Origin: Chitinophaga pinensis
GTDB lineage: Bacteria > Bacteroidota > Bacteroidia > NS11-12g > UBA955
NCBI GenBank assembly: GCA_945877575.1
Contig: CAMDUE010000015.1
Coordinates: 1 to 64,000 of the forward strand
Length of the DNA stretch: 64,000 nt
Direction: 5' to 3'
This document shows, piece by piece, positions 1-64,000 of this stretch; position 1 is the first letter of the stretch; each line of letters starts with the position of its first letter. The notes beneath the pieces are model-generated. The model saw only the letters and a list, made by a program, of their open reading frames with translations. It was not told the DNA's origin and did no database searches. A program made the translations under genes and the position numbers.

Positions 1-1155
1 ATGGGACTTCGCGTTTTTGGGCACAATAAACCAAACGAACTCAGGGATTGTAACGATACTAAATTGGAAGTGCCTTTTGGGCCCTACAATCACAAAGAGT
101 TCAATAAAAAATTAAAGTCAATCAAGCCATTGGGATACACCAGCATCACTCAATCATTGCTGGCCACTGAAAATGATTTTCCTGTAGACAAAACCGCTAG
201 AAATGTAGTTATCATCATTACGGATGGCGTAGAAGAATGTCCAGGTGACCCTTGCGAAGTCAGTAGAGTCCTCCAGAAAAAAGGCATCGTATTGAGGCCT
301 TTCATCATTGGACTTGGAACGGATTCAGAAAAATTCAGAACCGCTTATTCTTGCGCAGGAAAGTATTTCAACGCCGAAGATGCTTCGCAGTTTCAAAAAG
401 TAATGGGCGTCATTGTTTCTCAAGTATTGAACAATACAAGCGCTCAAATTAACCTATTAGATCAACAAGGCCGTCCACTAGAAACCGACATACCCATCAC
501 TTTATACGACCAACAGACCAATGAATCGGTGGAGTACTTTGTTCATACCATGAACGGTAAGGGAATTCCTGATACCTTGTATTTGGATCCTCTGAGAAAG
601 TACAACATGACCGTACATACTCTGCCACCGGTAAATATGGCGAATATTGAATTGGTAGGAGGTCGACACAATACCATTGCAGCAAATACTCCAAGAGGTA
701 ATATTTTGCTGAAAGTGGGTGGAATTACCCGTTACAGGCAGTTAGAAGCCATTGTAAAAGTTAAAGATCAATGTGGGATTTTGCATAATCAGCCGTTCAA
801 TTCCACTCAAAAATACTTGACCGGGGCATACGATCTTGAAGTTCTTTCGGTTCCTAGGCTTGTTTTTAAGGACATTCAAGTTAGTCAGAACAAAACCACC
901 GTCATTGAGATTCCCGCCCCTGGAATGTTGCAACTTTCGTTGGCCAAAGATATTCAAGGCGCTGTTTTTCAAGTGAAAGATGGTAAAATGGTTTGGGTGA
1001 TGGACCTTCCCACAACCGCAGGCCGACATGAATTGATCATTCAACCGGGAAATTACGAAGTGGTTTATCGTCCCAAAAGCGAAACCAGAACTCTGTACAC
1101 CCGTAAAAAACCCTTTAGCGTTACATCAGGTATTAATACCTCATTATCATTATAA
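1..1155 (+). CDS. von Willebrand factor A domain protein (5' end outside window)
   Basis: The gene enters from the left edge; the ATG at base 1 is probably internal, because the visible protein starts in the middle of a vWA domain and lacks the N-terminal MIDAS DxSxS strand. Residues 1-140 carry the rest of the vWA fold: a Thr-Ser-Ile-Thr stretch near 46-50 and the VVIIITDG strand at about 68-75, followed by a Cys-rich segment (C79, C84) and the IIGLG strand. Residues 145-384 look like several beta-sandwich repeats of unknown family. This resembles secreted or periplasmic Bacteroidota vWA proteins. Ligand and role are unknown. It ends 9 bp before the transketolase gene and may be co-transcribed with it. 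Confidence 0.75.
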   Translation: MGLRVFGHNKPNELRDCNDTKLEVPFGPYNHKEFNKKLKSIKPLGYTSITQSLLATENDFPVDKTARNVVIIITDGVEECPGDPCEVSRVLQKKGIVLRPFIIGLGTDSEKFRTAYSCAGKYFNAEDASQFQKVMGVIVSQVLNNTSAQINLLDQQGRPLETDIPITLYDQQTNESVEYFVHTMNGKGIPDTLYLDPLRKYNMTVHTLPPVNMANIELVGGRHNTIAANTPRGNILLKVGGITRYRQLEAIVKVKDQCGILHNQPFNSTQKYLTGAYDLEVLSVPRLVFKDIQVSQNKTTVIEIPAPGMLQLSLAKDIQGAVFQVKDGKMVWVMDLPTTAGRHELIIQPGNYEVVYRPKSETRTLYTRKKPFSVTSGINTSLSL

Positions 1156-1164
1156 AAATCTTCA

Positions 1165-2118
1165 ATGAAACATTTCGAAATACTAGGACAAAAAGACACG
1201 CGTAGCGGATTTGGAGCTGGACTCCTTGAATTAGGTCGCACAAATCCCAACGTTGTAGCCATGTGTGCTGATTTAACCGGTTCTTTGCTCATGAATCACT
1301 TTCAAGGTGAATTTCCTGAAAGATTCTATCAAGCAGGAATTGCCGAAGCCAATATGATGGGTGTAGCAGCTGGTTTTGCTTTAGGAGGTAAAATTCCATT
1401 CACAGGAACCTTTGCCAATTTCTCAACCGGCCGTGTGTACGATCAAATTCGTCAGAGTATTGCTTATTCTCATGCAAATGTGAAAATTTGTGCTTCTCAT
1501 GCTGGATTAACTTTGGGAGAAGACGGTGCTACGCACCAAATTTTGGAAGACATTGGATTGATGAAAATGCTGCCTGGAATGACGGTAATTAATCCTTGTG
1601 ATTACAACCAAACCAAAGCAGCAACGATTGCTATCGCTGACCATCACGGTCCAGTTTATTTGAGATTTGGACGTCCAAAATGGCCTGTATTTATATCTGA
1701 AGATACCCCTTTTATCATTGGAAAAGCCTTAATGCTTAGCGAGGGTACCGACGTTACCATTTTGGCAACCGGTCACTTGGTGTGGAAAGCCATTGAAGCA
1801 GGTCATATACTTGCAGAAAAAGGCATCAGTGCAGAAATTATCAATATTCACACCATCAAACCGCTTGACGATGAAGCTATTTTAGCGTCTGTTCAAAAAA
1901 CGGGTTGTGTGGTGACAGCAGAAGAACATCAAATGAATGGTGGATTGGGTGATGCAGTGGCTCAATTATTATCTAGAAAGTTACCTAAACCACTTGAAAT
2001 GGTTGCGGTGAACGATTCTTTTGGTGAAAGCGGTACGCCTGATGAACTTTTGGTAAAATACGGACTTGATACCCCCAATGTGGTTGAGGCTGCGTTGAAG
2101 GTGATGGCTCGCAAATGA
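1165..2118 (+). CDS. transketolase, C-terminal (pyrimidine-binding/TK-C) subunit
   Basis: This 317-residue protein is the C-terminal half of a split transketolase (thiamine-diphosphate enzyme of the non-oxidative pentose phosphate pathway). The pyrimidine-binding domain spans about residues 5-165 and holds the catalytic-glutamate strand in [11 protein letters not shown] and the typical [15 protein letters not shown] loop. The transketolase C domain follows from about 185 ([10 protein letters not shown] onward). The enzyme needs an N-terminal TPP-binding subunit. That partner is usually the adjacent gene, but here the upstream neighbour is the vWA protein, so it must be encoded elsewhere. The stop overlaps the mfd start by 4 bp (ATGA), which suggests translational coupling. 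Confidence 0.9.
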
Positions 2119-5100
2119 ATACCAAAGACATTTTAAGCAAACTCAGAGAATCTGAGGCCATACAAGAATTACTGGGAGGAGTAAAATCTTCCAAATTGCT
2201 GTATCTGCAAGGATTGGCGGGTTCTGGTGCGAGCGTTGCATGTGCAGCGGTTTACGCTGAAACCCAAAGACCCTTATTGATTGTTCTTCCGAACAAGGAA
2301 GAATCACAATATTTTAAATCCGATCTGGAAAATCTCCTTACCGGACAACCCATTTATTTTCTGCCTGATTCTTTCGTCAAGAGTTTTTCTCCCCAAAGAG
2401 AACATGCCATGAATGTGCAGGAGCGCATTGAAACCCTCAATGCCTTGCGCAAGAACAATAGACGAATTGTAATTACGTATACAGAGGCCTTGGCCGAATT
2501 GGTGGTAGAACGAAATACCCTAGAATCTAATTCATTTGAAATTGCCCGCGGACAAAAGCTTGATATTGACTTTCTCATTGATTTTCTTCACGAAAACAGC
2601 TTTGAAAGAGAGGATTTTGTTATGGAACCCGGACAGTTTTCGATTAGAGGGGGAATTGTTGATCTCTTTTCTTTTGCTCACGAGTATCCCTTTAGGATGG
2701 AATTAGATGGTGACATCATTGAAAGTATTCGTGCTTTTGACGTCAATTCGCAGTTGTCTATCAAGGAAATGGCCCATTTTACCTTGGTACCAAAGATTCA
2801 ATCGGATACCCATCAAAATACCTTTACCTCGCTGTTTAGTTACCTTCCTGAAGACACCTTGTTGATGTCTATTGATATGCCATCGCAATTGGAGAAATTA
2901 GCAAAAGCTTGGGAACGGTATCTTCAAGATCATCAGAGTGCTATTGATCTCAAAGCGGAGCACATCCCCAAGCATCCAAAGGAAATTTGGCTGACCCCAA
3001 AGGAATGGTTCAATGGAGTACAGAAATTTACTCAGGTTTTTATGGGTGGTGAAAGGCCCACAGACAAGCACCTGAGCATTACGTTCAATCAAGAACCACA
3101 GCCCATATTCAAACGAAACATTGAATTGCTGAAAGAATGGATGCAAAGCCAGCACCAAAAAGGGTATAAAACTTTGGTCTTTAGCGATAATAACCGACAA
3201 ATTGAACGCTTGCAAGTACTTTTAAAAAGTACCGATCAAGACGAGCAGTTTTCGCCTGTTTATACTGGGCTTGCAGCTGGTTTTGTTGATGCGGATTTAA
3301 AGATGGCTTTCATTACCGAGCATCAACTTTTTGATAAATATTACAAACCCAAATCAAGAGCTTCTAACAGTGGCAATACATTGACATTGAGAGAGCTAAG
3401 GCATTTGAAGCCGGGTGATTTTGTGACACATATAGATCACGGAATTGGAAGGTTTGCCGGGCTTCAAAAAATGGAAATGAACGGGGTAAATCAGGAGGTT
3501 CTTAGATTGGTCTACAGAGACAATGACTTATTATACGTCTCTGTAAATAGCCTTCATAAAATTTCTAAATATACCGGTAAAGACGGAACTGCGCCCTCCT
3601 TACACAAATTGGGTTCACCTGCATGGGACAAACAAAAAAAGAACACCAAAAAGAAAGTTAAAGACATTGCCCGTGAGTTGATTCAGTTGTATGCTCAACG
3701 AAAAAAGGAAAAAGGATTTGCCTTCGCCCCAGATAATTACCTTCAATTGGAACTTGAAGCCTCGTTTTTTTACGAAGACACCCCTGATCAAGGCAAAGCT
3801 ATTGAGGCGGTAAAAAAGGACATGGAAAACGAGCAGCCCATGGATCGTTTGGTTTGTGGGGATGTGGGTTTCGGGAAAACTGAAGTTGCGATGCGCGCCG
3901 CGTTTAAAGCGGTCTGTGATTCAAAGCAAGTAGCAGTTTTAGTACCCACCACTATTTTAGCTCAGCAACATTACAGAACCTTTACTAAGCGATTTTCTGG
4001 TTTTCCAGTAACCGTTGAGTATCTCAATAGATTTAAATCGGCCAAAGAACAAAAGGCTGTGATTGAAAAACTTGCCGCTGGAAAGGTTGATGTAGTCATT
4101 GGTACCCACCGTTTGATTGGCAAAGACATCAAATTCAAAGATTTAGGTTTACTCATTATTGACGAAGAACAAAAATTTGGCGTCGGGGCTAAAGAAAAAC
4201 TCAAAAGTATTCGAGTTAACGTTGATACTCTAACGTTAACGGCTACACCCATTCCGAGAACCCTACATTTTAGTTTGATGGGTGCACGTGATTTAAGCAT
4301 CATTAATACACCTCCTCCCAACAGACAACCCGTTCATACAGAGTTAGCTACTTTTTCAAGAGATATTCTGGGTCGGGCCGTTTTAGATGAAATTTCTCGT
4401 GGTGGACAGGTATTTTTGGTTCATACACGCATCAAAGACATCCATGAATTAGCACGTATCATTGAGGAAGAAGTGCCCGAAGCCAAAGTGTGTGTGGCTC
4501 ACGGACAAATGGAAGGTCACGAATTGGAAGATGTGATGGTGCGTTTCATAGAAGGGGAATACGATGTGCTTGTTGCTACCAGTATCATTGAAAGTGGGCT
4601 TGATATTCCCAATGCCAATACCATCATCATCAATAATGCGCATTTGTTTGGACTTTCTGACTTGCATCAAATGAGGGGTAGAGTGGGGCGTTCAAACATC
4701 AAAGCTTTCTGTTATTTATTGTCACCACCGCTTTCGGTTTTACCTGAAGATTCTCGAAAGCGTTTGAGAACTTTGGAAGAATATTCAGAGCTGGGCAGCG
4801 GTTTCCAAGTTGCCATGCGCGACCTAGATATTCGCGGTGCCGGGAATTTATTGGGCGCAGAACAAAGCGGGTTCATTGCTGATATGGGCTTTGATATGTA
4901 CCATAAAATACTCGATGAAGCCGTTCAAGAATTGAAACAAGATGAGTTTAGAGACATTTTTGACAATCCCCAAGAAATCAATATTGAAAGTCGTGATTGT
5001 CAAATTGATACCCACTATGAGATTTTAATCCCCTCGGAATATGTGACCCAAACTTCGGAGAGAATTAGTTTGTATAGTGAGTTATCAAACATCAACACAG

Positions 5101-5465
5101 AATTGGGTTTACAAGGATTTATCAAGGAGTTGAAAGATCGTTTTGGTAGGCCCCCCAACGAAGTTCTAGCTTTGGTTGATTCTGTGCGATTAAAATGGGC
5201 AGCCAAAGAACTGGGCTTAGAGAAGGTAGCACTAATGCCAACAAAAATGCGCTGTTTTTTTCCGGGGGATGCTGCAGCGCCTGTATACCAATCCGAGGCT
5301 TTCACCATGCTCATCGGGATGGTAGCCACTCAACCGAATAAATACAATGCCAAACAAACGGATAAAGCATTCATCATTGAGGTAATTGGAATTTCGGATG
5401 TTTTTCAAGCACTATACGAGTTAAATGAATGGAAAAAAGCCCTAAAACCTGCTGTTGAATTATGA
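2115..5465 (+). CDS. mfd: transcription-repair coupling factor Mfd
   Basis: Mfd is the ATP-driven translocase that removes RNA polymerase stalled at DNA lesions and recruits UvrA. The 1116-residue length is typical. Visible parts in order are a UvrB-like N-terminal module (about 1-330), the RNA-polymerase interaction domain (about 435-500, with [12 protein letters not shown]), and a superfamily 2 motor with Walker A GDVGFGKT near residue 582. The Walker B variant DEEQ, the translocation motif and the C-terminal TRCF domain follow. Four-base overlaps with the genes on either side indicate a tightly coupled operon. Nothing looks degenerate. Confidence 0.97.
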
Positions 5466-6511
5466 ACAAATTGAGATTGCTTTTGTTGTTTTTTTATATT
5501 CTGATTTCATCCTCTTTAATGTCGCAAGTATTTAATCCCGATTTACCTTTCATACAAGGTAAACCCTCTAGTTGGAGCGGAAATCCTACAATTAAAGGTC
5601 GATTTTTTCACCCCCAGTACCCCATGAATAAGTCATTTTCTGATGTCATGAAATGGAAGAAAATGAAAAATCCTTACGAACTTGAGAAAAAAAACGATAC
5701 CTTTCAGTTGCCTATTGCACAAGATCTAAATGCTTTAAAATCAGATACTACCGATGGTATTTTTTGGTTGGGGCACGCCACATTTGTCATCAGAATCAAC
5801 GGCATTCAGTTTATCACGGATCCTGTTTTTGGGAAAGCAACGGTTCTCAAACGTTTTTCAAAACTTCCTGTTCAAGTTGAAGAATTGCCTCAATCTCATT
5901 ACCTTCTGATGTCGCATGATCATCGTGACCATTGCGACAAGCGAAGTTTGAAACTTTTGAAGAAGTTGAACCCAAATTTGAAGTTTTATTCAGGATTGAA
6001 CATGGATAAAATACTGAAGCAATTTTTAAAAGGTTCAGAAGGACAAGTAGCCGGTTGGTATCAAAAATACCAAACCGATTCATTTGAATTGTATTTCTTA
6101 CCAACTCGACATTGGGCAAAACGCGGATTTTTTGACACCAATAAACGTCTGTGGGGCTCTTTTATTTTAAAAATTGGAGGAAAAACGATTTATTTTGGTG
6201 GTGACTCGGGCTATAGCTCACATTATAAGGAGATTGCAGAGTTATTTCCAGATATTGATTATGCCATCTTGGGAATAGGAGCCTTTGAACCAGAATGGTT
6301 TATGGAAACCAACCACGCATCGCCAGAAAAAGCCTATCAAGCGTTTAAAGATTTAAATGCCCAATACATGATTCCCATGCATTATGGCACATTTGACCTT
6401 TCTGATGAACCCGTTTGTTATCCGCAGAAAATGCTAGAAACAATAAAGGAGTCTCGTAAAGACTCCTCTATCATTATCCCCAATTTGGGCGGTAATTTAA
6501 TTGTTCATTAA
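5462..6511 (+). CDS. secreted metallo-beta-lactamase-fold hydrolase (UlaG / NAPE-PLD-like)
   Basis: This 349-residue protein has an N-terminal hydrophobic signal segment (about 1-21). The metallo-beta-lactamase fold shows GHATFVIR, the metal-binding SHDHRDHCD loop near residue 156, a PTRHWAKRGFFD loop, the FGGDSGY aspartate ligand and the C-terminal MHYGTF histidine. This pattern is the UlaG/RomA/NAPE-PLD-like family, which includes lactonases and phospholipase D-like enzymes, so the substrate cannot be named. It starts inside the mfd stop codon. Its 3' end overlaps the convergent DUF5723 gene by 15 bp, and no terminator fits between them. Confidence 0.85.
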   Translation: MNKLRLLLLFFYILISSSLMSQVFNPDLPFIQGKPSSWSGNPTIKGRFFHPQYPMNKSFSDVMKWKKMKNPYELEKKNDTFQLPIAQDLNALKSDTTDGIFWLGHATFVIRINGIQFITDPVFGKATVLKRFSKLPVQVEELPQSHYLLMSHDHRDHCDKRSLKLLKKLNPNLKFYSGLNMDKILKQFLKGSEGQVAGWYQKYQTDSFELYFLPTRHWAKRGFFDTNKRLWGSFILKIGGKTIYFGGDSGYSSHYKEIAELFPDIDYAILGIGAFEPEWFMETNHASPEKAYQAFKDLNAQYMIPMHYGTFDLSDEPVCYPQKMLETIKESRKDSSIIIPNLGGNLIVH

Positions 6512-8221
6512 GTCAGTAGCATCTGCTTCTTTTTTCTTCTTCTTTTCTTTTACAGGCTTTGGCTCTTTAGCAGCCTTTGGCGCTTTTTCTTTCTTTACTT
6601 TTTTAGGCTTTTCCATGGCAGCTTCTTCCGCAGATACCTCTGTGTAAGGTTGTTCAGTTCCAACTGCTGGTTTAGCACTCTCAGAATCAGACTTTATTTG
6701 TGTGTTGTCTAAAAGCAATGAGTCTTTAGTTAATTCTTCTTTATTATCCATTGACTCTCCTAAAAATCCGTATGGGCATCCTTTATTGCTCAGAACACCA
6801 TAGACCTTGCGGCAACTATCTTTTCGGTCAGGAGTCATGTCATGGTCACGATCTTTCCAAGTGATGATGTTAATATTTACACCGGCCATTCCAGAAACCC
6901 CAGTGATGCTTCCGTAGTTAATCGGCGCTAGAATGTCATTTACTGCAAAAAATGCTTGCAATGGGCCTAAATTCAAACTCATTCCCAATCCTACGCGGTG
7001 ATTAGCAATTCCGGCCGGATCAAAATAACTATAGCTCAAACGTAAATCCAAAAATTCATTCAACTCTTGGTGAATGCTGGTACTTACAAAAGCTTTATCT
7101 CCTTTTGCTCCGTAACCAACCCCTCCAAAAACTTGGACAAGAGTTCTAGGGTGCAAGAAAAACTCTGCACCAATGTTATAACGAGGTTTTAATTTCCTCT
7201 CAAAAGAGGAAATACTACCAGCTTTTACTTCAAAAGTACCAATGGCTGTGTCAATGATGTTGCTGATGGTATTATCATTGAAATCAGAAATTTGGTTGGT
7301 ATCCAAACCATTCCAAGTCCAAGTACTTTGATTCATTTTTACACTTTCAACACCATAATCCCACATAATGGACCCAACGTTCTGAACCGATCCTGAAAAT
7401 CTCCAACGCTCATTCAATCTATACACCGCTCCAAAACCAGCGGCAAATCCGCGGTTAGAATTGATTGGGTTAAAGCCATTGCTTAAATTGTTGTTGATAA
7501 CATCAGTGATGTTATAATTAGAGTCGTTTATTACCGAAGCAATACTGCCACCAACGAGTGATGCTTTTCCGTCAAGTTCACCGGTAATAGCCATTGAATA
7601 TATACTTGAAGTTCCAGTATCTGTATTGATCGACATGTAAGCTTTATCAAACCCCATATAAGCTAAACCGTTCAGTTGACTCAGATTAACACCAATTGAA
7701 AGTTCGTTGGTGATGTGACGTCCGTAACTCAAGGTATTTTGCATGTATGTTTGAAAGTCGGTACCACTGAAATCAAGATTAGCATCACGACCAATGTAAG
7801 CAGAGTTGCCATAAAATGCCAATCCCAACATGTCCTTTGGCATTCTCACCGAACCTTCTGCAATTATGCTAGAATTAAATGATATATATGATTTTAAACT
7901 CCTGAATCCAAAGTGGAATAATTCTCCTCTTGTTCGTATATCAATACCCAATTGCTTGTCATCTTCATTCATCAGTCGATTTACAGTTTGTTTTGTTGAT
8001 TCCTTGGAATTAAAAACTGAGTTTAAATCAAATCCTACTAGGCCCATTCCAAATGAAGAGGTTCCAGCGCTTAAACTCAATTTATATTGTGGCATAAAAC
8101 CAGGATTATTCAAATGTGACTGGCTAAAATGACGGTTATTGATTTCAAACAACTCTTGAGCTTGAATTTTACCTGTGGCAATTAAGCCTAAAAATAAAGT
8201 GGCGAAAAAACGTAATTTCAT
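6497..8221 (-). CDS. DUF5723-family outer-membrane-type protein
   Basis: The 574-residue protein begins with a signal peptide ending near TGKIQAQ and continues with the NNRHFSQSHLNNPGFMPQY opening typical of DUF5723 proteins of Bacteroidota. These are predicted outer-membrane beta-barrels of unknown function. The central part has alternating beta-barrel-like strands up to about residue 450. A short Asp-rich thrombospondin-3-like segment (RDHDMTPDRKDSC) follows, and the C-terminus is a very lysine-rich tail (about 520-574) that is probably periplasmic. It lies 8 bp downstream of the large lipoprotein gene, so the two are probably one operon and may act together. Confidence 0.75.
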   Translation of the reverse strand: MKLRFFATLFLGLIATGKIQAQELFEINNRHFSQSHLNNPGFMPQYKLSLSAGTSSFGMGLVGFDLNSVFNSKESTKQTVNRLMNEDDKQLGIDIRTRGELFHFGFRSLKSYISFNSSIIAEGSVRMPKDMLGLAFYGNSAYIGRDANLDFSGTDFQTYMQNTLSYGRHITNELSIGVNLSQLNGLAYMGFDKAYMSINTDTGTSSIYSMAITGELDGKASLVGGSIASVINDSNYNITDVINNNLSNGFNPINSNRGFAAGFGAVYRLNERWRFSGSVQNVGSIMWDYGVESVKMNQSTWTWNGLDTNQISDFNDNTISNIIDTAIGTFEVKAGSISSFERKLKPRYNIGAEFFLHPRTLVQVFGGVGYGAKGDKAFVSTSIHQELNEFLDLRLSYSYFDPAGIANHRVGLGMSLNLGPLQAFFAVNDILAPINYGSITGVSGMAGVNINIITWKDRDHDMTPDRKDSCRKVYGVLSNKGCPYGFLGESMDNKEELTKDSLLLDNTQIKSDSESAKPAVGTEQPYTEVSAEEAAMEKPKKVKKEKAPKAAKEPKPVKEKKKKKEADATDLMNN

Positions 8222-8229
8222 GACTTATT

Positions 8230-10311
8230 TTATAGTGTTTGAGTAATTTTTGCCCTAAGTGCTAAAGAAATATCTAGACGGCAGTCAGTGTATATACTTA
8301 CAGGTTTATTTCCGCTATCAAAAGAATTGAAATTCGTTTTGATGATAATATACTTAACCATTTTATCGTTTAGTTTCTTTAACGTACTTCCATTTAATAG
8401 AAAGACAGACATATTTTCATTCGATTTATTAGGTCGACCATTTTGATCAACTTCAGCTGATTTGAGTAATGAAACATCTATGAATGACGCAATTGGTTTA
8501 TATGATGAATCTGTGAATACCAAATCGAGTGAGCCATCCAAAGGAAATCCATTTAATGTTTTAATTGAGAGTTCTATTAAGTCAAAATCTTGAAGACCTC
8601 TTAATGATGCACCTTCTTCTAAAGTGTCTTGATAAGTGAATTCTTTGGCAGTAAAAGTCATCGGAATATCAGCGTCAAAACCAATATTTATTGAACTAGT
8701 CTGTGTTATGTGATCAACGTATTGCCCTGTAAATCCATCGGGATTCATCAAAGCCTGTCCCTTTACATCAAACAATACAGCTGGCATACCTAGGCATTCT
8801 ACAATTTTTGAATTGTCTTTATCAATTGCAAATGTCTGAGATTTTATTTGCCCTTTTTCAGCAATACTCGGATACGGGAAGGCCATATTTGGCGCATTCA
8901 TAGGTAGAAGGTTACCATCAGCATCTTTTGCTGTAATATTCAACTTAACTAAAATTGGGAAACCAAATGAATTGTCAACATAAACATGCATGCTAGGATT
9001 AGACATAGTTATACCCTTTCCTAATTCAGCCAATTGACTTACATCCATATTTTCTATGTTGATATCAAAAGTTTTACTTCCAAGATATCCGTCAATATAT
9101 TCAAAACGAGCACCACTAGCGTCAAAATCAATTTGGATGTAATCCGAAGAATCAAATGTGACTAATCCAGCGCTTGCTGCAACCTCAGTGTATACGGACA
9201 TGCGAAGAATATTGTATTCCTTACCAGTACCTGCTCCCAAGAAAATTTGGGCACCGCTAAGATCTACGCTCGAATTTACGAACCCCGTGGGAACGGTAAT
9301 TTCTTGTTTTGTTATTGGATTTCCATTCAGTGTAGCATCTGGCAATTCCAAACCTACTTTCACTGTCGTATTGATACTTGAGGTGGTTTTAATTGGAAGA
9401 ACTGCTGAGGTAAATTTCAAATTTTTGATTCTAGCATCTAAATTTGGATCAGATAAGTCAAGTGAAATATTTTGAACGGGTAGCACTTGTTTAGGGATTT
9501 TTGCTTTACCACCAATACACTTCATATTGTTGTAAGTAACATCAATAATTACTTCATCTTGCAAGTCTATTAATACTTTAGTAGTGCTTTTTGAAATATC
9601 GATATTAGGTATGTTATATCCCAATTGATTACTTAATGTTTTGCCTCCGAGGTAAATGCTGTCTGTTCCAATTCCACCCGGCAATACATTACTAAATGTT
9701 GCTATACCCAATAATGTTTGAGTTGGAACATTATCATAAATACCTATTTGAATTTTATTCATTGTGGTAGGTAAACCATTTGTCATTGAAAAGACCAAAA
9801 AACCATCAGATAATCTCACCGATTCATAATCAGAACTTTGTGCTAAATTTGTGATAGACAACAAGTTTGATTTAACAGCAGGGAAAGTATCAGTTGTGCC
9901 ATTGGCCATCTGTAGCAATAACTTAGCTGTATCATTTGCACTTTGAGACATTTGATCAAGGGTTTGCGAAGTGGATTCTTTTTGACCAGAGATAGATAAT
10001 TCTCCAATTTTAAATACAGATGTAGCTCCAGCAAGAGCAACATCTTTGAGAATAGAATCGGCAGATAATTGAAAAACACTGTCTTGTTTGAAAGTGAATC
10101 TGATTAGCCCATCAGGGTCGTATTTTATTATATTGTCTTGCTTTAATATGTCTGAAGCAATAATCCGAGCATTTGCTAACGGTGTCAGAACCTCAGGTTT
10201 GATTGTCAATCCATTGAACTTGTCAAAGTTTACTTCATTCTTTTTACATTGTGTAAACAAGATAACTATTGACAATCCAAATAACAATGATAGATTTTTC
10301 ATGAGCCGCAT
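8230..10311 (-). CDS. large lipoprotein of unknown function
   Basis: The 693-residue product has a signal peptide with a lipobox ending in TQC at about residue 22, followed by charged residues, so it is a predicted lipoprotein. The body is low in Cys and rich in beta-type repeats of hydrophobic and Thr/Ser/Asp residues. I recognise no known domain. Two ATG codons are possible (10311 and 10302); both give the same mature protein. It is transcribed divergently from the Crp/Fnr gene, has a perfect -7 box at 10351-10344, and precedes the DUF5723 gene in one operon. Confidence 0.7.
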   Translation of the reverse strand: MRLMKNLSLLFGLSIVILFTQCKKNEVNFDKFNGLTIKPEVLTPLANARIIASDILKQDNIIKYDPDGLIRFTFKQDSVFQLSADSILKDVALAGATSVFKIGELSISGQKESTSQTLDQMSQSANDTAKLLLQMANGTTDTFPAVKSNLLSITNLAQSSDYESVRLSDGFLVFSMTNGLPTTMNKIQIGIYDNVPTQTLLGIATFSNVLPGGIGTDSIYLGGKTLSNQLGYNIPNIDISKSTTKVLIDLQDEVIIDVTYNNMKCIGGKAKIPKQVLPVQNISLDLSDPNLDARIKNLKFTSAVLPIKTTSSINTTVKVGLELPDATLNGNPITKQEITVPTGFVNSSVDLSGAQIFLGAGTGKEYNILRMSVYTEVAASAGLVTFDSSDYIQIDFDASGARFEYIDGYLGSKTFDINIENMDVSQLAELGKGITMSNPSMHVYVDNSFGFPILVKLNITAKDADGNLLPMNAPNMAFPYPSIAEKGQIKSQTFAIDKDNSKIVECLGMPAVLFDVKGQALMNPDGFTGQYVDHITQTSSINIGFDADIPMTFTAKEFTYQDTLEEGASLRGLQDFDLIELSIKTLNGFPLDGSLDLVFTDSSYKPIASFIDVSLLKSAEVDQNGRPNKSNENMSVFLLNGSTLKKLNDKMVKYIIIKTNFNSFDSGNKPVSIYTDCRLDISLALRAKITQTL

Positions 10312-10343
10312 ATTTGTAGTGTTATGTTAATTTAATTATAATT

Positions 10344-10351
10344 CAAATCTA
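10344..10351 (-). promoter_or_regulatory. -7 box of the lipoprotein-DUF5723 operon
   Basis: Reading the minus strand, TAGATTTG matches the Bacteroidota TAnnTTTG box exactly and lies 32 nt before the first ATG. The operator-like palindrome at 10358-10379 covers its upstream -33 region. Confidence 0.6.
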
Positions 10352-10357
10352 CTCATC

Positions 10358-10388
10358 TTAACACATTTTAATGTGTTAAATGTGTTAA
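10358..10388. promoter_or_regulatory. operator-like palindrome plus third half-site
   Basis: A perfect inverted repeat has 10-base arms (TTAACACATT and AATGTGTTAA) with a 2-base TT spacer at 10358-10379. A further AATGTGTTAA copy at 10379-10388 shares one base with it. The site lies in the 150 bp between the divergent lipoprotein and Crp/Fnr genes. Symmetric half-sites are what a dimeric CRP/FNR protein binds, so autoregulation and repression of the lipoprotein operon are plausible inferences. Confidence 0.55.
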
Positions 10389-10447
10389 TCTTACTACAAT
10401 TCTTTATAAACACAGAAAATTTAATCAAAGAGCAAAAGAAATAACTT

Positions 10448-10455
10448 TAATTTTG
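10448..10455 (+). promoter_or_regulatory. -7 box of the Crp/Fnr gene
   Basis: TAATTTTG matches TAnnTTTG and ends 9 nt before the ATG at 10465. The TTG at 10453 that extends the reading frame lies inside this box and is unlikely to be the start. Confidence 0.6.
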
Positions 10456-10464
10456 GTCAGTCCT

Positions 10465-11103
10465 ATGCGAATATCACCAGAACATCTTCGACTTAAATTT
10501 CCGGGTATTGAACCTGAATTACTACAAGAAATTTCTAAGTATTCTGAAGTAAAAGAAGTAGAGGAAGGCGAAATTTTAATAAGAACAGGAGAACATCTGA
10601 CGTCAGCAATCATTGTATTGAGAGGCGCGCTTAAAATTTATCGCGAAGGCGAGGATGGTGGAGAATTTTTATTGTATTACCTTCAGCCAGGACAGGCATG
10701 TGCTATGTCAATGTCGTGCCTGAGGCACCAAGAACAGAGTCAAGTTATGGGAATGGCCGTGGAAGATTCAGAAGTATTGATAGTTCCTATGGTAAAAATC
10801 AACGAATGGGTTAGAGAGTATCAATCTTGGCAAGAATTTGTGATAAACTCCTACAGAAATAGATTCGAAGAAGTGCTTGCCGTGCTAGATTCAGTCGCTT
10901 TTCGAGGTATGGACGAACGTCTGGAGTTTTATTTAATCAAAGAATCCAAACGAATCAAAACAAACAATATTACGGTCTCTCATCAAGCAATAGCCAATGA
11001 CTTAAATACTTCAAGAGAGGTGGTTTCTAGACTTTTGAAAAAAATGGAGCAGCGCGGTCTTCTTGAGTTGCATCGCAACAGCATCATTTGGAAAGGGCAA
11101 TAA
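10465..11103 (+). CDS. Crp/Fnr-family transcription regulator
   Basis: The 212-residue protein (from the ATG at 10465) has an N-terminal cyclic-nucleotide-binding-like beta-roll (about 20-115, with the conserved GEILIRTGE and PGQ turn). A dimerisation helix follows, then a C-terminal winged helix (about 150-210) with the recognition segment TSREVVSRLLKKMEQRGL. The four-cysteine cluster of FNR iron-sulphur sensors is absent; only two Cys lie near PGQACAMSMSC. Effector and regulon are unknown. The palindrome upstream is a natural candidate for its own binding site. Confidence 0.88.
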   Translation: MRISPEHLRLKFPGIEPELLQEISKYSEVKEVEEGEILIRTGEHLTSAIIVLRGALKIYREGEDGGEFLLYYLQPGQACAMSMSCLRHQEQSQVMGMAVEDSEVLIVPMVKINEWVREYQSWQEFVINSYRNRFEEVLAVLDSVAFRGMDERLEFYLIKESKRIKTNNITVSHQAIANDLNTSREVVSRLLKKMEQRGLLELHRNSIIWKGQ

Positions 11104-11105
11104 TA

Positions 11106-13412
11106 TTATTTAATCAATAAAACGGTTCCCTGGTGAACCTGAATTTCATTTTCAGGGCTCATGAACGTTGCAGTGTAAATGTATTGACCAGGTACACATT
11201 CAACGCCGTTGAATTCGCCATTCCATTTCTCATTTACATCTCTAGTTTCAAATACTAATTGTCCCCATCTATTAAAAATACGAAATTCATAATCTGAAAT
11301 AGTTAATGGGGTAGTTAACCCAAATTCATCGTTTCGGCCAATACTATTTTTGGGTGTGAATGCTTCCGGAAACCAATAAAGCGGTATACTTTTTACCGTG
11401 ATGGGTTTAACAATGGTATCAGCGCAATAGTATTGGGTATTGGCAATCAACCGAACGTTGTATGTGCTGTGATTGGGAAACTGATGTACCGGATTTTCTA
11501 AGGTAGAAAAATATCCATCGTCAAAGTCCCAATCCCATGATTCATCGTATTGCGATAAATTGGTGAATAAGATATCAGACAACATTTTGGGATTATCGTC
11601 TGGAGAGAATTTGAAATCTGCAATGGCTCTTGGGTAGATTTCAATAGACCCCAATGCAGTGTCATCACAACCGTAACTATTTTCTACCGCAAAAGTGATG
11701 GGGAAAGTGCCAAATTCATTGAAAACTACGGATTCATTGTCATTGGTTGACCTTCTTCCGTTACCAAAATCCCACCATTTGTTGATGATGTTGCCTCCTC
11801 CTGCAGTTGATCCATGAGTGAATGTAATAGGGGTTCCTTGACAATCATTTTTAAAATCTATATAAGCATAAGGTTGAGGGGCAATGAAAATCTGACGGCT
11901 TACGGTGTCTTTACATCCTTTAGAATTGAAAACAATCAATGAGACATCAGGTATACCTACAGCACCGTAATAATGTGAGGTCTTAGAACTTTTTACAGAC
12001 GGTGATCCATCTCCGAAATCCCATATTTCATCACCTAAAAATCCTGCACCAGGCCAGCTTTTACTCTCAAATTTCACCCACGCATTTTCGCAGGTGTCTT
12101 CTAAGATGAATTTGGCAGTGGGAGCGGGTTGAATTTGAACTTTTCTATAGGTAGTGTCGTAACAACCTGATTGTGAACGAATAACTAACTGAGCGTCAAA
12201 GGTGCCTGAACCGGTGTAATAGTGAATGGCCTTTTGTTTAGTAGAGATTCCCCCGTCTCCAAAATTCCAAACCCATTGAACTATTTTATCTGTGCTGGTG
12301 CTGTTTTGGGGACTAAAGGTGATACTATCATTCTGGCAAAATCCGCTAAATCCAAATGCAGCTCTTGGAAATGGCGTTGTATCTGATAATGTCCATACTC
12401 CTTTATAACTTTTCTTTGCTCGATAACTTATTCGATTGTTTGCCCCATCTAAACTGCCCATAAGAGGGTAATTCCATTTCCCTAAAGCTGAATTCCACCA
12501 CAATAGCCCCATCGAATTTTCATTGATTTTATCGTTTCCCCCAGAAAAATCAGAATTGGCATATCTATAATCTAATGTAATATCGGGTGCGACGGTATAT
12601 CCGCCGTCGTCAACAATGAAATAACGATTGATGAATCGTTCGCTATTTTCTCCTTCACATTCATTTTCTGTGTGAAAAACACCCACTGGAAGAGGCCTGT
12701 TATTGGGAACAGGAGCATCTGCAGTTGGGTAAGTTGTCATAGAAATATACCCTGAATCTGCCAATTGGGTTCCTTGGTAATTAACCGTATACTGCATGGT
12801 AACTCTAATACCAGCTGCATTTAAAAAGGGCACCGAAAACACGGGTCCGCCGTTTCCATTTCGAATGTTCCACTGAACCCAACCATAACCACTGCTTGAA
12901 TTTGTTTCAGCTACAATTCCACCGTTGGTATTATAAGTAATGGCCGAACTTTTTGGGTTATTCACCACAAGCTTCCTGCCTTGAAGTTCAAGTTTCGTAT
13001 TGTTTAATCTTAAAACACCGGTGCCACCGCTCGAAGTGCCACCGCCCACCAAAGTATTTACAAACATATAAACACTTCCATTACCTGAAAGATTTAGCTC
13101 TGGGAAATGCGTTGTTTTATTCCCTTTAATCTCAGCACTCGGTGATGTTAACTCAACTTTGCCCTGATTGTTTGTGAATACCACCGATGAACCATCGTTG
13201 ATCCAATGATTATCTACAATTAAAAAACTGTTGGGCGATAAACTGATTTTACTGTTTCCTGTAGACTTGTAATTGCCATTGACGCCATTTACTTTAATGT
13301 ATGCACCACTACCAACCACAATACTTCCACCATTTTGGATGATTCCTTGGGACATCAACGCTGTTGAGAACCAAAAAGTGCACAGCAAAACAAGGGATAC
13401 CGCTTTTTTCAT
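11106..13412 (-). CDS. PKD-repeat protein with gliding-motility/T9SS type B C-terminal domain
   Basis: Starting at the ATG at 13412, the protein (768 residues) has a signal peptide ending near TALMSQG. The N-terminal third is beta-helix or adhesin-like. At least four PKD-type beta-sandwiches follow, recognisable by repeated WDFGDG or WNFGDG motifs. The C-terminus has the type B sorting domain (PEAFTPKNS..., FRIFNRWGQLVFET, W-G-E-F-N-G, PGQYIYTATF) that directs export through the type IX secretion system. The frame is open to 13433, but that would overlap the preceding gene and put seven residues before the signal peptide. It follows the tail-fibre-type gene by 7 bp. Confidence 0.85.
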   Translation of the reverse strand: MKKAVSLVLLCTFWFSTALMSQGIIQNGGSIVVGSGAYIKVNGVNGNYKSTGNSKISLSPNSFLIVDNHWINDGSSVVFTNNQGKVELTSPSAEIKGNKTTHFPELNLSGNGSVYMFVNTLVGGGTSSGGTGVLRLNNTKLELQGRKLVVNNPKSSAITYNTNGGIVAETNSSSGYGWVQWNIRNGNGGPVFSVPFLNAAGIRVTMQYTVNYQGTQLADSGYISMTTYPTADAPVPNNRPLPVGVFHTENECEGENSERFINRYFIVDDGGYTVAPDITLDYRYANSDFSGGNDKINENSMGLLWWNSALGKWNYPLMGSLDGANNRISYRAKKSYKGVWTLSDTTPFPRAAFGFSGFCQNDSITFSPQNSTSTDKIVQWVWNFGDGGISTKQKAIHYYTGSGTFDAQLVIRSQSGCYDTTYRKVQIQPAPTAKFILEDTCENAWVKFESKSWPGAGFLGDEIWDFGDGSPSVKSSKTSHYYGAVGIPDVSLIVFNSKGCKDTVSRQIFIAPQPYAYIDFKNDCQGTPITFTHGSTAGGGNIINKWWDFGNGRRSTNDNESVVFNEFGTFPITFAVENSYGCDDTALGSIEIYPRAIADFKFSPDDNPKMLSDILFTNLSQYDESWDWDFDDGYFSTLENPVHQFPNHSTYNVRLIANTQYYCADTIVKPITVKSIPLYWFPEAFTPKNSIGRNDEFGLTTPLTISDYEFRIFNRWGQLVFETRDVNEKWNGEFNGVECVPGQYIYTATFMSPENEIQVHQGTVLLIK

Positions 13413-13419
13413 GTCCAAA

Positions 13420-15201
13420 TTATTTGGATTCAATCAACTTTTTAAGTTCTTCAATTTGCTTTTTGAGATCTTCAATTTGCTGCTGTTGCTCTTGCATCGC
13501 CTTGATCATTGGAACCACAAATTCACCGTATCTAAGTCCGTAAGTATCGTTCTCATTTTTGGGTTTATCTACCCCTGAAAAGTCATATCCTACTTCTTTT
13601 GCGGCTTTTTCAACATCTTGAGCTAAAAAGCCAGAATATCTGATTTTTTCTTGGTCGTATTTAGAGCTCCACTTCATAGTATCTGTATCCATACCCACAA
13701 ATGCATACATTTTACGCACGTCTAAGTTGTAAGTAACAGGTTGCAGTTTTAAAATGAAATCCAATCCCACTACGTTCGATTCAATATTTCGCTTGAAACG
13801 AGCATCAGATAAGTTGGTCCACCCAACCGATCCACCGATACTGGTAACAGAAGCATTTCCAATCCTTACTTGATCTGAAGCGGTCGTTCTAGTGCTTGAA
13901 CCTAAAGCAGTTGTATTGTCAAGGCCGGATGCATTTGGACCGTTGTAATATCCTAAGGATGAATTGTAATACCCCGTACCGTTTTGAAAACCTGCGTAGT
14001 AACCTACACCTTGGTTGTAATATCCAGAAGAGTTGTAGTAGCCTGCGGCATAGCCTACAAATGCATTTCCCAAGCCTAAGTTGTTGCTAGTCAATGCATA
14101 GTTTCCGAATCCAGCGTTATAATGTCCATAAACATTTGCTCCTAAGGCATAATAGCCCATAGCGGCATTCATGACACCCGAAACGTTGTAATGCAATGAG
14201 TACATACCCAAAGCCATATTGTATGAACCTGTGGTATTGTTATAAAGGCTTTGATAACCAATTCCTACGTTATAATTTCCCGAGGTGTTTGAAGATAAAG
14301 CTTGATATGCGATACCTACGTTGTGCGCTCCACTAGAATTATTGTACAATGTTCTTGCCCCAATGGCCGTATTGTAATTACCATTGTCATTGTCATACAT
14401 AGCTTCCCAACCCACAACCGTATTGTAATATCCACCGGCATTTTTGGTTAATGCGTTGGTTCCAATAGAAATATTTGAGTACCCTGCTGAATTAACATTT
14501 GAGGAAGTACCAAATGAGATGTTGGCATTAGATGCATTTAATTCCCCGAACCAAGTGTTATTTACTCTGAATCTTAAAGGAATATTATCAATAGTACCGA
14601 TGAAATTGTTGGATGCAGATAGACCACTATTCCCTTTTGTATTCCAAAAATCTTTCATGTGAATAAATGATTTACTTTTTGTTAAACGAAGAGTGTCGTT
14701 AGAGAATTTTAAATCTTGGATTTCATTCAATGAATCATTGTCAACTAGACGCTTTGTGGTAGTCATAGTAATTTGACCATAATCATTCACCGTAACAATG
14801 GGGTATTCATTGTTATTTCCATAAACGCCTGGTGCAATGCCTGTTTTTTTAATATCTACGGCTCCTTTTCCTTGTATGAAGCCACCGGTCCCACCGGTTA
14901 GCCCTTTACCAAAGGTGATTGACCTCATTAAAGGAACCCAGTTATTTTTCTCGTAATACCAAAATCCTAAGGTGTCGTCTGTTTGATAAATGAGAAGCCC
15001 ATTTGAAGGAGACGGAATTAAAAACTTTTGAGCACGTGTCATTCTCGGAATTAAAATCCCTTTACTTGTTGCACTGACATCTAACATGGCTGAAGCGTCT
15101 GGTGTAGTGCCTGTTTCATTAATCCCAACGTTTTGACTGAAAAGGGATGAAGTTAAAGTGAAAATAACGGCTAAAATGACTTTTTGAAATATTCTTTTCA
15201 T
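13420..15201 (-). CDS. secreted tail-fibre-like protein with S74 intramolecular chaperone domain
   Basis: The 593-residue protein has a signal peptide (about 1-22) and a region with TPDASAMLDVSATSKGILIPRM, common in Bacteroidota surface proteins. About a dozen short beta-roll repeats follow (for example NTAIGARTLYNNSSGAHN; residues about 240-440), with repeated YYN/YNxG motifs as in YadA-like trimeric stalks. The C-terminus is the S74 autoprocessing chaperone (SDARFKRNIESNVVGLD..., about 470-560) and ends in a Gln/Lys-rich coiled coil. S74 domains trimerise fibres and can cleave themselves. It is probably a trimeric surface fibre co-transcribed with the PKD protein downstream. Confidence 0.82.
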   Translation of the reverse strand: MKRIFQKVILAVIFTLTSSLFSQNVGINETGTTPDASAMLDVSATSKGILIPRMTRAQKFLIPSPSNGLLIYQTDDTLGFWYYEKNNWVPLMRSITFGKGLTGGTGGFIQGKGAVDIKKTGIAPGVYGNNNEYPIVTVNDYGQITMTTTKRLVDNDSLNEIQDLKFSNDTLRLTKSKSFIHMKDFWNTKGNSGLSASNNFIGTIDNIPLRFRVNNTWFGELNASNANISFGTSSNVNSAGYSNISIGTNALTKNAGGYYNTVVGWEAMYDNDNGNYNTAIGARTLYNNSSGAHNVGIAYQALSSNTSGNYNVGIGYQSLYNNTTGSYNMALGMYSLHYNVSGVMNAAMGYYALGANVYGHYNAGFGNYALTSNNLGLGNAFVGYAAGYYNSSGYYNQGVGYYAGFQNGTGYYNSSLGYYNGPNASGLDNTTALGSSTRTTASDQVRIGNASVTSIGGSVGWTNLSDARFKRNIESNVVGLDFILKLQPVTYNLDVRKMYAFVGMDTDTMKWSSKYDQEKIRYSGFLAQDVEKAAKEVGYDFSGVDKPKNENDTYGLRYGEFVVPMIKAMQEQQQQIEDLKKQIEELKKLIESK

Positions 15202-15253
15202 AAATCAAAGATTTATTCTGTGTGATTTTTTTGTAAATATAATGAGATTTTAG

Positions 15254-15997
15254 TTATTGTTGTTTTTCGACCAAAATAATTTTCTCACCGTTTAAAACAA
15301 TTAATTCTTGAGGCGAACGAACATCAATAAGTTTAACAACCTCAAAAGTTTCTCTCCATGATTCTAAAAAATCTAGTCCATAGAGTCTGACATGGTCATG
15401 TTGGCCTAAAAGTTCATTTCTTTGATACTTTGTCCAATTTAATTCCCCTTCAATTCTGCTGCTCAAAATGGGCGAATAAGGAATCATGAGAATGGCTTTT
15501 CCTTGGGGTTTCAATACCCTTTTTATCTCACTTAAAGCTCGCTTTTCATCAACTATATGCTCCAAAACATGATTGGCAATGACCCAATCAAATGTTTCAG
15601 ATTCAAATGGCAAACAAGTAAGATCAGCCGTAATGGTTTCGGAGCCGTAAGCAAACTTGTAGCCCGATTTTCGGGCATCTATATTGATCATTTTTGCTCC
15701 GAGGGAAGTTAATTTCTTATTTAATTGCCGTTCAGGAGCAACGTGAAGAATTTTCATGCAACTAAAATCTGAAATTTCATTTTTCAGGAACTCGTATACC
15801 AGTCTATCTCTATCGCTAGAACCGCATGCAAAGCAATCACATTTTCTGCGTCCGGCACCTATAATTTGGTATTTGCGAATGGCCTGATTATCATGCCCAC
15901 GCCACAACCAAATAGTGCCTTGGTAACCACAAAGGTTACAAAAAAAAGGGCCCCGTGGGAGGAGTTTGCCAATCCAACCGCGGAGCCCGTATAACAT
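15254..15997 (-). CDS. SAM-dependent methyltransferase with N-terminal cysteine cluster
   Basis: The 247-residue protein has a class I Rossmann methyltransferase core: motif I is the variant KILHVAPERQL near 98-108, an acidic ribose-binding strand follows (INIDARK), then PFESETFDWVIANHVLEHI and the RVLKPQGKAILMIP strand. The N-terminal 70 residues hold a likely zinc-binding cluster (CNLC near 21-24 and CDC-FAC near 53-58). The substrate is not evident. It ends 14 bp before the PPIase gene begins on the opposite reading order, so the three minus-strand genes from 17420 to 15254 may form one transcript. Confidence 0.8.
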   Translation of the reverse strand: MLYGLRGWIGKLLPRGPFFCNLCGYQGTIWLWRGHDNQAIRKYQIIGAGRRKCDCFACGSSDRDRLVYEFLKNEISDFSCMKILHVAPERQLNKKLTSLGAKMINIDARKSGYKFAYGSETITADLTCLPFESETFDWVIANHVLEHIVDEKRALSEIKRVLKPQGKAILMIPYSPILSSRIEGELNWTKYQRNELLGQHDHVRLYGLDFLESWRETFEVVKLIDVRSPQELIVLNGEKIILVEKQQ

Positions 15998-16011
15998 CAG
16001 TGATGAACTAA

Positions 16012-17073
16012 TTATTTAACTGAAATCAATTCTGTATCAAAAACCAAGGTGGCATTTGGAGGAATTACTCCGCCCGCACCGCGCTTTCCGTAACCCAATT
16101 CAGAAGGAATGATTAATTTATATTTACTACCTTCTTTCATTAAGCCAATACCTTCATCCCAACCTGGAATCACTTGACCAATACCTAATTTAAACTCAAT
16201 GGGTTGTCCGCGTCTGTATGAATTGTCAAATTCACTTCCGTTGGTCAATTTGCCGCTGTAATGCACAGCAACGGTTTTGCCAGATACTGCTTGAGCACCT
16301 TTACCTTCGGTTTCAACAACGTACCATAGTCCGCTATTGGTTCTTTTTGCAGTAGGGTAGTTGGTCAACACCCACTCTTCAAATTTCTTTATTTCTTCTG
16401 CTTGCATGGCTTTTTGTCTGTCAGCAATTCCTGCTTTGTATGTTTTAAATGCTTCGGTATCAGCTTTGAAACTTTCAGCTGCTTTACCGTTGCGAATGAT
16501 TTCAATCTTTTCAATTTTATCGCCTTGAGCAATAGCGTCAACCACCTCTTGGCCACTTATAACTTTTCCAAAAACAGTGTGCATGCCGTCTAACCAAGGT
16601 GTAGCAACGTGAGTGATGAAAAACTGGGAACCGTTAGTACCAGGACCCGCATTTGCCATAGACAAAATACCAGGGCCAGTGTGCTTCAATTCTGGGTGAA
16701 TCTCATCTTCAAATTGGTAGCCAGGTCCACCGGCACCAGTTCCCTGAGGATCGCCACCTTGAATCATGAATTGTGGAATCACACGGTGAAAAGATAGTCC
16801 ATCGTAAAATGGTGTACCCGCAGATTTTGCATTGTTTTCCATTTTACCCTCTGCCAATGCTACGAAATTACAAACCGTTAAAGGAGTTTTGTCGTAATGC
16901 AACTGCAACAAAATAACCCCTTTTGTGGTAGTCATTTTTGCGAATAGTCCGTCACCCAATTTAGGGTCTTTTGATTCTGCTGTCATAATTTTAGAAGATG
17001 TTGCAAAGGTAGTGCTCCAAGCGAGTAACCCCAAAGCCACCAACCATTGTGAAATGTTTTTTATTTTTTTCAT
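16012..17073 (-). CDS. exported dual peptidyl-prolyl isomerase: cyclophilin fused to FKBP
   Basis: The 353-residue protein has a signal peptide (about 1-25). The cyclophilin domain (about 42-205) shows the catalytic arginine R97 in [15 protein letters not shown] and the [10 protein letters not shown] loop. A charged helical linker (about 205-245) leads to a complete FKBP domain (about 255-353) with active-site residues in [17 protein letters not shown] and PSELGYG. Both domains look catalytically intact. Such cyclophilin-first fusions have been reported from flavobacteria. It probably folds proline-rich exported proteins in the periplasm. Its start overlaps the upstream yjbR-like gene by 4 bp. 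Confidence 0.9.
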
Positions 17074-17420
17074 GGATATTGTATTTGTTCTTTGATTTTC
17101 TTCGGCAACTTTTGTGCCACTAAATGATAACTTTTGTCAATGAGTTCAAAAATAAACTCTCTACTGAAACCCTCCAAAACAACATTATTCCAATGGGTTT
17201 TGTTCATGTGGAAGGCTCCCGTAATTTGTTCATGCTCTTCTCTTAATAATAGCGCTTCTTCTGGGTCGCATTTTAACGCAATTTGATCAAATTCTCTGAT
17301 ATCTCCCAAGCAAAACATTTTACCACCTACTTTCCATACCACCGTATATTCATCGAAAGGGAAGGTTTCTTCCACTCCATTTTTTGATAAACAATAAGAT
17401 TGTATGAGCTCAAAATTCAT
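17070..17420 (-). CDS. MmcQ/YjbR-family DNA-binding protein
   Basis: The 116-residue protein matches the MmcQ/YjbR family: the [22 protein letters not shown] opening strand, [15 protein letters not shown], and the late [14 protein letters not shown] helix and strand. The fold is CyaY-like and some members bind double-stranded DNA. The cellular role is unclear. It is the first gene of a likely operon with the PPIase (4-bp overlap) and has its own -7 box 10 nt upstream. Confidence 0.85.
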
Positions 17421-17430
17421 TGACGTATTA

Positions 17431-17438
17431 CAAAACTA
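17431..17438 (-). promoter_or_regulatory. -7 box of the yjbR-like gene
   Basis: TAGTTTTG on the minus strand fits TAnnTTTG and ends 10 nt before the ATG at 17420. Confidence 0.5.
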
Positions 17439-17449
17439 CTGATTCGCAT

Positions 17450-17457
17450 TAAATTTG
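17450..17457 (+). promoter_or_regulatory. -7 box of the MORN-repeat gene
   Basis: TAAATTTG fits TAnnTTTG, 21 nt before the ATG at 17479. The TTG at 17455, which would lengthen the reading frame, is part of this box. With the box at 17438-17431 it forms a compact divergent promoter region. Confidence 0.55.
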
Positions 17458-17478
17458 CACCATTCTAACCGATATTTC

Positions 17479-18597
17479 ATGGCCAATTTTAGATATAAAT
17501 CATTATCGCTGTTTTTCTGGGGGATATTTCTACTTCTGCAGACCCTTCAATCACAGCCCCTTTCAGTAACCCAGTCCCAAAAATCCATCCGCTGGGAAAA
17601 ATTAATATTCCAAAACGGACGTGCATATTTTGAAAACGCCCCATATACAGGGGCGGCAGAGGCCTTTTATCCCCTAAAAAAGGGTGCAGATCCAAGATCA
17701 AGACCAAGATTTGCGAAAAAGGGCAGTTTCATCAATGGTTACTTGAACGGAGAATATTCGGTTTTTAATCCCAATCAAACTTTCATATCCAGAGAAACGT
17801 ATTCAAATGGCATAAAAGAGGGGCCGTTTTATTATTATTATGAATCGGGAGAATTGGAAGTTAAAGGCAACTTAAAAAAAGATTCTATTTTGGATGGAGT
17901 AGCTGAAGGATATTACAAATCAGGGAAAAAATACTATACCAACATTTATAAAAACGGAGAACGCCACGGAAAATGCACTGCATATTTTGAAAATGGAAAC
18001 CTAGAAACAGAAACTGAATGGGCTGATGGAGTTCCTGTTGGTCGACATTTTGGCTATTTCCCTGATGAAAACCTGAGGTACCAAAAAGCATACAACAGCA
18101 AAGGAGAATTGGATGGTGAAAATTATGTGTTTCACAGAACTGGTTGTCCAGCGAATGAAGAATATTACAAAAACGGCAAGCTAGACTCTATACAGCGCGC
18201 TTGGGATGCTCTTACTTGCACCATCATCAAATCGGGATTTTGGAAGGAAGGTAAACAGCACGGCGTTTTTGTTGAATATAACGCTTTTGGAGATACCCTC
18301 ACATTAATGTCCTTCGAAGAAGGTCAGAAACACGGAAAATATGCCCAATTCAAAGAAGCCCGAGAAGCAGATACCAAAAGAGCTTACTTACAAGTCGAAA
18401 CTATGGGTTATTACGATTCCGGATTTGCACATGGTTTTTGGGTTTACGGCCAAGTGAGTAATTATCAAAAACGAGAAGGAACCTATGACCATGGGGTTAA
18501 AATTGGTACTTGGAAATATTACGACCACAAGGGTGAACTTTTGTTGATCCAAGAATATGACAACGTCGGAAATCTGCTAAAAGACGAAGCGCAATAA
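17479..18597 (+). CDS. exported MORN-repeat (YwqK-like) protein
   Basis: From the ATG at 17479 the product is 372 residues with a signal peptide ending near LQSQP. The body consists of at least eight MORN-type repeats, each with the pattern NG-x-x-x-G-x-y-x-x-Y, such as GEYSVFNPNQTF, NGERHGKCTAYFENG and EGQKHGKYAQF. MORN repeats form elongated beta-hairpin arrays for protein or membrane contact. Database names for this family mention a YwqK antitoxin, but nothing here suggests a toxin-antitoxin pair. The uridine kinase gene follows after 3 bp. Confidence 0.75.
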   Translation: MANFRYKSLSLFFWGIFLLLQTLQSQPLSVTQSQKSIRWEKLIFQNGRAYFENAPYTGAAEAFYPLKKGADPRSRPRFAKKGSFINGYLNGEYSVFNPNQTFISRETYSNGIKEGPFYYYYESGELEVKGNLKKDSILDGVAEGYYKSGKKYYTNIYKNGERHGKCTAYFENGNLETETEWADGVPVGRHFGYFPDENLRYQKAYNSKGELDGENYVFHRTGCPANEEYYKNGKLDSIQRAWDALTCTIIKSGFWKEGKQHGVFVEYNAFGDTLTLMSFEEGQKHGKYAQFKEAREADTKRAYLQVETMGYYDSGFAHGFWVYGQVSNYQKREGTYDHGVKIGTWKYYDHKGELLLIQEYDNVGNLLKDEAQ

Positions 18598-18600
18598 ATA

Positions 18601-19266
18601 ATGTCAAAACACAAAATTGAGCCTTATGTAATAGGGTTAACTGGCTTGTCAGGTGCGGGTAAATCGTTTTATGTAAATAGATTAAAAGAAAAATTTGGCT
18701 CTGATATTACCATTGTTGGATTTGATGATTATTACAAACCTCTAGATGAGCAGCATTTAGATGAACACGGTGAAGCAAATTATGACCTTCCTACGGCGCT
18801 TTACTCAGATAAATTCCATGAAGATTTGCTCAAATTGCTGGAGTATCATCCTGTGTTGATTAGAAAATATCAATTTGAACATTACGATGCTCCCGAGGTA
18901 GTTGAAACCGTTTATCCTGCTCCTATTTTATTGGTTGAAGGACTGTTTGTCATGGAATTTAAACCGGTAGATACCTTGTTAGATTATCGTATTTTCATTG
19001 AATGTGATACAGAACTTTGTTTTGATAGACGATTGAAAAGAGACATCGCAGAGAGAAACATCCCCCGAGAAAGAAGCCTACATCAGTGGAATTTCCATGT
19101 AATGCCTGCATACAATAATTTCATCCAACCCCACAAAGATCGTTGTGATTTAATAATCGAAAATAACGGTCCAGCTGAGGAAAATGTTGAATTTATCATA
19201 GAACAAATACGCAATAATGCACATCCAACGGTGATTCAAGAAGTCTTCTCAAAATTTAATCCGTAA
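18601..19266 (+). CDS. udk: uridine kinase-like P-loop kinase
   Basis: The 221-residue protein has a Walker A loop GLSGAGKS at about 15-22. It also has VGFDDYYKPLDEQ, the usual position of the substrate-binding aspartate, the LVEGLFVM Walker B-like strand, and a lid region with RRLKRDIAERNIPRER. This is the uridine kinase/phosphoribulokinase layout, so nucleoside phosphorylation in pyrimidine salvage is likely, though the exact substrate is inferred. Its TAA stop (19264-19266) is also the start of the -7 box of the ferredoxin gene. Confidence 0.8.
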   Translation: MSKHKIEPYVIGLTGLSGAGKSFYVNRLKEKFGSDITIVGFDDYYKPLDEQHLDEHGEANYDLPTALYSDKFHEDLLKLLEYHPVLIRKYQFEHYDAPEVVETVYPAPILLVEGLFVMEFKPVDTLLDYRIFIECDTELCFDRRLKRDIAERNIPRERSLHQWNFHVMPAYNNFIQPHKDRCDLIIENNGPAEENVEFIIEQIRNNAHPTVIQEVFSKFNP

Positions 19267-19271
19267 ATTTG
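19264..19271 (+). promoter_or_regulatory. -7 box of the ferredoxin gene, overlapping the udk stop codon
   Basis: TAAATTTG matches the consensus and ends 7 nt before the ATG at 19279. Its first three bases are the TAA stop of the kinase gene. The 5' leader would be a few nucleotides at most. Confidence 0.6.
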
Positions 19272-19278
19272 CAGAATT

Positions 19279-19626
19279 ATGGCAATCATCATCACCGAAG
19301 AATGCATCAATTGCGGAGCCTGTGAGCCCGAATGTCCTAATAATGCCATCTACGAAGCAGGAGTTGAATGGGCTATAGCAGACGGAACTGGCGTTTCAGG
19401 TACGTTTAAAATGGCCAATGGAAATGAAGTAGATGTAAATGATAAATTTCAACCCATCAGTCAAGAAGTATATTTCATCGTACCCGATAAATGCACAGAA
19501 TGCACCGGTTTCCACGAAGAACCTCAATGCGCAGCTGTTTGTCCTGTTGACTGTTGCGTGCCAGATCCAGACCACGTTGAATCGGTAGAAGTTCTTTTGG
19601 ATAGAAAAGAACGCTTGCATTTATAA
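19279..19626 (+). CDS. 2[4Fe-4S] ferredoxin (YfhL-like)
   Basis: The 115-residue protein has two iron-sulphur motifs: CINCGACEPECP at about residues 10-21, and a second cluster of the form Cx2Cx8Cx3C in the CTECTGFHEEPQC-AAVCPVDCC region (about 74-95). The long insertion in the second motif is characteristic of YfhL-type ferredoxins. It is an electron carrier of unassigned partner. Confidence 0.9.
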   Translation: MAIIITEECINCGACEPECPNNAIYEAGVEWAIADGTGVSGTFKMANGNEVDVNDKFQPISQEVYFIVPDKCTECTGFHEEPQCAAVCPVDCCVPDPDHVESVEVLLDRKERLHL

Positions 19627-19634
19627 TTTTTTGC

Positions 19635-19642
19635 CATCTTTG
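19635..19642 (+). promoter_or_regulatory. near-consensus -7 box of the NlpC/P60 gene
   Basis: CATCTTTG differs from TAnnTTTG only at the first base and ends 4 nt before the GTG start at 19647. Confidence 0.4.
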
Positions 19643-19646
19643 CGCT

Positions 19647-20396
19647 GTGGCAGAATCAGCAACTGAATATTCAAACTCAGCAATCATAAAAATTGCCCAC
19701 CAATCATGGATTCCTCTTCGAAAAGAGCCATCGAGCGCTTCCGAGATGGTTTCATGTCTTTTGTTTGGTGAAAAAGCGGAAGTCCTTTCCCAGCAAGATG
19801 ATTGGCTAGAAGTTAGATGTCTGCATGATCAGTACATGGGTTTTATTCCTGTAAGCTATTTTGAAACCGCATTGTCCATTGATTGGAATTCAGATGTTCG
19901 ACTTTTAAGTGGACTATCATCAATTGAATTAAACCATCAGCCTTATTTATTATCACCGGGTAGTAAAATTCCTTCCAACTCTTCGGGTCATTTACAGATT
20001 CATACTGAAATCAATAACTGGATTGACTTTTGCTACCAATATCTAAATACGCCCTATTTGTGGGGGGGACGCAGTATTTTTGGAATAGATTGCAGTGGCT
20101 TTACCCAAGTTTACGCGGAGTACAGAGGAATTGCCCTTCCGAGAGATGCATACCAACAGGCGGAAATAGGAGATGGGGTGGATTTCGGCGATCAAAAACC
20201 CGGTGATTTAGCCTTTTTTCAAAACACTTCAGGTAAAATTACCCACGTAGGCATCCTTTTGGATGAACAAAAAATCATCCATGCCAGTGGCAAAGTTAGA
20301 ATCGATAAGTTTACATCAGATGGGATTCAACATGCTGAAAATCATAATTTAACGCATGTATTGGCTGGTATTAAAAGATGTTTCACTGATGTTTAA
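19647..20396 (+). CDS. NlpC/P60 (C40) peptidoglycan endopeptidase with SH3-like domain
   Basis: The 249-residue protein starts with GTG; no in-frame ATG occurs before conserved sequence. Residues about 10-75 form a bacterial SH3-like domain. The NlpC/P60 catalytic domain spans about 120-245: the nucleophile Cys lies in FGIDCSGFTQ, the GDLAFF strand follows, and the catalytic His is in THVGILLD, with HASG after it. It probably cleaves D-gamma-glutamyl-diaminopimelate bonds. I see no convincing signal peptide, which is common in Bacteroidota annotations of this group. The next gene begins 8 bp before its stop. Confidence 0.85.
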   Translation: MAESATEYSNSAIIKIAHQSWIPLRKEPSSASEMVSCLLFGEKAEVLSQQDDWLEVRCLHDQYMGFIPVSYFETALSIDWNSDVRLLSGLSSIELNHQPYLLSPGSKIPSNSSGHLQIHTEINNWIDFCYQYLNTPYLWGGRSIFGIDCSGFTQVYAEYRGIALPRDAYQQAEIGDGVDFGDQKPGDLAFFQNTSGKITHVGILLDEQKIIHASGKVRIDKFTSDGIQHAENHNLTHVLAGIKRCFTDV

Positions 20397-22857
20397 AAGG
20401 TTCATTTTTCTGTTTTTCTTAGGATTCTTGGATCTGGGAACCCTGGGGTTCGGACACTTCAATGTGCTCCAAGCCCAAGTCTTTTTGCCACCAAAAAGCA
20501 TTAAAAATTACCTTCAGACTAAAATGATTGTTGCTTCACGAAGTGATTTAAAAGTAATTCAGTCGAATATTTTAGCTTTTAAACATATTGAAGTATTAAA
20601 AGTTCAAGGGGCAGTTGATATCGCAGAAGTTGCAAAAGTTGCTTCAACATTAGACGGTTTGGATGAAGTGCAATTGATTGAATTTCAAGGTATTCTGTCA
20701 GACGCCGACATCCAATCTTTGGAATGGATTCCATCCATTTATTTGCATGTTCCGGCCAATAGGGAAGAGGCTTTTTTACTAAATAGTGCTTGGAAATACC
20801 TCCAAAATGTGACCTTGCATTTTCAGTCTGTTCCAGAGTCTTGGGAATTTCTCAGCTATTGGAAGTCACTCAAATCATTGATTCTTCTGGGGGATTTTGA
20901 TGCCGAAACAACCAAACAATGCATCAATGCTGCCATCGTTTCTTCGCCAAAATTGATTTCTTTGGGAATTTCGGTGTCTTCCGTTAGAGATATCCCCATC
21001 GAAATAATAAAAATAAGGAAACTCAAATCACTAACAGTGATTGATTTTACCTCCATTGAGCAAGGTCAATCTTTGTTGGATCTCGGCGAAATGGTTTACC
21101 GGTTTCCCAAAATTACCGTTAAGTATGAATCGGCTACTCCAACACTTTCTTCTGTTGAATTGGAATATTTACAAAAATTGTTTCACGTTGAGTCAGCAGA
21201 TATACCCAAATCAACTATTGATGAAGATGAAAATCACCTCGACTTTGTTTCGGCTTTTGATTTTGGAATTGCCAATAAAAATTTGACTCATAATGAGTTA
21301 GTAGACATTTCTCCCAACAAAAAAGACAATTACCTAAAAAATTATTCCAACGGAAGGTACGTATTCATTGGAAATTCAGAAAAAACCCAACGATTTCTTG
21401 GCGATCAAAGATTGGCTGTGATTGTACCGAAAGGGGCTTTATCTTACAAAGATAAAGCTGCATTTAATGGTGATTATTTGGTGGCTATTCGTTTTGCTCA
21501 GACGGAAGACGAACGTGCTGCAAACGGCTTGTCAACTTCAAATTCTTCTGGGTCTTCACCAATTTTCAATTCTGTCGGTGTAGTTGATATTCGATTCTAT
21601 GAAATTAATACTCTCAATGAATTAAATGTCAGAGACGGATATTTCATCCAACTGCGATTTATTGGAAGCAAATCTGACGCCGCCCAATTCTATGCTTGGA
21701 ATTCGCTTAAGCAGAAATGGGAAAATCATTATGATTACGATTATGAATTTTCAGATGAGCAGTTGCAAAAAATAGACTTTTACCAAATAGCCCAACAACC
21801 TTCCGCAGAGGGTATTTCTGTGAATAGCGAACGAATAAATTTAGAAGAGTGTTTTGAACATTTCAATTATGCCTATTTAATCCCTCCCCATAAAACGGCC
21901 TTGTATTTTAGTCCTTTTCCCAAGTTTTGGGTGAGAACATCAGATCAACTACCAGCGGGAACCAAAGAGTTTCGAAAAATACTCAGAGGAAAACCTCTCA
22001 TTCAAGTGCGAACCATACCAGCTCCATCAAAATCATTCGTCTATTTGCAACTTTTTGATAGGACTCAAGTACTGTTTCCAGAGTTAAAATCTTTTGAAGA
22101 ACTCAATTTAGCACTTAAAACCGACAATGGAATAGCAGCAGTAAAAACTTTTTTTAAAGATCACAGAATCATAGATATACAAATTTATAGAAGCAATGGA
22201 TTATTAACATTGAATTTAAAATGTACCGAAGGATATTGGTCACTTAACATTACAGAGCCTAAAGATTTACCTTTCTTAAATAATTCTGAAAAGTTGACTC
22301 TACAAAAGAAATTTGAAAGTGCCTTAACAAAGTATTTAAACATTCAATCTCAAAAAGCACTTGCACTTAAAAATTTGAACGATGCTGAAAATACTAGACA
22401 AGTACAGTTTTCGAGTTCATTATTATTAGGTAGTGCGGCCGCAGTCAAATCAACCAAGAAACGTTATGAATTTTCCATTAGAAGTGCTGGCACATTTATG
22501 ATGGCTGCACCTGACACCATATCAAGTGAATATAGGTTGGAATTGGTGTTTTGTGAAACGGGCAAGATTCCTTTGAAAGTGAAAGAAGTTATAGTTTCAT
22601 TAAACAAACCCACTGGATCTGTAGCCTTCTCTGCTTCAGACAGATATAGATTGCCATTCAATCCTTCTCAAATTGAAATGATTTTAGTTCGAGATCAGAA
22701 AAATAGAATCTATGGAATTGGCGGTGATGAACTGCAGAAACTTCAACTTGCACCTTATACTTTAACCTACATAGATATGCGGTTGATTCCTGGGGATATA
22801 AATACTCCTGAATTGCTCTATAAAATTCTATTGCAAAAACCCAAAAAATCAAAATGA
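20389..22857 (+). CDS. large exported protein of unknown function
   Basis: I choose the ATG at 20389, which places a signal peptide (MFKRFIFLFFLGFLDL... to about residue 30, ending VLQAQ) at the N-terminus and overlaps the NlpC/P60 stop by 8 bp. The 822-residue protein has an N-terminal section (about 45-240) with hydrophobic spacing reminiscent of leucine-rich repeats (SLKSLILLGDF, KLKSLTVIDF). The middle region contains a VIVPKGAL segment and several Tyr/Trp-rich beta stretches. I recognise no family. It is coupled at both ends (4-bp overlap with the symporter gene). Confidence 0.6.
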   Translation: MFKRFIFLFFLGFLDLGTLGFGHFNVLQAQVFLPPKSIKNYLQTKMIVASRSDLKVIQSNILAFKHIEVLKVQGAVDIAEVAKVASTLDGLDEVQLIEFQGILSDADIQSLEWIPSIYLHVPANREEAFLLNSAWKYLQNVTLHFQSVPESWEFLSYWKSLKSLILLGDFDAETTKQCINAAIVSSPKLISLGISVSSVRDIPIEIIKIRKLKSLTVIDFTSIEQGQSLLDLGEMVYRFPKITVKYESATPTLSSVELEYLQKLFHVESADIPKSTIDEDENHLDFVSAFDFGIANKNLTHNELVDISPNKKDNYLKNYSNGRYVFIGNSEKTQRFLGDQRLAVIVPKGALSYKDKAAFNGDYLVAIRFAQTEDERAANGLSTSNSSGSSPIFNSVGVVDIRFYEINTLNELNVRDGYFIQLRFIGSKSDAAQFYAWNSLKQKWENHYDYDYEFSDEQLQKIDFYQIAQQPSAEGISVNSERINLEECFEHFNYAYLIPPHKTALYFSPFPKFWVRTSDQLPAGTKEFRKILRGKPLIQVRTIPAPSKSFVYLQLFDRTQVLFPELKSFEELNLALKTDNGIAAVKTFFKDHRIIDIQIYRSNGLLTLNLKCTEGYWSLNITEPKDLPFLNNSEKLTLQKKFESALTKYLNIQSQKALALKNLNDAENTRQVQFSSSLLLGSAAAVKSTKKRYEFSIRSAGTFMMAAPDTISSEYRLELVFCETGKIPLKVKEVIVSLNKPTGSVAFSASDRYRLPFNPSQIEMILVRDQKNRIYGIGGDELQKLQLAPYTLTYIDMRLIPGDINTPELLYKILLQKPKKSK

Positions 22858-24332
22858 CCCCAACGCTCATACTCATTGGACTTAGTTCATATTTTTTAAT
22901 CCTTTTAGGAATTGGTTATGTCACAGGCAGAAAAGCCAACAACGATAGTTACTTCCTAGGAAACAAACAAAGTTTATGGTGGATGGTGGCCTTGGGAATG
23001 TTGTCAGATTCCATGAGTGGAGTCAGTTTTATCTCCGTTCCTGGTGCTGTTTATAAATCCAATTTTTATTACATGCAAGTAGTTTTTGGCTACTTCATAG
23101 GCTATTTGGCCATAGCATATTGGTTGCTACCGTTGTATTATAAACACAATTTAACCTCAATTTACTCCTACTTAGAGCAACGTTTTGGAGTGGTTGAGCA
23201 ACGAACGGGTTCATTTTTCTTTATTGTAAGTAGATTACTTGGTGCTGCAGGTAGACTATTTTTGACTGCCATTGTATTTCAAAAGTTTTTATTTGAGCCA
23301 CTTGGAGTGCCATTTTTCATAACAGTAGCTGTAATTATTCTGTTGATTTTGGCTTATACCTTTAAAGGTGGAATCAAAACTTTGGTATTTACTGACGCCA
23401 TTCAAAGTACTTTTCTTATCGGTGGATTGCTATTTACCGTTATCGCTTTACTCAATTCTGAGCTTTTGAGTTCTGTTGGTTTGTTTGAAATATTGAATAA
23501 ATCAACTCATGCATCTATTATTAATTCAGATTTTTACAGTAATTCATTCTTTTGGAAGCACTTCTTAGGTGGGGCATTTATGTGCATTGCAATGACTGGT
23601 TTAGATCAAAACATGATGCAAAAGAATTTAAGTTGCAAGTCTCTCAAAGAAGCCCAAAAGAACATGATAAGCACCGCTTTTATTGTGGTTTTAGTGAATG
23701 TGATATTCTTGAGTTTAGGGGCTGTAATGATTGAGTTTTTTACGCAATTAGGCTCTTTTCCTGGAGAAACAGATCAATTTTTTCCAACTATCGCTCTAGA
23801 ACATCTCGGACCTGCCGCTGGTATGGCATTTGTTTTAGGGCTTTCCGCGGCAACCTTTTCTAGTGCAGATTCGGTGCTAACTACTTTGACTACCAGTACG
23901 TATTTTGATTTATTGAATTTGGATGCCAACGCTTCGTTGTCTGACTCTAAAAAGCTACTATATAGAAGAGTCTTGCACGGTTTCTTTGCCGTATTGCTTT
24001 TATTAGCAATCATGGGATTTTATAAATACTCATCAGGCGCATTGATAGATGTAGTATTGGGTTTGGCTAATTATACCTACGGGCCATTGCTTGGCTTATT
24101 TGCATTAGGTATATTTACGAAAACAAATACCAACTCAAAAGCGGTTCTTTTAGTTAGTTTAACTGTGCCGCTTCTTTGTTGGTATTTGGGTAATAATACT
24201 TTTGTTTCGGGATTTTTAGGAATAGATCCCTTAAATCTTAAGTATCAATTCGGTTTTGAATTGTTGATGCTAAACGGACTTTTGTCCTTTTTGGGTTACT
24301 ACTTTACATCAAAAATATCCCAACGTTTTTAG
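22854..24332 (+). CDS. sodium:solute symporter (SSS family)
   Basis: The 492-residue membrane protein shows about 13 hydrophobic segments and the SSS hallmarks: GRKANNDSYFLGNKQSLWWMVALGMLSDSMSGVSF in TM1-2, the KGGIKTLVFTDAIQ segment, and GLSAATFSSADSVLTTLTTS around the Na+ site. Its substrate cannot be read from sequence. The start overlaps the preceding gene by 4 bp. The 3' end overlaps the convergent arginine decarboxylase gene by 24 bp. Confidence 0.88.
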   Translation: MTPTLILIGLSSYFLILLGIGYVTGRKANNDSYFLGNKQSLWWMVALGMLSDSMSGVSFISVPGAVYKSNFYYMQVVFGYFIGYLAIAYWLLPLYYKHNLTSIYSYLEQRFGVVEQRTGSFFFIVSRLLGAAGRLFLTAIVFQKFLFEPLGVPFFITVAVIILLILAYTFKGGIKTLVFTDAIQSTFLIGGLLFTVIALLNSELLSSVGLFEILNKSTHASIINSDFYSNSFFWKHFLGGAFMCIAMTGLDQNMMQKNLSCKSLKEAQKNMISTAFIVVLVNVIFLSLGAVMIEFFTQLGSFPGETDQFFPTIALEHLGPAAGMAFVLGLSAATFSSADSVLTTLTTSTYFDLLNLDANASLSDSKKLLYRRVLHGFFAVLLLLAIMGFYKYSSGALIDVVLGLANYTYGPLLGLFALGIFTKTNTNSKAVLLVSLTVPLLCWYLGNNTFVSGFLGIDPLNLKYQFGFELLMLNGLLSFLGYYFTSKISQRF

Positions 24333-25706
24333 CATGCTTTTATAGCTCTGCTCTTTGGAGAACATTTTGAAAAAGTAATCGCCATTTTCATCTTTATCTA
24401 TAATTACATGCTTCGGCGCAGGTGTTAAGCAATGCTGAATACCGCCGTAGCCGCCAATGCTCTCTTGATAAGCTCCCGTATGGAAGAACCCAATGTAAAG
24501 GGGGTCTTCCTTTTCAAATTGAGGTAAATAAATGGCATTCACATGTTGCTCAGAATTGTAGTAATCATCACTATCACAAGTAATTCCACCCAACAAAACA
24601 CGCTCATATTCTTCATTCCATCTATTGATAGGCAACATAATAAACTTCTTGTTGATGGCCCAAGCATCTGGTAATTGGGTCATGAAACTAGAGTCAATCA
24701 TGTTCCATTTTTCTCGATCGTTTTGAGCTTTTTGATCCAAAACTGAGAAGATGGCTCCTCCAGCTTCACCAACGGTGAATGAGCCGAATTCTGTGAAAAT
24801 GTCAGGTTCAGGAATGTCATTCTCTTCGCAAACTTGTTTGATTTGACTCACAATTTCAGTGGCCATGTAATCATAATCGTATTGGAAGCTCAATGAATTT
24901 TTAATGGGGAATCCTCCACCAATGTTCAATGTGTCTAACTCAGGACATTCTTTTCTGAGTTCAATGTAGACTCTCAAACACTTGTGCAGCTCATTCCAAT
25001 AATATGCAGTGTCATAAATGCCTGTGTTAATGAAGAAGTGTAACATCTTCAATTTAACCTGCTTATTGTTCTTTATGTGAGACCGATAGAAAGGTAAGAT
25101 GTCTTTGTAACCAATTCCCAATCTACTGGTGTAGAATTCAAATTTGGGTTCTTCTTCAGCTGCAATTCTGATTCCGCATTTGAATTCTTTGTCTGTAAAA
25201 CTTTGAAGTAAACTAATTTCTCTCTGGTTGTCGCAAACAGGAATAACGTTGTTCCAATCGTTGTTTATAAGTCCAGCAATGTTCTCAATGTAATTCTCTT
25301 TTTTAAATCCATTGCAAACAACAAAGTGGTTTTTGGTCAATTTACCTTGCTCTTCAAGTGTTTCAATGATGTTAATATCAAATGCAGAAGACGTTTCAAT
25401 ATGGACATCGTTTTTCAATACTTCGTCTAGGGTGTGTTGGAAGTGATTGCTTTTAGTGCAGTAGCAGTAGTAGTATTTCCCTTTGTAATCTGCCTTAGCA
25501 ATTGCAACATTAAACATTGATCGAGCACGTTTAATGTTCTCAGATATCTTTGGTAAGTAGGTGAATTTCAATGGTGTTCCGTACTGTTTAATTAATTCCA
25601 TCAGTGGAATATCATGGAAGTAAAGATGGCCATTGTCGTCCAAGTCAAACTCGGAAATTGGAAAATCGAAAGTTTGTTGGATTAAGTCGATGTACTTATT
25701 TTTCAT
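24309..25706 (-). CDS. speA: arginine decarboxylase (Bacteroidota fold-III type)
   Basis: The 465-residue PLP enzyme converts arginine to agmatine for polyamine synthesis. It belongs to the alanine-racemase-like fold III family. The PLP lysine is in YYYCYCTKSNHF (about residue 88), the glycine-rich phosphate loop is GGGFPIKNS (about 268), and the catalytic Cys region is GITCDSDD (about 374). The sequence closely resembles the short Bacteroidota enzyme as I remember it, not the longer E. coli SpeA. A perfect -7 box (25746-25739) precedes it with a leader of roughly 30 nt. Confidence 0.88.
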   Translation of the reverse strand: MKNKYIDLIQQTFDFPISEFDLDDNGHLYFHDIPLMELIKQYGTPLKFTYLPKISENIKRARSMFNVAIAKADYKGKYYYCYCTKSNHFQHTLDEVLKNDVHIETSSAFDINIIETLEEQGKLTKNHFVVCNGFKKENYIENIAGLINNDWNNVIPVCDNQREISLLQSFTDKEFKCGIRIAAEEEPKFEFYTSRLGIGYKDILPFYRSHIKNNKQVKLKMLHFFINTGIYDTAYYWNELHKCLRVYIELRKECPELDTLNIGGGFPIKNSLSFQYDYDYMATEIVSQIKQVCEENDIPEPDIFTEFGSFTVGEAGGAIFSVLDQKAQNDREKWNMIDSSFMTQLPDAWAINKKFIMLPINRWNEEYERVLLGGITCDSDDYYNSEQHVNAIYLPQFEKEDPLYIGFFHTGAYQESIGGYGGIQHCLTPAPKHVIIDKDENGDYFFKMFSKEQSYKSMLKTLGYF

Positions 25707-25738
25707 TAATCTAAGTGAGTTGGATTGCTTTTGAAATA

Positions 25739-25746
25739 CAAAGATA
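25739..25746 (-). promoter_or_regulatory. -7 box of the arginine decarboxylase gene
   Basis: TATCTTTG on the minus strand fits TAnnTTTG, 32 nt before the ATG at 25706. Confidence 0.5.
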
Positions 25747-25810
25747 ACTCAATTAGATTCTTCTTTTAGTGAATTTGCAATAAATGCAAAAAATTAATAC
25801 TCTAAAGTTG

Positions 25811-25818
25811 TAATTTTG
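25811..25818 (+). promoter_or_regulatory. -7 box of mdh
   Basis: TAATTTTG fits the consensus and lies 27 nt before the ATG at 25846. The TTG at 25816 that extends the frame is inside this box. Confidence 0.55.
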
Positions 25819-25845
25819 CGGAACCTTAGTAAAATACCATCATTT

Positions 25846-26769
25846 ATGAGCAAAATCAGCGTAATTGGGGCAGGAAATGTAGGCGCTAGCTGTGCAGAGT
25901 ACATCGCCATGAAAAACTTCGCATCAGAAGTTGTTTTGTTAGACATCAAAGAAAACTTTGCCGAAGGTAAAGCCATGGATTTAATGCAGACTGCTGCTTT
26001 GAACGGTTTCGACACTCGAATAGTTGGAAGTACCAACGATTATAGCAAAACTGCCAACAGTGAAGTAGTAGTAATTACCAGCGGTGTACCAAGAAAACCT
26101 GGTATGACTCGTGAAGAATTGATTGGTATCAATGCGGGAATCGTAAAAACCGTGATGGAAAATTGCTTGCAGCATTCTCCCAATGCCATCATTGTTGTAG
26201 TTTCAAATCCAATGGATACCATGACTTACTTGGCTAAACAAACCTCTGGATTGCCAAAGCACAGAATCATTGGTATGGGCGGTGCACTAGACAGTGCCCG
26301 TTTCCGTTATTTCTTATCTCAAGCACTAGGCGTTCCATCTTCTGAAGTTGACGGCATGGTAATTGGCGGACATGGTGATACTACCATGATTCCTTTGACT
26401 CGTTTGGCTTCATATAAAGGAGTACCAGTTAGTCAGTTCCTTTCTGCTGAAGAACTTGATCAAATAAAAGCATCTACAATGGTTGGTGGCGCAACATTAA
26501 CAGCTATGTTAGGAACATCTGCCTGGTATGCACCAGGTGCGGCAGTTTCTGCATTGGTTCAGTCTATTGTTTGTGATCAAAAGAAAATGATGCCTTGCTG
26601 CGTTGCTTTAGACGGCGAATACGGACAATCAGACATTTGCATTGGTGTTCCAGTAATATTGGGTAAGTCAGGTTGGGAGAAAATCGTTAATCTTGATTTA
26701 AACGATGCAGAAAAAGCCGAATTTGAGAAGTCTGCAGACGCAGTTCGCAATATGAACGCGGCACTTTAA
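25846..26769 (+). CDS. mdh: malate dehydrogenase
   Basis: The 307-residue NAD-dependent dehydrogenase (tricarboxylic acid cycle) starts at MSKISVIGAGNVGA, the Rossmann glycine motif. It carries the LDIKENFAEGKAMDL aspartate that selects NAD, the ITSGVPRKPGMTREEL mobile loop with the substrate-binding arginines, VSNPMD, and the catalytic His in VIGGHGDTTMIPL. This is the LDH-like tetrameric Mdh type. The length is normal. Confidence 0.96.
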   Translation: MSKISVIGAGNVGASCAEYIAMKNFASEVVLLDIKENFAEGKAMDLMQTAALNGFDTRIVGSTNDYSKTANSEVVVITSGVPRKPGMTREELIGINAGIVKTVMENCLQHSPNAIIVVVSNPMDTMTYLAKQTSGLPKHRIIGMGGALDSARFRYFLSQALGVPSSEVDGMVIGGHGDTTMIPLTRLASYKGVPVSQFLSAEELDQIKASTMVGGATLTAMLGTSAWYAPGAAVSALVQSIVCDQKKMMPCCVALDGEYGQSDICIGVPVILGKSGWEKIVNLDLNDAEKAEFEKSADAVRNMNAAL

Positions 26770-26778
26770 TCTTATAAA

Positions 26779-27670
26779 ATGATTCCCAAAGGCGTCTGGA
26801 TGATGCTCATCGCCAGTTTGGCATTTGGGTTCATGAACGTTACCGTAAAAATGATTTCGGGCATGCATGTGTCCGAAATCGTTTTTTTTAGGGCCCTTGT
26901 ACAAATTCTTATTTCTGCCGTTTTCCTCATCCAGCAGAAACAATCGCCCTGGGGAAACAACCCTAGATTGCTCATTCTTCGAGGCTTTTTTGGTTCTATG
27001 GGACTGCTTTGCTACTTCTATTCTTTGCAGCTCATGCCGCTTTCAAATGCCTTGGTAATTCATTATCTATCGCCCATTTTCACCACCGTTCTAGCTCTTT
27101 GGCTTGGCGATGAAAAAGTTCATTCCAGGCTATGGTTGTTCTTCGGAGTTACTTTCTTTGGGGTGTTGATGGTCAATCTACTCACATCAAAAGTTTCTCA
27201 TGAATTGCTCAATGGCACACTTCAGTTTCACCACATTGCTGGTTCGATTACTCCTTTAGGACTTGCAGCTGCCTTCGGTGGAGCAGTTTTTTCAGCATTC
27301 GCTTACAACACCATAAGACGACTCAAGGGCATTGAAAATCCCAACGTTGTGGTACTTTATTTTCCCCTCGTTACCATTCCCATTTCCCTGATTGCTCCCA
27401 TTACCGGTCTATCTACTTGGTTTATACCCACTGCATCGCAGTGGATATGGTTGCTTTTAACCGGGATTTTCACCCAAATCGGACAATTCTTCATGACCCG
27501 TGCCTACCAAGAGTCAAACACCGGATTGGTGTCGAGTATCAGTTACGCAGGTATCATTTGGGGCACCTTTTTCAGCATCACTCTGTTCCAAGAAACTTAC
27601 AACTTCTATCAATTTGCGGGGATGTTCTTGGTTTTATTGGGTATGGTATTGAATGTTGTAAATAGGGATA

Positions 27671-27693
<23 letters not shown>
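26779..27693 (+). CDS. EamA/DMT-family transporter
   Basis: The 304-residue protein has about ten hydrophobic helices in two EamA repeats (about 5-135 and 155-290), the usual drug/metabolite transporter layout. The substrate is unknown. Its last residues and the stop codon (about 27671-27693) are encoded by the first units of the heptamer repeat array, so the native C-terminus has been replaced or extended by repeat sequence. It follows mdh after 9 bp and is probably co-transcribed. Confidence 0.85.
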
Positions 27694-27879
<186 letters not shown>

Positions 27880-27885
<6 letters not shown>

Positions 27886-29049
27886 TAACCCGTATGCCTC
27901 ACAAACGTATCTTATGATTTCTTGATCGGCTTCGCTGTATTCTTTGCCACGGCGTTGCATGACTAATTTCGCGGTTTTTTCGAATTGAGGAATTTTGTGG
28001 GGTTCAATGCCTTGAGCGCCGCCCCAACTGAAGTCTTGGATGAATTGGCGTGGGAAGCCCGCTCCAAAAATATTGCATCCAACACCTACAACAGTGCCTG
28101 TGTTGAACATGGTATTGATTCCGCATTTGCTGTGGTCACCCATAATGAGTCCGCAGAATTGCTCACCTGATTTATCAAATCGCTCGTTGTGGTAGTTCCA
28201 AACTTTGACTTCTTCGTAGGTGTTTTTGAGGTTGGAACAGTTGGTATCTGCGCCAATGTTGCACCACTCACCGAGTACAGCGTTACCTAAGAAGCCGTCA
28301 TGGCCTTTATTTGAATAACCATGTAAAACTACATTGTTTAGTTCACCGCCCACGTTGCAATAAGGGCCTAGGGTGGTTCCAGGGTAAATTTTGGTGCCTA
28401 ATTTCACGTTGCTACCTTCGCCCATGGCGAAAGGACCTCTAATGATGGAGCCTTCCATTACTTGAGCGTTTTTCCCAATATAAATTGGGCCATCTTGAGT
28501 GTTAAATATGCAACATTCGGCTTTTGCTCCCTCCTCAAAGAAGATGGGGTGTTTCCCAATGATTTGATTGGTTGAGGATATTTCTAGAGAGGTTCTACCG
28601 TGAGTGAGAAATTCAAAGTCTGCGACTATTTCTTGCGCATTCAACTTGAAGATATGGTAAGGACGTTTAACGGTACTAAAAGACTCATTAAAAACCACTT
28701 GGTTTTCAAAGTCTGCTGCGTTGATGCTGGTATTTGATGAACGTGCCGCGATTAATTGTCCATCGGAAGAAACCAAAGCCTGCCCGTCAGTTAATGCAAG
28801 AACAGCTTGAACTAGGGATGGGGTAGGTAGTACATTCCCAGAGAGCCTGAGGTCACTATCAGACTGTAAACGAGGGAATTTATTTTGCAAATATTCGCGC
28901 GTTTCAAATCCCCAAGAAGACGCATAGAGCCGGTGAATCCATTTACCGGCGATGGTCATAATTCCCACACGAAGATGCGCTGCAGGGCGGGTTAAAGTGA
29001 GTGGAAATAGGGAACGATCTTGAAGATCTTCGAAAAACGAAATATTCAT
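27880..29049 (-). CDS. GlmU-like sugar nucleotidyltransferase/left-handed beta-helix protein
   Basis: From the ATG at 29049 the product is 389 residues. Residues 1-190 resemble a divergent nucleotidyltransferase domain (FFEDLQDRSLFPLTLTRPAAHLRVG). Residues about 200-370 form a left-handed beta-helix of hexapeptide repeats (PIYIGKNAQVMEGSIIRGPFAMG). It matches the Bacteroidota GlmU-family proteins of uncertain activity and differs from canonical GlmU. A perfect -7 box ends 4 nt upstream, implying a leaderless mRNA. The stop codon lies in the edge of repeat array 1. Confidence 0.75.
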
Positions 29050-29053
29050 GGAA

Positions 29054-29061
29054 CAAAAATA
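29054..29061 (-). promoter_or_regulatory. -7 box of the GlmU-like gene
   Basis: TATTTTTG on the minus strand fits TAnnTTTG and ends 4 nt before the ATG at 29049. It lies just beyond the rpmE terminator. Confidence 0.6.
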
Positions 29062-29064
29062 GAT

Positions 29065-29095
29065 AAAAAAAAAGAGGTTGCTTTTGGGCAACCTC
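29065..29095 (-). terminator. intrinsic terminator of rpmE
   Basis: On the minus strand an 8-bp perfect stem (GAGGTTGC with GCAACCTC, 29095-29074) with a 6-nt loop is followed by nine T residues. Confidence 0.85.
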
Positions 29096-29125
29096 TCAAT
29101 GATCAATCTTAATTGATGAATAGTC

Positions 29126-29374
29126 TTATTTCTTTCCGTAACGCTTCATGAACTTATCGATACGACCTGCTGTATCAATCAAGTTCTGTTTACCGGTGTA
29201 GAAAGGGTGTGACTGAGAAGAAATCTCTAATTTGTACAAGGGGTATTCGTTACCGTCTTCCCAAACTACGGATTCTTTGGTGTCAACACAACTGTGAGTC
29301 AAGAATGAGTAATCACAACTCATGTCCTTAAATACCACTTTGCGGTAGGTTGAAGGATGTATATCTGCTTTCAT
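29126..29374 (-). CDS. rpmE2: 50S ribosomal protein L31 type B
   Basis: The 82-residue protein has the type B L31 pattern: [19 protein letters not shown] at the start, [30 protein letters not shown] at the end, and no zinc-binding CxxC pair. Type B forms are zinc-independent. It is a monocistronic unit with a perfect -7 box (29409-29402) and its own terminator. Confidence 0.95.
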
Positions 29375-29401
29375 ATCAATATCGTATTGTTAAAAGGACT
29401 G

Positions 29402-29409
29402 CAAAGATA
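29402..29409 (-). promoter_or_regulatory. -7 box of rpmE2
   Basis: TATCTTTG fits TAnnTTTG on the minus strand, 27 nt before the ATG, leaving room for a normal leader. Confidence 0.55.
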
Positions 29410-29442
29410 CAAAGAAATCAGGAAATTTCACAATTATTTGCA

Positions 29443-31662
29443 TTAATCTCCTAGTCCTTGAATTTCAAGCGTTCTGCTAGGGTCAAAATCTAAATCGGCC
29501 TTTTTAGTACAATCAAAAAGTGCCGGATTGAAATTCGGAGGAATGTTAAACGGATTGGCTTTGTACTTGATTTTCGGATTTTTTTGAATGCCGCTCATGA
29601 AATATCCAAACACAGGCATGGCCATTTGTGAACCTTGACCGAGGGCACTGGTTCTAACTCGTACTGTTGGATCATCAGCTCCTACCCAGGTGGCACAAAC
29701 TAGATTTTTAGTTACGCCTATAAACCAACCGTCAGCTGCACCTTGGGTGGTACCCGTTTTTCCGCCTACGCTTCCTTCAATTCCAAAACGGCCGGTCATT
29801 CCAAAAGCGGTACCTCTTTGAACCACTCTTTCCAATAAATGAGTCATGATATAAGCTTTCTCAGCGCTTAATACTTGATCGTGCTTCGGACTGTCAAACT
29901 CTTCAATGACGTTTCCGTCTTTGTCTTCTATACGAACAATGAAAGAGGGTTGTACCCAAAGTCCGCTATTTACAAAAGCGGTGTATGCTGAAGCCATTTC
30001 AAACGGTGATAGTTCAACAGTTCCTAAACAGATGGAAGGAACGTGTGGTACTTTATCTTTCTCAATGCCCAATCTTTCGGCAAATTGAACCACCAAATCA
30101 GGGGCATCATCACCCAAAGATTTCATGATTTGTGCGGTGATTAAGTTATCAGATAGAGCTAAGCCCTTCCACATAGTCCAAACGCCGCCTTCTTTTCCGT
30201 CAAAATTGCGAGGCGACCATTCTTCACCTCCAGAATAAAAGGTAGTTCTTTCTCTTTTAAATTCAGTGCAAGGAGTGAATTTATTGATATCAATGGCCGT
30301 TGCGTACACCAAAGGCTTGAAGGTTGAACCCACTTGACGTTTGGCTCTGATATTTACGTGATCGTATTTGAAATATTTGTGATTGATGCCGCCTACCCAT
30401 GCTCTAATTTGTCCTGATTCTGGATCTATAGCGATGAAACCTGCATGCAAGATTTTCTTGATGTAAGCTAAGCTATCATAAGGACTCATCATGGTGTCTT
30501 TATCGCCCTTCCATGAAAAAACCGTCATTTTAATGGGTTTCTTCAATTCTGCCCATATGCGTTTTTCATCGCCTCCAAATTCTTCTTTAAGAGCTTGGTA
30601 GCGTTCGGTTCGGCGCATGTGAGTTTCAATAAAATCTGGAATTACTTTTCTGTCGGTAATGTATCTCCATGGTTTTTCCTTGCCCCAGCTTTTATCGAAT
30701 TTCTGTTGGAATTCAGTGAGATGCATTTGGACTGCTTTTTCAGCCTCTTTTTGCATTTCGCTATTGATGGTAGTGTAAATTTTTAATCCACTTCTGTATA
30801 GGTTCAATCCGCGTTCACCGCACCATTTTTTCAAATATTCTCCCAATTCTGTTTTAAAGTAAGGGGCTATTCCTTGAGAGGAAGTGGGCCTATAGTCTAA
30901 TTTGATTGGCAACGCCTTTACTAACTCTAAACTGTCTTTGGTCAAATATCCGTATTTTTTCATTTGTCCCAAAACGGTGTTTCTGCGGTTTTTCGCATTT
31001 TCTGGATTATACCTTGGGTTGTAACGGTGATTGGCTTTCAACATCCCAATTAAGACCGCGGCTTCTTCTACATTTAGTTCTTTTGGTGTCTTATTAAAGA
31101 ATTCTTTTGAAGCAGCATCTATTCCGAAAGAAACGCCCGAAAAAGGCACCGTATTTAAGTACATGACCAAAATTTCATTCTTGGTATACCTTTTTTCAAG
31201 TTCAACAGAAATGACCCACTCTTTGAATTTTTGCATGATTCGGCCCAATTTATTGGATGGACGCTCAAATCTGCTGAATAAATTTTTGGATAACTGTTGA
31301 GTGATGGTACTGGCACCACCGTCTGTTCCAAAACTTGCAACCGCCCTCAACGTCCCCCGAAGATCAATGCCCGAATGAGAATAAAATCGAATGTCTTCGG
31401 TTGCTATCAAAGCATTTACTACATGCGGACTCAATTCTGAGTATTCAATGTTGGTTCTGTTTTCTAGGAAAAAACTACCTATAACAACACCGTCTTCTCC
31501 AATGATTTCAGAACTTAATGCATTTTTAGGATGTTCCAAGTCTTCAACCTGTGGCATTTCGCCTAAAAATCCTTTAGCAACGGAAAAAAAGAAAAGCAAT
31601 GAAAACAAGATGATTCCCAATAATGAGAACCAGATAACCCGAATGAATTTAAACTCGCGCAT
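29443..31662 (-). CDS. class A penicillin-binding protein (PBP1A type)
   Basis: The 739-residue bifunctional peptidoglycan synthase has one N-terminal transmembrane helix (about 8-28). The glycosyltransferase domain (about 55-230) has the catalytic Glu in ALIATEDIRFYSHSGID and STITQQLSKNLF. The transpeptidase domain shows the active-site serine in RQVGSTFKP (about 440), SDN (about 490) and KTGT (about 640). It builds and crosslinks glycan strands on the outer face of the inner membrane. It starts 12 bp after the porW stop, with a near-consensus TAATTTCG box that begins in that stop codon. Confidence 0.93.
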   Translation of the reverse strand: MREFKFIRVIWFSLLGIILFSLLFFFSVAKGFLGEMPQVEDLEHPKNALSSEIIGEDGVVIGSFFLENRTNIEYSELSPHVVNALIATEDIRFYSHSGIDLRGTLRAVASFGTDGGASTITQQLSKNLFSRFERPSNKLGRIMQKFKEWVISVELEKRYTKNEILVMYLNTVPFSGVSFGIDAASKEFFNKTPKELNVEEAAVLIGMLKANHRYNPRYNPENAKNRRNTVLGQMKKYGYLTKDSLELVKALPIKLDYRPTSSQGIAPYFKTELGEYLKKWCGERGLNLYRSGLKIYTTINSEMQKEAEKAVQMHLTEFQQKFDKSWGKEKPWRYITDRKVIPDFIETHMRRTERYQALKEEFGGDEKRIWAELKKPIKMTVFSWKGDKDTMMSPYDSLAYIKKILHAGFIAIDPESGQIRAWVGGINHKYFKYDHVNIRAKRQVGSTFKPLVYATAIDINKFTPCTEFKRERTTFYSGGEEWSPRNFDGKEGGVWTMWKGLALSDNLITAQIMKSLGDDAPDLVVQFAERLGIEKDKVPHVPSICLGTVELSPFEMASAYTAFVNSGLWVQPSFIVRIEDKDGNVIEEFDSPKHDQVLSAEKAYIMTHLLERVVQRGTAFGMTGRFGIEGSVGGKTGTTQGAADGWFIGVTKNLVCATWVGADDPTVRVRTSALGQGSQMAMPVFGYFMSGIQKNPKIKYKANPFNIPPNFNPALFDCTKKADLDFDPSRTLEIQGLGD

Positions 31663-31674
31663 GGAGCTGCGAAA

Positions 31675-34314
31675 TTACGGATTTTGTGCCTTAAACCAAT
31701 CTAAGTAAGACTTCCAATTCATGCTTCCAACCAAGCGCTGCAAATTGTCTTTGCTTATGGTCGCAATTTCATATTCGAAAAGTCCTTTAGTTGCGAAATA
31801 ATCTTGCTGTTTTGCTAAATATTGTTGATAGAATCGAGCTTTTTGAAGGTTGGGGAAATTCTCAATCAGAATTAAATTTCCACTAGAAATGGGAATAGAT
31901 CGTCCAACAATCAGTTCGTCAAAAGAAAATTCTTTGTTGTTCAAATCGTTAATTCCAGCTTTAATCAAATTGGTATTTGAACCTTTAGGAATGAACATGA
32001 TACACATCATTGGATTATTTGGAAGGTCGTTTAGATACATACCCAAAGCCACAGCGCTCGTGCTATCTTTTGACGGATTTTTGCGCCTTTCGACTGCATT
32101 TATCAAATTGGTAGCGCGTTCGGCCACATCAGTATTGGGATAATCTTGAGCAATTTGTTCGAAATAAGATATTGCTTTAGGATGCTCTGTTTTCAAAAGG
32201 CACATTGCATAAATAAAGTCAAATCTTGGTTGTAAAGCATTGCCAGAGTATAACTTGTCTGTATTTAATTTGTATTCAATGGCTTGCTTGTATTTTTGAT
32301 TTTGGAATAAAACCACCAAAGTATCGTAACTATTTTGGATGACCGTATTGTTGCTATTTGCGGTTGATTCTTGTTCCATGCTCGCGCCTGGATTCTCAAT
32401 CATTTTTACGTATATGCTGTTTGGATATTCGCTTTTTAATTGATTTTTATAGAAGTTCGATTTATTGGTGTCAGGTACCAAACGATAGAGCTTAGATAAT
32501 TCATAAAATACTTGGGGCTTGTAAGCGCTATTGGGATGCGTTTTTATTAGATATTCAAATTGATTTATTGCTTGCTGAAATTCTTGAAGCCTGTTGGCAT
32601 AAATTCCTCCAGATTCAAATAAAGATACTTCAATTTCTTGTTTCATCAGCCCTTGTTTTTTGGAGTCAAAAGGAAGATCTGCATAATACTTACGTTCGTC
32701 TTCCGGCACATTTTTTAGGAGGCTTGAATCGATGGTGCTCTTTTCGCTTTGATTTTTGGATGGATCTGAATTATTTGTATTGTTATTGTCAGGTTGCGGA
32801 CTGGAAGCGTTCGCTAATTCAGTTGATTTAAAATTGTATCTCCAGAAATCGCGATTGATTCTTGAACCCCATTTTTTATTGAATTCATTGATGCCATTTT
32901 TTCGAGTAACTACGTTGTAAAAAGGAAAACTGCTTCCGCTTCCTCCGCTATTGATGGTAGGAGAGGGCATTCCTCCTGGCATAACACTGTTGTTATTTCG
33001 GTTGTTTTTTTGAGCTTGAAGGTCTTTTTCAGCTTGTAATTTATCAGCCAAATCTTTTTCGGCTTTTTTTGCCAACTTGATTTTATCCTTTCTGTAATTA
33101 TCTTCATTGACCATTCGAATTAATGAATCATTGTTTCTGATTCTCAGCAAGTGTTCTAGAAGATCAGATAAAACTTCATTTTTGGCAGCAATAGATTCAA
33201 AATCAGGATGCTTTTCATCCAAAGATTTCATGGCACTGTCATAATACAATCCCGAGGTTTCAAAGTTCCGCTGTGCAAAATAAAGATCGCCTAATTTTAA
33301 ATAGGAGGAAGTAAGTTGAGTTTTATCAGTTTTGGAGAATTGTACAGATGTTTTTAATGTACTCAATGCCAAATTTGTTTGTTTTGCATTGATTTGGTTC
33401 AATGCTATCCTGTAGTATATCTGTCCACGAAAATCCAAATTCTTATCGTCTTTGAGCATGTTTTGAAGGATTTTATTGGCCTTCAAATAGTTTTTTTGTT
33501 TTACACTGAGAATGCTGACCTGCTCAATTTGTGCGTTGAAAGCAATTTCATAGGGGGGATTGAATCTTGGAATTCGTCCGTAAAAAAGTTCGGCTTGTTT
33601 GTAGTTTTCGGTGGCTTGGTATGCCTGTCCTAAAGCAAAATAAGTTCTATATTTATCCATCCTGTTTTTTAGGAAGGGTAGAGCTTCTCTCAATAATTTT
33701 TGCGACAAATGGTACTTTTTTTCTTTGTGATAAACAGCTCCCAATGTAAATTGAGCCAAAGGTTTCAGTTTCTTTGGTAGTTCAGGACTTTCTGAAATAT
33801 TGATTGCCAGTGCTTCTGCGTCAACAATTTTGTTTTTTAACATCAACGCTCTAACCGTCCATAGTTTAGCCAGAAATTTTATCTCAGGATCAGGGTATTG
33901 ACTGTTAACAAAATCAAAAATATTGATGGCTGCAGTTGCGTCTCCTTTAAATAGGTAAGCTTTCCCAGTCAACAAATAAGCGTCATCTACCCAGCGGCTT
34001 TTGGGGTGTTTATCAATCATGGTGCTAGACCTCTTGATAACATCGTCCATGGCAGCTAAATTAGATTGTAAAGATTCTAAGGTTCCGTAATTGAAAAGTT
34101 CAATGGGTTGTCTAAAATCTTCTTTATAAGCATCTCTAACTGTTTCAACAGTGGTTAGCCAGTTTTGCTCTGCATTGAAGTATTTATTGTAGTGCGCAAG
34201 GGTATTGTGCCACTCCTTGTATGCCCAAGCATTTTCATTTTTACAAGAATATCCTCCAAAAATGAAAAGGGCTATCAATATTGATTTGTAGGTAAACTTA
34301 CCTTTTAAGTGCAT
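31675..34314 (-). CDS. porW: type IX secretion system lipoprotein PorW/SprE (TPR)
   Basis: From the ATG at 34314 the product is 879 residues with a lipobox ending in GYSC, followed by KNENAWAYKEWHNTLAHYNKYFNAE. That opening and the later FPFYNVVTRKNGINEFNKKWGSRINRDFWRYN block are characteristic of PorW/SprE. The protein has many TPR-like helices (about 90-400 and 590-760) and a Lys/Gln-rich low-complexity linker. In this family it links the outer-membrane translocon to the motor and is needed for secretion and gliding. The frame is open upstream to 34359, but the extra 15 residues would spoil the lipoprotein signal. Confidence 0.85.
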   Translation of the reverse strand: MHLKGKFTYKSILIALFIFGGYSCKNENAWAYKEWHNTLAHYNKYFNAEQNWLTTVETVRDAYKEDFRQPIELFNYGTLESLQSNLAAMDDVIKRSSTMIDKHPKSRWVDDAYLLTGKAYLFKGDATAAINIFDFVNSQYPDPEIKFLAKLWTVRALMLKNKIVDAEALAINISESPELPKKLKPLAQFTLGAVYHKEKKYHLSQKLLREALPFLKNRMDKYRTYFALGQAYQATENYKQAELFYGRIPRFNPPYEIAFNAQIEQVSILSVKQKNYLKANKILQNMLKDDKNLDFRGQIYYRIALNQINAKQTNLALSTLKTSVQFSKTDKTQLTSSYLKLGDLYFAQRNFETSGLYYDSAMKSLDEKHPDFESIAAKNEVLSDLLEHLLRIRNNDSLIRMVNEDNYRKDKIKLAKKAEKDLADKLQAEKDLQAQKNNRNNNSVMPGGMPSPTINSGGSGSSFPFYNVVTRKNGINEFNKKWGSRINRDFWRYNFKSTELANASSPQPDNNNTNNSDPSKNQSEKSTIDSSLLKNVPEDERKYYADLPFDSKKQGLMKQEIEVSLFESGGIYANRLQEFQQAINQFEYLIKTHPNSAYKPQVFYELSKLYRLVPDTNKSNFYKNQLKSEYPNSIYVKMIENPGASMEQESTANSNNTVIQNSYDTLVVLFQNQKYKQAIEYKLNTDKLYSGNALQPRFDFIYAMCLLKTEHPKAISYFEQIAQDYPNTDVAERATNLINAVERRKNPSKDSTSAVALGMYLNDLPNNPMMCIMFIPKGSNTNLIKAGINDLNNKEFSFDELIVGRSIPISSGNLILIENFPNLQKARFYQQYLAKQQDYFATKGLFEYEIATISKDNLQRLVGSMNWKSYLDWFKAQNP

Positions 34315-34335
34315 AGATTTGTTTGTAGAAAACGA

Positions 34336-34343
34336 TATTTTTG
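34336..34343 (+). promoter_or_regulatory. -7 box of the M23-like stub/bactofilin/atp cluster
   Basis: TATTTTTG fits TAnnTTTG, 24 nt before the ATG at 34368. Confidence 0.5.
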
Positions 34344-34367
34344 AAAAAATATTGGTCACTGAGGGTT

Positions 34368-34748
34368 ATGAAAAGCAAACGCAGCAAAATTATCTCTAAA
34401 CTTCGTAACAAACATCGTTTTGTTTTAATAAATGATGAGTCGTTTGCTGAAGTTGCATCGGTGCGACTCACTTTGCTCAATGTTTTGAGTATTTTTAGTG
34501 GACTATTGATCTTATTTTCTTTGGTTTTCTATTGGATATTTGCATATACCCCGGTTCAGAATTTACTTCCCAAGGAATTGCCAAGTTCTGCTCGAAGTGA
34601 AATTTTAGAGTTGCATGAGCAACTCGACGAATTGAAAAATCAAGTGGAAATTAGAAATTCCAAAGCAGAAGTCCTAAACAACCTCTTATCGGGCAAAGAA
34701 AGCCTTTACGATTCTACTTCTCAACGTCAAAATCCTGCTAATAATTGA
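34368..34748 (+). CDS. small membrane protein: N-terminal part of an M23 peptidase, peptidase domain absent
   Basis: The 126-residue product has a cytoplasmic basic start, the RFVLINDESFAEVASVRLTLLNVLSIFSG segment, one transmembrane helix (about 40-60), an AYTPVQNLLP motif and a coiled coil (about 75-115). This layout is the N-terminal region of a common Bacteroidota M23/LytM peptidase of about 300 residues. Here the gene ends before any zinc-binding HxxxD or HxH motif, and bactofilin begins 15 bp later. It may be a scaffold or regulator stub. It is intact as an ORF, so it is either a genuine short homologue or a trimmed gene. Confidence 0.6.
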   Translation: MKSKRSKIISKLRNKHRFVLINDESFAEVASVRLTLLNVLSIFSGLLILFSLVFYWIFAYTPVQNLLPKELPSSARSEILELHEQLDELKNQVEIRNSKAEVLNNLLSGKESLYDSTSQRQNPANN

Positions 34749-34749
34749 T

Positions 34750-34757
34750 TATCTTTG
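34750..34757 (+). promoter_or_regulatory. -7 box of the bactofilin gene
   Basis: TATCTTTG fits TAnnTTTG and ends 6 nt before the ATG at 34764. The TTG extension at 34755 is part of the box. Confidence 0.55.
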
Positions 34758-34763
34758 CAGAAC

Positions 34764-35153
34764 ATGTTGGGAAGTTCAAAAGCTAAGCCAGCCGTTGCAG
34801 GCCAAACTCTTCTGAATCTCATAGGTTCAGGTACCGTAATCAAAGGCAACATTGTTTGCAATGGTGACATTCGCATTGATGGTCATGTAGAAGGCAATGT
34901 GGAAGTAGGTCAGAAACTGGTTATTGGTGAGTCAGGAAAGGTCAAAGGCCACATTATTGCAGGAGATATTAATATATCAGGAGAGGTATTAGGCAATATC
35001 TCTGCAGATAAGACTACTGTGCTTCACGGCAAATCAAATGTTACCGGTGATATTGCAACTCAACAGATCATCATTGAACAAGGCGCCCAGTTCAACGGTA
35101 AATGCAGCATGGGTTCCATTAAATCAACGCAACATTCTCAGAATAACGATTAA
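34764..35153 (+). CDS. bactofilin (polymer-forming cytoskeletal protein)
   Basis: The 129-residue protein consists of a short disordered start and a right-handed beta-helix (about 18-115) with repeats such as IRIDGHVEGNVEVGQKLVIGESGKVKGHI. Bactofilins polymerise without nucleotide and anchor peptidoglycan enzymes at specific sites. In many bacteria they are paired with M23 peptidases, which fits the M23-like stub immediately upstream. The atpZ gene follows after 7 bp. Confidence 0.92.
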   Translation: MLGSSKAKPAVAGQTLLNLIGSGTVIKGNIVCNGDIRIDGHVEGNVEVGQKLVIGESGKVKGHIIAGDINISGEVLGNISADKTTVLHGKSNVTGDIATQQIIIEQGAQFNGKCSMGSIKSTQHSQNND

Positions 35154-35160
35154 CCCGTAT

Positions 35161-35367
35161 ATGTCGGTGAAAAGCAATCTTGGATTTTTAAAGTTTGCTA
35201 GCATGGCATTTCAAATGATTGCAACCATATTGATTTTTACCTTTTTAGGAAGATATATTGACACATATAAAATTATAGATTTTCAGATTTTTACCGTTGT
35301 TGGAGTCTTGCTTGGATTAAGTATTGCTCTGTACCAAGGTTTTAAATCAATCAAACAAATAAAATAA
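35161..35367 (+). CDS. AtpZ/AtpI-family protein
   Basis: From the ATG at 35161 the 68-residue protein has two transmembrane helices (about 10-32 and 42-62) separated by the short YIDTYKI loop, the AtpZ pattern. AtpZ/AtpI assist c-ring assembly or metal transport for the F-type ATP synthase. It heads the atp gene cluster. The longer open frame from 35038 runs through the bactofilin gene and is rejected. Confidence 0.8.
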   Translation: MSVKSNLGFLKFASMAFQMIATILIFTFLGRYIDTYKIIDFQIFTVVGVLLGLSIALYQGFKSIKQIK

Positions 35368-35371
35368 CACC

Positions 35372-35755
35372 ATGAACAGTTACGAGAAAAGAATATCAGT
35401 GGTGGCAGGTTTATTGCTCATCAGCGCTGCCATCGCTCAAAACATCATGAATTATCCATTAACGCCCTTGGCTTATTTAGCCGTTGTTTATAATTTGGTT
35501 GTTTTTTCTGTGGTTCATCGCTTCATTCAGAACGATGGCGGCGATCCTAAAAAATCCATCCGTCGTGTGATGATTGGCTCTATGATTCGCTTGTTTTTAA
35601 TGGTTATTTTCTTAGGAATCAGTCTTTTCAATTTAGGGAAAGTAGATCTTGGTTTTATTCTTGTCTTTATTTCAAGTTTTCTTTTCTTTCTTTTCTTTGA
35701 AATGTCTAAAATGTATTCTAAATTGCGCCCCGATTCGGAGCAAGCCAAAAAATAA
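35372..35755 (+). CDS. membrane protein of the ATP synthase cluster
   Basis: The 127-residue protein has four predicted transmembrane helices and lies between atpZ and atpB with 4-bp spacings. Bacteroidota atp clusters usually carry a small membrane protein at this place, and DUF6168-like proteins are candidates. A role like AtpI in c-ring assembly is inferred from position only. Nothing indicates enzymatic function. Confidence 0.65.
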   Translation: MNSYEKRISVVAGLLLISAAIAQNIMNYPLTPLAYLAVVYNLVVFSVVHRFIQNDGGDPKKSIRRVMIGSMIRLFLMVIFLGISLFNLGKVDLGFILVFISSFLFFLFFEMSKMYSKLRPDSEQAKK

Positions 35756-35759
35756 CCAA

Positions 35760-36959
35760 ATGTCTGATAATCAATACGTTGTGAAAAGTGCTTTTTTCGG
35801 GAAGTTATTATTTCTCCCCTTATTCTTGTTTTTTGTAGCCAATTTGGCTTGGGGTAATCCCGAAAATCATGCAGCACAAAATGTAGCAGAACACACTATC
35901 GCTGTTTCTGATAGTAGCCACAACGGTCACGTTCATGGAACTGAAGCTTCGGTTCATGCGGCATCTTCAGAACATTCAGAAGCTGCTCATGCAGAAGACG
36001 CAAAATACGATCCAGGTAAAATGATCATGGAGCATATTGGTGATGCACATGATTGGCATTTATGGGGTGAAGGTGAACACGCTGTTTCTATTCCTTTGCC
36101 TGTAATTTTATATACATCTTCTAAAGGCTTAACTATTTTCTCTTCTGCAAACTTTCATCACGGTCACGAGCCTTTTCAAGGTTTTATGTTGCATGATGGA
36201 CATATAGTTTGGGAAGACGAAACAAACACTGAAGCCATTTATGATCTTTCAATCACCAAGAATGTTGCAGCTATGATGGTAGCCGTATTGTTTTTGATTG
36301 TGGTGACCATCAGAATGTCTAAACATTACACTTCACGCCCAGGACAAGCCCCTAAAGGATTTTACAACCTTATCGAGCCATTGATTTTGTTCATCAGAGA
36401 TGATGTTGCAAAACCAGCGATGGGAGATAAAGCACATAAGTTTGTTCCTTTATTGTTATCTATTTTCTTCTTTATTTTTGTCAATAACCTTTTCGGTTTG
36501 ATTCCAATTTTTCCAGGTGGGGCTAACGTAACAGGTAACATTGCAGTTACTATGGTTTTAGCTTTGGTGGTTTTCATTACTGTTAACTTAAATGGTAATA
36601 AGTACTACTGGAAGCACATATTCATGCCAGATGTACCAGTTTTGATGTACATCATCTTGATACCTATCGAAATTTTAGGGGTTATTCTAAAGCCATTTGT
36701 TTTGATGTTGCGTTTATTTGCGAACATCACAGCCGGACATATTATCATACTTGGATTTTTCAGTTTGATTTTCATTTTTGGTGCAATGAATCCAAATTTG
36801 GGTTACGCTGTAAGTCCGCTGAGTGTGGCATTTACTGTTTTCATGAGCATGTTGGAGTTGTTGGTGGCGTTTCTACAAGCATTTGTATTTACGTTATTGA
36901 CCTCTATTTACATAGGAATGGCGATTGAAGAACACCATCACGCAGAAGATCATCACTAA
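35760..36959 (+). CDS. atpB: ATP synthase F0 subunit a
   Basis: The 399-residue subunit has a signal-like N-terminal helix (about 12-32) and then a long periplasmic extension (about 35-160) very rich in His, Glu and Asp (for example HNGHVHGTEASVH). The conserved membrane part starts at about 185 and ends with the essential arginine in MLRLFANITAGH. Subunit a forms the proton half-channels against the c-ring. N-terminal extensions are usual for this phylum; the His content is marked here. The ATG at 35760 is chosen because it gives the signal-like helix. Confidence 0.93.
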   Translation: MSDNQYVVKSAFFGKLLFLPLFLFFVANLAWGNPENHAAQNVAEHTIAVSDSSHNGHVHGTEASVHAASSEHSEAAHAEDAKYDPGKMIMEHIGDAHDWHLWGEGEHAVSIPLPVILYTSSKGLTIFSSANFHHGHEPFQGFMLHDGHIVWEDETNTEAIYDLSITKNVAAMMVAVLFLIVVTIRMSKHYTSRPGQAPKGFYNLIEPLILFIRDDVAKPAMGDKAHKFVPLLLSIFFFIFVNNLFGLIPIFPGGANVTGNIAVTMVLALVVFITVNLNGNKYYWKHIFMPDVPVLMYIILIPIEILGVILKPFVLMLRLFANITAGHIIILGFFSLIFIFGAMNPNLGYAVSPLSVAFTVFMSMLELLVAFLQAFVFTLLTSIYIGMAIEEHHHAEDHH

Positions 36960-36992
36960 AAAATTTAAAACCAACACATAAATAAAATAAAT

Positions 36993-37253
36993 ATGAGTTT
37001 AATGAACACGCTTCTTCAAGCAGCAGACTTAGCAGCTGCTTACAGCAAAATGGGTGCCGCTATCGGCGCTGGATTGTCAGCTATTGCTGCTGGTATTGGT
37101 ATCGGTAAAATTGGTGCGAGTGCAATGGAATCAATTGCTCGTCAACCAGAATCTACTGGTGACATTCGTGCAAATATGATTGTTGCTGCAGCTCTTATCG
37201 AAGGTGCTGTATTCTTCGCAATCGTAGTTTGTTTGTTGATTCTTTTCTTGTAA
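36993..37253 (+). CDS. atpE: ATP synthase F0 subunit c
   Basis: The 86-residue hairpin protein has TM1 (about 20-42, GAAIGAGLSAIAAGIGIG), the polar ARQPE loop (about 50-53) and TM2 with the ion-carrying glutamate E70 in ALIEGAVFF. The residue after this glutamate is Gly, and no Gln occurs at the usual TM1 ligand position, so proton rather than Na+ coupling is likely. A strong hairpin with a T-run follows the stop. Confidence 0.95.
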   Translation: MSLMNTLLQAADLAAAYSKMGAAIGAGLSAIAAGIGIGKIGASAMESIARQPESTGDIRANMIVAAALIEGAVFFAIVVCLLILFL

Positions 37254-37260
37254 GATATCC

Positions 37261-37292
37261 ATCGGGGACCTTAAACGGGTCCCCGATTTTTT
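37261..37292 (+). terminator. intrinsic terminator-like hairpin between atpE and atpF
   Basis: A perfect 10-bp GC-rich stem (ATCGGGGACC at 37261-37270 with GGTCCCCGAT at 37278-37287) and 7-nt loop end in six T residues. It is inside the atp gene series, 8 bp after the atpE stop, so it probably acts as a partial terminator or mRNA 3'-end stabiliser that raises subunit c output over the downstream subunits. Confidence 0.8.
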
Positions 37293-37307
37293 AAAAAATT
37301 AAAAAAA

Positions 37308-37811
37308 ATGCAATTAGTAACACCCGCAATAGGTTTGGTATTTTGGATGGGACTTACGTTCTCCATCCTGTTGTTCATCTTGCGTAAATTCGCATGGAAA
37401 CCCATCTTGAATTCGATTTCAGAACGTGAGGAAACGATTCACAATGCACTGACTCAAGCCGAGCAAGCGAAAGCTGAAATGGCTCGATTGCAGGGTGAAA
37501 ACGAGCAGCTTCTAGCTCAAGCTCGTTCTGAACGCGATGCAATGCTTAAAGAAGCACGCGAAATTCGCGAGAAGATCATTGGTGAAGCTAAAACATCGGC
37601 AGAAGATGAAGCTAAGAAGCTCATTGCTCGTGCCAACGATGAAATTAGCAAGCAAAAAAATGCTGCCATGGATGAGTTGAAAAAAGAAGTAGCTAATTTC
37701 TCTATTCAAATTGCAGAGAAATTGGTTTCTGACAAACTTGAAAACAATGAAGCACAGCAAAAGCTGATTGCTCACCACTTAACTGACCTAACCAAAACAG
37801 CAACTGCCTAA
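37308..37811 (+). CDS. atpF: ATP synthase F0 subunit b
   Basis: The 167-residue subunit has one N-terminal transmembrane helix (about 5-27) and then a long charged coiled coil (about 35-160), the peripheral stalk that holds the F1 head. The length is normal for a single b subunit. It follows the hairpin after atpE by 15 bp. Confidence 0.94.
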   Translation: MQLVTPAIGLVFWMGLTFSILLFILRKFAWKPILNSISEREETIHNALTQAEQAKAEMARLQGENEQLLAQARSERDAMLKEAREIREKIIGEAKTSAEDEAKKLIARANDEISKQKNAAMDELKKEVANFSIQIAEKLVSDKLENNEAQQKLIAHHLTDLTKTATA

Positions 37812-37817
37812 CTGATT

Positions 37818-38357
37818 ATGTCAGAGTATAAAATTGCATCACGCTACGCAAAAGCTTTATTTGACATCTCTGTTGAAAAAGGCGTACTGAATGATGTGAA
37901 AAAAGATATTGAGCATATGCTCTATTTGACAGACGAGAGTAGAGATCTTCAAGTCTTCTTGGAAAGTCCATTATACAAAATGGCCATCAAAAAAGAAGCC
38001 ATTGATAAAATCTTCGCTTCGTCTCACGAATTAACCCGTAACTTATATGCATTGATGATTTCCAAATTCAGAGAAGCGTATATTCCAGCTATGGGTAAAG
38101 TGTTTTTAAAACAATTCAATATCAAGAATCAAATTGTTTCGGTTGAAGTAACTTCAGCGGTAGAATTAGATAAAACAGTTTTATCACAAATTGAGTCTTA
38201 CGTTATTGAGAAAACACAAGCAAAATCAGTTGAACTTACTACCAAAGTAGAAAAAGAACTACTTGGTGGGCTTACCGTAGAGTTTGACGGAAAGATTTAC
38301 GATAATACGGTAGTAACTCAGATTAAAAAATTAAAAAAAGAACTTCAAATCGCATAA
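37818..38357 (+). CDS. atpH: ATP synthase F1 subunit delta
   Basis: The 179-residue OSCP/delta protein starts [21 protein letters not shown], the conserved N-terminal helical domain, and ends with the [16 protein letters not shown] region that contacts the stalk. It joins subunit b to the alpha/beta head. It is 6 bp after atpF. Confidence 0.94.
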
Positions 38358-38361
38358 CATT

Positions 38362-39942
38362 ATGTCACAAATCAGGCCAGACGAAGTATCCAGCATCTTA
38401 AAAGACCAAATTTCAGGTTTTAGCAGTGCTGCAAGTTTAGAAGAAGTAGGTACTGTACTCCAAGTAGGAGACGGTATTGCTCGTATTTATGGACTTTTCG
38501 GAGTTCAAAGTGGTGAGCTTGTTGAATTCGAAAACGGTGTTCGCGCCGTAGTTTTGAACCTTGAAGAAGACAATGTGGGTGCGGTTTTGATGGGTAGCAG
38601 TACCAACATCAAAGAAGGTGATAAAGTTAAAAGAACCAATAAAATCGCTTCATTGAATGTAGGACACGGAATGCTTGGACGTGTAGTAAATGCATTAGGT
38701 GAACCCATCGATGGTAAAGGTCCTATTCAGGGCGAAATGTTTGAAATGCCCCTTGAGCGTAAAGCACCAGGTGTATTGTTCCGTGAGCCAGTAACTGAAC
38801 CTTTACAAACGGGTATTAAAGCGATTGATGCTATGATTCCTATTGGACGTGGACAGCGTGAGTTGATCATCGGTGACCGTCAAACAGGTAAAACGGCTAT
38901 TGCACTTGATACCATCATCAATCAAAAAGAATTTTACGAAGCTGGAAAGCCCGTATATTGTATTTATGTAGCTTGTGGACAGAAAGAATCTACCGTAAAG
39001 CAAGTAGTTAAAGCATTGGAAGAAAATGGTGCAATGTCTTACACTGTAGTTGTATCAGCTCCTGCTTCAGCTCCTGCACCTTTACAATTCTTTGCTCCAA
39101 TGTCAGGTTGTGCGATTGGTGAATACTTCCGCGACTTAGGATTGCCAGCATTGGTTGTATATGATGATTTATCAAAACAAGCGGTAGCTTACCGTGAGGT
39201 ATCTTTGTTGTTGCGTCGTCCTCCAGGGCGTGAAGCTTATCCTGGTGACGTATTTTATTTGCATAGCCGTATTTTGGAACGTGCTTGTAAGTTGAACTCG
39301 AACGATGAAATTACTTCCAAAATGAATGACCTTCCTGCTAGTTTAGCTGGTAAAGTTAAAGGTGGTGGATCATTGACTGCATTGCCAATCATTGAGACAC
39401 AAGCAGGTGACGTTTCTGCATATATTCCTACTAACGTAATTTCCATTACTGACGGACAGATATTCTTGGAATCTAACTTGTTTAACTCAGGTGTTCGTCC
39501 TGCAATTAACGTAGGTATTTCGGTATCACGTGTGGGAGGTAATGCACAAATCAAGTCTATGAAGAAAGTAGCAGGTACTTTGAAGCTTGACCAAGCTCAG
39601 TACCGTGAATTGGAAGCGTTTGCAAAATTCGGTTCTGATTTAGATGCTGCCACTAAGTCTGTACTTGATAAAGGTTCACGTAACGTAGAAATGTTAAAGC
39701 AAGCTCAGTTCAGCCCTCAATCAGTTGAAAAGCAAATTGCAATGATTTACTTAGGTACTAAAAACTTGTTGCGTACTATTCCTGTGAATCGTGTTCGCGA
39801 GTTTGAAGTTGCTTACGTTGAATATCTTGAAAATAAACACAAAGACGTATTAGATTCATTGAAGGCCGGTAAGATTGATGATAATGTTACCAAAGTTCTT
39901 GAATCTGTAGGCGCAGAATTAGCTAAGAATTATTCAGCTTAA
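38362..39942 (+). CDS. atpA: ATP synthase F1 subunit alpha
   Basis: The 526-residue non-catalytic nucleotide-binding subunit has the N-terminal beta-barrel, Walker [10 protein letters not shown] (about 172-180), the [18 protein letters not shown] Walker B region and the arginine-finger block ([15 protein letters not shown]). The C-terminal helical part is complete. It is 4 bp after atpH. Confidence 0.98.
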
Positions 39943-39961
39943 TTAAAGATTTCGAACCATT

Positions 39962-40837
39962 ATGTCGAATCAAAAAGAAATCAGAGCAAGAATTTCGTCT
40001 ACCATCAGCACACAGCAGATAACCAAAGCTATGAAGTTGGTGAGTGCAACGAAATTGCGTAAAGCGAGCGATGCAATTGTTCGTATGCGCCCTTATGCTT
40101 TGAAATTGCAAGGCATCATGTCGAATCTTCAAGAAAGTGCCGACGATGAAAAATTGGCTGGCTATTTCCATCAAAGGGAGCTTCAAAAAGTCACTTTAGT
40201 AGTGGTAACTAGTGATCGTGGTTTATGCGGTGCTTTCAACGCGAATGTGGTTAAGCGCACAAGAGCGTTGTTGGAAAACGATTATTCCTCATTGGTTAAA
40301 AACAACAAGGTAGAACTTCTTTGTATCGGTAAAAAGGGTGCAGAAAGTTTAAAGCGTTTAGGCTATTCAGTGAATACCGAACACGTGAGTTTGTTGTTGA
40401 CTGCCAATTCTGAATCCGTTTTTGCCTTCGCTCAAACCTTGATTAACAGATTTTTATCTGGAGATACTGATAAAGTGGAAGTGATTTATAATCAGTTCAA
40501 GAATGCCGCTACTCAAATATTGAAGAATGAACCTTTGTTGCCTGTTGCCAAAGCAGCGTCAAACAACAACGTACAGTCAGACTATATTTTTGAGCCTTCA
40601 AAGGTGGCTATCTTGGAAGATTTGATTCCTCGCAGTTTGAAAACACAAGTTTTAAGAGCCATTTTAGATTCTTTGGCTTCAGAACACGGTGCTCGAATGG
40701 TTGCGATGGACAAAGCCACTGAAAATGCAGGAGAACTTCTTAAAGCATTGAAACTAGCTTATAACCAAGCCAGACAAGCAGCAATTACTCGCGAAATTTC
40801 AGAAATCGTGGGTGGTGTTGCCGCTTTGGAAGGATAA
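39962..40837 (+). CDS. atpG: ATP synthase F1 subunit gamma
   Basis: The 291-residue central-shaft subunit shows the conserved N-terminal helix (IRARISSTISTQQITKAMKLVSATKLRKA), the SDRGLCGAFN strand and the C-terminal helix (MDKATENAGELLKALKLAYNQARQAAIT). It is the last gene of the cluster. Genes for subunits beta and epsilon are not in the window, as is usual for Bacteroidota, where they sit elsewhere. Confidence 0.97.
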   Translation: MSNQKEIRARISSTISTQQITKAMKLVSATKLRKASDAIVRMRPYALKLQGIMSNLQESADDEKLAGYFHQRELQKVTLVVVTSDRGLCGAFNANVVKRTRALLENDYSSLVKNNKVELLCIGKKGAESLKRLGYSVNTEHVSLLLTANSESVFAFAQTLINRFLSGDTDKVEVIYNQFKNAATQILKNEPLLPVAKAASNNNVQSDYIFEPSKVAILEDLIPRSLKTQVLRAILDSLASEHGARMVAMDKATENAGELLKALKLAYNQARQAAITREISEIVGGVAALEG

Positions 40838-40856
40838 TATTAAAGAACTCATTATG

Positions 40857-40885
40857 AAAGGCCGCCTCAAAAGGGTGGCCTTTTT
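40857..40885 (+). terminator. terminator of the atp cluster
   Basis: A 10-bp stem (40857-40866 with 40874-40883, one G-T pair) and T-run (40881-40885) end the atp cluster. It abuts the stop of the convergent RSH gene and may slow transcription from that side too. Confidence 0.8.
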
Positions 40886-43124
40886 ATTTGCCTTCTATTC
40901 TGCTTACCTCAATATGTTTATGCGTACTTTTTATTCGGTCGCAAAGCAATTGTAAATCTTCTGAGTTTCTAACCAACACTTCTATTTGTCCGCCAAAAGT
41001 ACCGTCATCATGGGCCTTGATGTTGATGCTTTTCATATTTACTTCCATATCTTTAGAGATGATATCAGCAATCTTGCTTACAATACCTACGTCATCAATA
41101 CCTCTAACGGAAATATTCGCATCAAATGCTGTTTCATATACTGATCTCCACGTGGCAGGAATGATTCTATATCCATATTGACTCATTAGCTTCGATGCGT
41201 TGGGACAGGTAGTTCTGTGTATTTTTACACCTTCACCCACGGTTATAAACCCAAAAATTGGTTCTCCAGGCAGCGGATTGCAGCATCTTGCTAAAGAATA
41301 GGGTAGGTCATAATCTTCGCCAAAAACAATTTGTGCTGCTTTTTTTCTTTTATTTTCTGGGGATTTATTTACTCCATCTTTACTAGCAGGAGCAACCGAA
41401 TCTTTGGTTTTGTCTTTATTAAGAATTTCCAATAGCAACTCTTTATTCATTCTAATTTGCCCATCGGCAACAGCATGAAAGAATTCGCTACTATGAGAAT
41501 AACCGTAGTGTTTATTGAGTAATTTTATGTTCTTATCGGTAAAATTTATTGCGTGTTTCTGGAACATACGTTCCATGATTTGCCTTCCTCGACCTGATTG
41601 TTTGGTTTTTTCGTCTCGAAGAAATTCACGAATTTTCGATTTAGATCTTCCTGTTTTTACTATACTCAACCAATGTTGAGTTGCCCTGTATTTGGTTGTA
41701 GTTAGTATTTCAACAATATCTCCATTTTTTAACTCATGGCTGATAGGAACGAGTTTATTGTTGACTTTTGCGCCAAGTGTTTTTAAACCCACTTCGGTGT
41801 GAATGGAAAATCCAAAATCAAGGGCAATAGAGCCCATTGGGAGCGATTTTACAGCTCCTTTGGGTGTAAATACATAGATATCTTCTCCAAGTAAAGTATT
41901 CTTGAATTCATTGACCAAATCAAGGGCTGATAAATCATTGTTGTCTAAGGTTTCTTTTACAGCATCTAACCAATGATCAAAGGCCTGATCTTGAGGAGTA
42001 GGAGCAACATCTTCAGTATGAATGGCTTTATATCTCCAATGCGCAGCAAGTCCGCGTTCCTCAATTTCATCCATCCTTTTGGAACGAATTTGTACCTCAA
42101 CCCACCTTCCTTTTGGACCTAAAACGGTTGTGTGTAATGCTGAATATCCGTTGTTTTTGGGCCTGCTCAACCAATCTCTAAGACGAGATTCGTGAGTTTG
42201 ATAACTATCTGATATTATGCTATATACACGCCAGCAGTCTGTTTTTTCTTGATTAATGGGAGAATCTACAATGATTCTAATGGCAAAGGCATCATAAACT
42301 TCCTCAAAGGGAATGCCTTGTTTTTGCATCTTTTTATGGATGCTGTAAATACTTTTTGGGCGACCCTTTATTTCATGAATATTCAAACCAGACGCATTCA
42401 AGGTTTCCTTGATAGGTTCTATGAATTCCCGAATATAACGTTGTCTACTGAGCTTTGATTCTGCAATCTTTGATGATATTTCTCTATACACGGATGGATC
42501 CGTGAATTTTAATGCCAAATCTTCCATCTCCGTTTTGATGGCATTTAAACCCAGTCTGTGTGCCAGTGGAGCGTAGATATACATGGTCTCCGAAGCAATT
42601 TTCAGTTTGGTGTTTTCTGAAACCGACCCCAACGTTCTCATATTGTGGAGTCGATCACACAACTTGATGAGTATCACCCTAAGATCTTCGCCCAGGGTGA
42701 GTAGCATTTTTTTGAAATTCTCAGCTTGGATGCTAGAATTGTCAACGGCTTCAAATACAACGGAAATTTTGGTTAATCCATTGATTATATCAGCCACTTT
42801 CGGTCCAAATCGACGTTCAATTTCATCAAGAGTAACGTCGGTATCTTCTACCACATCGTGAAGAAGTGCAGAAATAACCGACGTAGACCCTAGTCCCAAT
42901 TCGCCTACTGCAATTTGTGCAACGGCTAAAGGGTGGAAAATGTATGGTTCACCACTTTTTCGGAAGGTGCCTTCGTGTGCACGCGCGGCAAAATCGAAGG
43001 CCTCCCGAATTTTAGCGGATTTTTCCTTGGTGATTCTTTTTCCCAAGGTGCGTAACAACTGACGGTATCGGTTCAGTAGTTCTGTCCGATAAGCTTCATA
43101 AACTTCCCCGTCAAGCAGCGCCAT
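40884..43124 (-). CDS. spoT: bifunctional (p)ppGpp synthetase/hydrolase (RSH)
   Basis: The 746-residue long RSH protein has an HD hydrolase domain (about 45-200) with the metal motif ALLHDVVEDT intact. The synthetase domain (about 240-370) shows RLRDWLSRPKNNGYSALHTTV and the preceding IRIIVDS aspartate. A TGS domain (about 405-470, VFTPKGAVKSLPMGSIALDFGF), a helical and CC region (RCCNPLPGEPIFGFI) and a C-terminal ACT domain follow. Both activities appear intact, so it makes and degrades the stringent-response alarmone. It lies 1 bp downstream of the M20 peptidase gene. Confidence 0.95.
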   Translation of the reverse strand: MALLDGEVYEAYRTELLNRYRQLLRTLGKRITKEKSAKIREAFDFAARAHEGTFRKSGEPYIFHPLAVAQIAVGELGLGSTSVISALLHDVVEDTDVTLDEIERRFGPKVADIINGLTKISVVFEAVDNSSIQAENFKKMLLTLGEDLRVILIKLCDRLHNMRTLGSVSENTKLKIASETMYIYAPLAHRLGLNAIKTEMEDLALKFTDPSVYREISSKIAESKLSRQRYIREFIEPIKETLNASGLNIHEIKGRPKSIYSIHKKMQKQGIPFEEVYDAFAIRIIVDSPINQEKTDCWRVYSIISDSYQTHESRLRDWLSRPKNNGYSALHTTVLGPKGRWVEVQIRSKRMDEIEERGLAAHWRYKAIHTEDVAPTPQDQAFDHWLDAVKETLDNNDLSALDLVNEFKNTLLGEDIYVFTPKGAVKSLPMGSIALDFGFSIHTEVGLKTLGAKVNNKLVPISHELKNGDIVEILTTTKYRATQHWLSIVKTGRSKSKIREFLRDEKTKQSGRGRQIMERMFQKHAINFTDKNIKLLNKHYGYSHSSEFFHAVADGQIRMNKELLLEILNKDKTKDSVAPASKDGVNKSPENKRKKAAQIVFGEDYDLPYSLARCCNPLPGEPIFGFITVGEGVKIHRTTCPNASKLMSQYGYRIIPATWRSVYETAFDANISVRGIDDVGIVSKIADIISKDMEVNMKSINIKAHDDGTFGGQIEVLVRNSEDLQLLCDRIKSTHKHIEVSRIEGK

Positions 43125-43125
43125 A

Positions 43126-44493
43126 TTACTTGTTTAATTCAGCGAAATGGTGGAAGAACCTTGGAATGGTTTCAATTCCTTTAAAGTAATTGAAAACTCC
43201 GTAGTGTTCGTTAGGGCTGTGAATCGCATCACTATCCAATCCGAATCCCATTAATACTGTTTTGGTTTGCAATTCTTTTTCGAATAGAGCTACAATAGGA
43301 ATACTTCCGCCGCCTCTGCTTGGAATGGGCTCTTTGCCAAAAGTATCGAACATGGCCTTTGCCGCCGCTTTGAATGGAACACTATCAGTTGGAGTAACTA
43401 CAGGTTCACCGCCGTGGTGAGGAGTTACCTTTACTTTTACACCTTTAGGTGCAATAGATTCGAAGTGCTTTTGGAAGATTTCAGTAATTTTATCAGAGGT
43501 TTGATTTGGGACCAATCGCATAGATATTTTCGCATATGCCTTACTTGGCAAAACGGTTTTTGCACCTTCGCCAATGTAACCGCCCCAAATACCATTGACG
43601 TCTAATGTTGGACGTATACCGGTTCTCTCAATGGTTGAAAAGCCAGCTTCACCCATTACATCTTCAATGTCTAGGTGTTTTTTGTATTCATTGATATCGA
43701 AGGGAACCTTCGCCAAAGCATCGCGATCAGCAGCAGAAACCTCCAACACATCTTCATAAAATCCAGGAATGGTTATATGACGATTTTCATCGTGCATGCT
43801 GGCAATCATTTGGCACAATACGTTGATTGGATTTGCAACTGCTCCGCCATAAACGCCTGAATGAAGATCAATGTTTGGACCTGTCACCTCCACTTCCACG
43901 TATGACAGTCCACGTAAACCAACATCAATGCTTGGAATGTCATTAGCAATCATAGAAGTGTCTGAGATTAAAATAACGTCTGCCTTGAGTTTTTCTTTGT
44001 TATTGCGGCAATAGGTTCCGAGGTTCGAACTTCCAACTTCCTCTTCACCTTCAATCATGAATTTGATGTTACACGCCAACGAATTGGTTTGCATCATGGT
44101 TTCGAAGGCTTTAACATGCATAAATGCTTGTCCTTTATCATCGCAGGCACCACGAGCATATATTTTACCGTCTCTGATGGTGGGTTCAAATGGGGGAGTG
44201 TGCCAAAGTTCGTTTGGAACGCTGGGTTGCACATCATAATGCCCGTAAACTAAAACTGTAGGAAGGTTAGGGTCAATTATTTTTTCTGCGTATACTATGG
44301 GATATCCTGCGGTTTCCTCTAATTCAACGTGGTCTGCACCTGCAGATTTGATGAATTCGGCCACTTTTTCAGCACATTTTCTGACTTCGGCTGAATAAGA
44401 AGAGTCAGCGCTTATGCTTGGAATTCGAAGAATTTCAAATAGTTCCTCTAAAAATCGCTCACGATTTGCTTCAATATAACTCAAAGTTGACAT
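43126..44493 (-). CDS. M20-family dipeptidase
   Basis: The 455-residue metallopeptidase has the zinc site residues of the M20 clan: VLVYGHYDVQP (first His and Asp), ARGACDDKGQ, the catalytic Glu pair in MIEGEEEVGSSN, and a late HSPNEHYG histidine. A dimerisation domain is inserted at about 190-310. It cleaves dipeptides or removes terminal residues; the precise substrate is unknown. It is divergent from the small ORF at 44532. Confidence 0.9.
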   Translation of the reverse strand: MSTLSYIEANRERFLEELFEILRIPSISADSSYSAEVRKCAEKVAEFIKSAGADHVELEETAGYPIVYAEKIIDPNLPTVLVYGHYDVQPSVPNELWHTPPFEPTIRDGKIYARGACDDKGQAFMHVKAFETMMQTNSLACNIKFMIEGEEEVGSSNLGTYCRNNKEKLKADVILISDTSMIANDIPSIDVGLRGLSYVEVEVTGPNIDLHSGVYGGAVANPINVLCQMIASMHDENRHITIPGFYEDVLEVSAADRDALAKVPFDINEYKKHLDIEDVMGEAGFSTIERTGIRPTLDVNGIWGGYIGEGAKTVLPSKAYAKISMRLVPNQTSDKITEIFQKHFESIAPKGVKVKVTPHHGGEPVVTPTDSVPFKAAAKAMFDTFGKEPIPSRGGGSIPIVALFEKELQTKTVLMGFGLDSDAIHSPNEHYGVFNYFKGIETIPRFFHHFAELNK

Positions 44494-44519
44494 AGCGGCA
44501 ATTTACAAAGAAATTCGCG

Positions 44520-44527
44520 TAATTTTG
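44520..44527 (+). promoter_or_regulatory. -7 box of the small membrane-protein gene
   Basis: TAATTTTG fits TAnnTTTG and ends 4 nt before the GTG at 44532. Confidence 0.5.
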
Positions 44528-44531
44528 CAGC

Positions 44532-44726
44532 GTGAATCCCGATACTTCGACAGCCGCCCAACTTCAACGACAAGCAGAAATCAACGCATTTAAAGGTGAT
44601 GTTTTTCTATGGGAAGTGGTGCTGACCATCATCATTTTTGTGGCCGCTTATTTTGCACTGAAGAAGTTCAAATCCTCAGAAATTCAAGCCAAAAACCACA
44701 ATAAAAAATACCGGTCGGAGTTGTGA
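44532..44726 (+). CDS. small single-helix membrane protein
   Basis: The 64-residue ORF starts with GTG and has a polar N-terminus, one transmembrane helix (about 26-43, LWEVVLTIIIFVAAYFAL) and a lysine-rich C-terminus. I recognise no family. A perfect -7 box four bases upstream and the plausible membrane topology support that it is expressed. Its stop abuts repeat array 2. Confidence 0.5.
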   Translation: MNPDTSTAAQLQRQAEINAFKGDVFLWEVVLTIIIFVAAYFALKKFKSSEIQAKNHNKKYRSEL

Positions 44727-44734
44727 ATATTGGT

Positions 44735-45190
44735 ACATAGTCTATGGTACTTAGTACCTAGTACCTGGTCCTGAGACCAGAGGATAGGCTAGAGGCTAGA
44801 GGCTAGAGGCTAGAGGCTAGAGGCTAGAGACTAGAGACTAGAGACTAGAGACTAGAGACTAGAGACTAGAGACTAGAGACTAGAGGCTAGAGACTAGAGG
44901 CTAGAGACTAGAGACTAGAGGCTAGAGGCTAGAGACTAGAGGCTAGAGGCTAGAGGCTAGAGGCTAGAGACTAGAGGCTAGAGGCTAGAGACTAGAGACT
45001 AGAGACTAGAGACTAGAGACTAGAGACCAGAGGATAGACTAGAGACTAGAGACTAGAGGCTAGAGGCTAGAGGCTAGAGGCTAGGTACCAAAGACTAGAA
45101 TCCGAAACCCGAAACCCGAAACCCGACACCCGACACCCGACACCCGGTACCTGATACCTGATACCCGGTACTTGGTACTTGGTACCCGAA
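44735..45190. repeat. heptanucleotide repeat array 2 (GGCTAGA/GACTAGA)
   Basis: The stretch between the small ORF and scoB holds no gene. Its core (about 44776-45085) is some 44 units of 7 bp, each GGCTAGA or GACTAGA in an irregular order. Flanks carry GGTACC-rich and CCCGAAA/CCCGACA heptamers like array 1. A 14-bp irregular segment (GAGACCAGAGGATA) occurs at both 44773 and 45023, pointing to internal duplication. The core contains dozens of CTAG tetramers, which are normally rare in bacteria. The array lies between convergent genes and no ordinary terminator is visible. Confidence 0.9.
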
Positions 45191-45192
45191 AC

Positions 45193-45846
45193 CTATAATT
45201 CGATTACCGGTATTTTGCCTTCCACAACCAAACGACCTTCGGTTTTTTGCTTGACCTCATCAATGGTTACACCGGGGGCAATTTCACGCAGTTCAAATCC
45301 TCGGGAAGTGATTTCAAAAACGCCCAATTCGGTGACTACTTTTTTAACACATTTTAAACCTGTTATGGGCAGGGTACAAGCACTCAAAAGCTTGCTTTCA
45401 CCAGCCTTATTGGTGTGTTGCATAGCAACAATGATGTTTTTGGCAGACGCTACTAAATCCATAGCTCCACCCATGCCTTTGACCATTTTTCCGGGTATTT
45501 TCCAATTGGCAATATCGCCTTGATCGCTTACTTCCATCGCTCCAAGAACGGTTAAATCAACCTTTCCTGCTCTGATCATCCCAAAGCTGGTGGCACTGTC
45601 AAAGAGTGACGCTCCCGCAGCCATGGTAATGGTTTGTTTACCTGCATTGATCAAATCTGGATCTTCCTCGCCCTCAAAGGGAAATGGACCCATGCCCAAA
45701 AGTCCGTTTTCGCTCTGAAGCACCACTTCAATGCCCTCGGGTATATAATTGGCCACCAACGTGGGAATACCAATTCCTAAGTTGACATAGTACCCGTCTT
45801 TCAATTCACGAGCAATTACCTGAGCGATACCAAACTTATCTAACAT
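45193..45846 (-). CDS. scoB: 3-oxoacid CoA-transferase subunit B
   Basis: From the ATG at 45846 the 217-residue protein has the CoA-transferase beta-subunit pattern: GYYVNLGIGIPTLV, the catalytic glutamate in LQSENGLLGMGPFP, GAMEVSDQGDIANWKIPGK, and GMGGAMDLV. It transfers CoA from succinyl-CoA to acetoacetate or similar acids together with subunit A. The alpha-subunit gene is not adjacent: the upstream neighbour is a cytochrome. Its -7 box starts in that gene's stop codon and ends 6 nt before the ATG. Confidence 0.92.
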   Translation of the reverse strand: MLDKFGIAQVIARELKDGYYVNLGIGIPTLVANYIPEGIEVVLQSENGLLGMGPFPFEGEEDPDLINAGKQTITMAAGASLFDSATSFGMIRAGKVDLTVLGAMEVSDQGDIANWKIPGKMVKGMGGAMDLVASAKNIIVAMQHTNKAGESKLLSACTLPITGLKCVKKVVTELGVFEITSRGFELREIAPGVTIDEVKQKTEGRLVVEGKIPVIEL

Positions 45847-45852
45847 GTTGCA

Positions 45853-45860
45853 CAAATTTA
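45853..45860 (-). promoter_or_regulatory. -7 box of scoB, overlapping the cytochrome stop codon
   Basis: TAAATTTG on the minus strand fits the consensus. Its TAA (45860-45858) is the stop of the cytochrome gene. The scoB ATG is 6 nt away. Confidence 0.6.
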
Positions 45861-47801
45861 ACGCGCTTGATTCAAAAACTTCAAATGAACTTTCTTTTTT
45901 TCGACGTCGCCCACTCGGTCATACAATTCCGATAAAAATAGATGCGCCGTCTGATTGTTCGGTTCCAACTCCAAAACCTTCAAATAAGCACGTTTGGCCT
46001 CAGTGAGTTTGTTGGTCAAGAAATTCACGCTGCCCCAGTTTATCCAAGTCAAGGGGTGTTTTTGAGCCCTGCTTAATTGAGATTTTAACAATATTTCTGC
46101 GTCCGATAATTTTTTAGATCGAATCAGTGCATTGGCATATTCTGATCCAAAATCGAGGTCTAATTTCATCAATTCATGTGCGCGCTTATAAAATGGGAGG
46201 GCCTTGCCCAGCATTTTAAGTTCATCAAAACTCTTTGCCACGCGGTAGTTGGTCCAAGCATCGTCCGATTCTGAAACAACATCAAAGTTTTTATTGGTGA
46301 GATCTACCACCATCTGAAATTGACGTTTAACAAAATTCAAATGAATTTTCAATTCAACTTCATTTTCAGAGCCCATTAACTCTTGAGCCTTGTCTAAATA
46401 CAAAGTTTTATCATCAAACTTCTCGAAATAGCTGATGTATCCCCTGATTTGATCTGCTGATTTTGGATTTTTATTGTTCACGGCATGCAGTCCCAACAAA
46501 GCGCCTTTGGTTGCATCGAGGTTGTTTATATTTTGAGGACGTTGAATCTTATGGTCGTGCACCATCACGTGAGGAATGTCTTCCGCTCCGCTTCCTGGCA
46601 TGTGGCACCCTACACAGCCGTTTTGGTGGATTTGTTTTTTCGGAGGAAGTTTACAGCCCTTAAACTCGCTCTTTTGACTCTGCTCATTGTGGCAACCCCT
46701 ACACGTGTTATTGAAAGTTTGAATTCTGGTGGCTTTTACGCTCACATGCGGATTATGACAGCTGATACATGTGAAGTTTACTTTTTTATCGTAAACATCT
46801 GTGTTTTTTGGATTTGTTTTAATGAAACATTCGCTCTGCTGAAACCTATCAGAATGGCCTGCCATCACGAAATAATCGTTGTTTTCATACTTGGGCATGT
46901 AAACTTCAAAAACGTCAGAAAGCTTCATACCCGGTCTAAAGTCTTCAAAATGCTTACCGGGTTTTAACACATTATTGCCTTGCAGATGGCAACGTTGGCA
47001 AATATCAACCTGTCGTTGGTACGATAATCTTTTGGGATTCACGATGCTTCGGTCTGCTTCCTTAGAAGTATCAACCAGAATGCCCTGTTTTTTTAAATTC
47101 ACATGGAGTTCACCGGGCCCATGGCAACGTTCACAATCAATTCCTAATGGTATCTTTTCAAAGAAGTTTTTAGATTCCTTATTTACCGTGGGCATTGCAT
47201 TGTGGCAACTCATGCACTCTACGTCAATTTTACGCGCAAAACCGGAGTTGTTTTCTTTGAAACCCGGCGGAAGATCCCAAATGCCTTTTTGAGTGTAATA
47301 GGTCAGAGGCGCCTGGTAGAGGTAGTTTCCATCTTTCCAAAAATGACTGTTGGTGTGTTGTCCGCTGCCAATAATAAAAGGAATGTGCTCTTTTCTGGAG
47401 CCCACAATTTGACCTCCAAACAAGGTGTGCTCGGCAATAAACAAACTGTCTTTATTCCAAAATGCTTGATACCAACGGTTGGTTTTGGGGTCTTTTATTA
47501 CTGGGGATGCTTTATCTCCTTTAAAAACCAATATTTCTTGTCCGTTTAATGGAAACTGGGCACTCGACTTTTCAGGTGTGGCAGCTCCAAAACTTTTGCC
47601 CATTCCGGTGTGAATGAAGGTTTCGTGTACGTTGGAATGACAGGTTTGACATTCCTTCATGCCTACATAGTTTACGGTGTCATGAAGATTCCAAAATGCT
47701 AATGTGTCGCTTTGCTCAGGACCAGAGTTTGACTGAAAAAATTGGCAGGAAAAAATGAAGAATGCACTTACAATGGCTGTAAATGTTACAATTCGTTTCA
47801 T
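45858..47801 (-). CDS. seven-haem cytochrome c lipoprotein with TPR tail
   Basis: The 647-residue protein has a lipobox (IFSC at about 19) and seven CxxCH haem-binding motifs: CQTCH, CMSCH, CERCH, CQRCH, CISCH, CRGCH and CVGCH, spread between about residues 50 and 400. The last 200 residues are TPR-like helices (YFEKF..., NALIRSKKLSDAEILL). It resembles exported multihaem cytochromes of the cytochrome c554/NrfA-like superfamily found in Bacteroidota, but no catalytic assignment is safe. It probably moves electrons in the periplasm or at the outer membrane. It lies 3 bp downstream of the T9SS cargo gene. Confidence 0.85.
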   Translation of the reverse strand: MKRIVTFTAIVSAFFIFSCQFFQSNSGPEQSDTLAFWNLHDTVNYVGMKECQTCHSNVHETFIHTGMGKSFGAATPEKSSAQFPLNGQEILVFKGDKASPVIKDPKTNRWYQAFWNKDSLFIAEHTLFGGQIVGSRKEHIPFIIGSGQHTNSHFWKDGNYLYQAPLTYYTQKGIWDLPPGFKENNSGFARKIDVECMSCHNAMPTVNKESKNFFEKIPLGIDCERCHGPGELHVNLKKQGILVDTSKEADRSIVNPKRLSYQRQVDICQRCHLQGNNVLKPGKHFEDFRPGMKLSDVFEVYMPKYENNDYFVMAGHSDRFQQSECFIKTNPKNTDVYDKKVNFTCISCHNPHVSVKATRIQTFNNTCRGCHNEQSQKSEFKGCKLPPKKQIHQNGCVGCHMPGSGAEDIPHVMVHDHKIQRPQNINNLDATKGALLGLHAVNNKNPKSADQIRGYISYFEKFDDKTLYLDKAQELMGSENEVELKIHLNFVKRQFQMVVDLTNKNFDVVSESDDAWTNYRVAKSFDELKMLGKALPFYKRAHELMKLDLDFGSEYANALIRSKKLSDAEILLKSQLSRAQKHPLTWINWGSVNFLTNKLTEAKRAYLKVLELEPNNQTAHLFLSELYDRVGDVEKKKVHLKFLNQAR

Positions 47802-47804
47802 TTC

Positions 47805-49748
47805 TTAAAGTTTGTGAAACTTGACGCTGTTTTGACGTCCGTCAACGGTAAATACTTTGGCGTAATAAGTTCCTGAAGGAAGTAAACTGATGTCAATATG
47901 GTTTTGCTGGTCAGCAATTTTAACCAAGCGTCCTGCGGCATCCAAAATATGAACCGATAAAACCACTGCGTTGATGGATTCAACGGTTAAGAAATTTTTC
48001 GCTGGATTTGGATAAGCTTTGACAGTAGGTTTTTCGATTTTGGGGGTTGAAAACAAATAATTTGCGCGCTCACCAAACATCATTCTGATCATGGGAGTAC
48101 CCTTGATGCTGTAATCTGCACGCTCCCAACTTCCCAAGAGATTATAAAACAAATGCGGATTGTATTGATCTTTTCCTTGGTAACGATAATTATTGTCATA
48201 GCCAACATTCAAGATGTAAGGCATGTTCTGAAGCCAACCTACGTAATAAGTTCCTTTGGGAAGGAAAATGGCTGTATCGAAGAAGAAATAAGCAAAATGG
48301 TTGGTACTATCTCTGTAAATGGGTCTATCTACAGGAAATTCATAAATGAGTTCGTCTTCTATATCTTTTCCTCCAATGGGGGAGAGCTTTTTCCAAATTC
48401 GAAGCCTAAAGCTTCTGAAACTAACATCTTCTTTGGTTTGAGTGAAATACATGGATAAACCTCTGAGTGTATCGTTGCTTAGAGTATTGAACTCCATGGC
48501 AAATTGCCCTTTGATATTGCCCAAGTAGGCATAATCCAGTCCAAATCCGCCTTCGGCTGATCCATCATCGTATGAATACCAAGGTTGGAATTGGTGATTG
48601 AGTGTATATCGATTGTTGTCTTTTTTTGCTCCGTAGTTGATGGGAGTTAAGTCATTGCTCTGTGGGTTGATAATGAAATTATAACTTAAAGAAGGGGTAG
48701 GATCTGATAGGGTATCAAAAAAGGGAGTGTTGAATCGCTCAATAGAATCAGCCAGGGGAAGAATGTTTCTAGAACTCATGGCAAAGTCTTGATCAAACAA
48801 TTTTTGCTGATATTGATTGAATATCTTTAATGAGTAACGTGTTTGAACGGTAGCGGCTTCATTGAGGTTTTTTACATCAACAAAAGCACCGTTTCCTCGG
48901 CTTTCATTCTTGTTTAAGCGGTAGTGACTGTATGGAATGTTTGAATAATCGAAACACAACCCCGTTCCAGCAGTGACAATTCCCACATCTTCAATGTCAT
49001 TAAATCCTTTGAATCTATTTTTATCCATTCGGATGTAATCAATATGCCAATGATTTAAATTGCCGGTCGCTTTGGTGTAGTTAACCCAACGAAACTGAAA
49101 ATCAGGAATAAAGAACTCTTGCTTATTCAGTGACACAAAAATCTCTTCGAATGGTTTTCTGGAATGGCCCGATACGCCCCAAACTTTATGCCATTGATTG
49201 TTAATGCCCTTAAAGAATAAAATCAACGAATCTTCGGGTTCAGGTTGATCTCCAATTCCCATAGATTGGTAAAAGAAGCTCAAAACCACATTATCTGTGA
49301 TTTTGTAGGGATAAGTGGTATTGCCGATTTTATAAAACTGAAGATTGATGGGCTGACTGGTTAAACTGTCAGCATATACCGAATAATTCTTAGAAAGTGA
49401 ACTGTAGGGCTTGCCGAATTGATTTAAATGGTCAAAGGTGGCCACATTTTGATTGGGCGCCCCCATAGGAAAACCGTTATTCACCCAAACCTGTTTGTCT
49501 GTCCAAAATTCTTTTCTTGGAAATCCTTCATTGTCGGCAAAATCTTCAAAGAATGGGAGGTTTAAAGTATCTGTGATTTGCCACGCCAGAATGGATTGAT
49601 TTTTATGAATCTCAATCGCGCGGCTTCTTTGGGTTTCCATGATAGGAACAACGGCCAAATTTTGAGCTTTCGCTAATGGAGAAAAGCCCATTAGAAGTCC
49701 TATTCCCAGAAGGGATTTTACCAGGTATGTTGATTTAAACAAACTCAC
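47805..49748 (-). CDS. secreted protein with T9SS type A sorting domain
   Basis: The 647-residue protein starts at GTG and has a signal peptide ending near LAKAQN. The middle is beta-rich with no recognised catalytic domain (LPFFEDFADNEGFP opening, typical of surface proteins). The last 80 residues carry the type A sorting signal: VKAYPNPAKNFLTVE, VHILDAAGRLVK, LPSGTYYAKV. It would be exported by the type IX system and anchored at or released from the cell surface. A perfect -7 box lies 37 nt upstream. Confidence 0.82.
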   Translation of the reverse strand: MSLFKSTYLVKSLLGIGLLMGFSPLAKAQNLAVVPIMETQRSRAIEIHKNQSILAWQITDTLNLPFFEDFADNEGFPRKEFWTDKQVWVNNGFPMGAPNQNVATFDHLNQFGKPYSSLSKNYSVYADSLTSQPINLQFYKIGNTTYPYKITDNVVLSFFYQSMGIGDQPEPEDSLILFFKGINNQWHKVWGVSGHSRKPFEEIFVSLNKQEFFIPDFQFRWVNYTKATGNLNHWHIDYIRMDKNRFKGFNDIEDVGIVTAGTGLCFDYSNIPYSHYRLNKNESRGNGAFVDVKNLNEAATVQTRYSLKIFNQYQQKLFDQDFAMSSRNILPLADSIERFNTPFFDTLSDPTPSLSYNFIINPQSNDLTPINYGAKKDNNRYTLNHQFQPWYSYDDGSAEGGFGLDYAYLGNIKGQFAMEFNTLSNDTLRGLSMYFTQTKEDVSFRSFRLRIWKKLSPIGGKDIEDELIYEFPVDRPIYRDSTNHFAYFFFDTAIFLPKGTYYVGWLQNMPYILNVGYDNNYRYQGKDQYNPHLFYNLLGSWERADYSIKGTPMIRMMFGERANYLFSTPKIEKPTVKAYPNPAKNFLTVESINAVVLSVHILDAAGRLVKIADQQNHIDISLLPSGTYYAKVFTVDGRQNSVKFHKL

Positions 49749-49785
49749 GACTCAGCTGCGTAACCATGTACAAACGCAATTTCGG

Positions 49786-49793
49786 CAAAAATA
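49786..49793 (-). promoter_or_regulatory. -7 box of the T9SS cargo gene
   Basis: TATTTTTG on the minus strand fits TAnnTTTG, 37 nt before the GTG at 49748. Confidence 0.5.
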
Positions 49794-49844
49794 TTGTGTT
49801 GATGGCTAATTTTATTGTAATCTTTTCAATGATCAAACTCAATG

Positions 49845-50462
49845 TTAGATTCCAAACTCATCAGATACACCTTCGTCATTGATGATTCCAACAGAATCTG
49901 TGGTAGATTGATACTGTCTGTCGGTAGAAGCAACTTTCAGGTCAATGGTTGATCCTTTGGGGAGTAAAGTTCCTGCTTCAAGAGCTCTACCTTTATAGAA
50001 TTGTTCAACCACCAAGTTGTTGCCAATTTCATCGTAGGTGTAAGAAATAGTTCCCAATTCAAATCCTCTGTTTTTCAAAACCGCTTTGGCTAAGGTGATG
50101 CTCATATCAGTGAGTTTCGGCGCCTTAATTTTTGGTTTGTTACCGCTATTTATGGTTAGATAAATGGTTCTACCGGGTTTAACTTCCATATCGATGGGCG
50201 GATTTTGTTCTACCACTGAAAATGCAGGCAGTTTTTCACTATACATGGAATCAATGATCACGCAATTCAGTCCCAATAATTCCAATTCAATCTTGGCCTC
50301 GTCAAACGATTTCCCCGTGAGTTTAGGGACTTTAATTCTTTCGCTGTGATTGGTGTACCAACCCAGTCCTTGGATGGCTATGAAGAGTAAAAGTAATCCA
50401 GCCAACAAGGCAAATCCAATATTTACCCAGAGGTTTTTCGAGGGATTGAAATTCTTTGACAT
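49845..50462 (-). CDS. membrane-anchored PASTA-domain protein
   Basis: The 205-residue protein has one N-terminal transmembrane helix (about 13-33) and two extracytoplasmic PASTA domains (about 40-105 and 110-180; KVPKLTGKSFDEAKIELELLGL, KAPKLTDMSITLAKAVLKNRGF). PASTA domains bind muropeptides in kinases and PBPs, but here no kinase or transpeptidase is attached. It lies 19 bp downstream of the D-Ala-D-Ala ligase gene, which supports a cell-wall role. Confidence 0.85.
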   Translation of the reverse strand: MSKNFNPSKNLWVNIGFALLAGLLLLFIAIQGLGWYTNHSERIKVPKLTGKSFDEAKIELELLGLNCVIIDSMYSEKLPAFSVVEQNPPIDMEVKPGRTIYLTINSGNKPKIKAPKLTDMSITLAKAVLKNRGFELGTISYTYDEIGNNLVVEQFYKGRALEAGTLLPKGSTIDLKVASTDRQYQSTTDSVGIINDEGVSDEFGI

Positions 50463-50481
50463 AATCTACGGCAAATTTACA

Positions 50482-53187
50482 TTATTGTATGCTACCAATG
50501 TGTTGATATTTCTGTCCAAAATGCAGAATGCCCTTGATGAAGTCAAAAGGTTTGTAGCCATTTATAGCCGCTTGGTGATAAATACAAGTAGCCGGCGTCA
50601 TGCCTGGCAAAGAGTTGATTTCTATGATGTAGGTTTCAACTTTTCCATTCTTGTAAATTTTCACAAAAGCATCAATTCTGCAATATCCAGTAACATCTAA
50701 GGCACGAGCCACTTTTTCTAAGGTTGCTTTAACCTCGGTGGAAATTCGTTCTTGTTCCTTAGCGTCTTTTGAAAACCGCGATGGGGTAAGGTTTTGTCCT
50801 TCGCCAGCCAAAAATTTCTCCTCTAAACTCAAAATTTCCGATTCTGCTAAAGATTCTGAAGGTTCAAACATTTCATACCTCAACGTTCCATCGGAGTTTA
50901 AATGCGTCAACATTCCACCGGTAACTTCCAAAAAGCGTTCACAATCGCCTTTGTCAATAAACTGTTCTATCAGTAATTCCGACTTTCGGGGAAGTTCATC
51001 GTAAATGGAAATTCCCAAACGACCTGAAATCGATGGGTCTAATTCTATGGAATCTCTAAAAATCAAAGTGCAAAAGTCTTCTAACTCTTTGGAAGATTTT
51101 ATTTTTCGCACCGCTGCCGAACATCCATCGTCTGCTGGCTTGGCAATGAGAGGAAGTCCGAATTCCGATACCAAACTCTCGGTTGCTACCGAAGGATTTT
51201 GGTTAAAATCTGACTTTGACAGCATTTTTTGCTGAGCCACCAAGAATCCCAATGACTTCAATTTCTGATTGGTATGGTATTTGTTGATGGTTATTTCGGA
51301 GCTATGTGATTGAGAGCCATTGAAATATATGCCATAATCACTCAGGTCTTTTTGCAAAGTTCCGTCTTCTCCAGGTCTGCCGTGCAAGGCAATGAATACT
51401 CCCTCCACTTCATTTTTCAACTCATGTAAGGTGATTTTCTCGGGTTTGAATTGAGCTCCTGTAGGATTGTATTTCAAGGTAATGCCCTCCGCTTCCTGTT
51501 GAATGGATGTTAAAATAGGGTGTGGTTTAAAGTTCAAAACCTTGTCTCTGATGTCGTCGGCGTTGTCTTTTAACATGGCATTGAGAGGCAATCTGTAGAG
51601 TTCATATCCTTGAGAATCCCCCGCTAAAAACAAAGGCAGGGCTTCAAAATCTTCGCTGGAACTGATTTTTTCGTAAATGTTTCTGCCAGACTCCATGCTG
51701 ATGTGTCGCTCAAAGCTGTACCCACCCATGATGACTCCAATTTTCCGCTTTCCCGCGCTGTTTTTCCAGGGATTGTGAATCAGGTCCAACAGCTGCTGTT
51801 TCAGTTCGATGTGTTTATTTCCGTTAGGATGTTTTTCGATTCGATTTCTGAGGGATGTTTCAATGATGAAAGAGATGAACTGGCTTGGATTCAATCCAAT
51901 TTCGGCGGCCTGATGAAAGAAAAACGAGCTGGGCATCATTCCGCTGGTGGTGTTGGGATCGTTCAGAAAAACGTCCCCCGAAGGAGAAATGAAACCGTCA
52001 ATGCGCGCGTAAACCTCAAATTCCAATTCGCGGTACAATTCACAGCAGGCTTTTCGAATTTTATCAATCCAGGCATCTTCAATTTCAATGGGAGTAACCT
52101 TGTTGCTGAGTCCGGGCAGGTATTTGCTTCTGTAGTCGAAAAGGGCGCCTGACTTTCTGATTTCGGTGGGTGGCAGGGCAATAATGTCGCGAGAACTTTT
52201 CTCCACAACGATGCACGAGAATTCTTTTCCTTCAATCAACGATTCAATTAACACTTCCGATTCGCTGTCAAATGCTCTTAATTCGATGGTGTCTTCAGCC
52301 TGTTCAATGAGGTTTAATAACTCATCTGGGCGCATCACTTTGCTGTCATTCAACCACAACGGAAGTCCTAAGCCACTTCTGAAATCAGTGAATTCCTTAA
52401 TCCATTGTATCTGTTCTTGAGCCGATTTTGCTTTAAATTCTTCGGGATCCAAGAAGGTTTTGAAAAATGCCAGGTCAACGGCTTCGCAAAACTGCTCAAA
52501 ATTACATTCTTTCAAAATGCTCACGCCCAACGACGAACCTTGGTGAGCAGGTTTCACCACCATGTCATTTCCTAAATGACCTATTAACTCTTGAAACAGT
52601 TGATGTTTTTCAACAGTATCTGAGTTGATCCATTGTTCTTGCTTGATGCTGGAAAATTGATTGACAAAAAGCTGAGAACGAGATTGAAGTTTTTTCTGAA
52701 CCGATTTATTGATTCCTATGGCTGATGGTAAAATTCCAGAACCGGAGTAGGGGATACCCAACCATTCCAACAATCCTTGAATGCTACCGTCTTCTCCAAA
52801 AGTGCCGTGCAAGGCCAAAAATGCGAAATCAATGGTTGATTTTAGGTCTTCGAGTGCAATGGGTTGCCCAATGGTTTCAAGCATGGCCATTCTGATGGCA
52901 TTTCCGTTGATGGGATCGTAAACCGAATCCAGTTGCTCGGCGTACAACTGAAAACCATGAGGCAATTCAGGTAGGAATTCTACCGGCGGATAAAAATCGC
53001 GAATACTGCCTTTGTAAATGTTCTCCCAATTCAAAATTACCATTGAACCGAAACTATCTACAAAAAGAGGAACAGGTTCAAATACCGATTTATCGAGATT
53101 GTCATATACGGTACGTCCGCCAGCAAACGACACTTCGCGCTCTCTCGAAGGGCCGCCAAAAATTATTCCAACACGGATTTTTGCCAT
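50482..53187 (-). CDS. tandem D-alanine-D-alanine ligase (two ligase units in one chain)
   Basis: The 901-residue protein contains two complete ATP-grasp ligase units, roughly residues 1-450 and 470-901. Each begins with a Ddl-type N-terminal motif (GIIFGGPSREREVSF; GVIMGGYSFERHISM), then the ALHG-GEDG segment, and each ends with a metal-binding and substrate loop (LNDPNTTSGMMPSS; IEINSLPGMTPAT). The first unit has Asp where the second has the usual Glu of ExN. Single Ddl enzymes are about 300-350 residues. Either both sites are active or one became regulatory. The mRNA is probably leaderless (-7 box 5 nt from ATG). Confidence 0.88.
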   Translation of the reverse strand: MAKIRVGIIFGGPSREREVSFAGGRTVYDNLDKSVFEPVPLFVDSFGSMVILNWENIYKGSIRDFYPPVEFLPELPHGFQLYAEQLDSVYDPINGNAIRMAMLETIGQPIALEDLKSTIDFAFLALHGTFGEDGSIQGLLEWLGIPYSGSGILPSAIGINKSVQKKLQSRSQLFVNQFSSIKQEQWINSDTVEKHQLFQELIGHLGNDMVVKPAHQGSSLGVSILKECNFEQFCEAVDLAFFKTFLDPEEFKAKSAQEQIQWIKEFTDFRSGLGLPLWLNDSKVMRPDELLNLIEQAEDTIELRAFDSESEVLIESLIEGKEFSCIVVEKSSRDIIALPPTEIRKSGALFDYRSKYLPGLSNKVTPIEIEDAWIDKIRKACCELYRELEFEVYARIDGFISPSGDVFLNDPNTTSGMMPSSFFFHQAAEIGLNPSQFISFIIETSLRNRIEKHPNGNKHIELKQQLLDLIHNPWKNSAGKRKIGVIMGGYSFERHISMESGRNIYEKISSSEDFEALPLFLAGDSQGYELYRLPLNAMLKDNADDIRDKVLNFKPHPILTSIQQEAEGITLKYNPTGAQFKPEKITLHELKNEVEGVFIALHGRPGEDGTLQKDLSDYGIYFNGSQSHSSEITINKYHTNQKLKSLGFLVAQQKMLSKSDFNQNPSVATESLVSEFGLPLIAKPADDGCSAAVRKIKSSKELEDFCTLIFRDSIELDPSISGRLGISIYDELPRKSELLIEQFIDKGDCERFLEVTGGMLTHLNSDGTLRYEMFEPSESLAESEILSLEEKFLAGEGQNLTPSRFSKDAKEQERISTEVKATLEKVARALDVTGYCRIDAFVKIYKNGKVETYIIEINSLPGMTPATCIYHQAAINGYKPFDFIKGILHFGQKYQHIGSIQ

Positions 53188-53192
53188 TTCAA

Positions 53193-53200
53193 CAAAATTA
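53193..53200 (-). promoter_or_regulatory. -7 box of the tandem ligase gene
   Basis: TAATTTTG on the minus strand fits TAnnTTTG and ends 5 nt before the ATG at 53187. Confidence 0.6.
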
Positions 53201-53303
53201 GGCAGAATTCCCTCGATTCATCGATAATGAACTCGGGATTTTATCGTTATTTTGCACTACCGTGTTTAAAAATTTGGGCATATACGGTTAAACGCCCCTA
53301 AAA

Positions 53304-54368
53304 ATGTCAGAAAACAACATAAAAATAGGTATTACTCAAGGCGATCCTCACGGTGTAGGACTCGATATCATTCTCAGAATATTTGCTAATGATCTGATTT
53401 ACAAATATTGTACACCCATTTTATATGCGTCTCCAAAGAGTTTTACCTACTACAAAAAGTTACTGAATTTAGAGAAACCCATGTACCAATTGGTGAAATC
53501 TGCTGCAGAAGCCCAAATTGGCAAGTTGAACTTGGTTATTTCATCTGATGAAACCCTAGATATTCAGCCAGGCAATCCTTCGCCTGCTGCCGGTAAAGAG
53601 GCTTTGTTGAGTTTACAGAAAGCGTTAGATGACGCCGCTCATTTGGATGCATTGGTAACTGCACCCCTTGATAAATCAACGGTTGCAGAACACGAAAAAG
53701 GATTTTCTGGACACACTGGATACATTGCCAAAAAGTTCAACGTTGAAAATTATTGCATGTTCTTGGAAAGCGAAGATTTGCGCGTTGCCTTAGCTACAGA
53801 GCATGTTCCCGTTGCGGAAATTGCAAAAAAAATCACCAAGAATCTTATTATAGACAAACTAGATGTAGTCTACAATTCGCTGCGCGAAGATTTCAACTTG
53901 GTGAAACCTCGCATTGCCGTTTTGGGACTCAATCCGCATGCCGGTGATAACGGTTTACTCGGAAAAGAGGAACAGGAAATCATTGCCCCTGCGGTGAAAA
54001 GCGTTTTCGAACAAGGTCGATTGGTTTACGGTCCTTATTCGGCCGATTCTTTCTTCGGCGGAGGACAATACAAGCAATTTGACGCTATTTTAGCCATGTA
54101 CCATGATCAAGGTTTGATTCCTTTCAAATCAATGGCATTCTACGATGGAGTGAATTTTACCGCTGGCTTGCCATTGGTAAGAACCAGTCCTGATCATGGA
54201 ACAGCCTACAGTTTGGCTGGCAAAGGCGAAGCCGAAACTTTGAGCATGCAAAACGCCATTTTCGATGCGATTTTAATTGTTAAAAACCGCAAACAATTCG
54301 GCAAAGACTTCGAAAATCCGCTTCCTTACGCTGAATTTCGCCGCGAAAGATTCAGAATTGACTTCTAA
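53304..54368 (+). CDS. pdxA: 4-hydroxythreonine-4-phosphate dehydrogenase
   Basis: The 354-residue enzyme of the DXP-dependent pyridoxal phosphate pathway shows the conserved start IGITQGDPHGVGLD, VTAPLDKSTV, the FSGHTGYIA phosphate loop, metal-binding LNPHAGDNG, and AMYHDQGLIPFK with the last ligand in TSPDHGTAY. All metal ligands appear present. It is the only gene on its strand here; its stop abuts the convergent hydrolase gene. Confidence 0.96.
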   Translation: MSENNIKIGITQGDPHGVGLDIILRIFANDLIYKYCTPILYASPKSFTYYKKLLNLEKPMYQLVKSAAEAQIGKLNLVISSDETLDIQPGNPSPAAGKEALLSLQKALDDAAHLDALVTAPLDKSTVAEHEKGFSGHTGYIAKKFNVENYCMFLESEDLRVALATEHVPVAEIAKKITKNLIIDKLDVVYNSLREDFNLVKPRIAVLGLNPHAGDNGLLGKEEQEIIAPAVKSVFEQGRLVYGPYSADSFFGGGQYKQFDAILAMYHDQGLIPFKSMAFYDGVNFTAGLPLVRTSPDHGTAYSLAGKGEAETLSMQNAIFDAILIVKNRKQFGKDFENPLPYAEFRRERFRIDF

Positions 54369-55892
54369 TTATTTTGAAGACCTTTCAACCATTTTCATCC
54401 ATTGCGTGAGTTCAGTCAATACTAACTCATCAATGGTGGTTTCAATTTGAGCATACTCTTCAACATTTCCCGTTTTACAAGGCTGAAATAAATGATTCAA
54501 CCCCTGAAATTCGGTGTAGGTCAATGATGTTGGTCGGTCTACATTTACCAGAGATTCAGCGTGTTTTCCCAATGCTCGGTTGTTTAAAAACGCCGGTACT
54601 TGTCTATCCTTGCTGCCTTGTAGAATCAACCCCTCATTGAGTTCAAACCACAATTCGCCCGGATTGAATTTCAAGAATTCCTTGAACCACGCCGATGCCA
54701 ATTTAGGATTGGTGTATGATTTTATCAGGCTCGCTTTTAGGGTAATTCCAGCATTTTTCTTGAAGTTTTTATTGGCAATTCCGCGCGACTTTTTGGAAAC
54801 CAAATTCAACTCGGTTTCAATGATTTCTACCACTTTAAGACTATCGAAATTCTCAAAAACACCTTGGTCTAACATCGATGAAATGATGCCTCGGTGCATG
54901 TATTCCAAATCGTTTAAAACCAACGAATCAGTTACTATTTTCCCAAACACCAACCTATTTTGATAGGCGTTGATTTCAAATCCGCTCACCAACGGTGGTG
55001 CCAATCCAACAGAGTAAATTTTTTGGGTCACGCCCATAGATTTCAATTTTAGGTTCACCCCAGCGGCGAGGGCTCCGCCTTCTGAATGTCCTATTAAAAA
55101 CAAAGGCTGCTGTGAGCCGCATATAGAATCTAACGCCCATTTTGCATAAGAATATCCATCGTCTTGAATCAGATCTTGAGTGGTGAACTTATCTGAACCC
55201 GGTGCACAAATGCTTCGGCCAGCGCAGCGATCATCAACCCTTAAAACAGCAAATCCGTTGAGGGTGAGGTGATGGGCAATCACTGCGAATGGTTTATGTC
55301 CAACAAAACTCTCATCCCTGTCTTGAAGTCCGCTGCCGGTGTACAAAACGGCGGTGGGAAAATTCTTGAGAGAATCTGATTTTGGATACGTCAAAGTACC
55401 TTCAAATCGGACGGTGCCGTTTTGGTTGGAAAAAGTAACCGTTCTGGAAACATAATTAAAGGGAGCTTTGGGTGTTTGTGGACGTTTTAACTCAGGCGCC
55501 TTTCCGTAGGTTAAAGTTAACGGGAATGCCGTATTGTTTTGTGTCCAGACGCCTTCAATTTTCTCATATTTTAATTGGCCTTGAAATTCGGCACCAATTC
55601 CGTCAAATGTGATGGTGATTTTGTTTTTCTTAACCGTAACCGATGAGGCCGGATAGTTTTTAACCCCTTGCATGGGGACGCCCAACTTTGTCTGATATTG
55701 AAGTTCGGGTGTTGAAACGGGGTGCTTGGTAATCAATAGGTTGAGCGCCAAATTCATTCCCCCTGCACTGAGCTCGCCAATCCAAGAACCCTGCTCAAAT
55801 TTGGGGTTGCTCTTATCTGGCGTGAAAGAAGTTGCTATTTGTCCTAGCAGCGATTGAAATCCCCAGAAAAACAATAAAAAAAGTAGTCTCAT
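54369..55892 (-). CDS. exported alpha/beta hydrolase
   Basis: The 507-residue protein has a signal peptide (about 1-17). The N-terminal beta domain (about 25-135) with a GELSAGGMNLALNL-type opening is found with many Bacteroidota hydrolases. The alpha/beta hydrolase domain has nucleophile elbow IGHSEGG (about 270), an earlier GSGLQDRDE and a late GLNHLF histidine. The substrate is unknown, an ester or peptide. It starts exactly one base after the stop of the beta-CASP gene, so both are one transcript. Confidence 0.85.
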   Translation of the reverse strand: MRLLFLLFFWGFQSLLGQIATSFTPDKSNPKFEQGSWIGELSAGGMNLALNLLITKHPVSTPELQYQTKLGVPMQGVKNYPASSVTVKKNKITITFDGIGAEFQGQLKYEKIEGVWTQNNTAFPLTLTYGKAPELKRPQTPKAPFNYVSRTVTFSNQNGTVRFEGTLTYPKSDSLKNFPTAVLYTGSGLQDRDESFVGHKPFAVIAHHLTLNGFAVLRVDDRCAGRSICAPGSDKFTTQDLIQDDGYSYAKWALDSICGSQQPLFLIGHSEGGALAAGVNLKLKSMGVTQKIYSVGLAPPLVSGFEINAYQNRLVFGKIVTDSLVLNDLEYMHRGIISSMLDQGVFENFDSLKVVEIIETELNLVSKKSRGIANKNFKKNAGITLKASLIKSYTNPKLASAWFKEFLKFNPGELWFELNEGLILQGSKDRQVPAFLNNRALGKHAESLVNVDRPTSLTYTEFQGLNHLFQPCKTGNVEEYAQIETTIDELVLTELTQWMKMVERSSK

Positions 55893-57311
55893 TTAATTCA
55901 ATTCAATAGGTTCTCCCCAAACCATTTTTTGCACTTTCGGAAATCCTTGCGCCTTGATTTTATCAGCAAAAACATCCATTACATCAGGGTTGCCGTGCAC
56001 CAACAGTACCTTTTTCACTTTTGGAGCGTCTTGACATCCCAAGAAATCAAGCATTTCCAGATAATCAGCATGAGCACTGAAATTTCCCATGCGTTCCACT
56101 CGGGCATTCACTTGGAAAAAGTCGCCAAAGATGCGCACTTCGTTGCGGCCTTGAATCAATTGACCCGCAAGGGTATGCGGCGTTGCATAGCCCACAATGA
56201 GGATGGTGTTGTTGGGATTTTCAATGTTGTTGGCAATATGATGTTTGATTCTACCGGCCTCAGCCATGCCGCTCGCCGAAATGATGATGGCAGGTCCTTG
56301 CAGAGAATTGATGGCTTTTGAATCCTCCAATTTACTGGTATAGTGAAGATTGGGAAAGTCAAACGGGTCGCCGTCTTTCATGATATATTTAAGAATTTCA
56401 GGATTGAATTCTTCCTGGTGTTTGGCCATGATATTGGTGGCTTTGATGCTCAACGGACTGTCAATATACACGGGAATGGACGGCAGCAATTTTTCGTGGC
56501 TGAGTTGATCCAACAGATAGATCAATTCCTGGGTTCTATCTACCGAAAACGCCGGAATGATGACTTTTCCGCCGCGGTCTACGCAGGTTTCTTGAACAAT
56601 TTTCAGCAGTTGATCTTTTACATCTTCCGCCACCGAATGCAATCGATCGCCGTAAGTGCTTTCGCACAGAATATAATCGGATTGTGGGAAAGGGAAGGGC
56701 CCATCTAAAATCTGGTCGCTGTCACGCCCAATATCTCCGGTGAAAGTGAAGTGTATATTTTTGTTTTCGAGGGACGCTAATTGCAGGTGGATTGCAGCAC
56801 TTCCCAAAATATGGGCATTCAAAATGTAGGTTGCCCAAGTGGTTTCTCCCACCTTGAAGGGACGCCCATTCGCTACCACGACCATTTGCTCTAATGTTTG
56901 ATATACATCGCTTTCATCGTACAGGGCCTCTATGGGAAGTTCATGGCGTTCGCGTCTTCTTCGATTGATTCTTTCCAGATCACTTTTTTGGATGAAAGCA
57001 CCGTCAAGGAGCATGATTTCGCACAGATCTTTGGTGCCTGAATTGCAGAAAATGGGACCGGTGAACCCGTCTTTCACCAACTTCGGAAGCAACCCTGTAT
57101 GGTCAATGTGCGCATGCGACAAGATGACGTAGTCAATCTCTCGGGGTTCAAATCCCCAATGTCTGTTGAGTGCATCGCTATCTTTTCCTTCACCCTGAAA
57201 CAATCCGCAATCGAGTAAAATTTTCTCACCGGTAACGGTAGTAATGAGGTGTTTGGAACCGGTAACTTTCTGCGCTGCACCGAAGCTACAAAGGGTGGGG
57301 AATAGTTGCAT
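55893..57311 (-). CDS. metallo-beta-lactamase/beta-CASP RNA-processing hydrolase
   Basis: From the ATG at 57311 the 472-residue protein has the MBL zinc motif LSHAHIDHTGLLP (about 68-80), the FTGDIGRD aspartate strand, the beta-CASP insert with ESTYGDR and SVDRTQEL, and the C-terminal metal histidines in NFSAHADY and LVHGNP. This is the CPSF73/RNase J-like family acting on RNA. The specific substrate is not known. A perfect -7 box ends 3 nt before the ATG; the TTG extension at 57317 overlaps the box. Confidence 0.9.
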   Translation of the reverse strand: MQLFPTLCSFGAAQKVTGSKHLITTVTGEKILLDCGLFQGEGKDSDALNRHWGFEPREIDYVILSHAHIDHTGLLPKLVKDGFTGPIFCNSGTKDLCEIMLLDGAFIQKSDLERINRRRRERHELPIEALYDESDVYQTLEQMVVVANGRPFKVGETTWATYILNAHILGSAAIHLQLASLENKNIHFTFTGDIGRDSDQILDGPFPFPQSDYILCESTYGDRLHSVAEDVKDQLLKIVQETCVDRGGKVIIPAFSVDRTQELIYLLDQLSHEKLLPSIPVYIDSPLSIKATNIMAKHQEEFNPEILKYIMKDGDPFDFPNLHYTSKLEDSKAINSLQGPAIIISASGMAEAGRIKHHIANNIENPNNTILIVGYATPHTLAGQLIQGRNEVRIFGDFFQVNARVERMGNFSAHADYLEMLDFLGCQDAPKVKKVLLVHGNPDVMDVFADKIKAQGFPKVQKMVWGEPIELN

Positions 57312-57314
57312 GTA

Positions 57315-57322
57315 CAAATATA
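57315..57322 (-). promoter_or_regulatory. -7 box of the beta-CASP gene
   Basis: TATATTTG on the minus strand fits TAnnTTTG and ends 3 nt before the ATG at 57311, the shortest spacing in the window. Confidence 0.55.
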
Positions 57323-57371
57323 ACGAAAGGCCGCGGATCCAATTTAGGTGATGCAGGAAATTATAACACCA

Positions 57372-58355
57372 TTAACTTTTAAGTTTATTCAATCTAATCT
57401 GATAAGATTGAAAATAATTCCTTTGAATTCGTTCTTTTAGAAATGAAGCATCAATTAGTTTCTTTACTACGTCAGATTTAGAGACCATCAAAGACAATAT
57501 TATGTTTGTTTGTTTCTCTGGAATTTCCGCGTGTTTTGCCAGTAGCCGAAATTGATTTGGAATATTTCCTTGTCCCATTCTTGCAGGGATTAATCCTTCA
57601 TCTAAAGCAAAGTCTTTATCTTCAATATGTATTCGACTGTTCAAAAGATCATAGGCTGGACTCAATTTAAAATCACCCAGCGGGGTTTCAATGATGGAGA
57701 AATTCTTCAAATGAGCATCTCCATTCGAAAACAAGTAATTAAATATTAATAATTTGAATAATTTCAGCGATTCAACTTTATAGCTAGGTAAATTTTCACG
57801 CATCAGCTCAAATAGATCCCAATAACTCCCGAGGTATTTATAATCTGCTCCATGTGTTTGGGGACTTTTACCTGCTAGCGAGGCAAAATCTTCTTGCGCC
57901 ACTTTGAGGCCACCTGTTAATAGGTCAAAACGTTTGGTGATGTACGCGGGGTCACCATTTCCAAAAAATATCAAGGCATTTTCTGCCGTTTCAATGCCAA
58001 ATACTTGCCGTGCAATTTGCATAGTCAGGTGTTCATTTGCAGGCATCTGATCAGCGTTTTTTGAAACACTTGAAATGGGTTTTAAAATATGTGTACCTTG
58101 CTCGCCTTCCTTTGTCAACCGAATTTTATTCTTCAATTGAATCATAGAAAATTTTTCCTGCACGCCCGAAATCGAAATACGGGAAGCATTCTCTTCAAAG
58201 GAATCATCAACATTGTCATTGGAGTTTAAAGAAGTATAGGGAAGAACATGATTTACCTTGCTCCCGTTGAATACATGTTTAATGCAGGTTCTACTGTAAG
58301 TTTCAAATCCTGGCGCCAGCGTTCCTGGACATTTATTGATTTCAACCTTCATCAT
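57372..58355 (-). CDS. hipT: HipT-type serine/threonine kinase toxin
   Basis: The 327-residue protein has the HipA kinase core without the HipA N-subdomain 1, which is encoded separately by the upstream gene. Key residues: the Ser-Ile-Ser motif S61-I62-S63 in the Gly-rich loop, the ATP lysine K92 in THILKPIS, catalytic D213 in FSNGDAHLKNFS, and the metal-binding D236 in LSPAYDLLNS. This matches the three-gene HipBST systems described from E. coli, in which HipT phosphorylates a tRNA synthetase (TrpS). The target here is unknown. It overlaps hipS by 4 bp and looks intact. Confidence 0.88.
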   Translation of the reverse strand: MMKVEINKCPGTLAPGFETYSRTCIKHVFNGSKVNHVLPYTSLNSNDNVDDSFEENASRISISGVQEKFSMIQLKNKIRLTKEGEQGTHILKPISSVSKNADQMPANEHLTMQIARQVFGIETAENALIFFGNGDPAYITKRFDLLTGGLKVAQEDFASLAGKSPQTHGADYKYLGSYWDLFELMRENLPSYKVESLKLFKLLIFNYLFSNGDAHLKNFSIIETPLGDFKLSPAYDLLNSRIHIEDKDFALDEGLIPARMGQGNIPNQFRLLAKHAEIPEKQTNIILSLMVSKSDVVKKLIDASFLKERIQRNYFQSYQIRLNKLKS

Positions 58356-58675
58356 TTCACTTTAATGATTTTAACCGCACCAATGGTATCTCCACCGGCT
58401 ACTTCTAATAAAATTCCAAAATAATCATCAGAGTCTATTCGCTTTTTATTGCAGATTAAACTCTTATTCACCCCTTCAGGAATCAAATTGAAGAAAAAAG
58501 GAAAAAGGGTAGTTGATTGGAATTCCACACTGGTTTTTGGCAAGGTCAAACTGATAGGTGGCTTATTGCTATCGGTTAACCACTGCTCCTCATATCTAAA
58601 AATAAAACTTCCATCATCTAGTTGATTTAGCGTTCCAGCTTTTTGGTTTTTATAAAGTACAATTCCTGTTCTCAT
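58352..58675 (-). CDS. hipS: HipS-type small antitoxin (HipA N-subdomain 1)
   Basis: The 107-residue protein corresponds to the detached N-terminal subdomain of HipA (GIVLYKNQKAGTLNQLDDGSFIFRYEEQWL..., ending GGDTIGAVKIIK). In described HipBST loci this small protein, not HipB, neutralises the kinase. It overlaps both neighbours by 4 bp (ATGA), giving tight coupling with hipB and hipT. Confidence 0.87.
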   Translation of the reverse strand: MRTGIVLYKNQKAGTLNQLDDGSFIFRYEEQWLTDSNKPPISLTLPKTSVEFQSTTLFPFFFNLIPEGVNKSLICNKKRIDSDDYFGILLEVAGGDTIGAVKIIKVK

Positions 58676-58890
58676 ATTTTATTGAGTTTTTTTACTTGTA
58701 AAACAAGTTCCAGTCCAAGTACATCAACAATTTCTTGTAAAGTTTTATAGGTTGGATTAGCCTTTCCGGCTTCCAACTGTTTAATTGTGCGAAGTCCCAC
58801 CCCCGATAGATCAGCCAAATGTTCTTGGGTAATCTTCAGCATCTCTCTTCTTTCTTTTATTTGTTGAACTAAATCAGAAAAGTGCGTCAT
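58672..58890 (-). CDS. hipB: HipB-type XRE-family regulator
   Basis: The 72-residue protein is almost entirely one helix-turn-helix domain (ITQEHLADLSGVGLRTIKQLEAGKANPTYKTLQEIVDVLG). It is the DNA-binding, autoregulatory partner of the HipBST operon. It is the first gene; an inverted repeat with 8-base arms overlaps its likely promoter. Confidence 0.88.
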   Translation of the reverse strand: MTHFSDLVQQIKERREMLKITQEHLADLSGVGLRTIKQLEAGKANPTYKTLQEIVDVLGLELVLQVKKLNKI

Positions 58891-58906
58891 AATGCTCTAT
58901 TTGGTG

Positions 58907-58933
58907 TAAAAATAATCAAAAATTCATTATTTT
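58907..58933 (-). promoter_or_regulatory. candidate hipB promoter and operator
   Basis: An inverted repeat with 8-base arms (AAAATAAT at 58909-58916 and ATTATTTT at 58926-58933) has a 9-base spacer. Its left arm overlaps TATTTTTA (58914-58907 on the minus strand), one mismatch from the -7 consensus. A regulator bound here would block initiation 17 nt upstream of hipB. Confidence 0.45.
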
Positions 58934-58949
58934 CAATAGAATGGGCATT

Positions 58950-58961
58950 TTAGTGCACTAA
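58950..58961. promoter_or_regulatory. 12-bp perfect palindrome upstream of hipB
   Basis: TTAGTGCACTAA is self-complementary and lies 60 bp upstream of the hipB start, beyond the candidate operator. It could be a second operator or chance. Confidence 0.3.
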
Positions 58962-58981
58962 TGTGAGACTTAAAAATTTAT

Positions 58982-59185
58982 TTAAAGTTGGTAATATAAG
59001 CCATTCTCAAAATCCAATCGTTCGTGTAGAATTCTTGTAATTTCAATTGTTTTATCGTAAATTATACAATAAAATCAGCTTGTACGGCGAGCCTTTAACA
59101 ATTTTAAATGTTCTTCAGATTTAAAATCTTCAGCGATACCGCTTTTAATTCCGACTTCAATAGCAAGACGTAAAGCCGCCCGCCG
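58982..59185 (-). pseudogene. fossil parDE-type toxin-antitoxin pair (both genes truncated)
   Basis: Reading the minus strand from 59185 gives an antitoxin C-terminus: AALRLAIEVGIKSGIAEDF, then KSEEHLKLLKARRTS and a TGA stop at 59077-59075. Directly after that stop and in the same frame comes FYCIIYDKTIEITRILHERL and DFENGLYYQL with a TAA at 58984-58982, the end of a ParE/RelE-like toxin. The antitoxin N-terminus and most of the toxin are missing, so a deletion joined the two genes. No start codon is suitably placed. It is a decayed module next to the live HipBST locus. Confidence 0.65.
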
Positions 59186-59235
59186 CTAGCTGAAATGGAC
59201 AGTGGTGAATCCAAACAAGCATTTAACAAATTTAT

Positions 59236-59243
59236 TATCTTTG
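59236..59243 (+). promoter_or_regulatory. -7 box of the MNT gene
   Basis: TATCTTTG fits TAnnTTTG and ends 4 nt before the ATG at 59248. Confidence 0.6.
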
Positions 59244-59247
59244 TTTC

Positions 59248-59541
59248 ATGCAACTAGACAAATCAAGCATAGAGAAAATTAAAGATTACTTCAAGACAAG
59301 ACCTGTCTTGACAGCATATCTTTTTGGTTCATATGCTCGAGGAGAAGCAGATAACCGAAGTGACATTGATATCCTAGTTGATCTTGATTACAGCCAAAAA
59401 ATAGGATTAGAATTTGTCCAAATGCAGATTGACCTTGAAAAAATACTTAAGACGAAGGTTGATTTGGTTTCTTCTGGCGGATTGTCGAAATATGTCCGAC
59501 CAATAATTGAAAGTGAGAAACAATTAATTTATGCGCGGTAA
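59248..59541 (+). CDS. mntA: MntA-type minimal nucleotidyltransferase antitoxin
   Basis: The 97-residue protein is a complete MNT domain: LFGSYARGEADNRSDIDILVD carries the GSx10DxD active site and KTKVDLVSSGGLSKYVRPII the third acidic strand. In MntA-HepT systems this enzyme AMPylates the HEPN RNase toxin. Here the toxin gene that overlaps its 3' end is truncated (next entry), so the antitoxin is an orphan. The mRNA is probably leaderless. Confidence 0.88.
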   Translation: MQLDKSSIEKIKDYFKTRPVLTAYLFGSYARGEADNRSDIDILVDLDYSQKIGLEFVQMQIDLEKILKTKVDLVSSGGLSKYVRPIIESEKQLIYAR

Positions 59542-59707
59542 ATTAGGTGACAAAGTAAGACTTAATCACATCTTGGAAGCTATTATTGAAATTGAGAGCT
59601 ATTTGAATGATGCCGATTTCGATACATTTATGGAAAATTCGATGATAAGATTCGCTTGCGTTAAACAAATGGAAATTGTTGGAGAAGCTAGTTATTTCCA
59701 TAATTGA
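59531..59707 (+). pseudogene. truncated HepT-type HEPN toxin
   Basis: An ATG at 59531, 11 bp inside the end of mntA, opens a 58-codon frame: MRGKLGDKVRLNHILEAIIE, then the residues ending FACVKQMEIVGEASYFHN. This is the N-terminal half of a HepT HEPN domain, whose usual length is about 110-140. The RNase motif RxxxxxH near the C-terminus is missing: the frame ends at TGA 59705-59707 after GEA, where homologues continue with AN-x-I. The region after it is attC-like DNA, so the 3' half was probably lost by recombination. Confidence 0.7.
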
Positions 59708-59730
59708 GACTTTAAATTAAGGCCATTTCA

Positions 59731-59819
59731 GCTAATACACGGTTTGCCGTAAGCGGGGGCAATTGTGCTAGTCTAAAAAATCTATCTTTAGATTCCGCAC
59801 TTGGCGCAAGCCGTTACAA
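59731..59819. repeat. attC-like imperfect inverted repeat 1
   Basis: The left arm near ACACGGTTTGCCGTAAGCGG (59737-59756) is imperfectly complementary to GCACTTGGCGCAAGCCGTTA (59797-59816), with a small central hairpin (AATCTA and TAGATT). The layout resembles an integron attC site, but the outer core heptamers are poor (GTTACAA on the right). It follows the truncated HEPN gene directly. Confidence 0.45.
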
Positions 59820-59884
59820 TTTAGCGGTCAGGATAAAACGAGTGCCCATAATAGAATGAATATTAAATTTCCAAACATGGCACA

Positions 59885-59917
59885 AAACAAAAAACACCCA
59901 CATTTCTGTGAGTGTTT
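59885..59917 (-). terminator. hairpin beside the tRNA fragment, copy 1
   Basis: On the minus strand, stem arms at 59917-59912 and 59897-59892 are extended by four more pairs after one mismatch (loop 59903-59906). A T-rich run follows. It is placed like a terminator after the tRNA 3' end. Confidence 0.55.
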
Positions 59918-59920
59918 CTA

Positions 59921-59976
59921 GAGTAGCGAAGGGGGGAATTGAACCCCCGACCTCAGGGTTATGAATATTGCGGTAT
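59921..59976 (-). repeat. tRNA-Met(CAU) 3'-end fragment, attachment module copy 1
   Basis: On the minus strand the sequence reads from the anticodon loop TTCATAA through the T arm (GGGGG TTCAATT CCCCC) to the acceptor end TTCGCTAC. The 5' half of the tRNA is absent and the anticodon stem is not restored, so this is not a functional tRNA. It is identical over 56 bp to 61415-61470. This is the usual footprint of tyrosine-recombinase integration into a tRNA 3' end. Short TGGCACA motifs sit at fixed distances on both sides. Confidence 0.75.
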
Positions 59977-60081
59977 GTTTTGTAAGTAATTGATAGTCAA
60001 TATTATTGTTGTTCTATAATTCAGGATTTTATGGGATTTTTGATGAAAACATGGCACAGAAAACTGGCACAGATTGAAACA

Positions 60082-60233
60082 CCTATCTTCTGAATTGAAG
60101 GAATAACGAAGTAATTGGGTGTTTTATGAAATCTTGAATACGCAATTTGCAATTTCCGCAAATGTCAGAAAATCAAGACTCCAATTTTATTTTGCAATTC
60201 CTATGTGATTGTGATAGTTTCGTATATAATCGA
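60082..60233. other. intergenic stretch without recognisable gene
   Basis: This 152-bp AT-rich stretch lies between the attachment module and the start of the cassette. I see no ORF, inverted repeat or promoter consensus that stands out. It could include an attI-like or secondary integration site for the cassette that begins with GTTAGGT at 60234. Confidence 0.3.
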
Positions 60234-60259
60234 GTTAGGTGCAACCATAGACAACGACA

Positions 60260-60997
60260 ATGAGACGACTAATATACATAATTTATTCTCTGACCCTTTT
60301 AGGTTGTGGTGACAATTCTAAACAGGCTGATAATAATGTGGCTGACACAATTATCTCGAACGAAGAAGTTGTTAATGTAACAGACCCAAGTGACTATAAA
60401 ATTTTACCTCTTGACGAAAGCAAAAGTGACCCGACTTTAGTTGCATTCATAAATAATTTGAAAAAAGTTGTTTCAAACAAAGACACTTCTGGACTTTTTC
60501 AATCATTGGACACTGCAATAATTGTAAGTCACGGTGGGGGCATTTATGGAGTAAATGAGTTTTCAAAAAATTGGCAACTCGACAAACCCGACAAATCAGA
60601 ATTATGGACAATTCTAAACCGAATATTAAGTATGGGCGGAACTTGGGAGAATGACGAAGGCAAATATTTTTGTATTCCTTACGCCCAATCTAACAAAGCA
60701 TTTAGTAAATATAAATATAACTTTGACTGGTATTTTACAGCCGTCTGCATTTCACCTAATGTGACGGTTTATCAGGAACCCAAAACAACTTCCTCAAAAC
60801 TTGCTACCTTAACTTATGACATAGTGGAAATGGACCCTGAGTTTATGAAAGCAGACTTTACAAAAATTCATACCATTGACAAAAAAGTTCAAGGCTATGT
60901 AAAGACAACAGACCTAATTTATTCATCAGACCAATATTTAGTAATTAAAAAGATTGACGACAAATGGAAAATAACAGCGTTTGCACCATACGACTGA
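60260..60997 (+). CDS. cassette-borne lipoprotein with SH3-like C-terminus
   Basis: The 245-residue protein has a lipobox LLGC (Cys at about 16) and an acidic linker. A central region of unknown family (about 50-160, with FQSLDTAIIVSHGGG) precedes an SH3b-like domain (about 165-235: VTVYQEPKTTSSKLATL, GYVKTTDLIY). It would sit in a membrane facing the periplasm or outside. It is the only gene between the two attachment modules and is followed 13 bp later by the attC-like repeat. The function is unknown. Confidence 0.7.
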   Translation: MRRLIYIIYSLTLLGCGDNSKQADNNVADTIISNEEVVNVTDPSDYKILPLDESKSDPTLVAFINNLKKVVSNKDTSGLFQSLDTAIIVSHGGGIYGVNEFSKNWQLDKPDKSELWTILNRILSMGGTWENDEGKYFCIPYAQSNKAFSKYKYNFDWYFTAVCISPNVTVYQEPKTTSSKLATLTYDIVEMDPEFMKADFTKIHTIDKKVQGYVKTTDLIYSSDQYLVIKKIDDKWKITAFAPYD

Positions 60998-61010
60998 CAG
61001 AATTGTCAGC

Positions 61011-61142
61011 ACCTAACACGGGTTTTGCGTCAGGCGGGTTGACGTGCAAAATTGGAGCTTTGTGCTTCTATTCAATTTTAATGCAAGTTGACAGTTTAGT
61101 TCTCCGAATCCCGCCCGAACGCAAAGCCGCAAACCGTTATGG
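61011..61142. repeat. attC-like recombination site 2
   Basis: This 132-bp element begins with ACCTAAC and ends with GTTATGG. Its arms (GGTTTTGCGTCAGGCGGG at 61021-61038 and CCCGCCCGAACGCAAAGCC at 61110-61128) are imperfect inverted repeats, as in attC sites that fold as single strands. The length is within the known attC range. Confidence 0.6.
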
Positions 61143-61382
61143 GGACTTTTTATAAAAAAGCGGACGACAAAACATATTCTTCACGGCTAACTGACACCTC
61201 TTCGTCGGAACCACTAACAACCAATAATACCCCAATGTTACCCCTTATTATTCATCATTGATTTGTTTTTACCGATGGGGTCAATTTCAGTCTAACGAAA
61301 TGGGGTTGGGTTGTCTGATTATTCCAATAACAATAACCAAGAAATGAACCCAAACATGCACACCAAAACTGGCACAAAATAA
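61143..61382. other. intergenic stretch without recognisable gene
   Basis: These 240 bp between the attC-like site and the second hairpin hold no convincing ORF or promoter. One TGGCACA motif (61370) lies at the right end. Confidence 0.3.
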
Positions 61383-61408
61383 AAAAGCCACTAAAAATAG
61401 TGGCTTTT
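61383..61408 (-). terminator. hairpin beside the tRNA fragment, copy 2
   Basis: A perfect 11-bp stem (AAAAGCCACTA with TAGTGGCTTTT) has a 4-nt loop. It has A/T tracts on both sides, so it could terminate in both directions. Its sequence differs from the hairpin of copy 1 although the position is the same. Confidence 0.75.
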
Positions 61409-61414
61409 ACTTTG

Positions 61415-61470
61415 GAGTAGCGAAGGGGGGAATTGAACCCCCGACCTCAGGGTTATGAATATTGCGGTAT
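61415..61470 (-). repeat. tRNA-Met(CAU) 3'-end fragment, attachment module copy 2
   Basis: It is identical over 56 bp to copy 1 at 59921-59976, and the next 28 bp differ at only a few positions. As in copy 1, only the anticodon loop to acceptor end of the tRNA is present on the minus strand. TGGCACA motifs lie at +131 and +144 from the left edge, exactly as in copy 1, and near -45. Confidence 0.75.
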
Positions 61471-61640
61471 ATTTTTTAAGTGATTGTTAATCAATATTGT
61501 TAAGTTTTTATGTGTCGGGATTTTTAGGGGTTTTTGATGAAAACATGGCACAGAAACATGGCACAAACATAAAGAAGGTTTAATGTATTGATTTCCTGTA
61601 ATGAGGATGACTTACTTCTTTAATCAAGCGTCAATGTCGC

Positions 61641-62732
61641 TCATTCGAATAAATGAACTTCTTTGTGGTTTTCGTGAAATTCCATAAACAGAAACTCAAT
61701 GTTCATATTATGATATTGAGCGAGTTGGTATAATATTTTTTTAACTTCAAATGTTTCTGCCTTGGTTTTGTGTGTAGGTAGGAGAATTTTTTTTAAATTG
61801 ATTCGTGGAAATTGAGTTTGGAAAAAAGTTTTAATTGGCTCGTCAAGTTTAAGTGTTCTAATGATTTTCTCTCTTTTATCACTTTCAAAATACAATCTTT
61901 CAATTTGGACGACTTCATTTCTACTGTTTACATATACTCCATTAAAAAATGCATGATTAGCTGAATATTTATTATCATCAGTTGAATCAATAGGTGATTT
62001 AATTAATCGAATCTCATTTTCGATAGAATATTTTGACTCCTTGAAAAACGATAGTAAAGGATAAATCGCATCTTGCAGTCCTGTGATTTGATAATTGTTT
62101 TCTTCAATCCATAACTCCGTATTTTTAATCAAATTTTCTAAAAAATGAGGTGGTTTCTCATTGATTTGAGAATATTGGATTTTGGATAAATGGAACTTGT
62201 ACCATTCGTTCCTATTAGTTAGGTCAATTTCCATAACAAGTGCAATGGGGAAGTCTTTACCGAATCCATAAAAATTGTTTTTAAGATTTTCGTAACACGT
62301 TTGTAAAGATTCTATATTTTCTAAATCAAATGGGGATAATGAAAGATTCAGAAAATCTGCTTTGATTACTTCTTCGTCTAAAAAAATGTTAGTTTTGGTT
62401 TGGAAAGGCTTTAAGTTTAAAAGTATTTCATTTTTATCAGTAGATGTATTGAGACCTGACAGGTTTATGCACCCCTCAGAAAGGATACTTTTGACTGCCT
62501 CTAAATTGGTGAAATGAACAAATGTATTTCCTTCGTTGTAATAGAATTGACTTCCCTCCAATACCTTTCCAAATGGACTCATTGAAAGTTGAAATGAGTC
62601 ATAACTTAAACTCCTCGCGCTGGCAATTTCGAAGTTAGGAATATGAGGATTTAATACCTCTTTGATATATTTTTCGTATTTCTCAGTGAACTCAAATCGC
62701 TTGTACAATTCAAAATCATTATTTGCTTCCAT
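61641..62732 (-). CDS. DUF2971-like protein
   Basis: The 363-residue protein has FVHFTNLEAVKSILSEGCINL near residue 72, a His-Tyr/Phe-Thr opening like that of DUF2971 proteins, and a late EIRLIKSP segment (about 245) that also recurs in that family. DUF2971 genes are frequent in mobile and defence-rich regions, and an ADP-ribosyltransferase-like fold has been suggested for similar layouts. I cannot assign an activity. It is divergent from the XRE-hsdM genes and is the accessory gene nearest to them. Confidence 0.5.
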   Translation of the reverse strand: MEANNDFELYKRFEFTEKYEKYIKEVLNPHIPNFEIASARSLSYDSFQLSMSPFGKVLEGSQFYYNEGNTFVHFTNLEAVKSILSEGCINLSGLNTSTDKNEILLNLKPFQTKTNIFLDEEVIKADFLNLSLSPFDLENIESLQTCYENLKNNFYGFGKDFPIALVMEIDLTNRNEWYKFHLSKIQYSQINEKPPHFLENLIKNTELWIEENNYQITGLQDAIYPLLSFFKESKYSIENEIRLIKSPIDSTDDNKYSANHAFFNGVYVNSRNEVVQIERLYFESDKREKIIRTLKLDEPIKTFFQTQFPRINLKKILLPTHKTKAETFEVKKILYQLAQYHNMNIEFLFMEFHENHKEVHLFE

Positions 62733-62887
62733 GGGTTTCTCTTGTTTTGGTAATCATGTAAATCGCAAATTACTTATGAATACAGAGTAATTACCCACAA
62801 CTTTATATTGTATTTCCACATATTTTTCATTGGTTTTTTCATTTTTTTAGTCGTCATTTGTTTCAATCTTGTAAAAATTTTTTCAAT

Positions 62888-63076
62888 ATGAATAGGATAA
62901 AAGAGGTAATGGACGAAAAAGGTATCAAACAAACGTGGCTCAGTGAAAAACTTGGAAAGAGTTATTCTCAAGTGAATGGCTATGTTCAAAACCGCAATCA
63001 ACCAAGATTAGAAGTTTTGTTTGAGATTGCGAAATTATTGGGAGTGGATGCAAGAGATTTGATAAAAGGAAAATAA
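62888..63076 (+). CDS. XRE-family regulator upstream of a type I R-M locus
   Basis: From the ATG at 62888 the 62-residue protein is a single helix-turn-helix domain (GIKQTWLSEKLGKSYSQVNGYVQNRNQPRLEVLFEIAKLLGV). It ends 3 bp before hsdM, an arrangement common in Bacteroidota type I loci, and probably acts as the controller that delays or tunes restriction gene expression. Confidence 0.85.
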   Translation: MNRIKEVMDEKGIKQTWLSEKLGKSYSQVNGYVQNRNQPRLEVLFEIAKLLGVDARDLIKGK

Positions 63077-63079
63077 GAA

Positions 63080-64000
63080 ATGGTAAAAGATTTAGAAAAA
63101 ACACTTTGGGCTACGGCGGATAAACTCCGCAACAACATGGATGCGGCGGAATACAAACACATCGTTTTAGGATTGATATTCTTGAAGTACATTTCCGATA
63201 GTTTCAAAGAACTTCATACCAAATTAAGTCAAGATGAATATTCCGATGCAGAAGATAAAGATGAATACTTGGCGGAGAATGTGTTTTATGTCCCTCCAAC
63301 AGCAAGATGGGAATATCTTCAAAACGAAAGAGCCAAACTACCAACCATTGGTAAAGATTTGGACGATGCGATGGATGCCATTGAAAAGGATAACCCCAAT
63401 CTAAAAGGTGTTCTTCCTAAAGATTATGCAAGACCTGCATTAGATAAAAAACGATTGGGTGAACTTATTGACCTTATTGGTAATATTGGATTCAATGAGC
63501 CAGGTCAAAACAGTAAGGATTTATTGGGTAGAGTGTATGAATATTTTTTAGGGATGTTTGCCGATGCCGAAGGAAAAAGAGGTGGACAATTTTATACTCC
63601 TGAAAGTATTGTAAAACTCTTGGTGGAAATGTTAGAACCTTACAACGGTAGAATTTACGATGGATGTTGCGGTTCGGGAGGGATGTTTGTTCAAAGTGAG
63701 AAATTCTTGGAAGTACATGGTGGTAAAATAGGGGACATCGCTGTTTATGGACAAGAAAGTAATCCAACAACCTATAAACTCGCCAAGATGAACCTTGCTA
63801 TTAGAGGAATTGATGCGAAGATAGAATTGGGAGATACCTTCCACTCTGACCGACACAAAGACCTTCAGGTGGATTATGCGATTATGAATCCACCCTTTAA
63901 TATTTCAGATTACGGGGCTGAGTCATTACAGGATTCACACCTTTGGAAATATGGTGTTCCTCCGTCAGGAAATGCGAACTACGCTTGGCTTCAGTTGGTG
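63080..64000 (+). CDS. hsdM: type I restriction-modification methyltransferase HsdM (3' end outside window)
   Basis: The visible 307 codons from the ATG at 63080 run off the right edge in frame. Residues 1-150 form the HsdM N-terminal helical domain ([38 protein letters not shown]). Then comes [27 protein letters not shown]-binding motif I in [11 protein letters not shown], and the N6-adenine catalytic motif NPPFN. It methylates adenine in a bipartite target chosen by HsdS. The hsdS and hsdR genes should follow outside the window. Confidence 0.95.

Follow-up and report, generated by a model that had tools for sequence, protein, structure and literature searches.

CIMEs of Streptococcus, 1.2-13 kb in size, accrete in tandem at the 3′ ends of tRNA genes or other genes (PMC7563491). 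CALINs lack intI, and mobile integrons are carried by transposons or plasmids (PMC9024848; PMC8618304). Integrons are almost unreported in Bacteroidetes, with one complete integron described, in Salinibacter (PMC9024848). The I2 helix has been reported to be required for cassette capture and to exist in no other protein (PMC7790495). A case from Riemerella anatipestifer involves aph(3′)-IVb, which is taken up independently of homology, with a 27-bp 5′ flank and a 140-bp attC-like 3′ flank, by a recombinase that is unknown (PMC13148043). Statements on novelty made below extend only to the open-access literature; the genomes compared are drafts and the assemblies are mixed.

The window, i.e., the whole stretch of 64,000 nucleotides that was analyzed, is part of contig C15 of a draft genome (2.5 Mb, 30 contigs) and includes a segment, denoted element A (59967-61460), that very probably is a non-autonomous, tRNA-targeted mobile mini-integron without intI, served by two enzymes in trans; this interpretation rests on sequence comparison alone. 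Element A resembles CIMEs in being flanked by att sites, in lacking integrase and transfer genes, in its tandem arrangement at one target gene and in falling within the size range of 1.2-13 kb, but differs from them in that it recurs, its ends staying conserved while its integron cargo is exchangeable, and that no derivation from an ICE or IME has been demonstrated; judging from this recurrence, A looks like a stable form. As in integrons, A contains attI, a gene cassette and a structured attC and, as in CALINs, it has no intI; however, it retains attI, and the carrier is its own tRNA-targeted element rather than a transposon or plasmid. Because intI is missing from both the element and the genome, A is CALIN-like and not a complete integron. 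The Riemerella unit likewise comes from a Bacteroidota host, and its flanks are similar in length to the 25-bp 5′ and 139-bp 3′ cassette flanks of A; the likeness concerns lengths only, without a comparison of sequences.

The module coordinates given in the initial annotation all proved correct: the 56-bp identical run is exact (59921-59976 and 61415-61470), and TGGCACA occurs at 59878, 60052, 60065, 61370, 61546 and 61559, i.e., at offsets of -43 or -45, +131 and +144. The repeat of the whole module spans 151 bp, with 87% identity between the two copies, which are spaced by 1,494 bp. The TGGCACA motif is found 16 times in the window, compared to 8.6 expected (16 or more in none of 100 shuffles), and the double arm TGGCACA-N6-TGGCACA, confined window-wide to the two modules, did not appear in any of 200 Markov-1 simulations. 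The right-end arms are degenerate in both A and its neighbor, element B. The identical run had been taken for the 3′ part of tRNA-Met(CAU), which holds for 44 bp (59923-59966, spanning the anticodon loop through the 3′ end) but not for the other 12 bp, of which 2 bp are flank and 10 bp belong to the left end of the element itself, where A has ATTGCGGTAT and the intact tRNA-Met gene carries CCTGCGCTCT. ARAGORN detected no tRNA in the window. The proposal that the modules are att sites of the tyrosine integrase type is supported by their geometry, which is directly observed, with the binding of the arms being inferred; the att direct repeats are placed at the 3′ end of the target gene, a CIME criterion. 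It would have been refuted by modules widespread away from tRNA genes; the module matches, however, sit at tRNA-Met copies, and the remaining matches of the module search either concern the attI portion of complete integrons or are short and partial. The features of the locus are collected in Table 1.

Table 1. Features of the tRNA-Met array and of related loci (positions without a prefix are those of the window)
Feature	Position	Strand	Basis
Left part of the island, older and decayed, with HipB/HipA-like pair, nucleotidyltransferase and broken partner ORF, terminating at the left tRNA module	57318..59966	.	ORFs and Pfam
HipB/HipA-like pair	58890-57372	minus	Pfam HipA_C, HTH_3
Probable decayed integron cassette with nucleotidyltransferase ORF 59248-59541	59187..59820	+	
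TGGCACA arm, right end of the older element	59878..59884	+	
tRNA-terminator hairpin, matching the hairpin at the intact tRNA (90 bp, 97% identical)	59892..59918	.	
Left module, 3′ 44 nt of tRNA-Met(CAU); putative crossover in or close to the anticodon loop	59923..59966	-	
Putative mini-element A (1,494 bp), in which the cassette follows the left end, arms and attI and precedes the right end, its arms and the tRNA 3′ half	59967..61460	+	
Double arm of element A, TGGCACA-N6-TGGCACA	60052..60071	+	
attI region, insertion point between AG and TTA	60072..60234	+	homology to complete integrons of four relatives
Pc-like cassette promoter, Bacteroidota type, TTTG-N20-TAGTTTCG	60191..60222	+	matching sequence, conserved in alignment A5; promoter function inferred
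Integron gene cassette, 902 bp, starting with TTAGGTGC after G60234, attC at its end	60235..61136	+	
Cassette ORF, 245 aa, lipoprotein-like, without a family match	60260..60997	+	
attC, 135 nt (R″ GCACCTAAC ... R′ GTTATGGG)	61009..61143	+	
Conserved right end, function unknown, 86-88% identical in G048, G059 and G063	61137..61333	+	
Right-end arms of element A: degenerate ATGCACAC and TGGCACA at 61370	61357..61376	+	
Terminator hairpin GCCACTAAAAATAGTGGC carried by the element	61387..61405	.	
Middle module, where elements A and B join: last 44 nt of tRNA-Met(CAU)	61417..61460	-	
Start of element B: arms 61546-61565, 363-aa ORF (minus), HTH, type I restriction hsdM	61461..64000	.	
Other attC clusters near tRNA Lys, Met/Glu and Ser	L099:7625-7759, L100:7138-9754, L101:9297-10570		
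I2-less recombinases by attI/attC arrays, Bacteroidota relatives	L086:2453-3505, L087, L088, L089, L090-L098		

Contig C15 runs 2.5 kb past the end of the window and overlaps contig C8, which begins with the 149 bp that terminate C15; this single overlap is the only support for the join. The intact minus-strand tRNA-Met(CAU) gene predicted to lie at the end of the island was found there (C8:4120-4194), which through the overlap projects to position ~70467-70541 of the window. The locus thus reads: chromosome, a decayed older remnant, a module, element A, a module, element B and the restored tRNA-Met. With the intact gene in place and each segment bearing its own arms, the comparison supports tandem accretion at the tRNA gene, as had been suggested, the movement itself being an inference. 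In the older part of the island, where Pfam detects HipA_C, HTH_3 and NTP_transf_2, the probable decayed cassette starts with TAGCTGAAATGG, which pairs with CCATTTCAGCTA at 59723 and is followed by an attC-like hairpin; this pair is the sole 12-bp inverted repeat in 59101-59900 (0.02 expected), and the hairpin scores under the threshold of the attC model R1 (see below). Element B is ~9 kb long, its hsdS, hsdR and a 294-aa ORF continuing on L009 and L010 up to the intact tRNA-Met, and its hsdM-hsdS-hsdR type I restriction operon becomes complete when read across the C15-C8 join.

The integrase expected beside tRNA-Met is absent from this genome; only one relative, G043, encodes an integrase at such a site. 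The PF00589 genes present are two Xer-like genes and two 411-412-aa integrases adjoining tRNA-Ser, with no others, so that no integrase for the tRNA-Met site is encoded here. After each of the two tRNA-Ser(TGA) genes comes a tyrosine integrase of the Arm-DNA-bind_5 type (411 and 412 aa; L013:8506-10100 and L014:51-1646). At the tRNA-Asn locus of the same genome (L011:3581-8802), the downstream hairpin is repeated (4816, 6952 and beside the tRNA) with single genes in between, which suggests a second tandem array; the DinB gene at this locus is similar to a G043 cassette gene.

The 1.49-kb unit between the modules had been described as a mini-element without an integrase, and indeed no recombinase or transfer gene lies inside it, but the attI site and the integron cassette had been missed. 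The stretch 60072-60234 is homologous to the region between the recombinase start and the first cassette in G024, G046, G047 and G069 (68-75% identity), an observed relationship that ties it to attI sites linked to intI-like genes. The left conserved part of A terminates at ATCGAG, directly before TTA, and is followed by an ORF that ends in a 135-nt palindrome; the start of the cassette, GTTAGGTGC, is the exact reverse complement of the start of this palindrome (9/9), and the insertion at the canonical position between G and TT fulfills the attI criterion. The attC site scores 108.7 bits with model R1, being itself one of the five training sequences. The right-end segment 61137-61333 is non-coding and is kept at 86-88% identity across genera. 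The cassette protein, P0007, has no homolog in NCBIfam, Pfam, PDB or the family genomes, and hence the circulation of this particular cassette is unobserved. An Rfam search over 8 kb around the site gave no match, and replication or packaging-hijack genes, the criterion for tycheposons and phage satellites, are absent from A, which has a single ORF of an unknown family. The exact module pattern has no match in viral contigs, so that the vehicle between cells remains unknown. Element A, then, can be read as an attI platform with one cassette in which the recombinase gene appears to be replaced by arms and a tRNA core.

The scaffold recurs in relatives, which were searched across the family with the module minus most of its tRNA part. 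Modules 83-99% identical were found in G043, G048, G059 and G063, two of these in another genus, with the 99% identical copy in G048, a different genus; G062 yielded a partial module only, the contig ending there. In the same four genomes, a tRNA-Met(CAU) gene with adjoining arms lies at the far end of the element, which in G048 is spread over two contigs. A-type scaffolds with other cassettes, one of them truncated by a contig end, were observed at tRNA-Met in four relatives, and alignment of the elements reveals a common left end (to ~60237-60261) and a common right end (from ~61120-61154) with unrelated cargo between them. The G063 element (1,457 bp) has an A-like design with a different ORF, the G059 element (11.7 kb) is accompanied by a third, decayed module farther out, and the G043 element (10 kb) combines an integrase, attI and three cassettes. 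The 431-aa tyrosine integrase of G043 terminates 5 bp ahead of the double arm, an adjacency that is the only link between enzyme and arms; integrases of this type were found in 1/108 genomes of the order. No conjugation genes were identified in this integrase-bearing relative of A, and its right end is different, the conserved segment 61137-61333 being missing from it but present in G063 and G059.

An empty site, the search for which had been proposed as a check, was observed in the G063 assembly. Contig C22 has flanks matching those of the occupied contig C17 (92% identity along 3.2 kb of one flank, the match resuming past the tRNA), such that the two differ by one 1,457-bp insert at the tRNA; they possibly come from two strains. 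The tRNA-Met sites of G063 are at L138:3000-3460 and L034:1-1900, one empty and one occupied. Armless single-copy tRNA-Met sites were found in G060, G064, G067, G068 and G069, and the site is unoccupied in several congeners. Elsewhere, in G061, an arsenic-resistance-like operon comes after a tRNA-Met site that has a TGGCACA double arm, with no integrase seen among the ORFs (L133:9900-13127), and an apparent single cassette of G059 (L032:8637-17170) spans 8.4 kb and several genes, which is very large for an integron cassette.

The cassette boundaries can be assessed through the complementarity between the cassette start and the R″ of its own attC, a start that is the reverse complement of the beginning of its own palindrome being the signature of an integron gene cassette. 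This complementarity is 9/9 in A, G063, G043, G059, G069 and G046 (starts GTTATGGGC in G063, GTTAGTGGC in G043 and GTTATGCCC in G059). Among consecutive cassettes of several genomes, 13/17 starts match their own attC at 8 or more of 9 positions, compared to 8.5% of mismatched pairs (0/10,000 permutations); the four non-matching starts are mostly long-distance, and an intermediate attC may have been overlooked. Five attC sites covary strongly, with 92.6% of cells paired as opposed to 74.7% in shuffles and 30-40% in slid controls, and the attC criterion of a foldable site with conserved structure rather than sequence is fulfilled. The covariance model R1, trained on five sites including that of the window and giving only rough E-values, detects six to seven attC sites in this genome and attC in 49/70 family genomes. 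All four attC-bearing places of this genome lie 3′ of a tRNA gene: tRNA-Met (element A, where the tRNA counted is the 3′ half carried at the element's own right end), tRNA-Ser beside an integrase, tRNA-Lys and a second tRNA-Met/Glu pair, the distances at the latter three being 1.4-2.7 kb. Neither the tRNA-Lys locus nor the second tRNA-Met locus yielded direct repeats.

The gene adjoining attI in relatives encodes a 350-390-aa tyrosine recombinase that is XerA/IntI-like, scoring 166-169 bits with TIGR02249 (IntI; cut-off 265) and 188-198 with NF040815 (XerA; cut-off 220). In the alignment of ten attI loci, TTCGTA.ATAATC.AGTTA is invariant, and the cassette starts at the identical base in all ten. 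These recombinases share with IntI (PDB 2a3v, VchIntIA) the catalytic fold, the RHR/Y residues and a C-terminal SPLD-like motif but differ in the absence of the I2-helix insert, the additional domain of IntI, and in carrying a further domain at the N-terminus, marked by a KWS...W motif. Alignment to IntI4 skips 62 residues (181-244) where the relatives' proteins have 19 aa; likewise, a gap at 178-241 of the TIGR02249 profile is covered by about 20 aa. The family is represented in 19/70 genomes, 17 of which also carry attC, with a mean of 7.5 attC sites where the recombinase family is present and 2.2 where it is absent (Mann-Whitney p 6e-4; Fisher p 0.04), and most copies are located either less than 8 kb from an attC or at the end of a contig. 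No canonical IntI above the TIGR02249 cut-off was found in the 70 family genomes, and the IntI-like family is absent from the window's own genome. A 190-aa tyrosine recombinase encoded after the last G043 cassette was considered as a general cassette enzyme and rejected, being present in only 2/70 genomes, once as a partial gene.

Outside this family of genomes, a plasmid of a cultured Chryseobacterium (L139:7986-16686) carries an IntI-like gene followed by at least 3-4 attC-like sites in one orientation, with one cassette satisfying the start/R″ rule at 8/9. In plasmids of Pontibacter and Rufibacter that have more distant recombinases, model R1 found no attC. On another plasmid (L140:9954-11896), a related, shorter tyrosine recombinase directly adjoins an IS91 family transposase, and recombinases like this IS91 neighbor seem to be common in Acinetobacter plasmids. 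Given such related recombinases beside IS91-like transposases, the argument made here is one of attC linkage and not of family membership alone.

In the proposed mechanism, a tyrosine integrase provided in trans by a helper element of the G043 type would bind at the TGGCACA arms and catalyze recombination, close to the anticodon loop, between the 44-nt tRNA-Met 3′ half of the element and the gene of the host. Insertion would restore the tRNA on one side and leave a 3′ fragment on the other, and repeated insertion at the restored gene would yield the tandem of the older remnant, A, B and the intact tRNA. An integron-type recombinase from another source, also in trans, would place a cassette between G and TT at attI, so that the cargo could be exchanged without a change of the scaffold. 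The absence of both enzymes from this genome is observed, and thus both reactions must be supplied in trans. The tRNA-integration step is deduced from the module anatomy, the recurrence, the empty site and the adjacent G043 integrase, and the cassette-exchange step from the invariant insertion base and the attI homology. The identities of the enzymes, the binding of the arms, the activity of the promoter and current mobility are inferences, in the absence of a circular form, reads or an assay.

The most serious competitor of this scheme holds that A is a decayed CIME remnant of an autonomous G043-like integron island that lost its integrase and is now fixed. The integrase, attI and three cassettes of G043 do coexist in a single element, the right-end arms of A are partly degenerate, and CIMEs of 1.2-13 kb are common products of decay (PMC7563491). 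However, integrase-less forms recur, in G063 (1,457 bp) and in G059, with a right end (61137-61333) that is missing in G043, and the coexistence of a nearly intact copy with an empty site suggests that movement was recent; such decay is possible but appears unlikely. Far less plausible is the origin of the array by segmental duplication or homologous recombination of one tRNA-flanking region: the segments between the modules are unrelated and each has its own arms, the modules are only 87% identical and the middle hairpin differs, and relatives display single-element states and empty sites, even though the left and rightmost modules have terminator hairpins of an identical type (90 bp, 97%). 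This origin is disfavored as very improbable.

The attC-like palindrome could also be a transcription terminator or a REP-like repeat with coincidental cassette boundaries. The hairpins are strong and match no Rfam family; nevertheless, the complementarity between start and R″, a direct observation, is far greater within own pairs than in mismatched pairs, evenly spaced tandem arrays adjoin one specific recombinase family, and the attI junction is at the identical base in ten loci, which leaves this explanation scarcely tenable. The reading of A as a helper-dependent mini-integron is the preferred one.

Whether Bacteroidota possess a large integron system of their own, in which XerA/IntI-like recombinases capture structured attC sites without I2 and attI platforms spread between genera on tiny integrase-less tRNA elements, appears evenly balanced on the sequence evidence at hand. 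If it exists, such a system would explain the homology-independent cassette uptake in Riemerella. Software that demands the IntI-specific domain (PMC9668308) would call these arrays CALIN and miss the system, and the I2-less recombinases, if active, would require a revision of the view that I2 is essential for cassette capture. On the preferred reading, element A combines within 1.5 kb two recombination systems, a tRNA-targeted carrier and an exchangeable cassette, each dependent on a helper, and its design offers a simple route for the movement, here inferred, of single genes between freshwater Bacteroidota.
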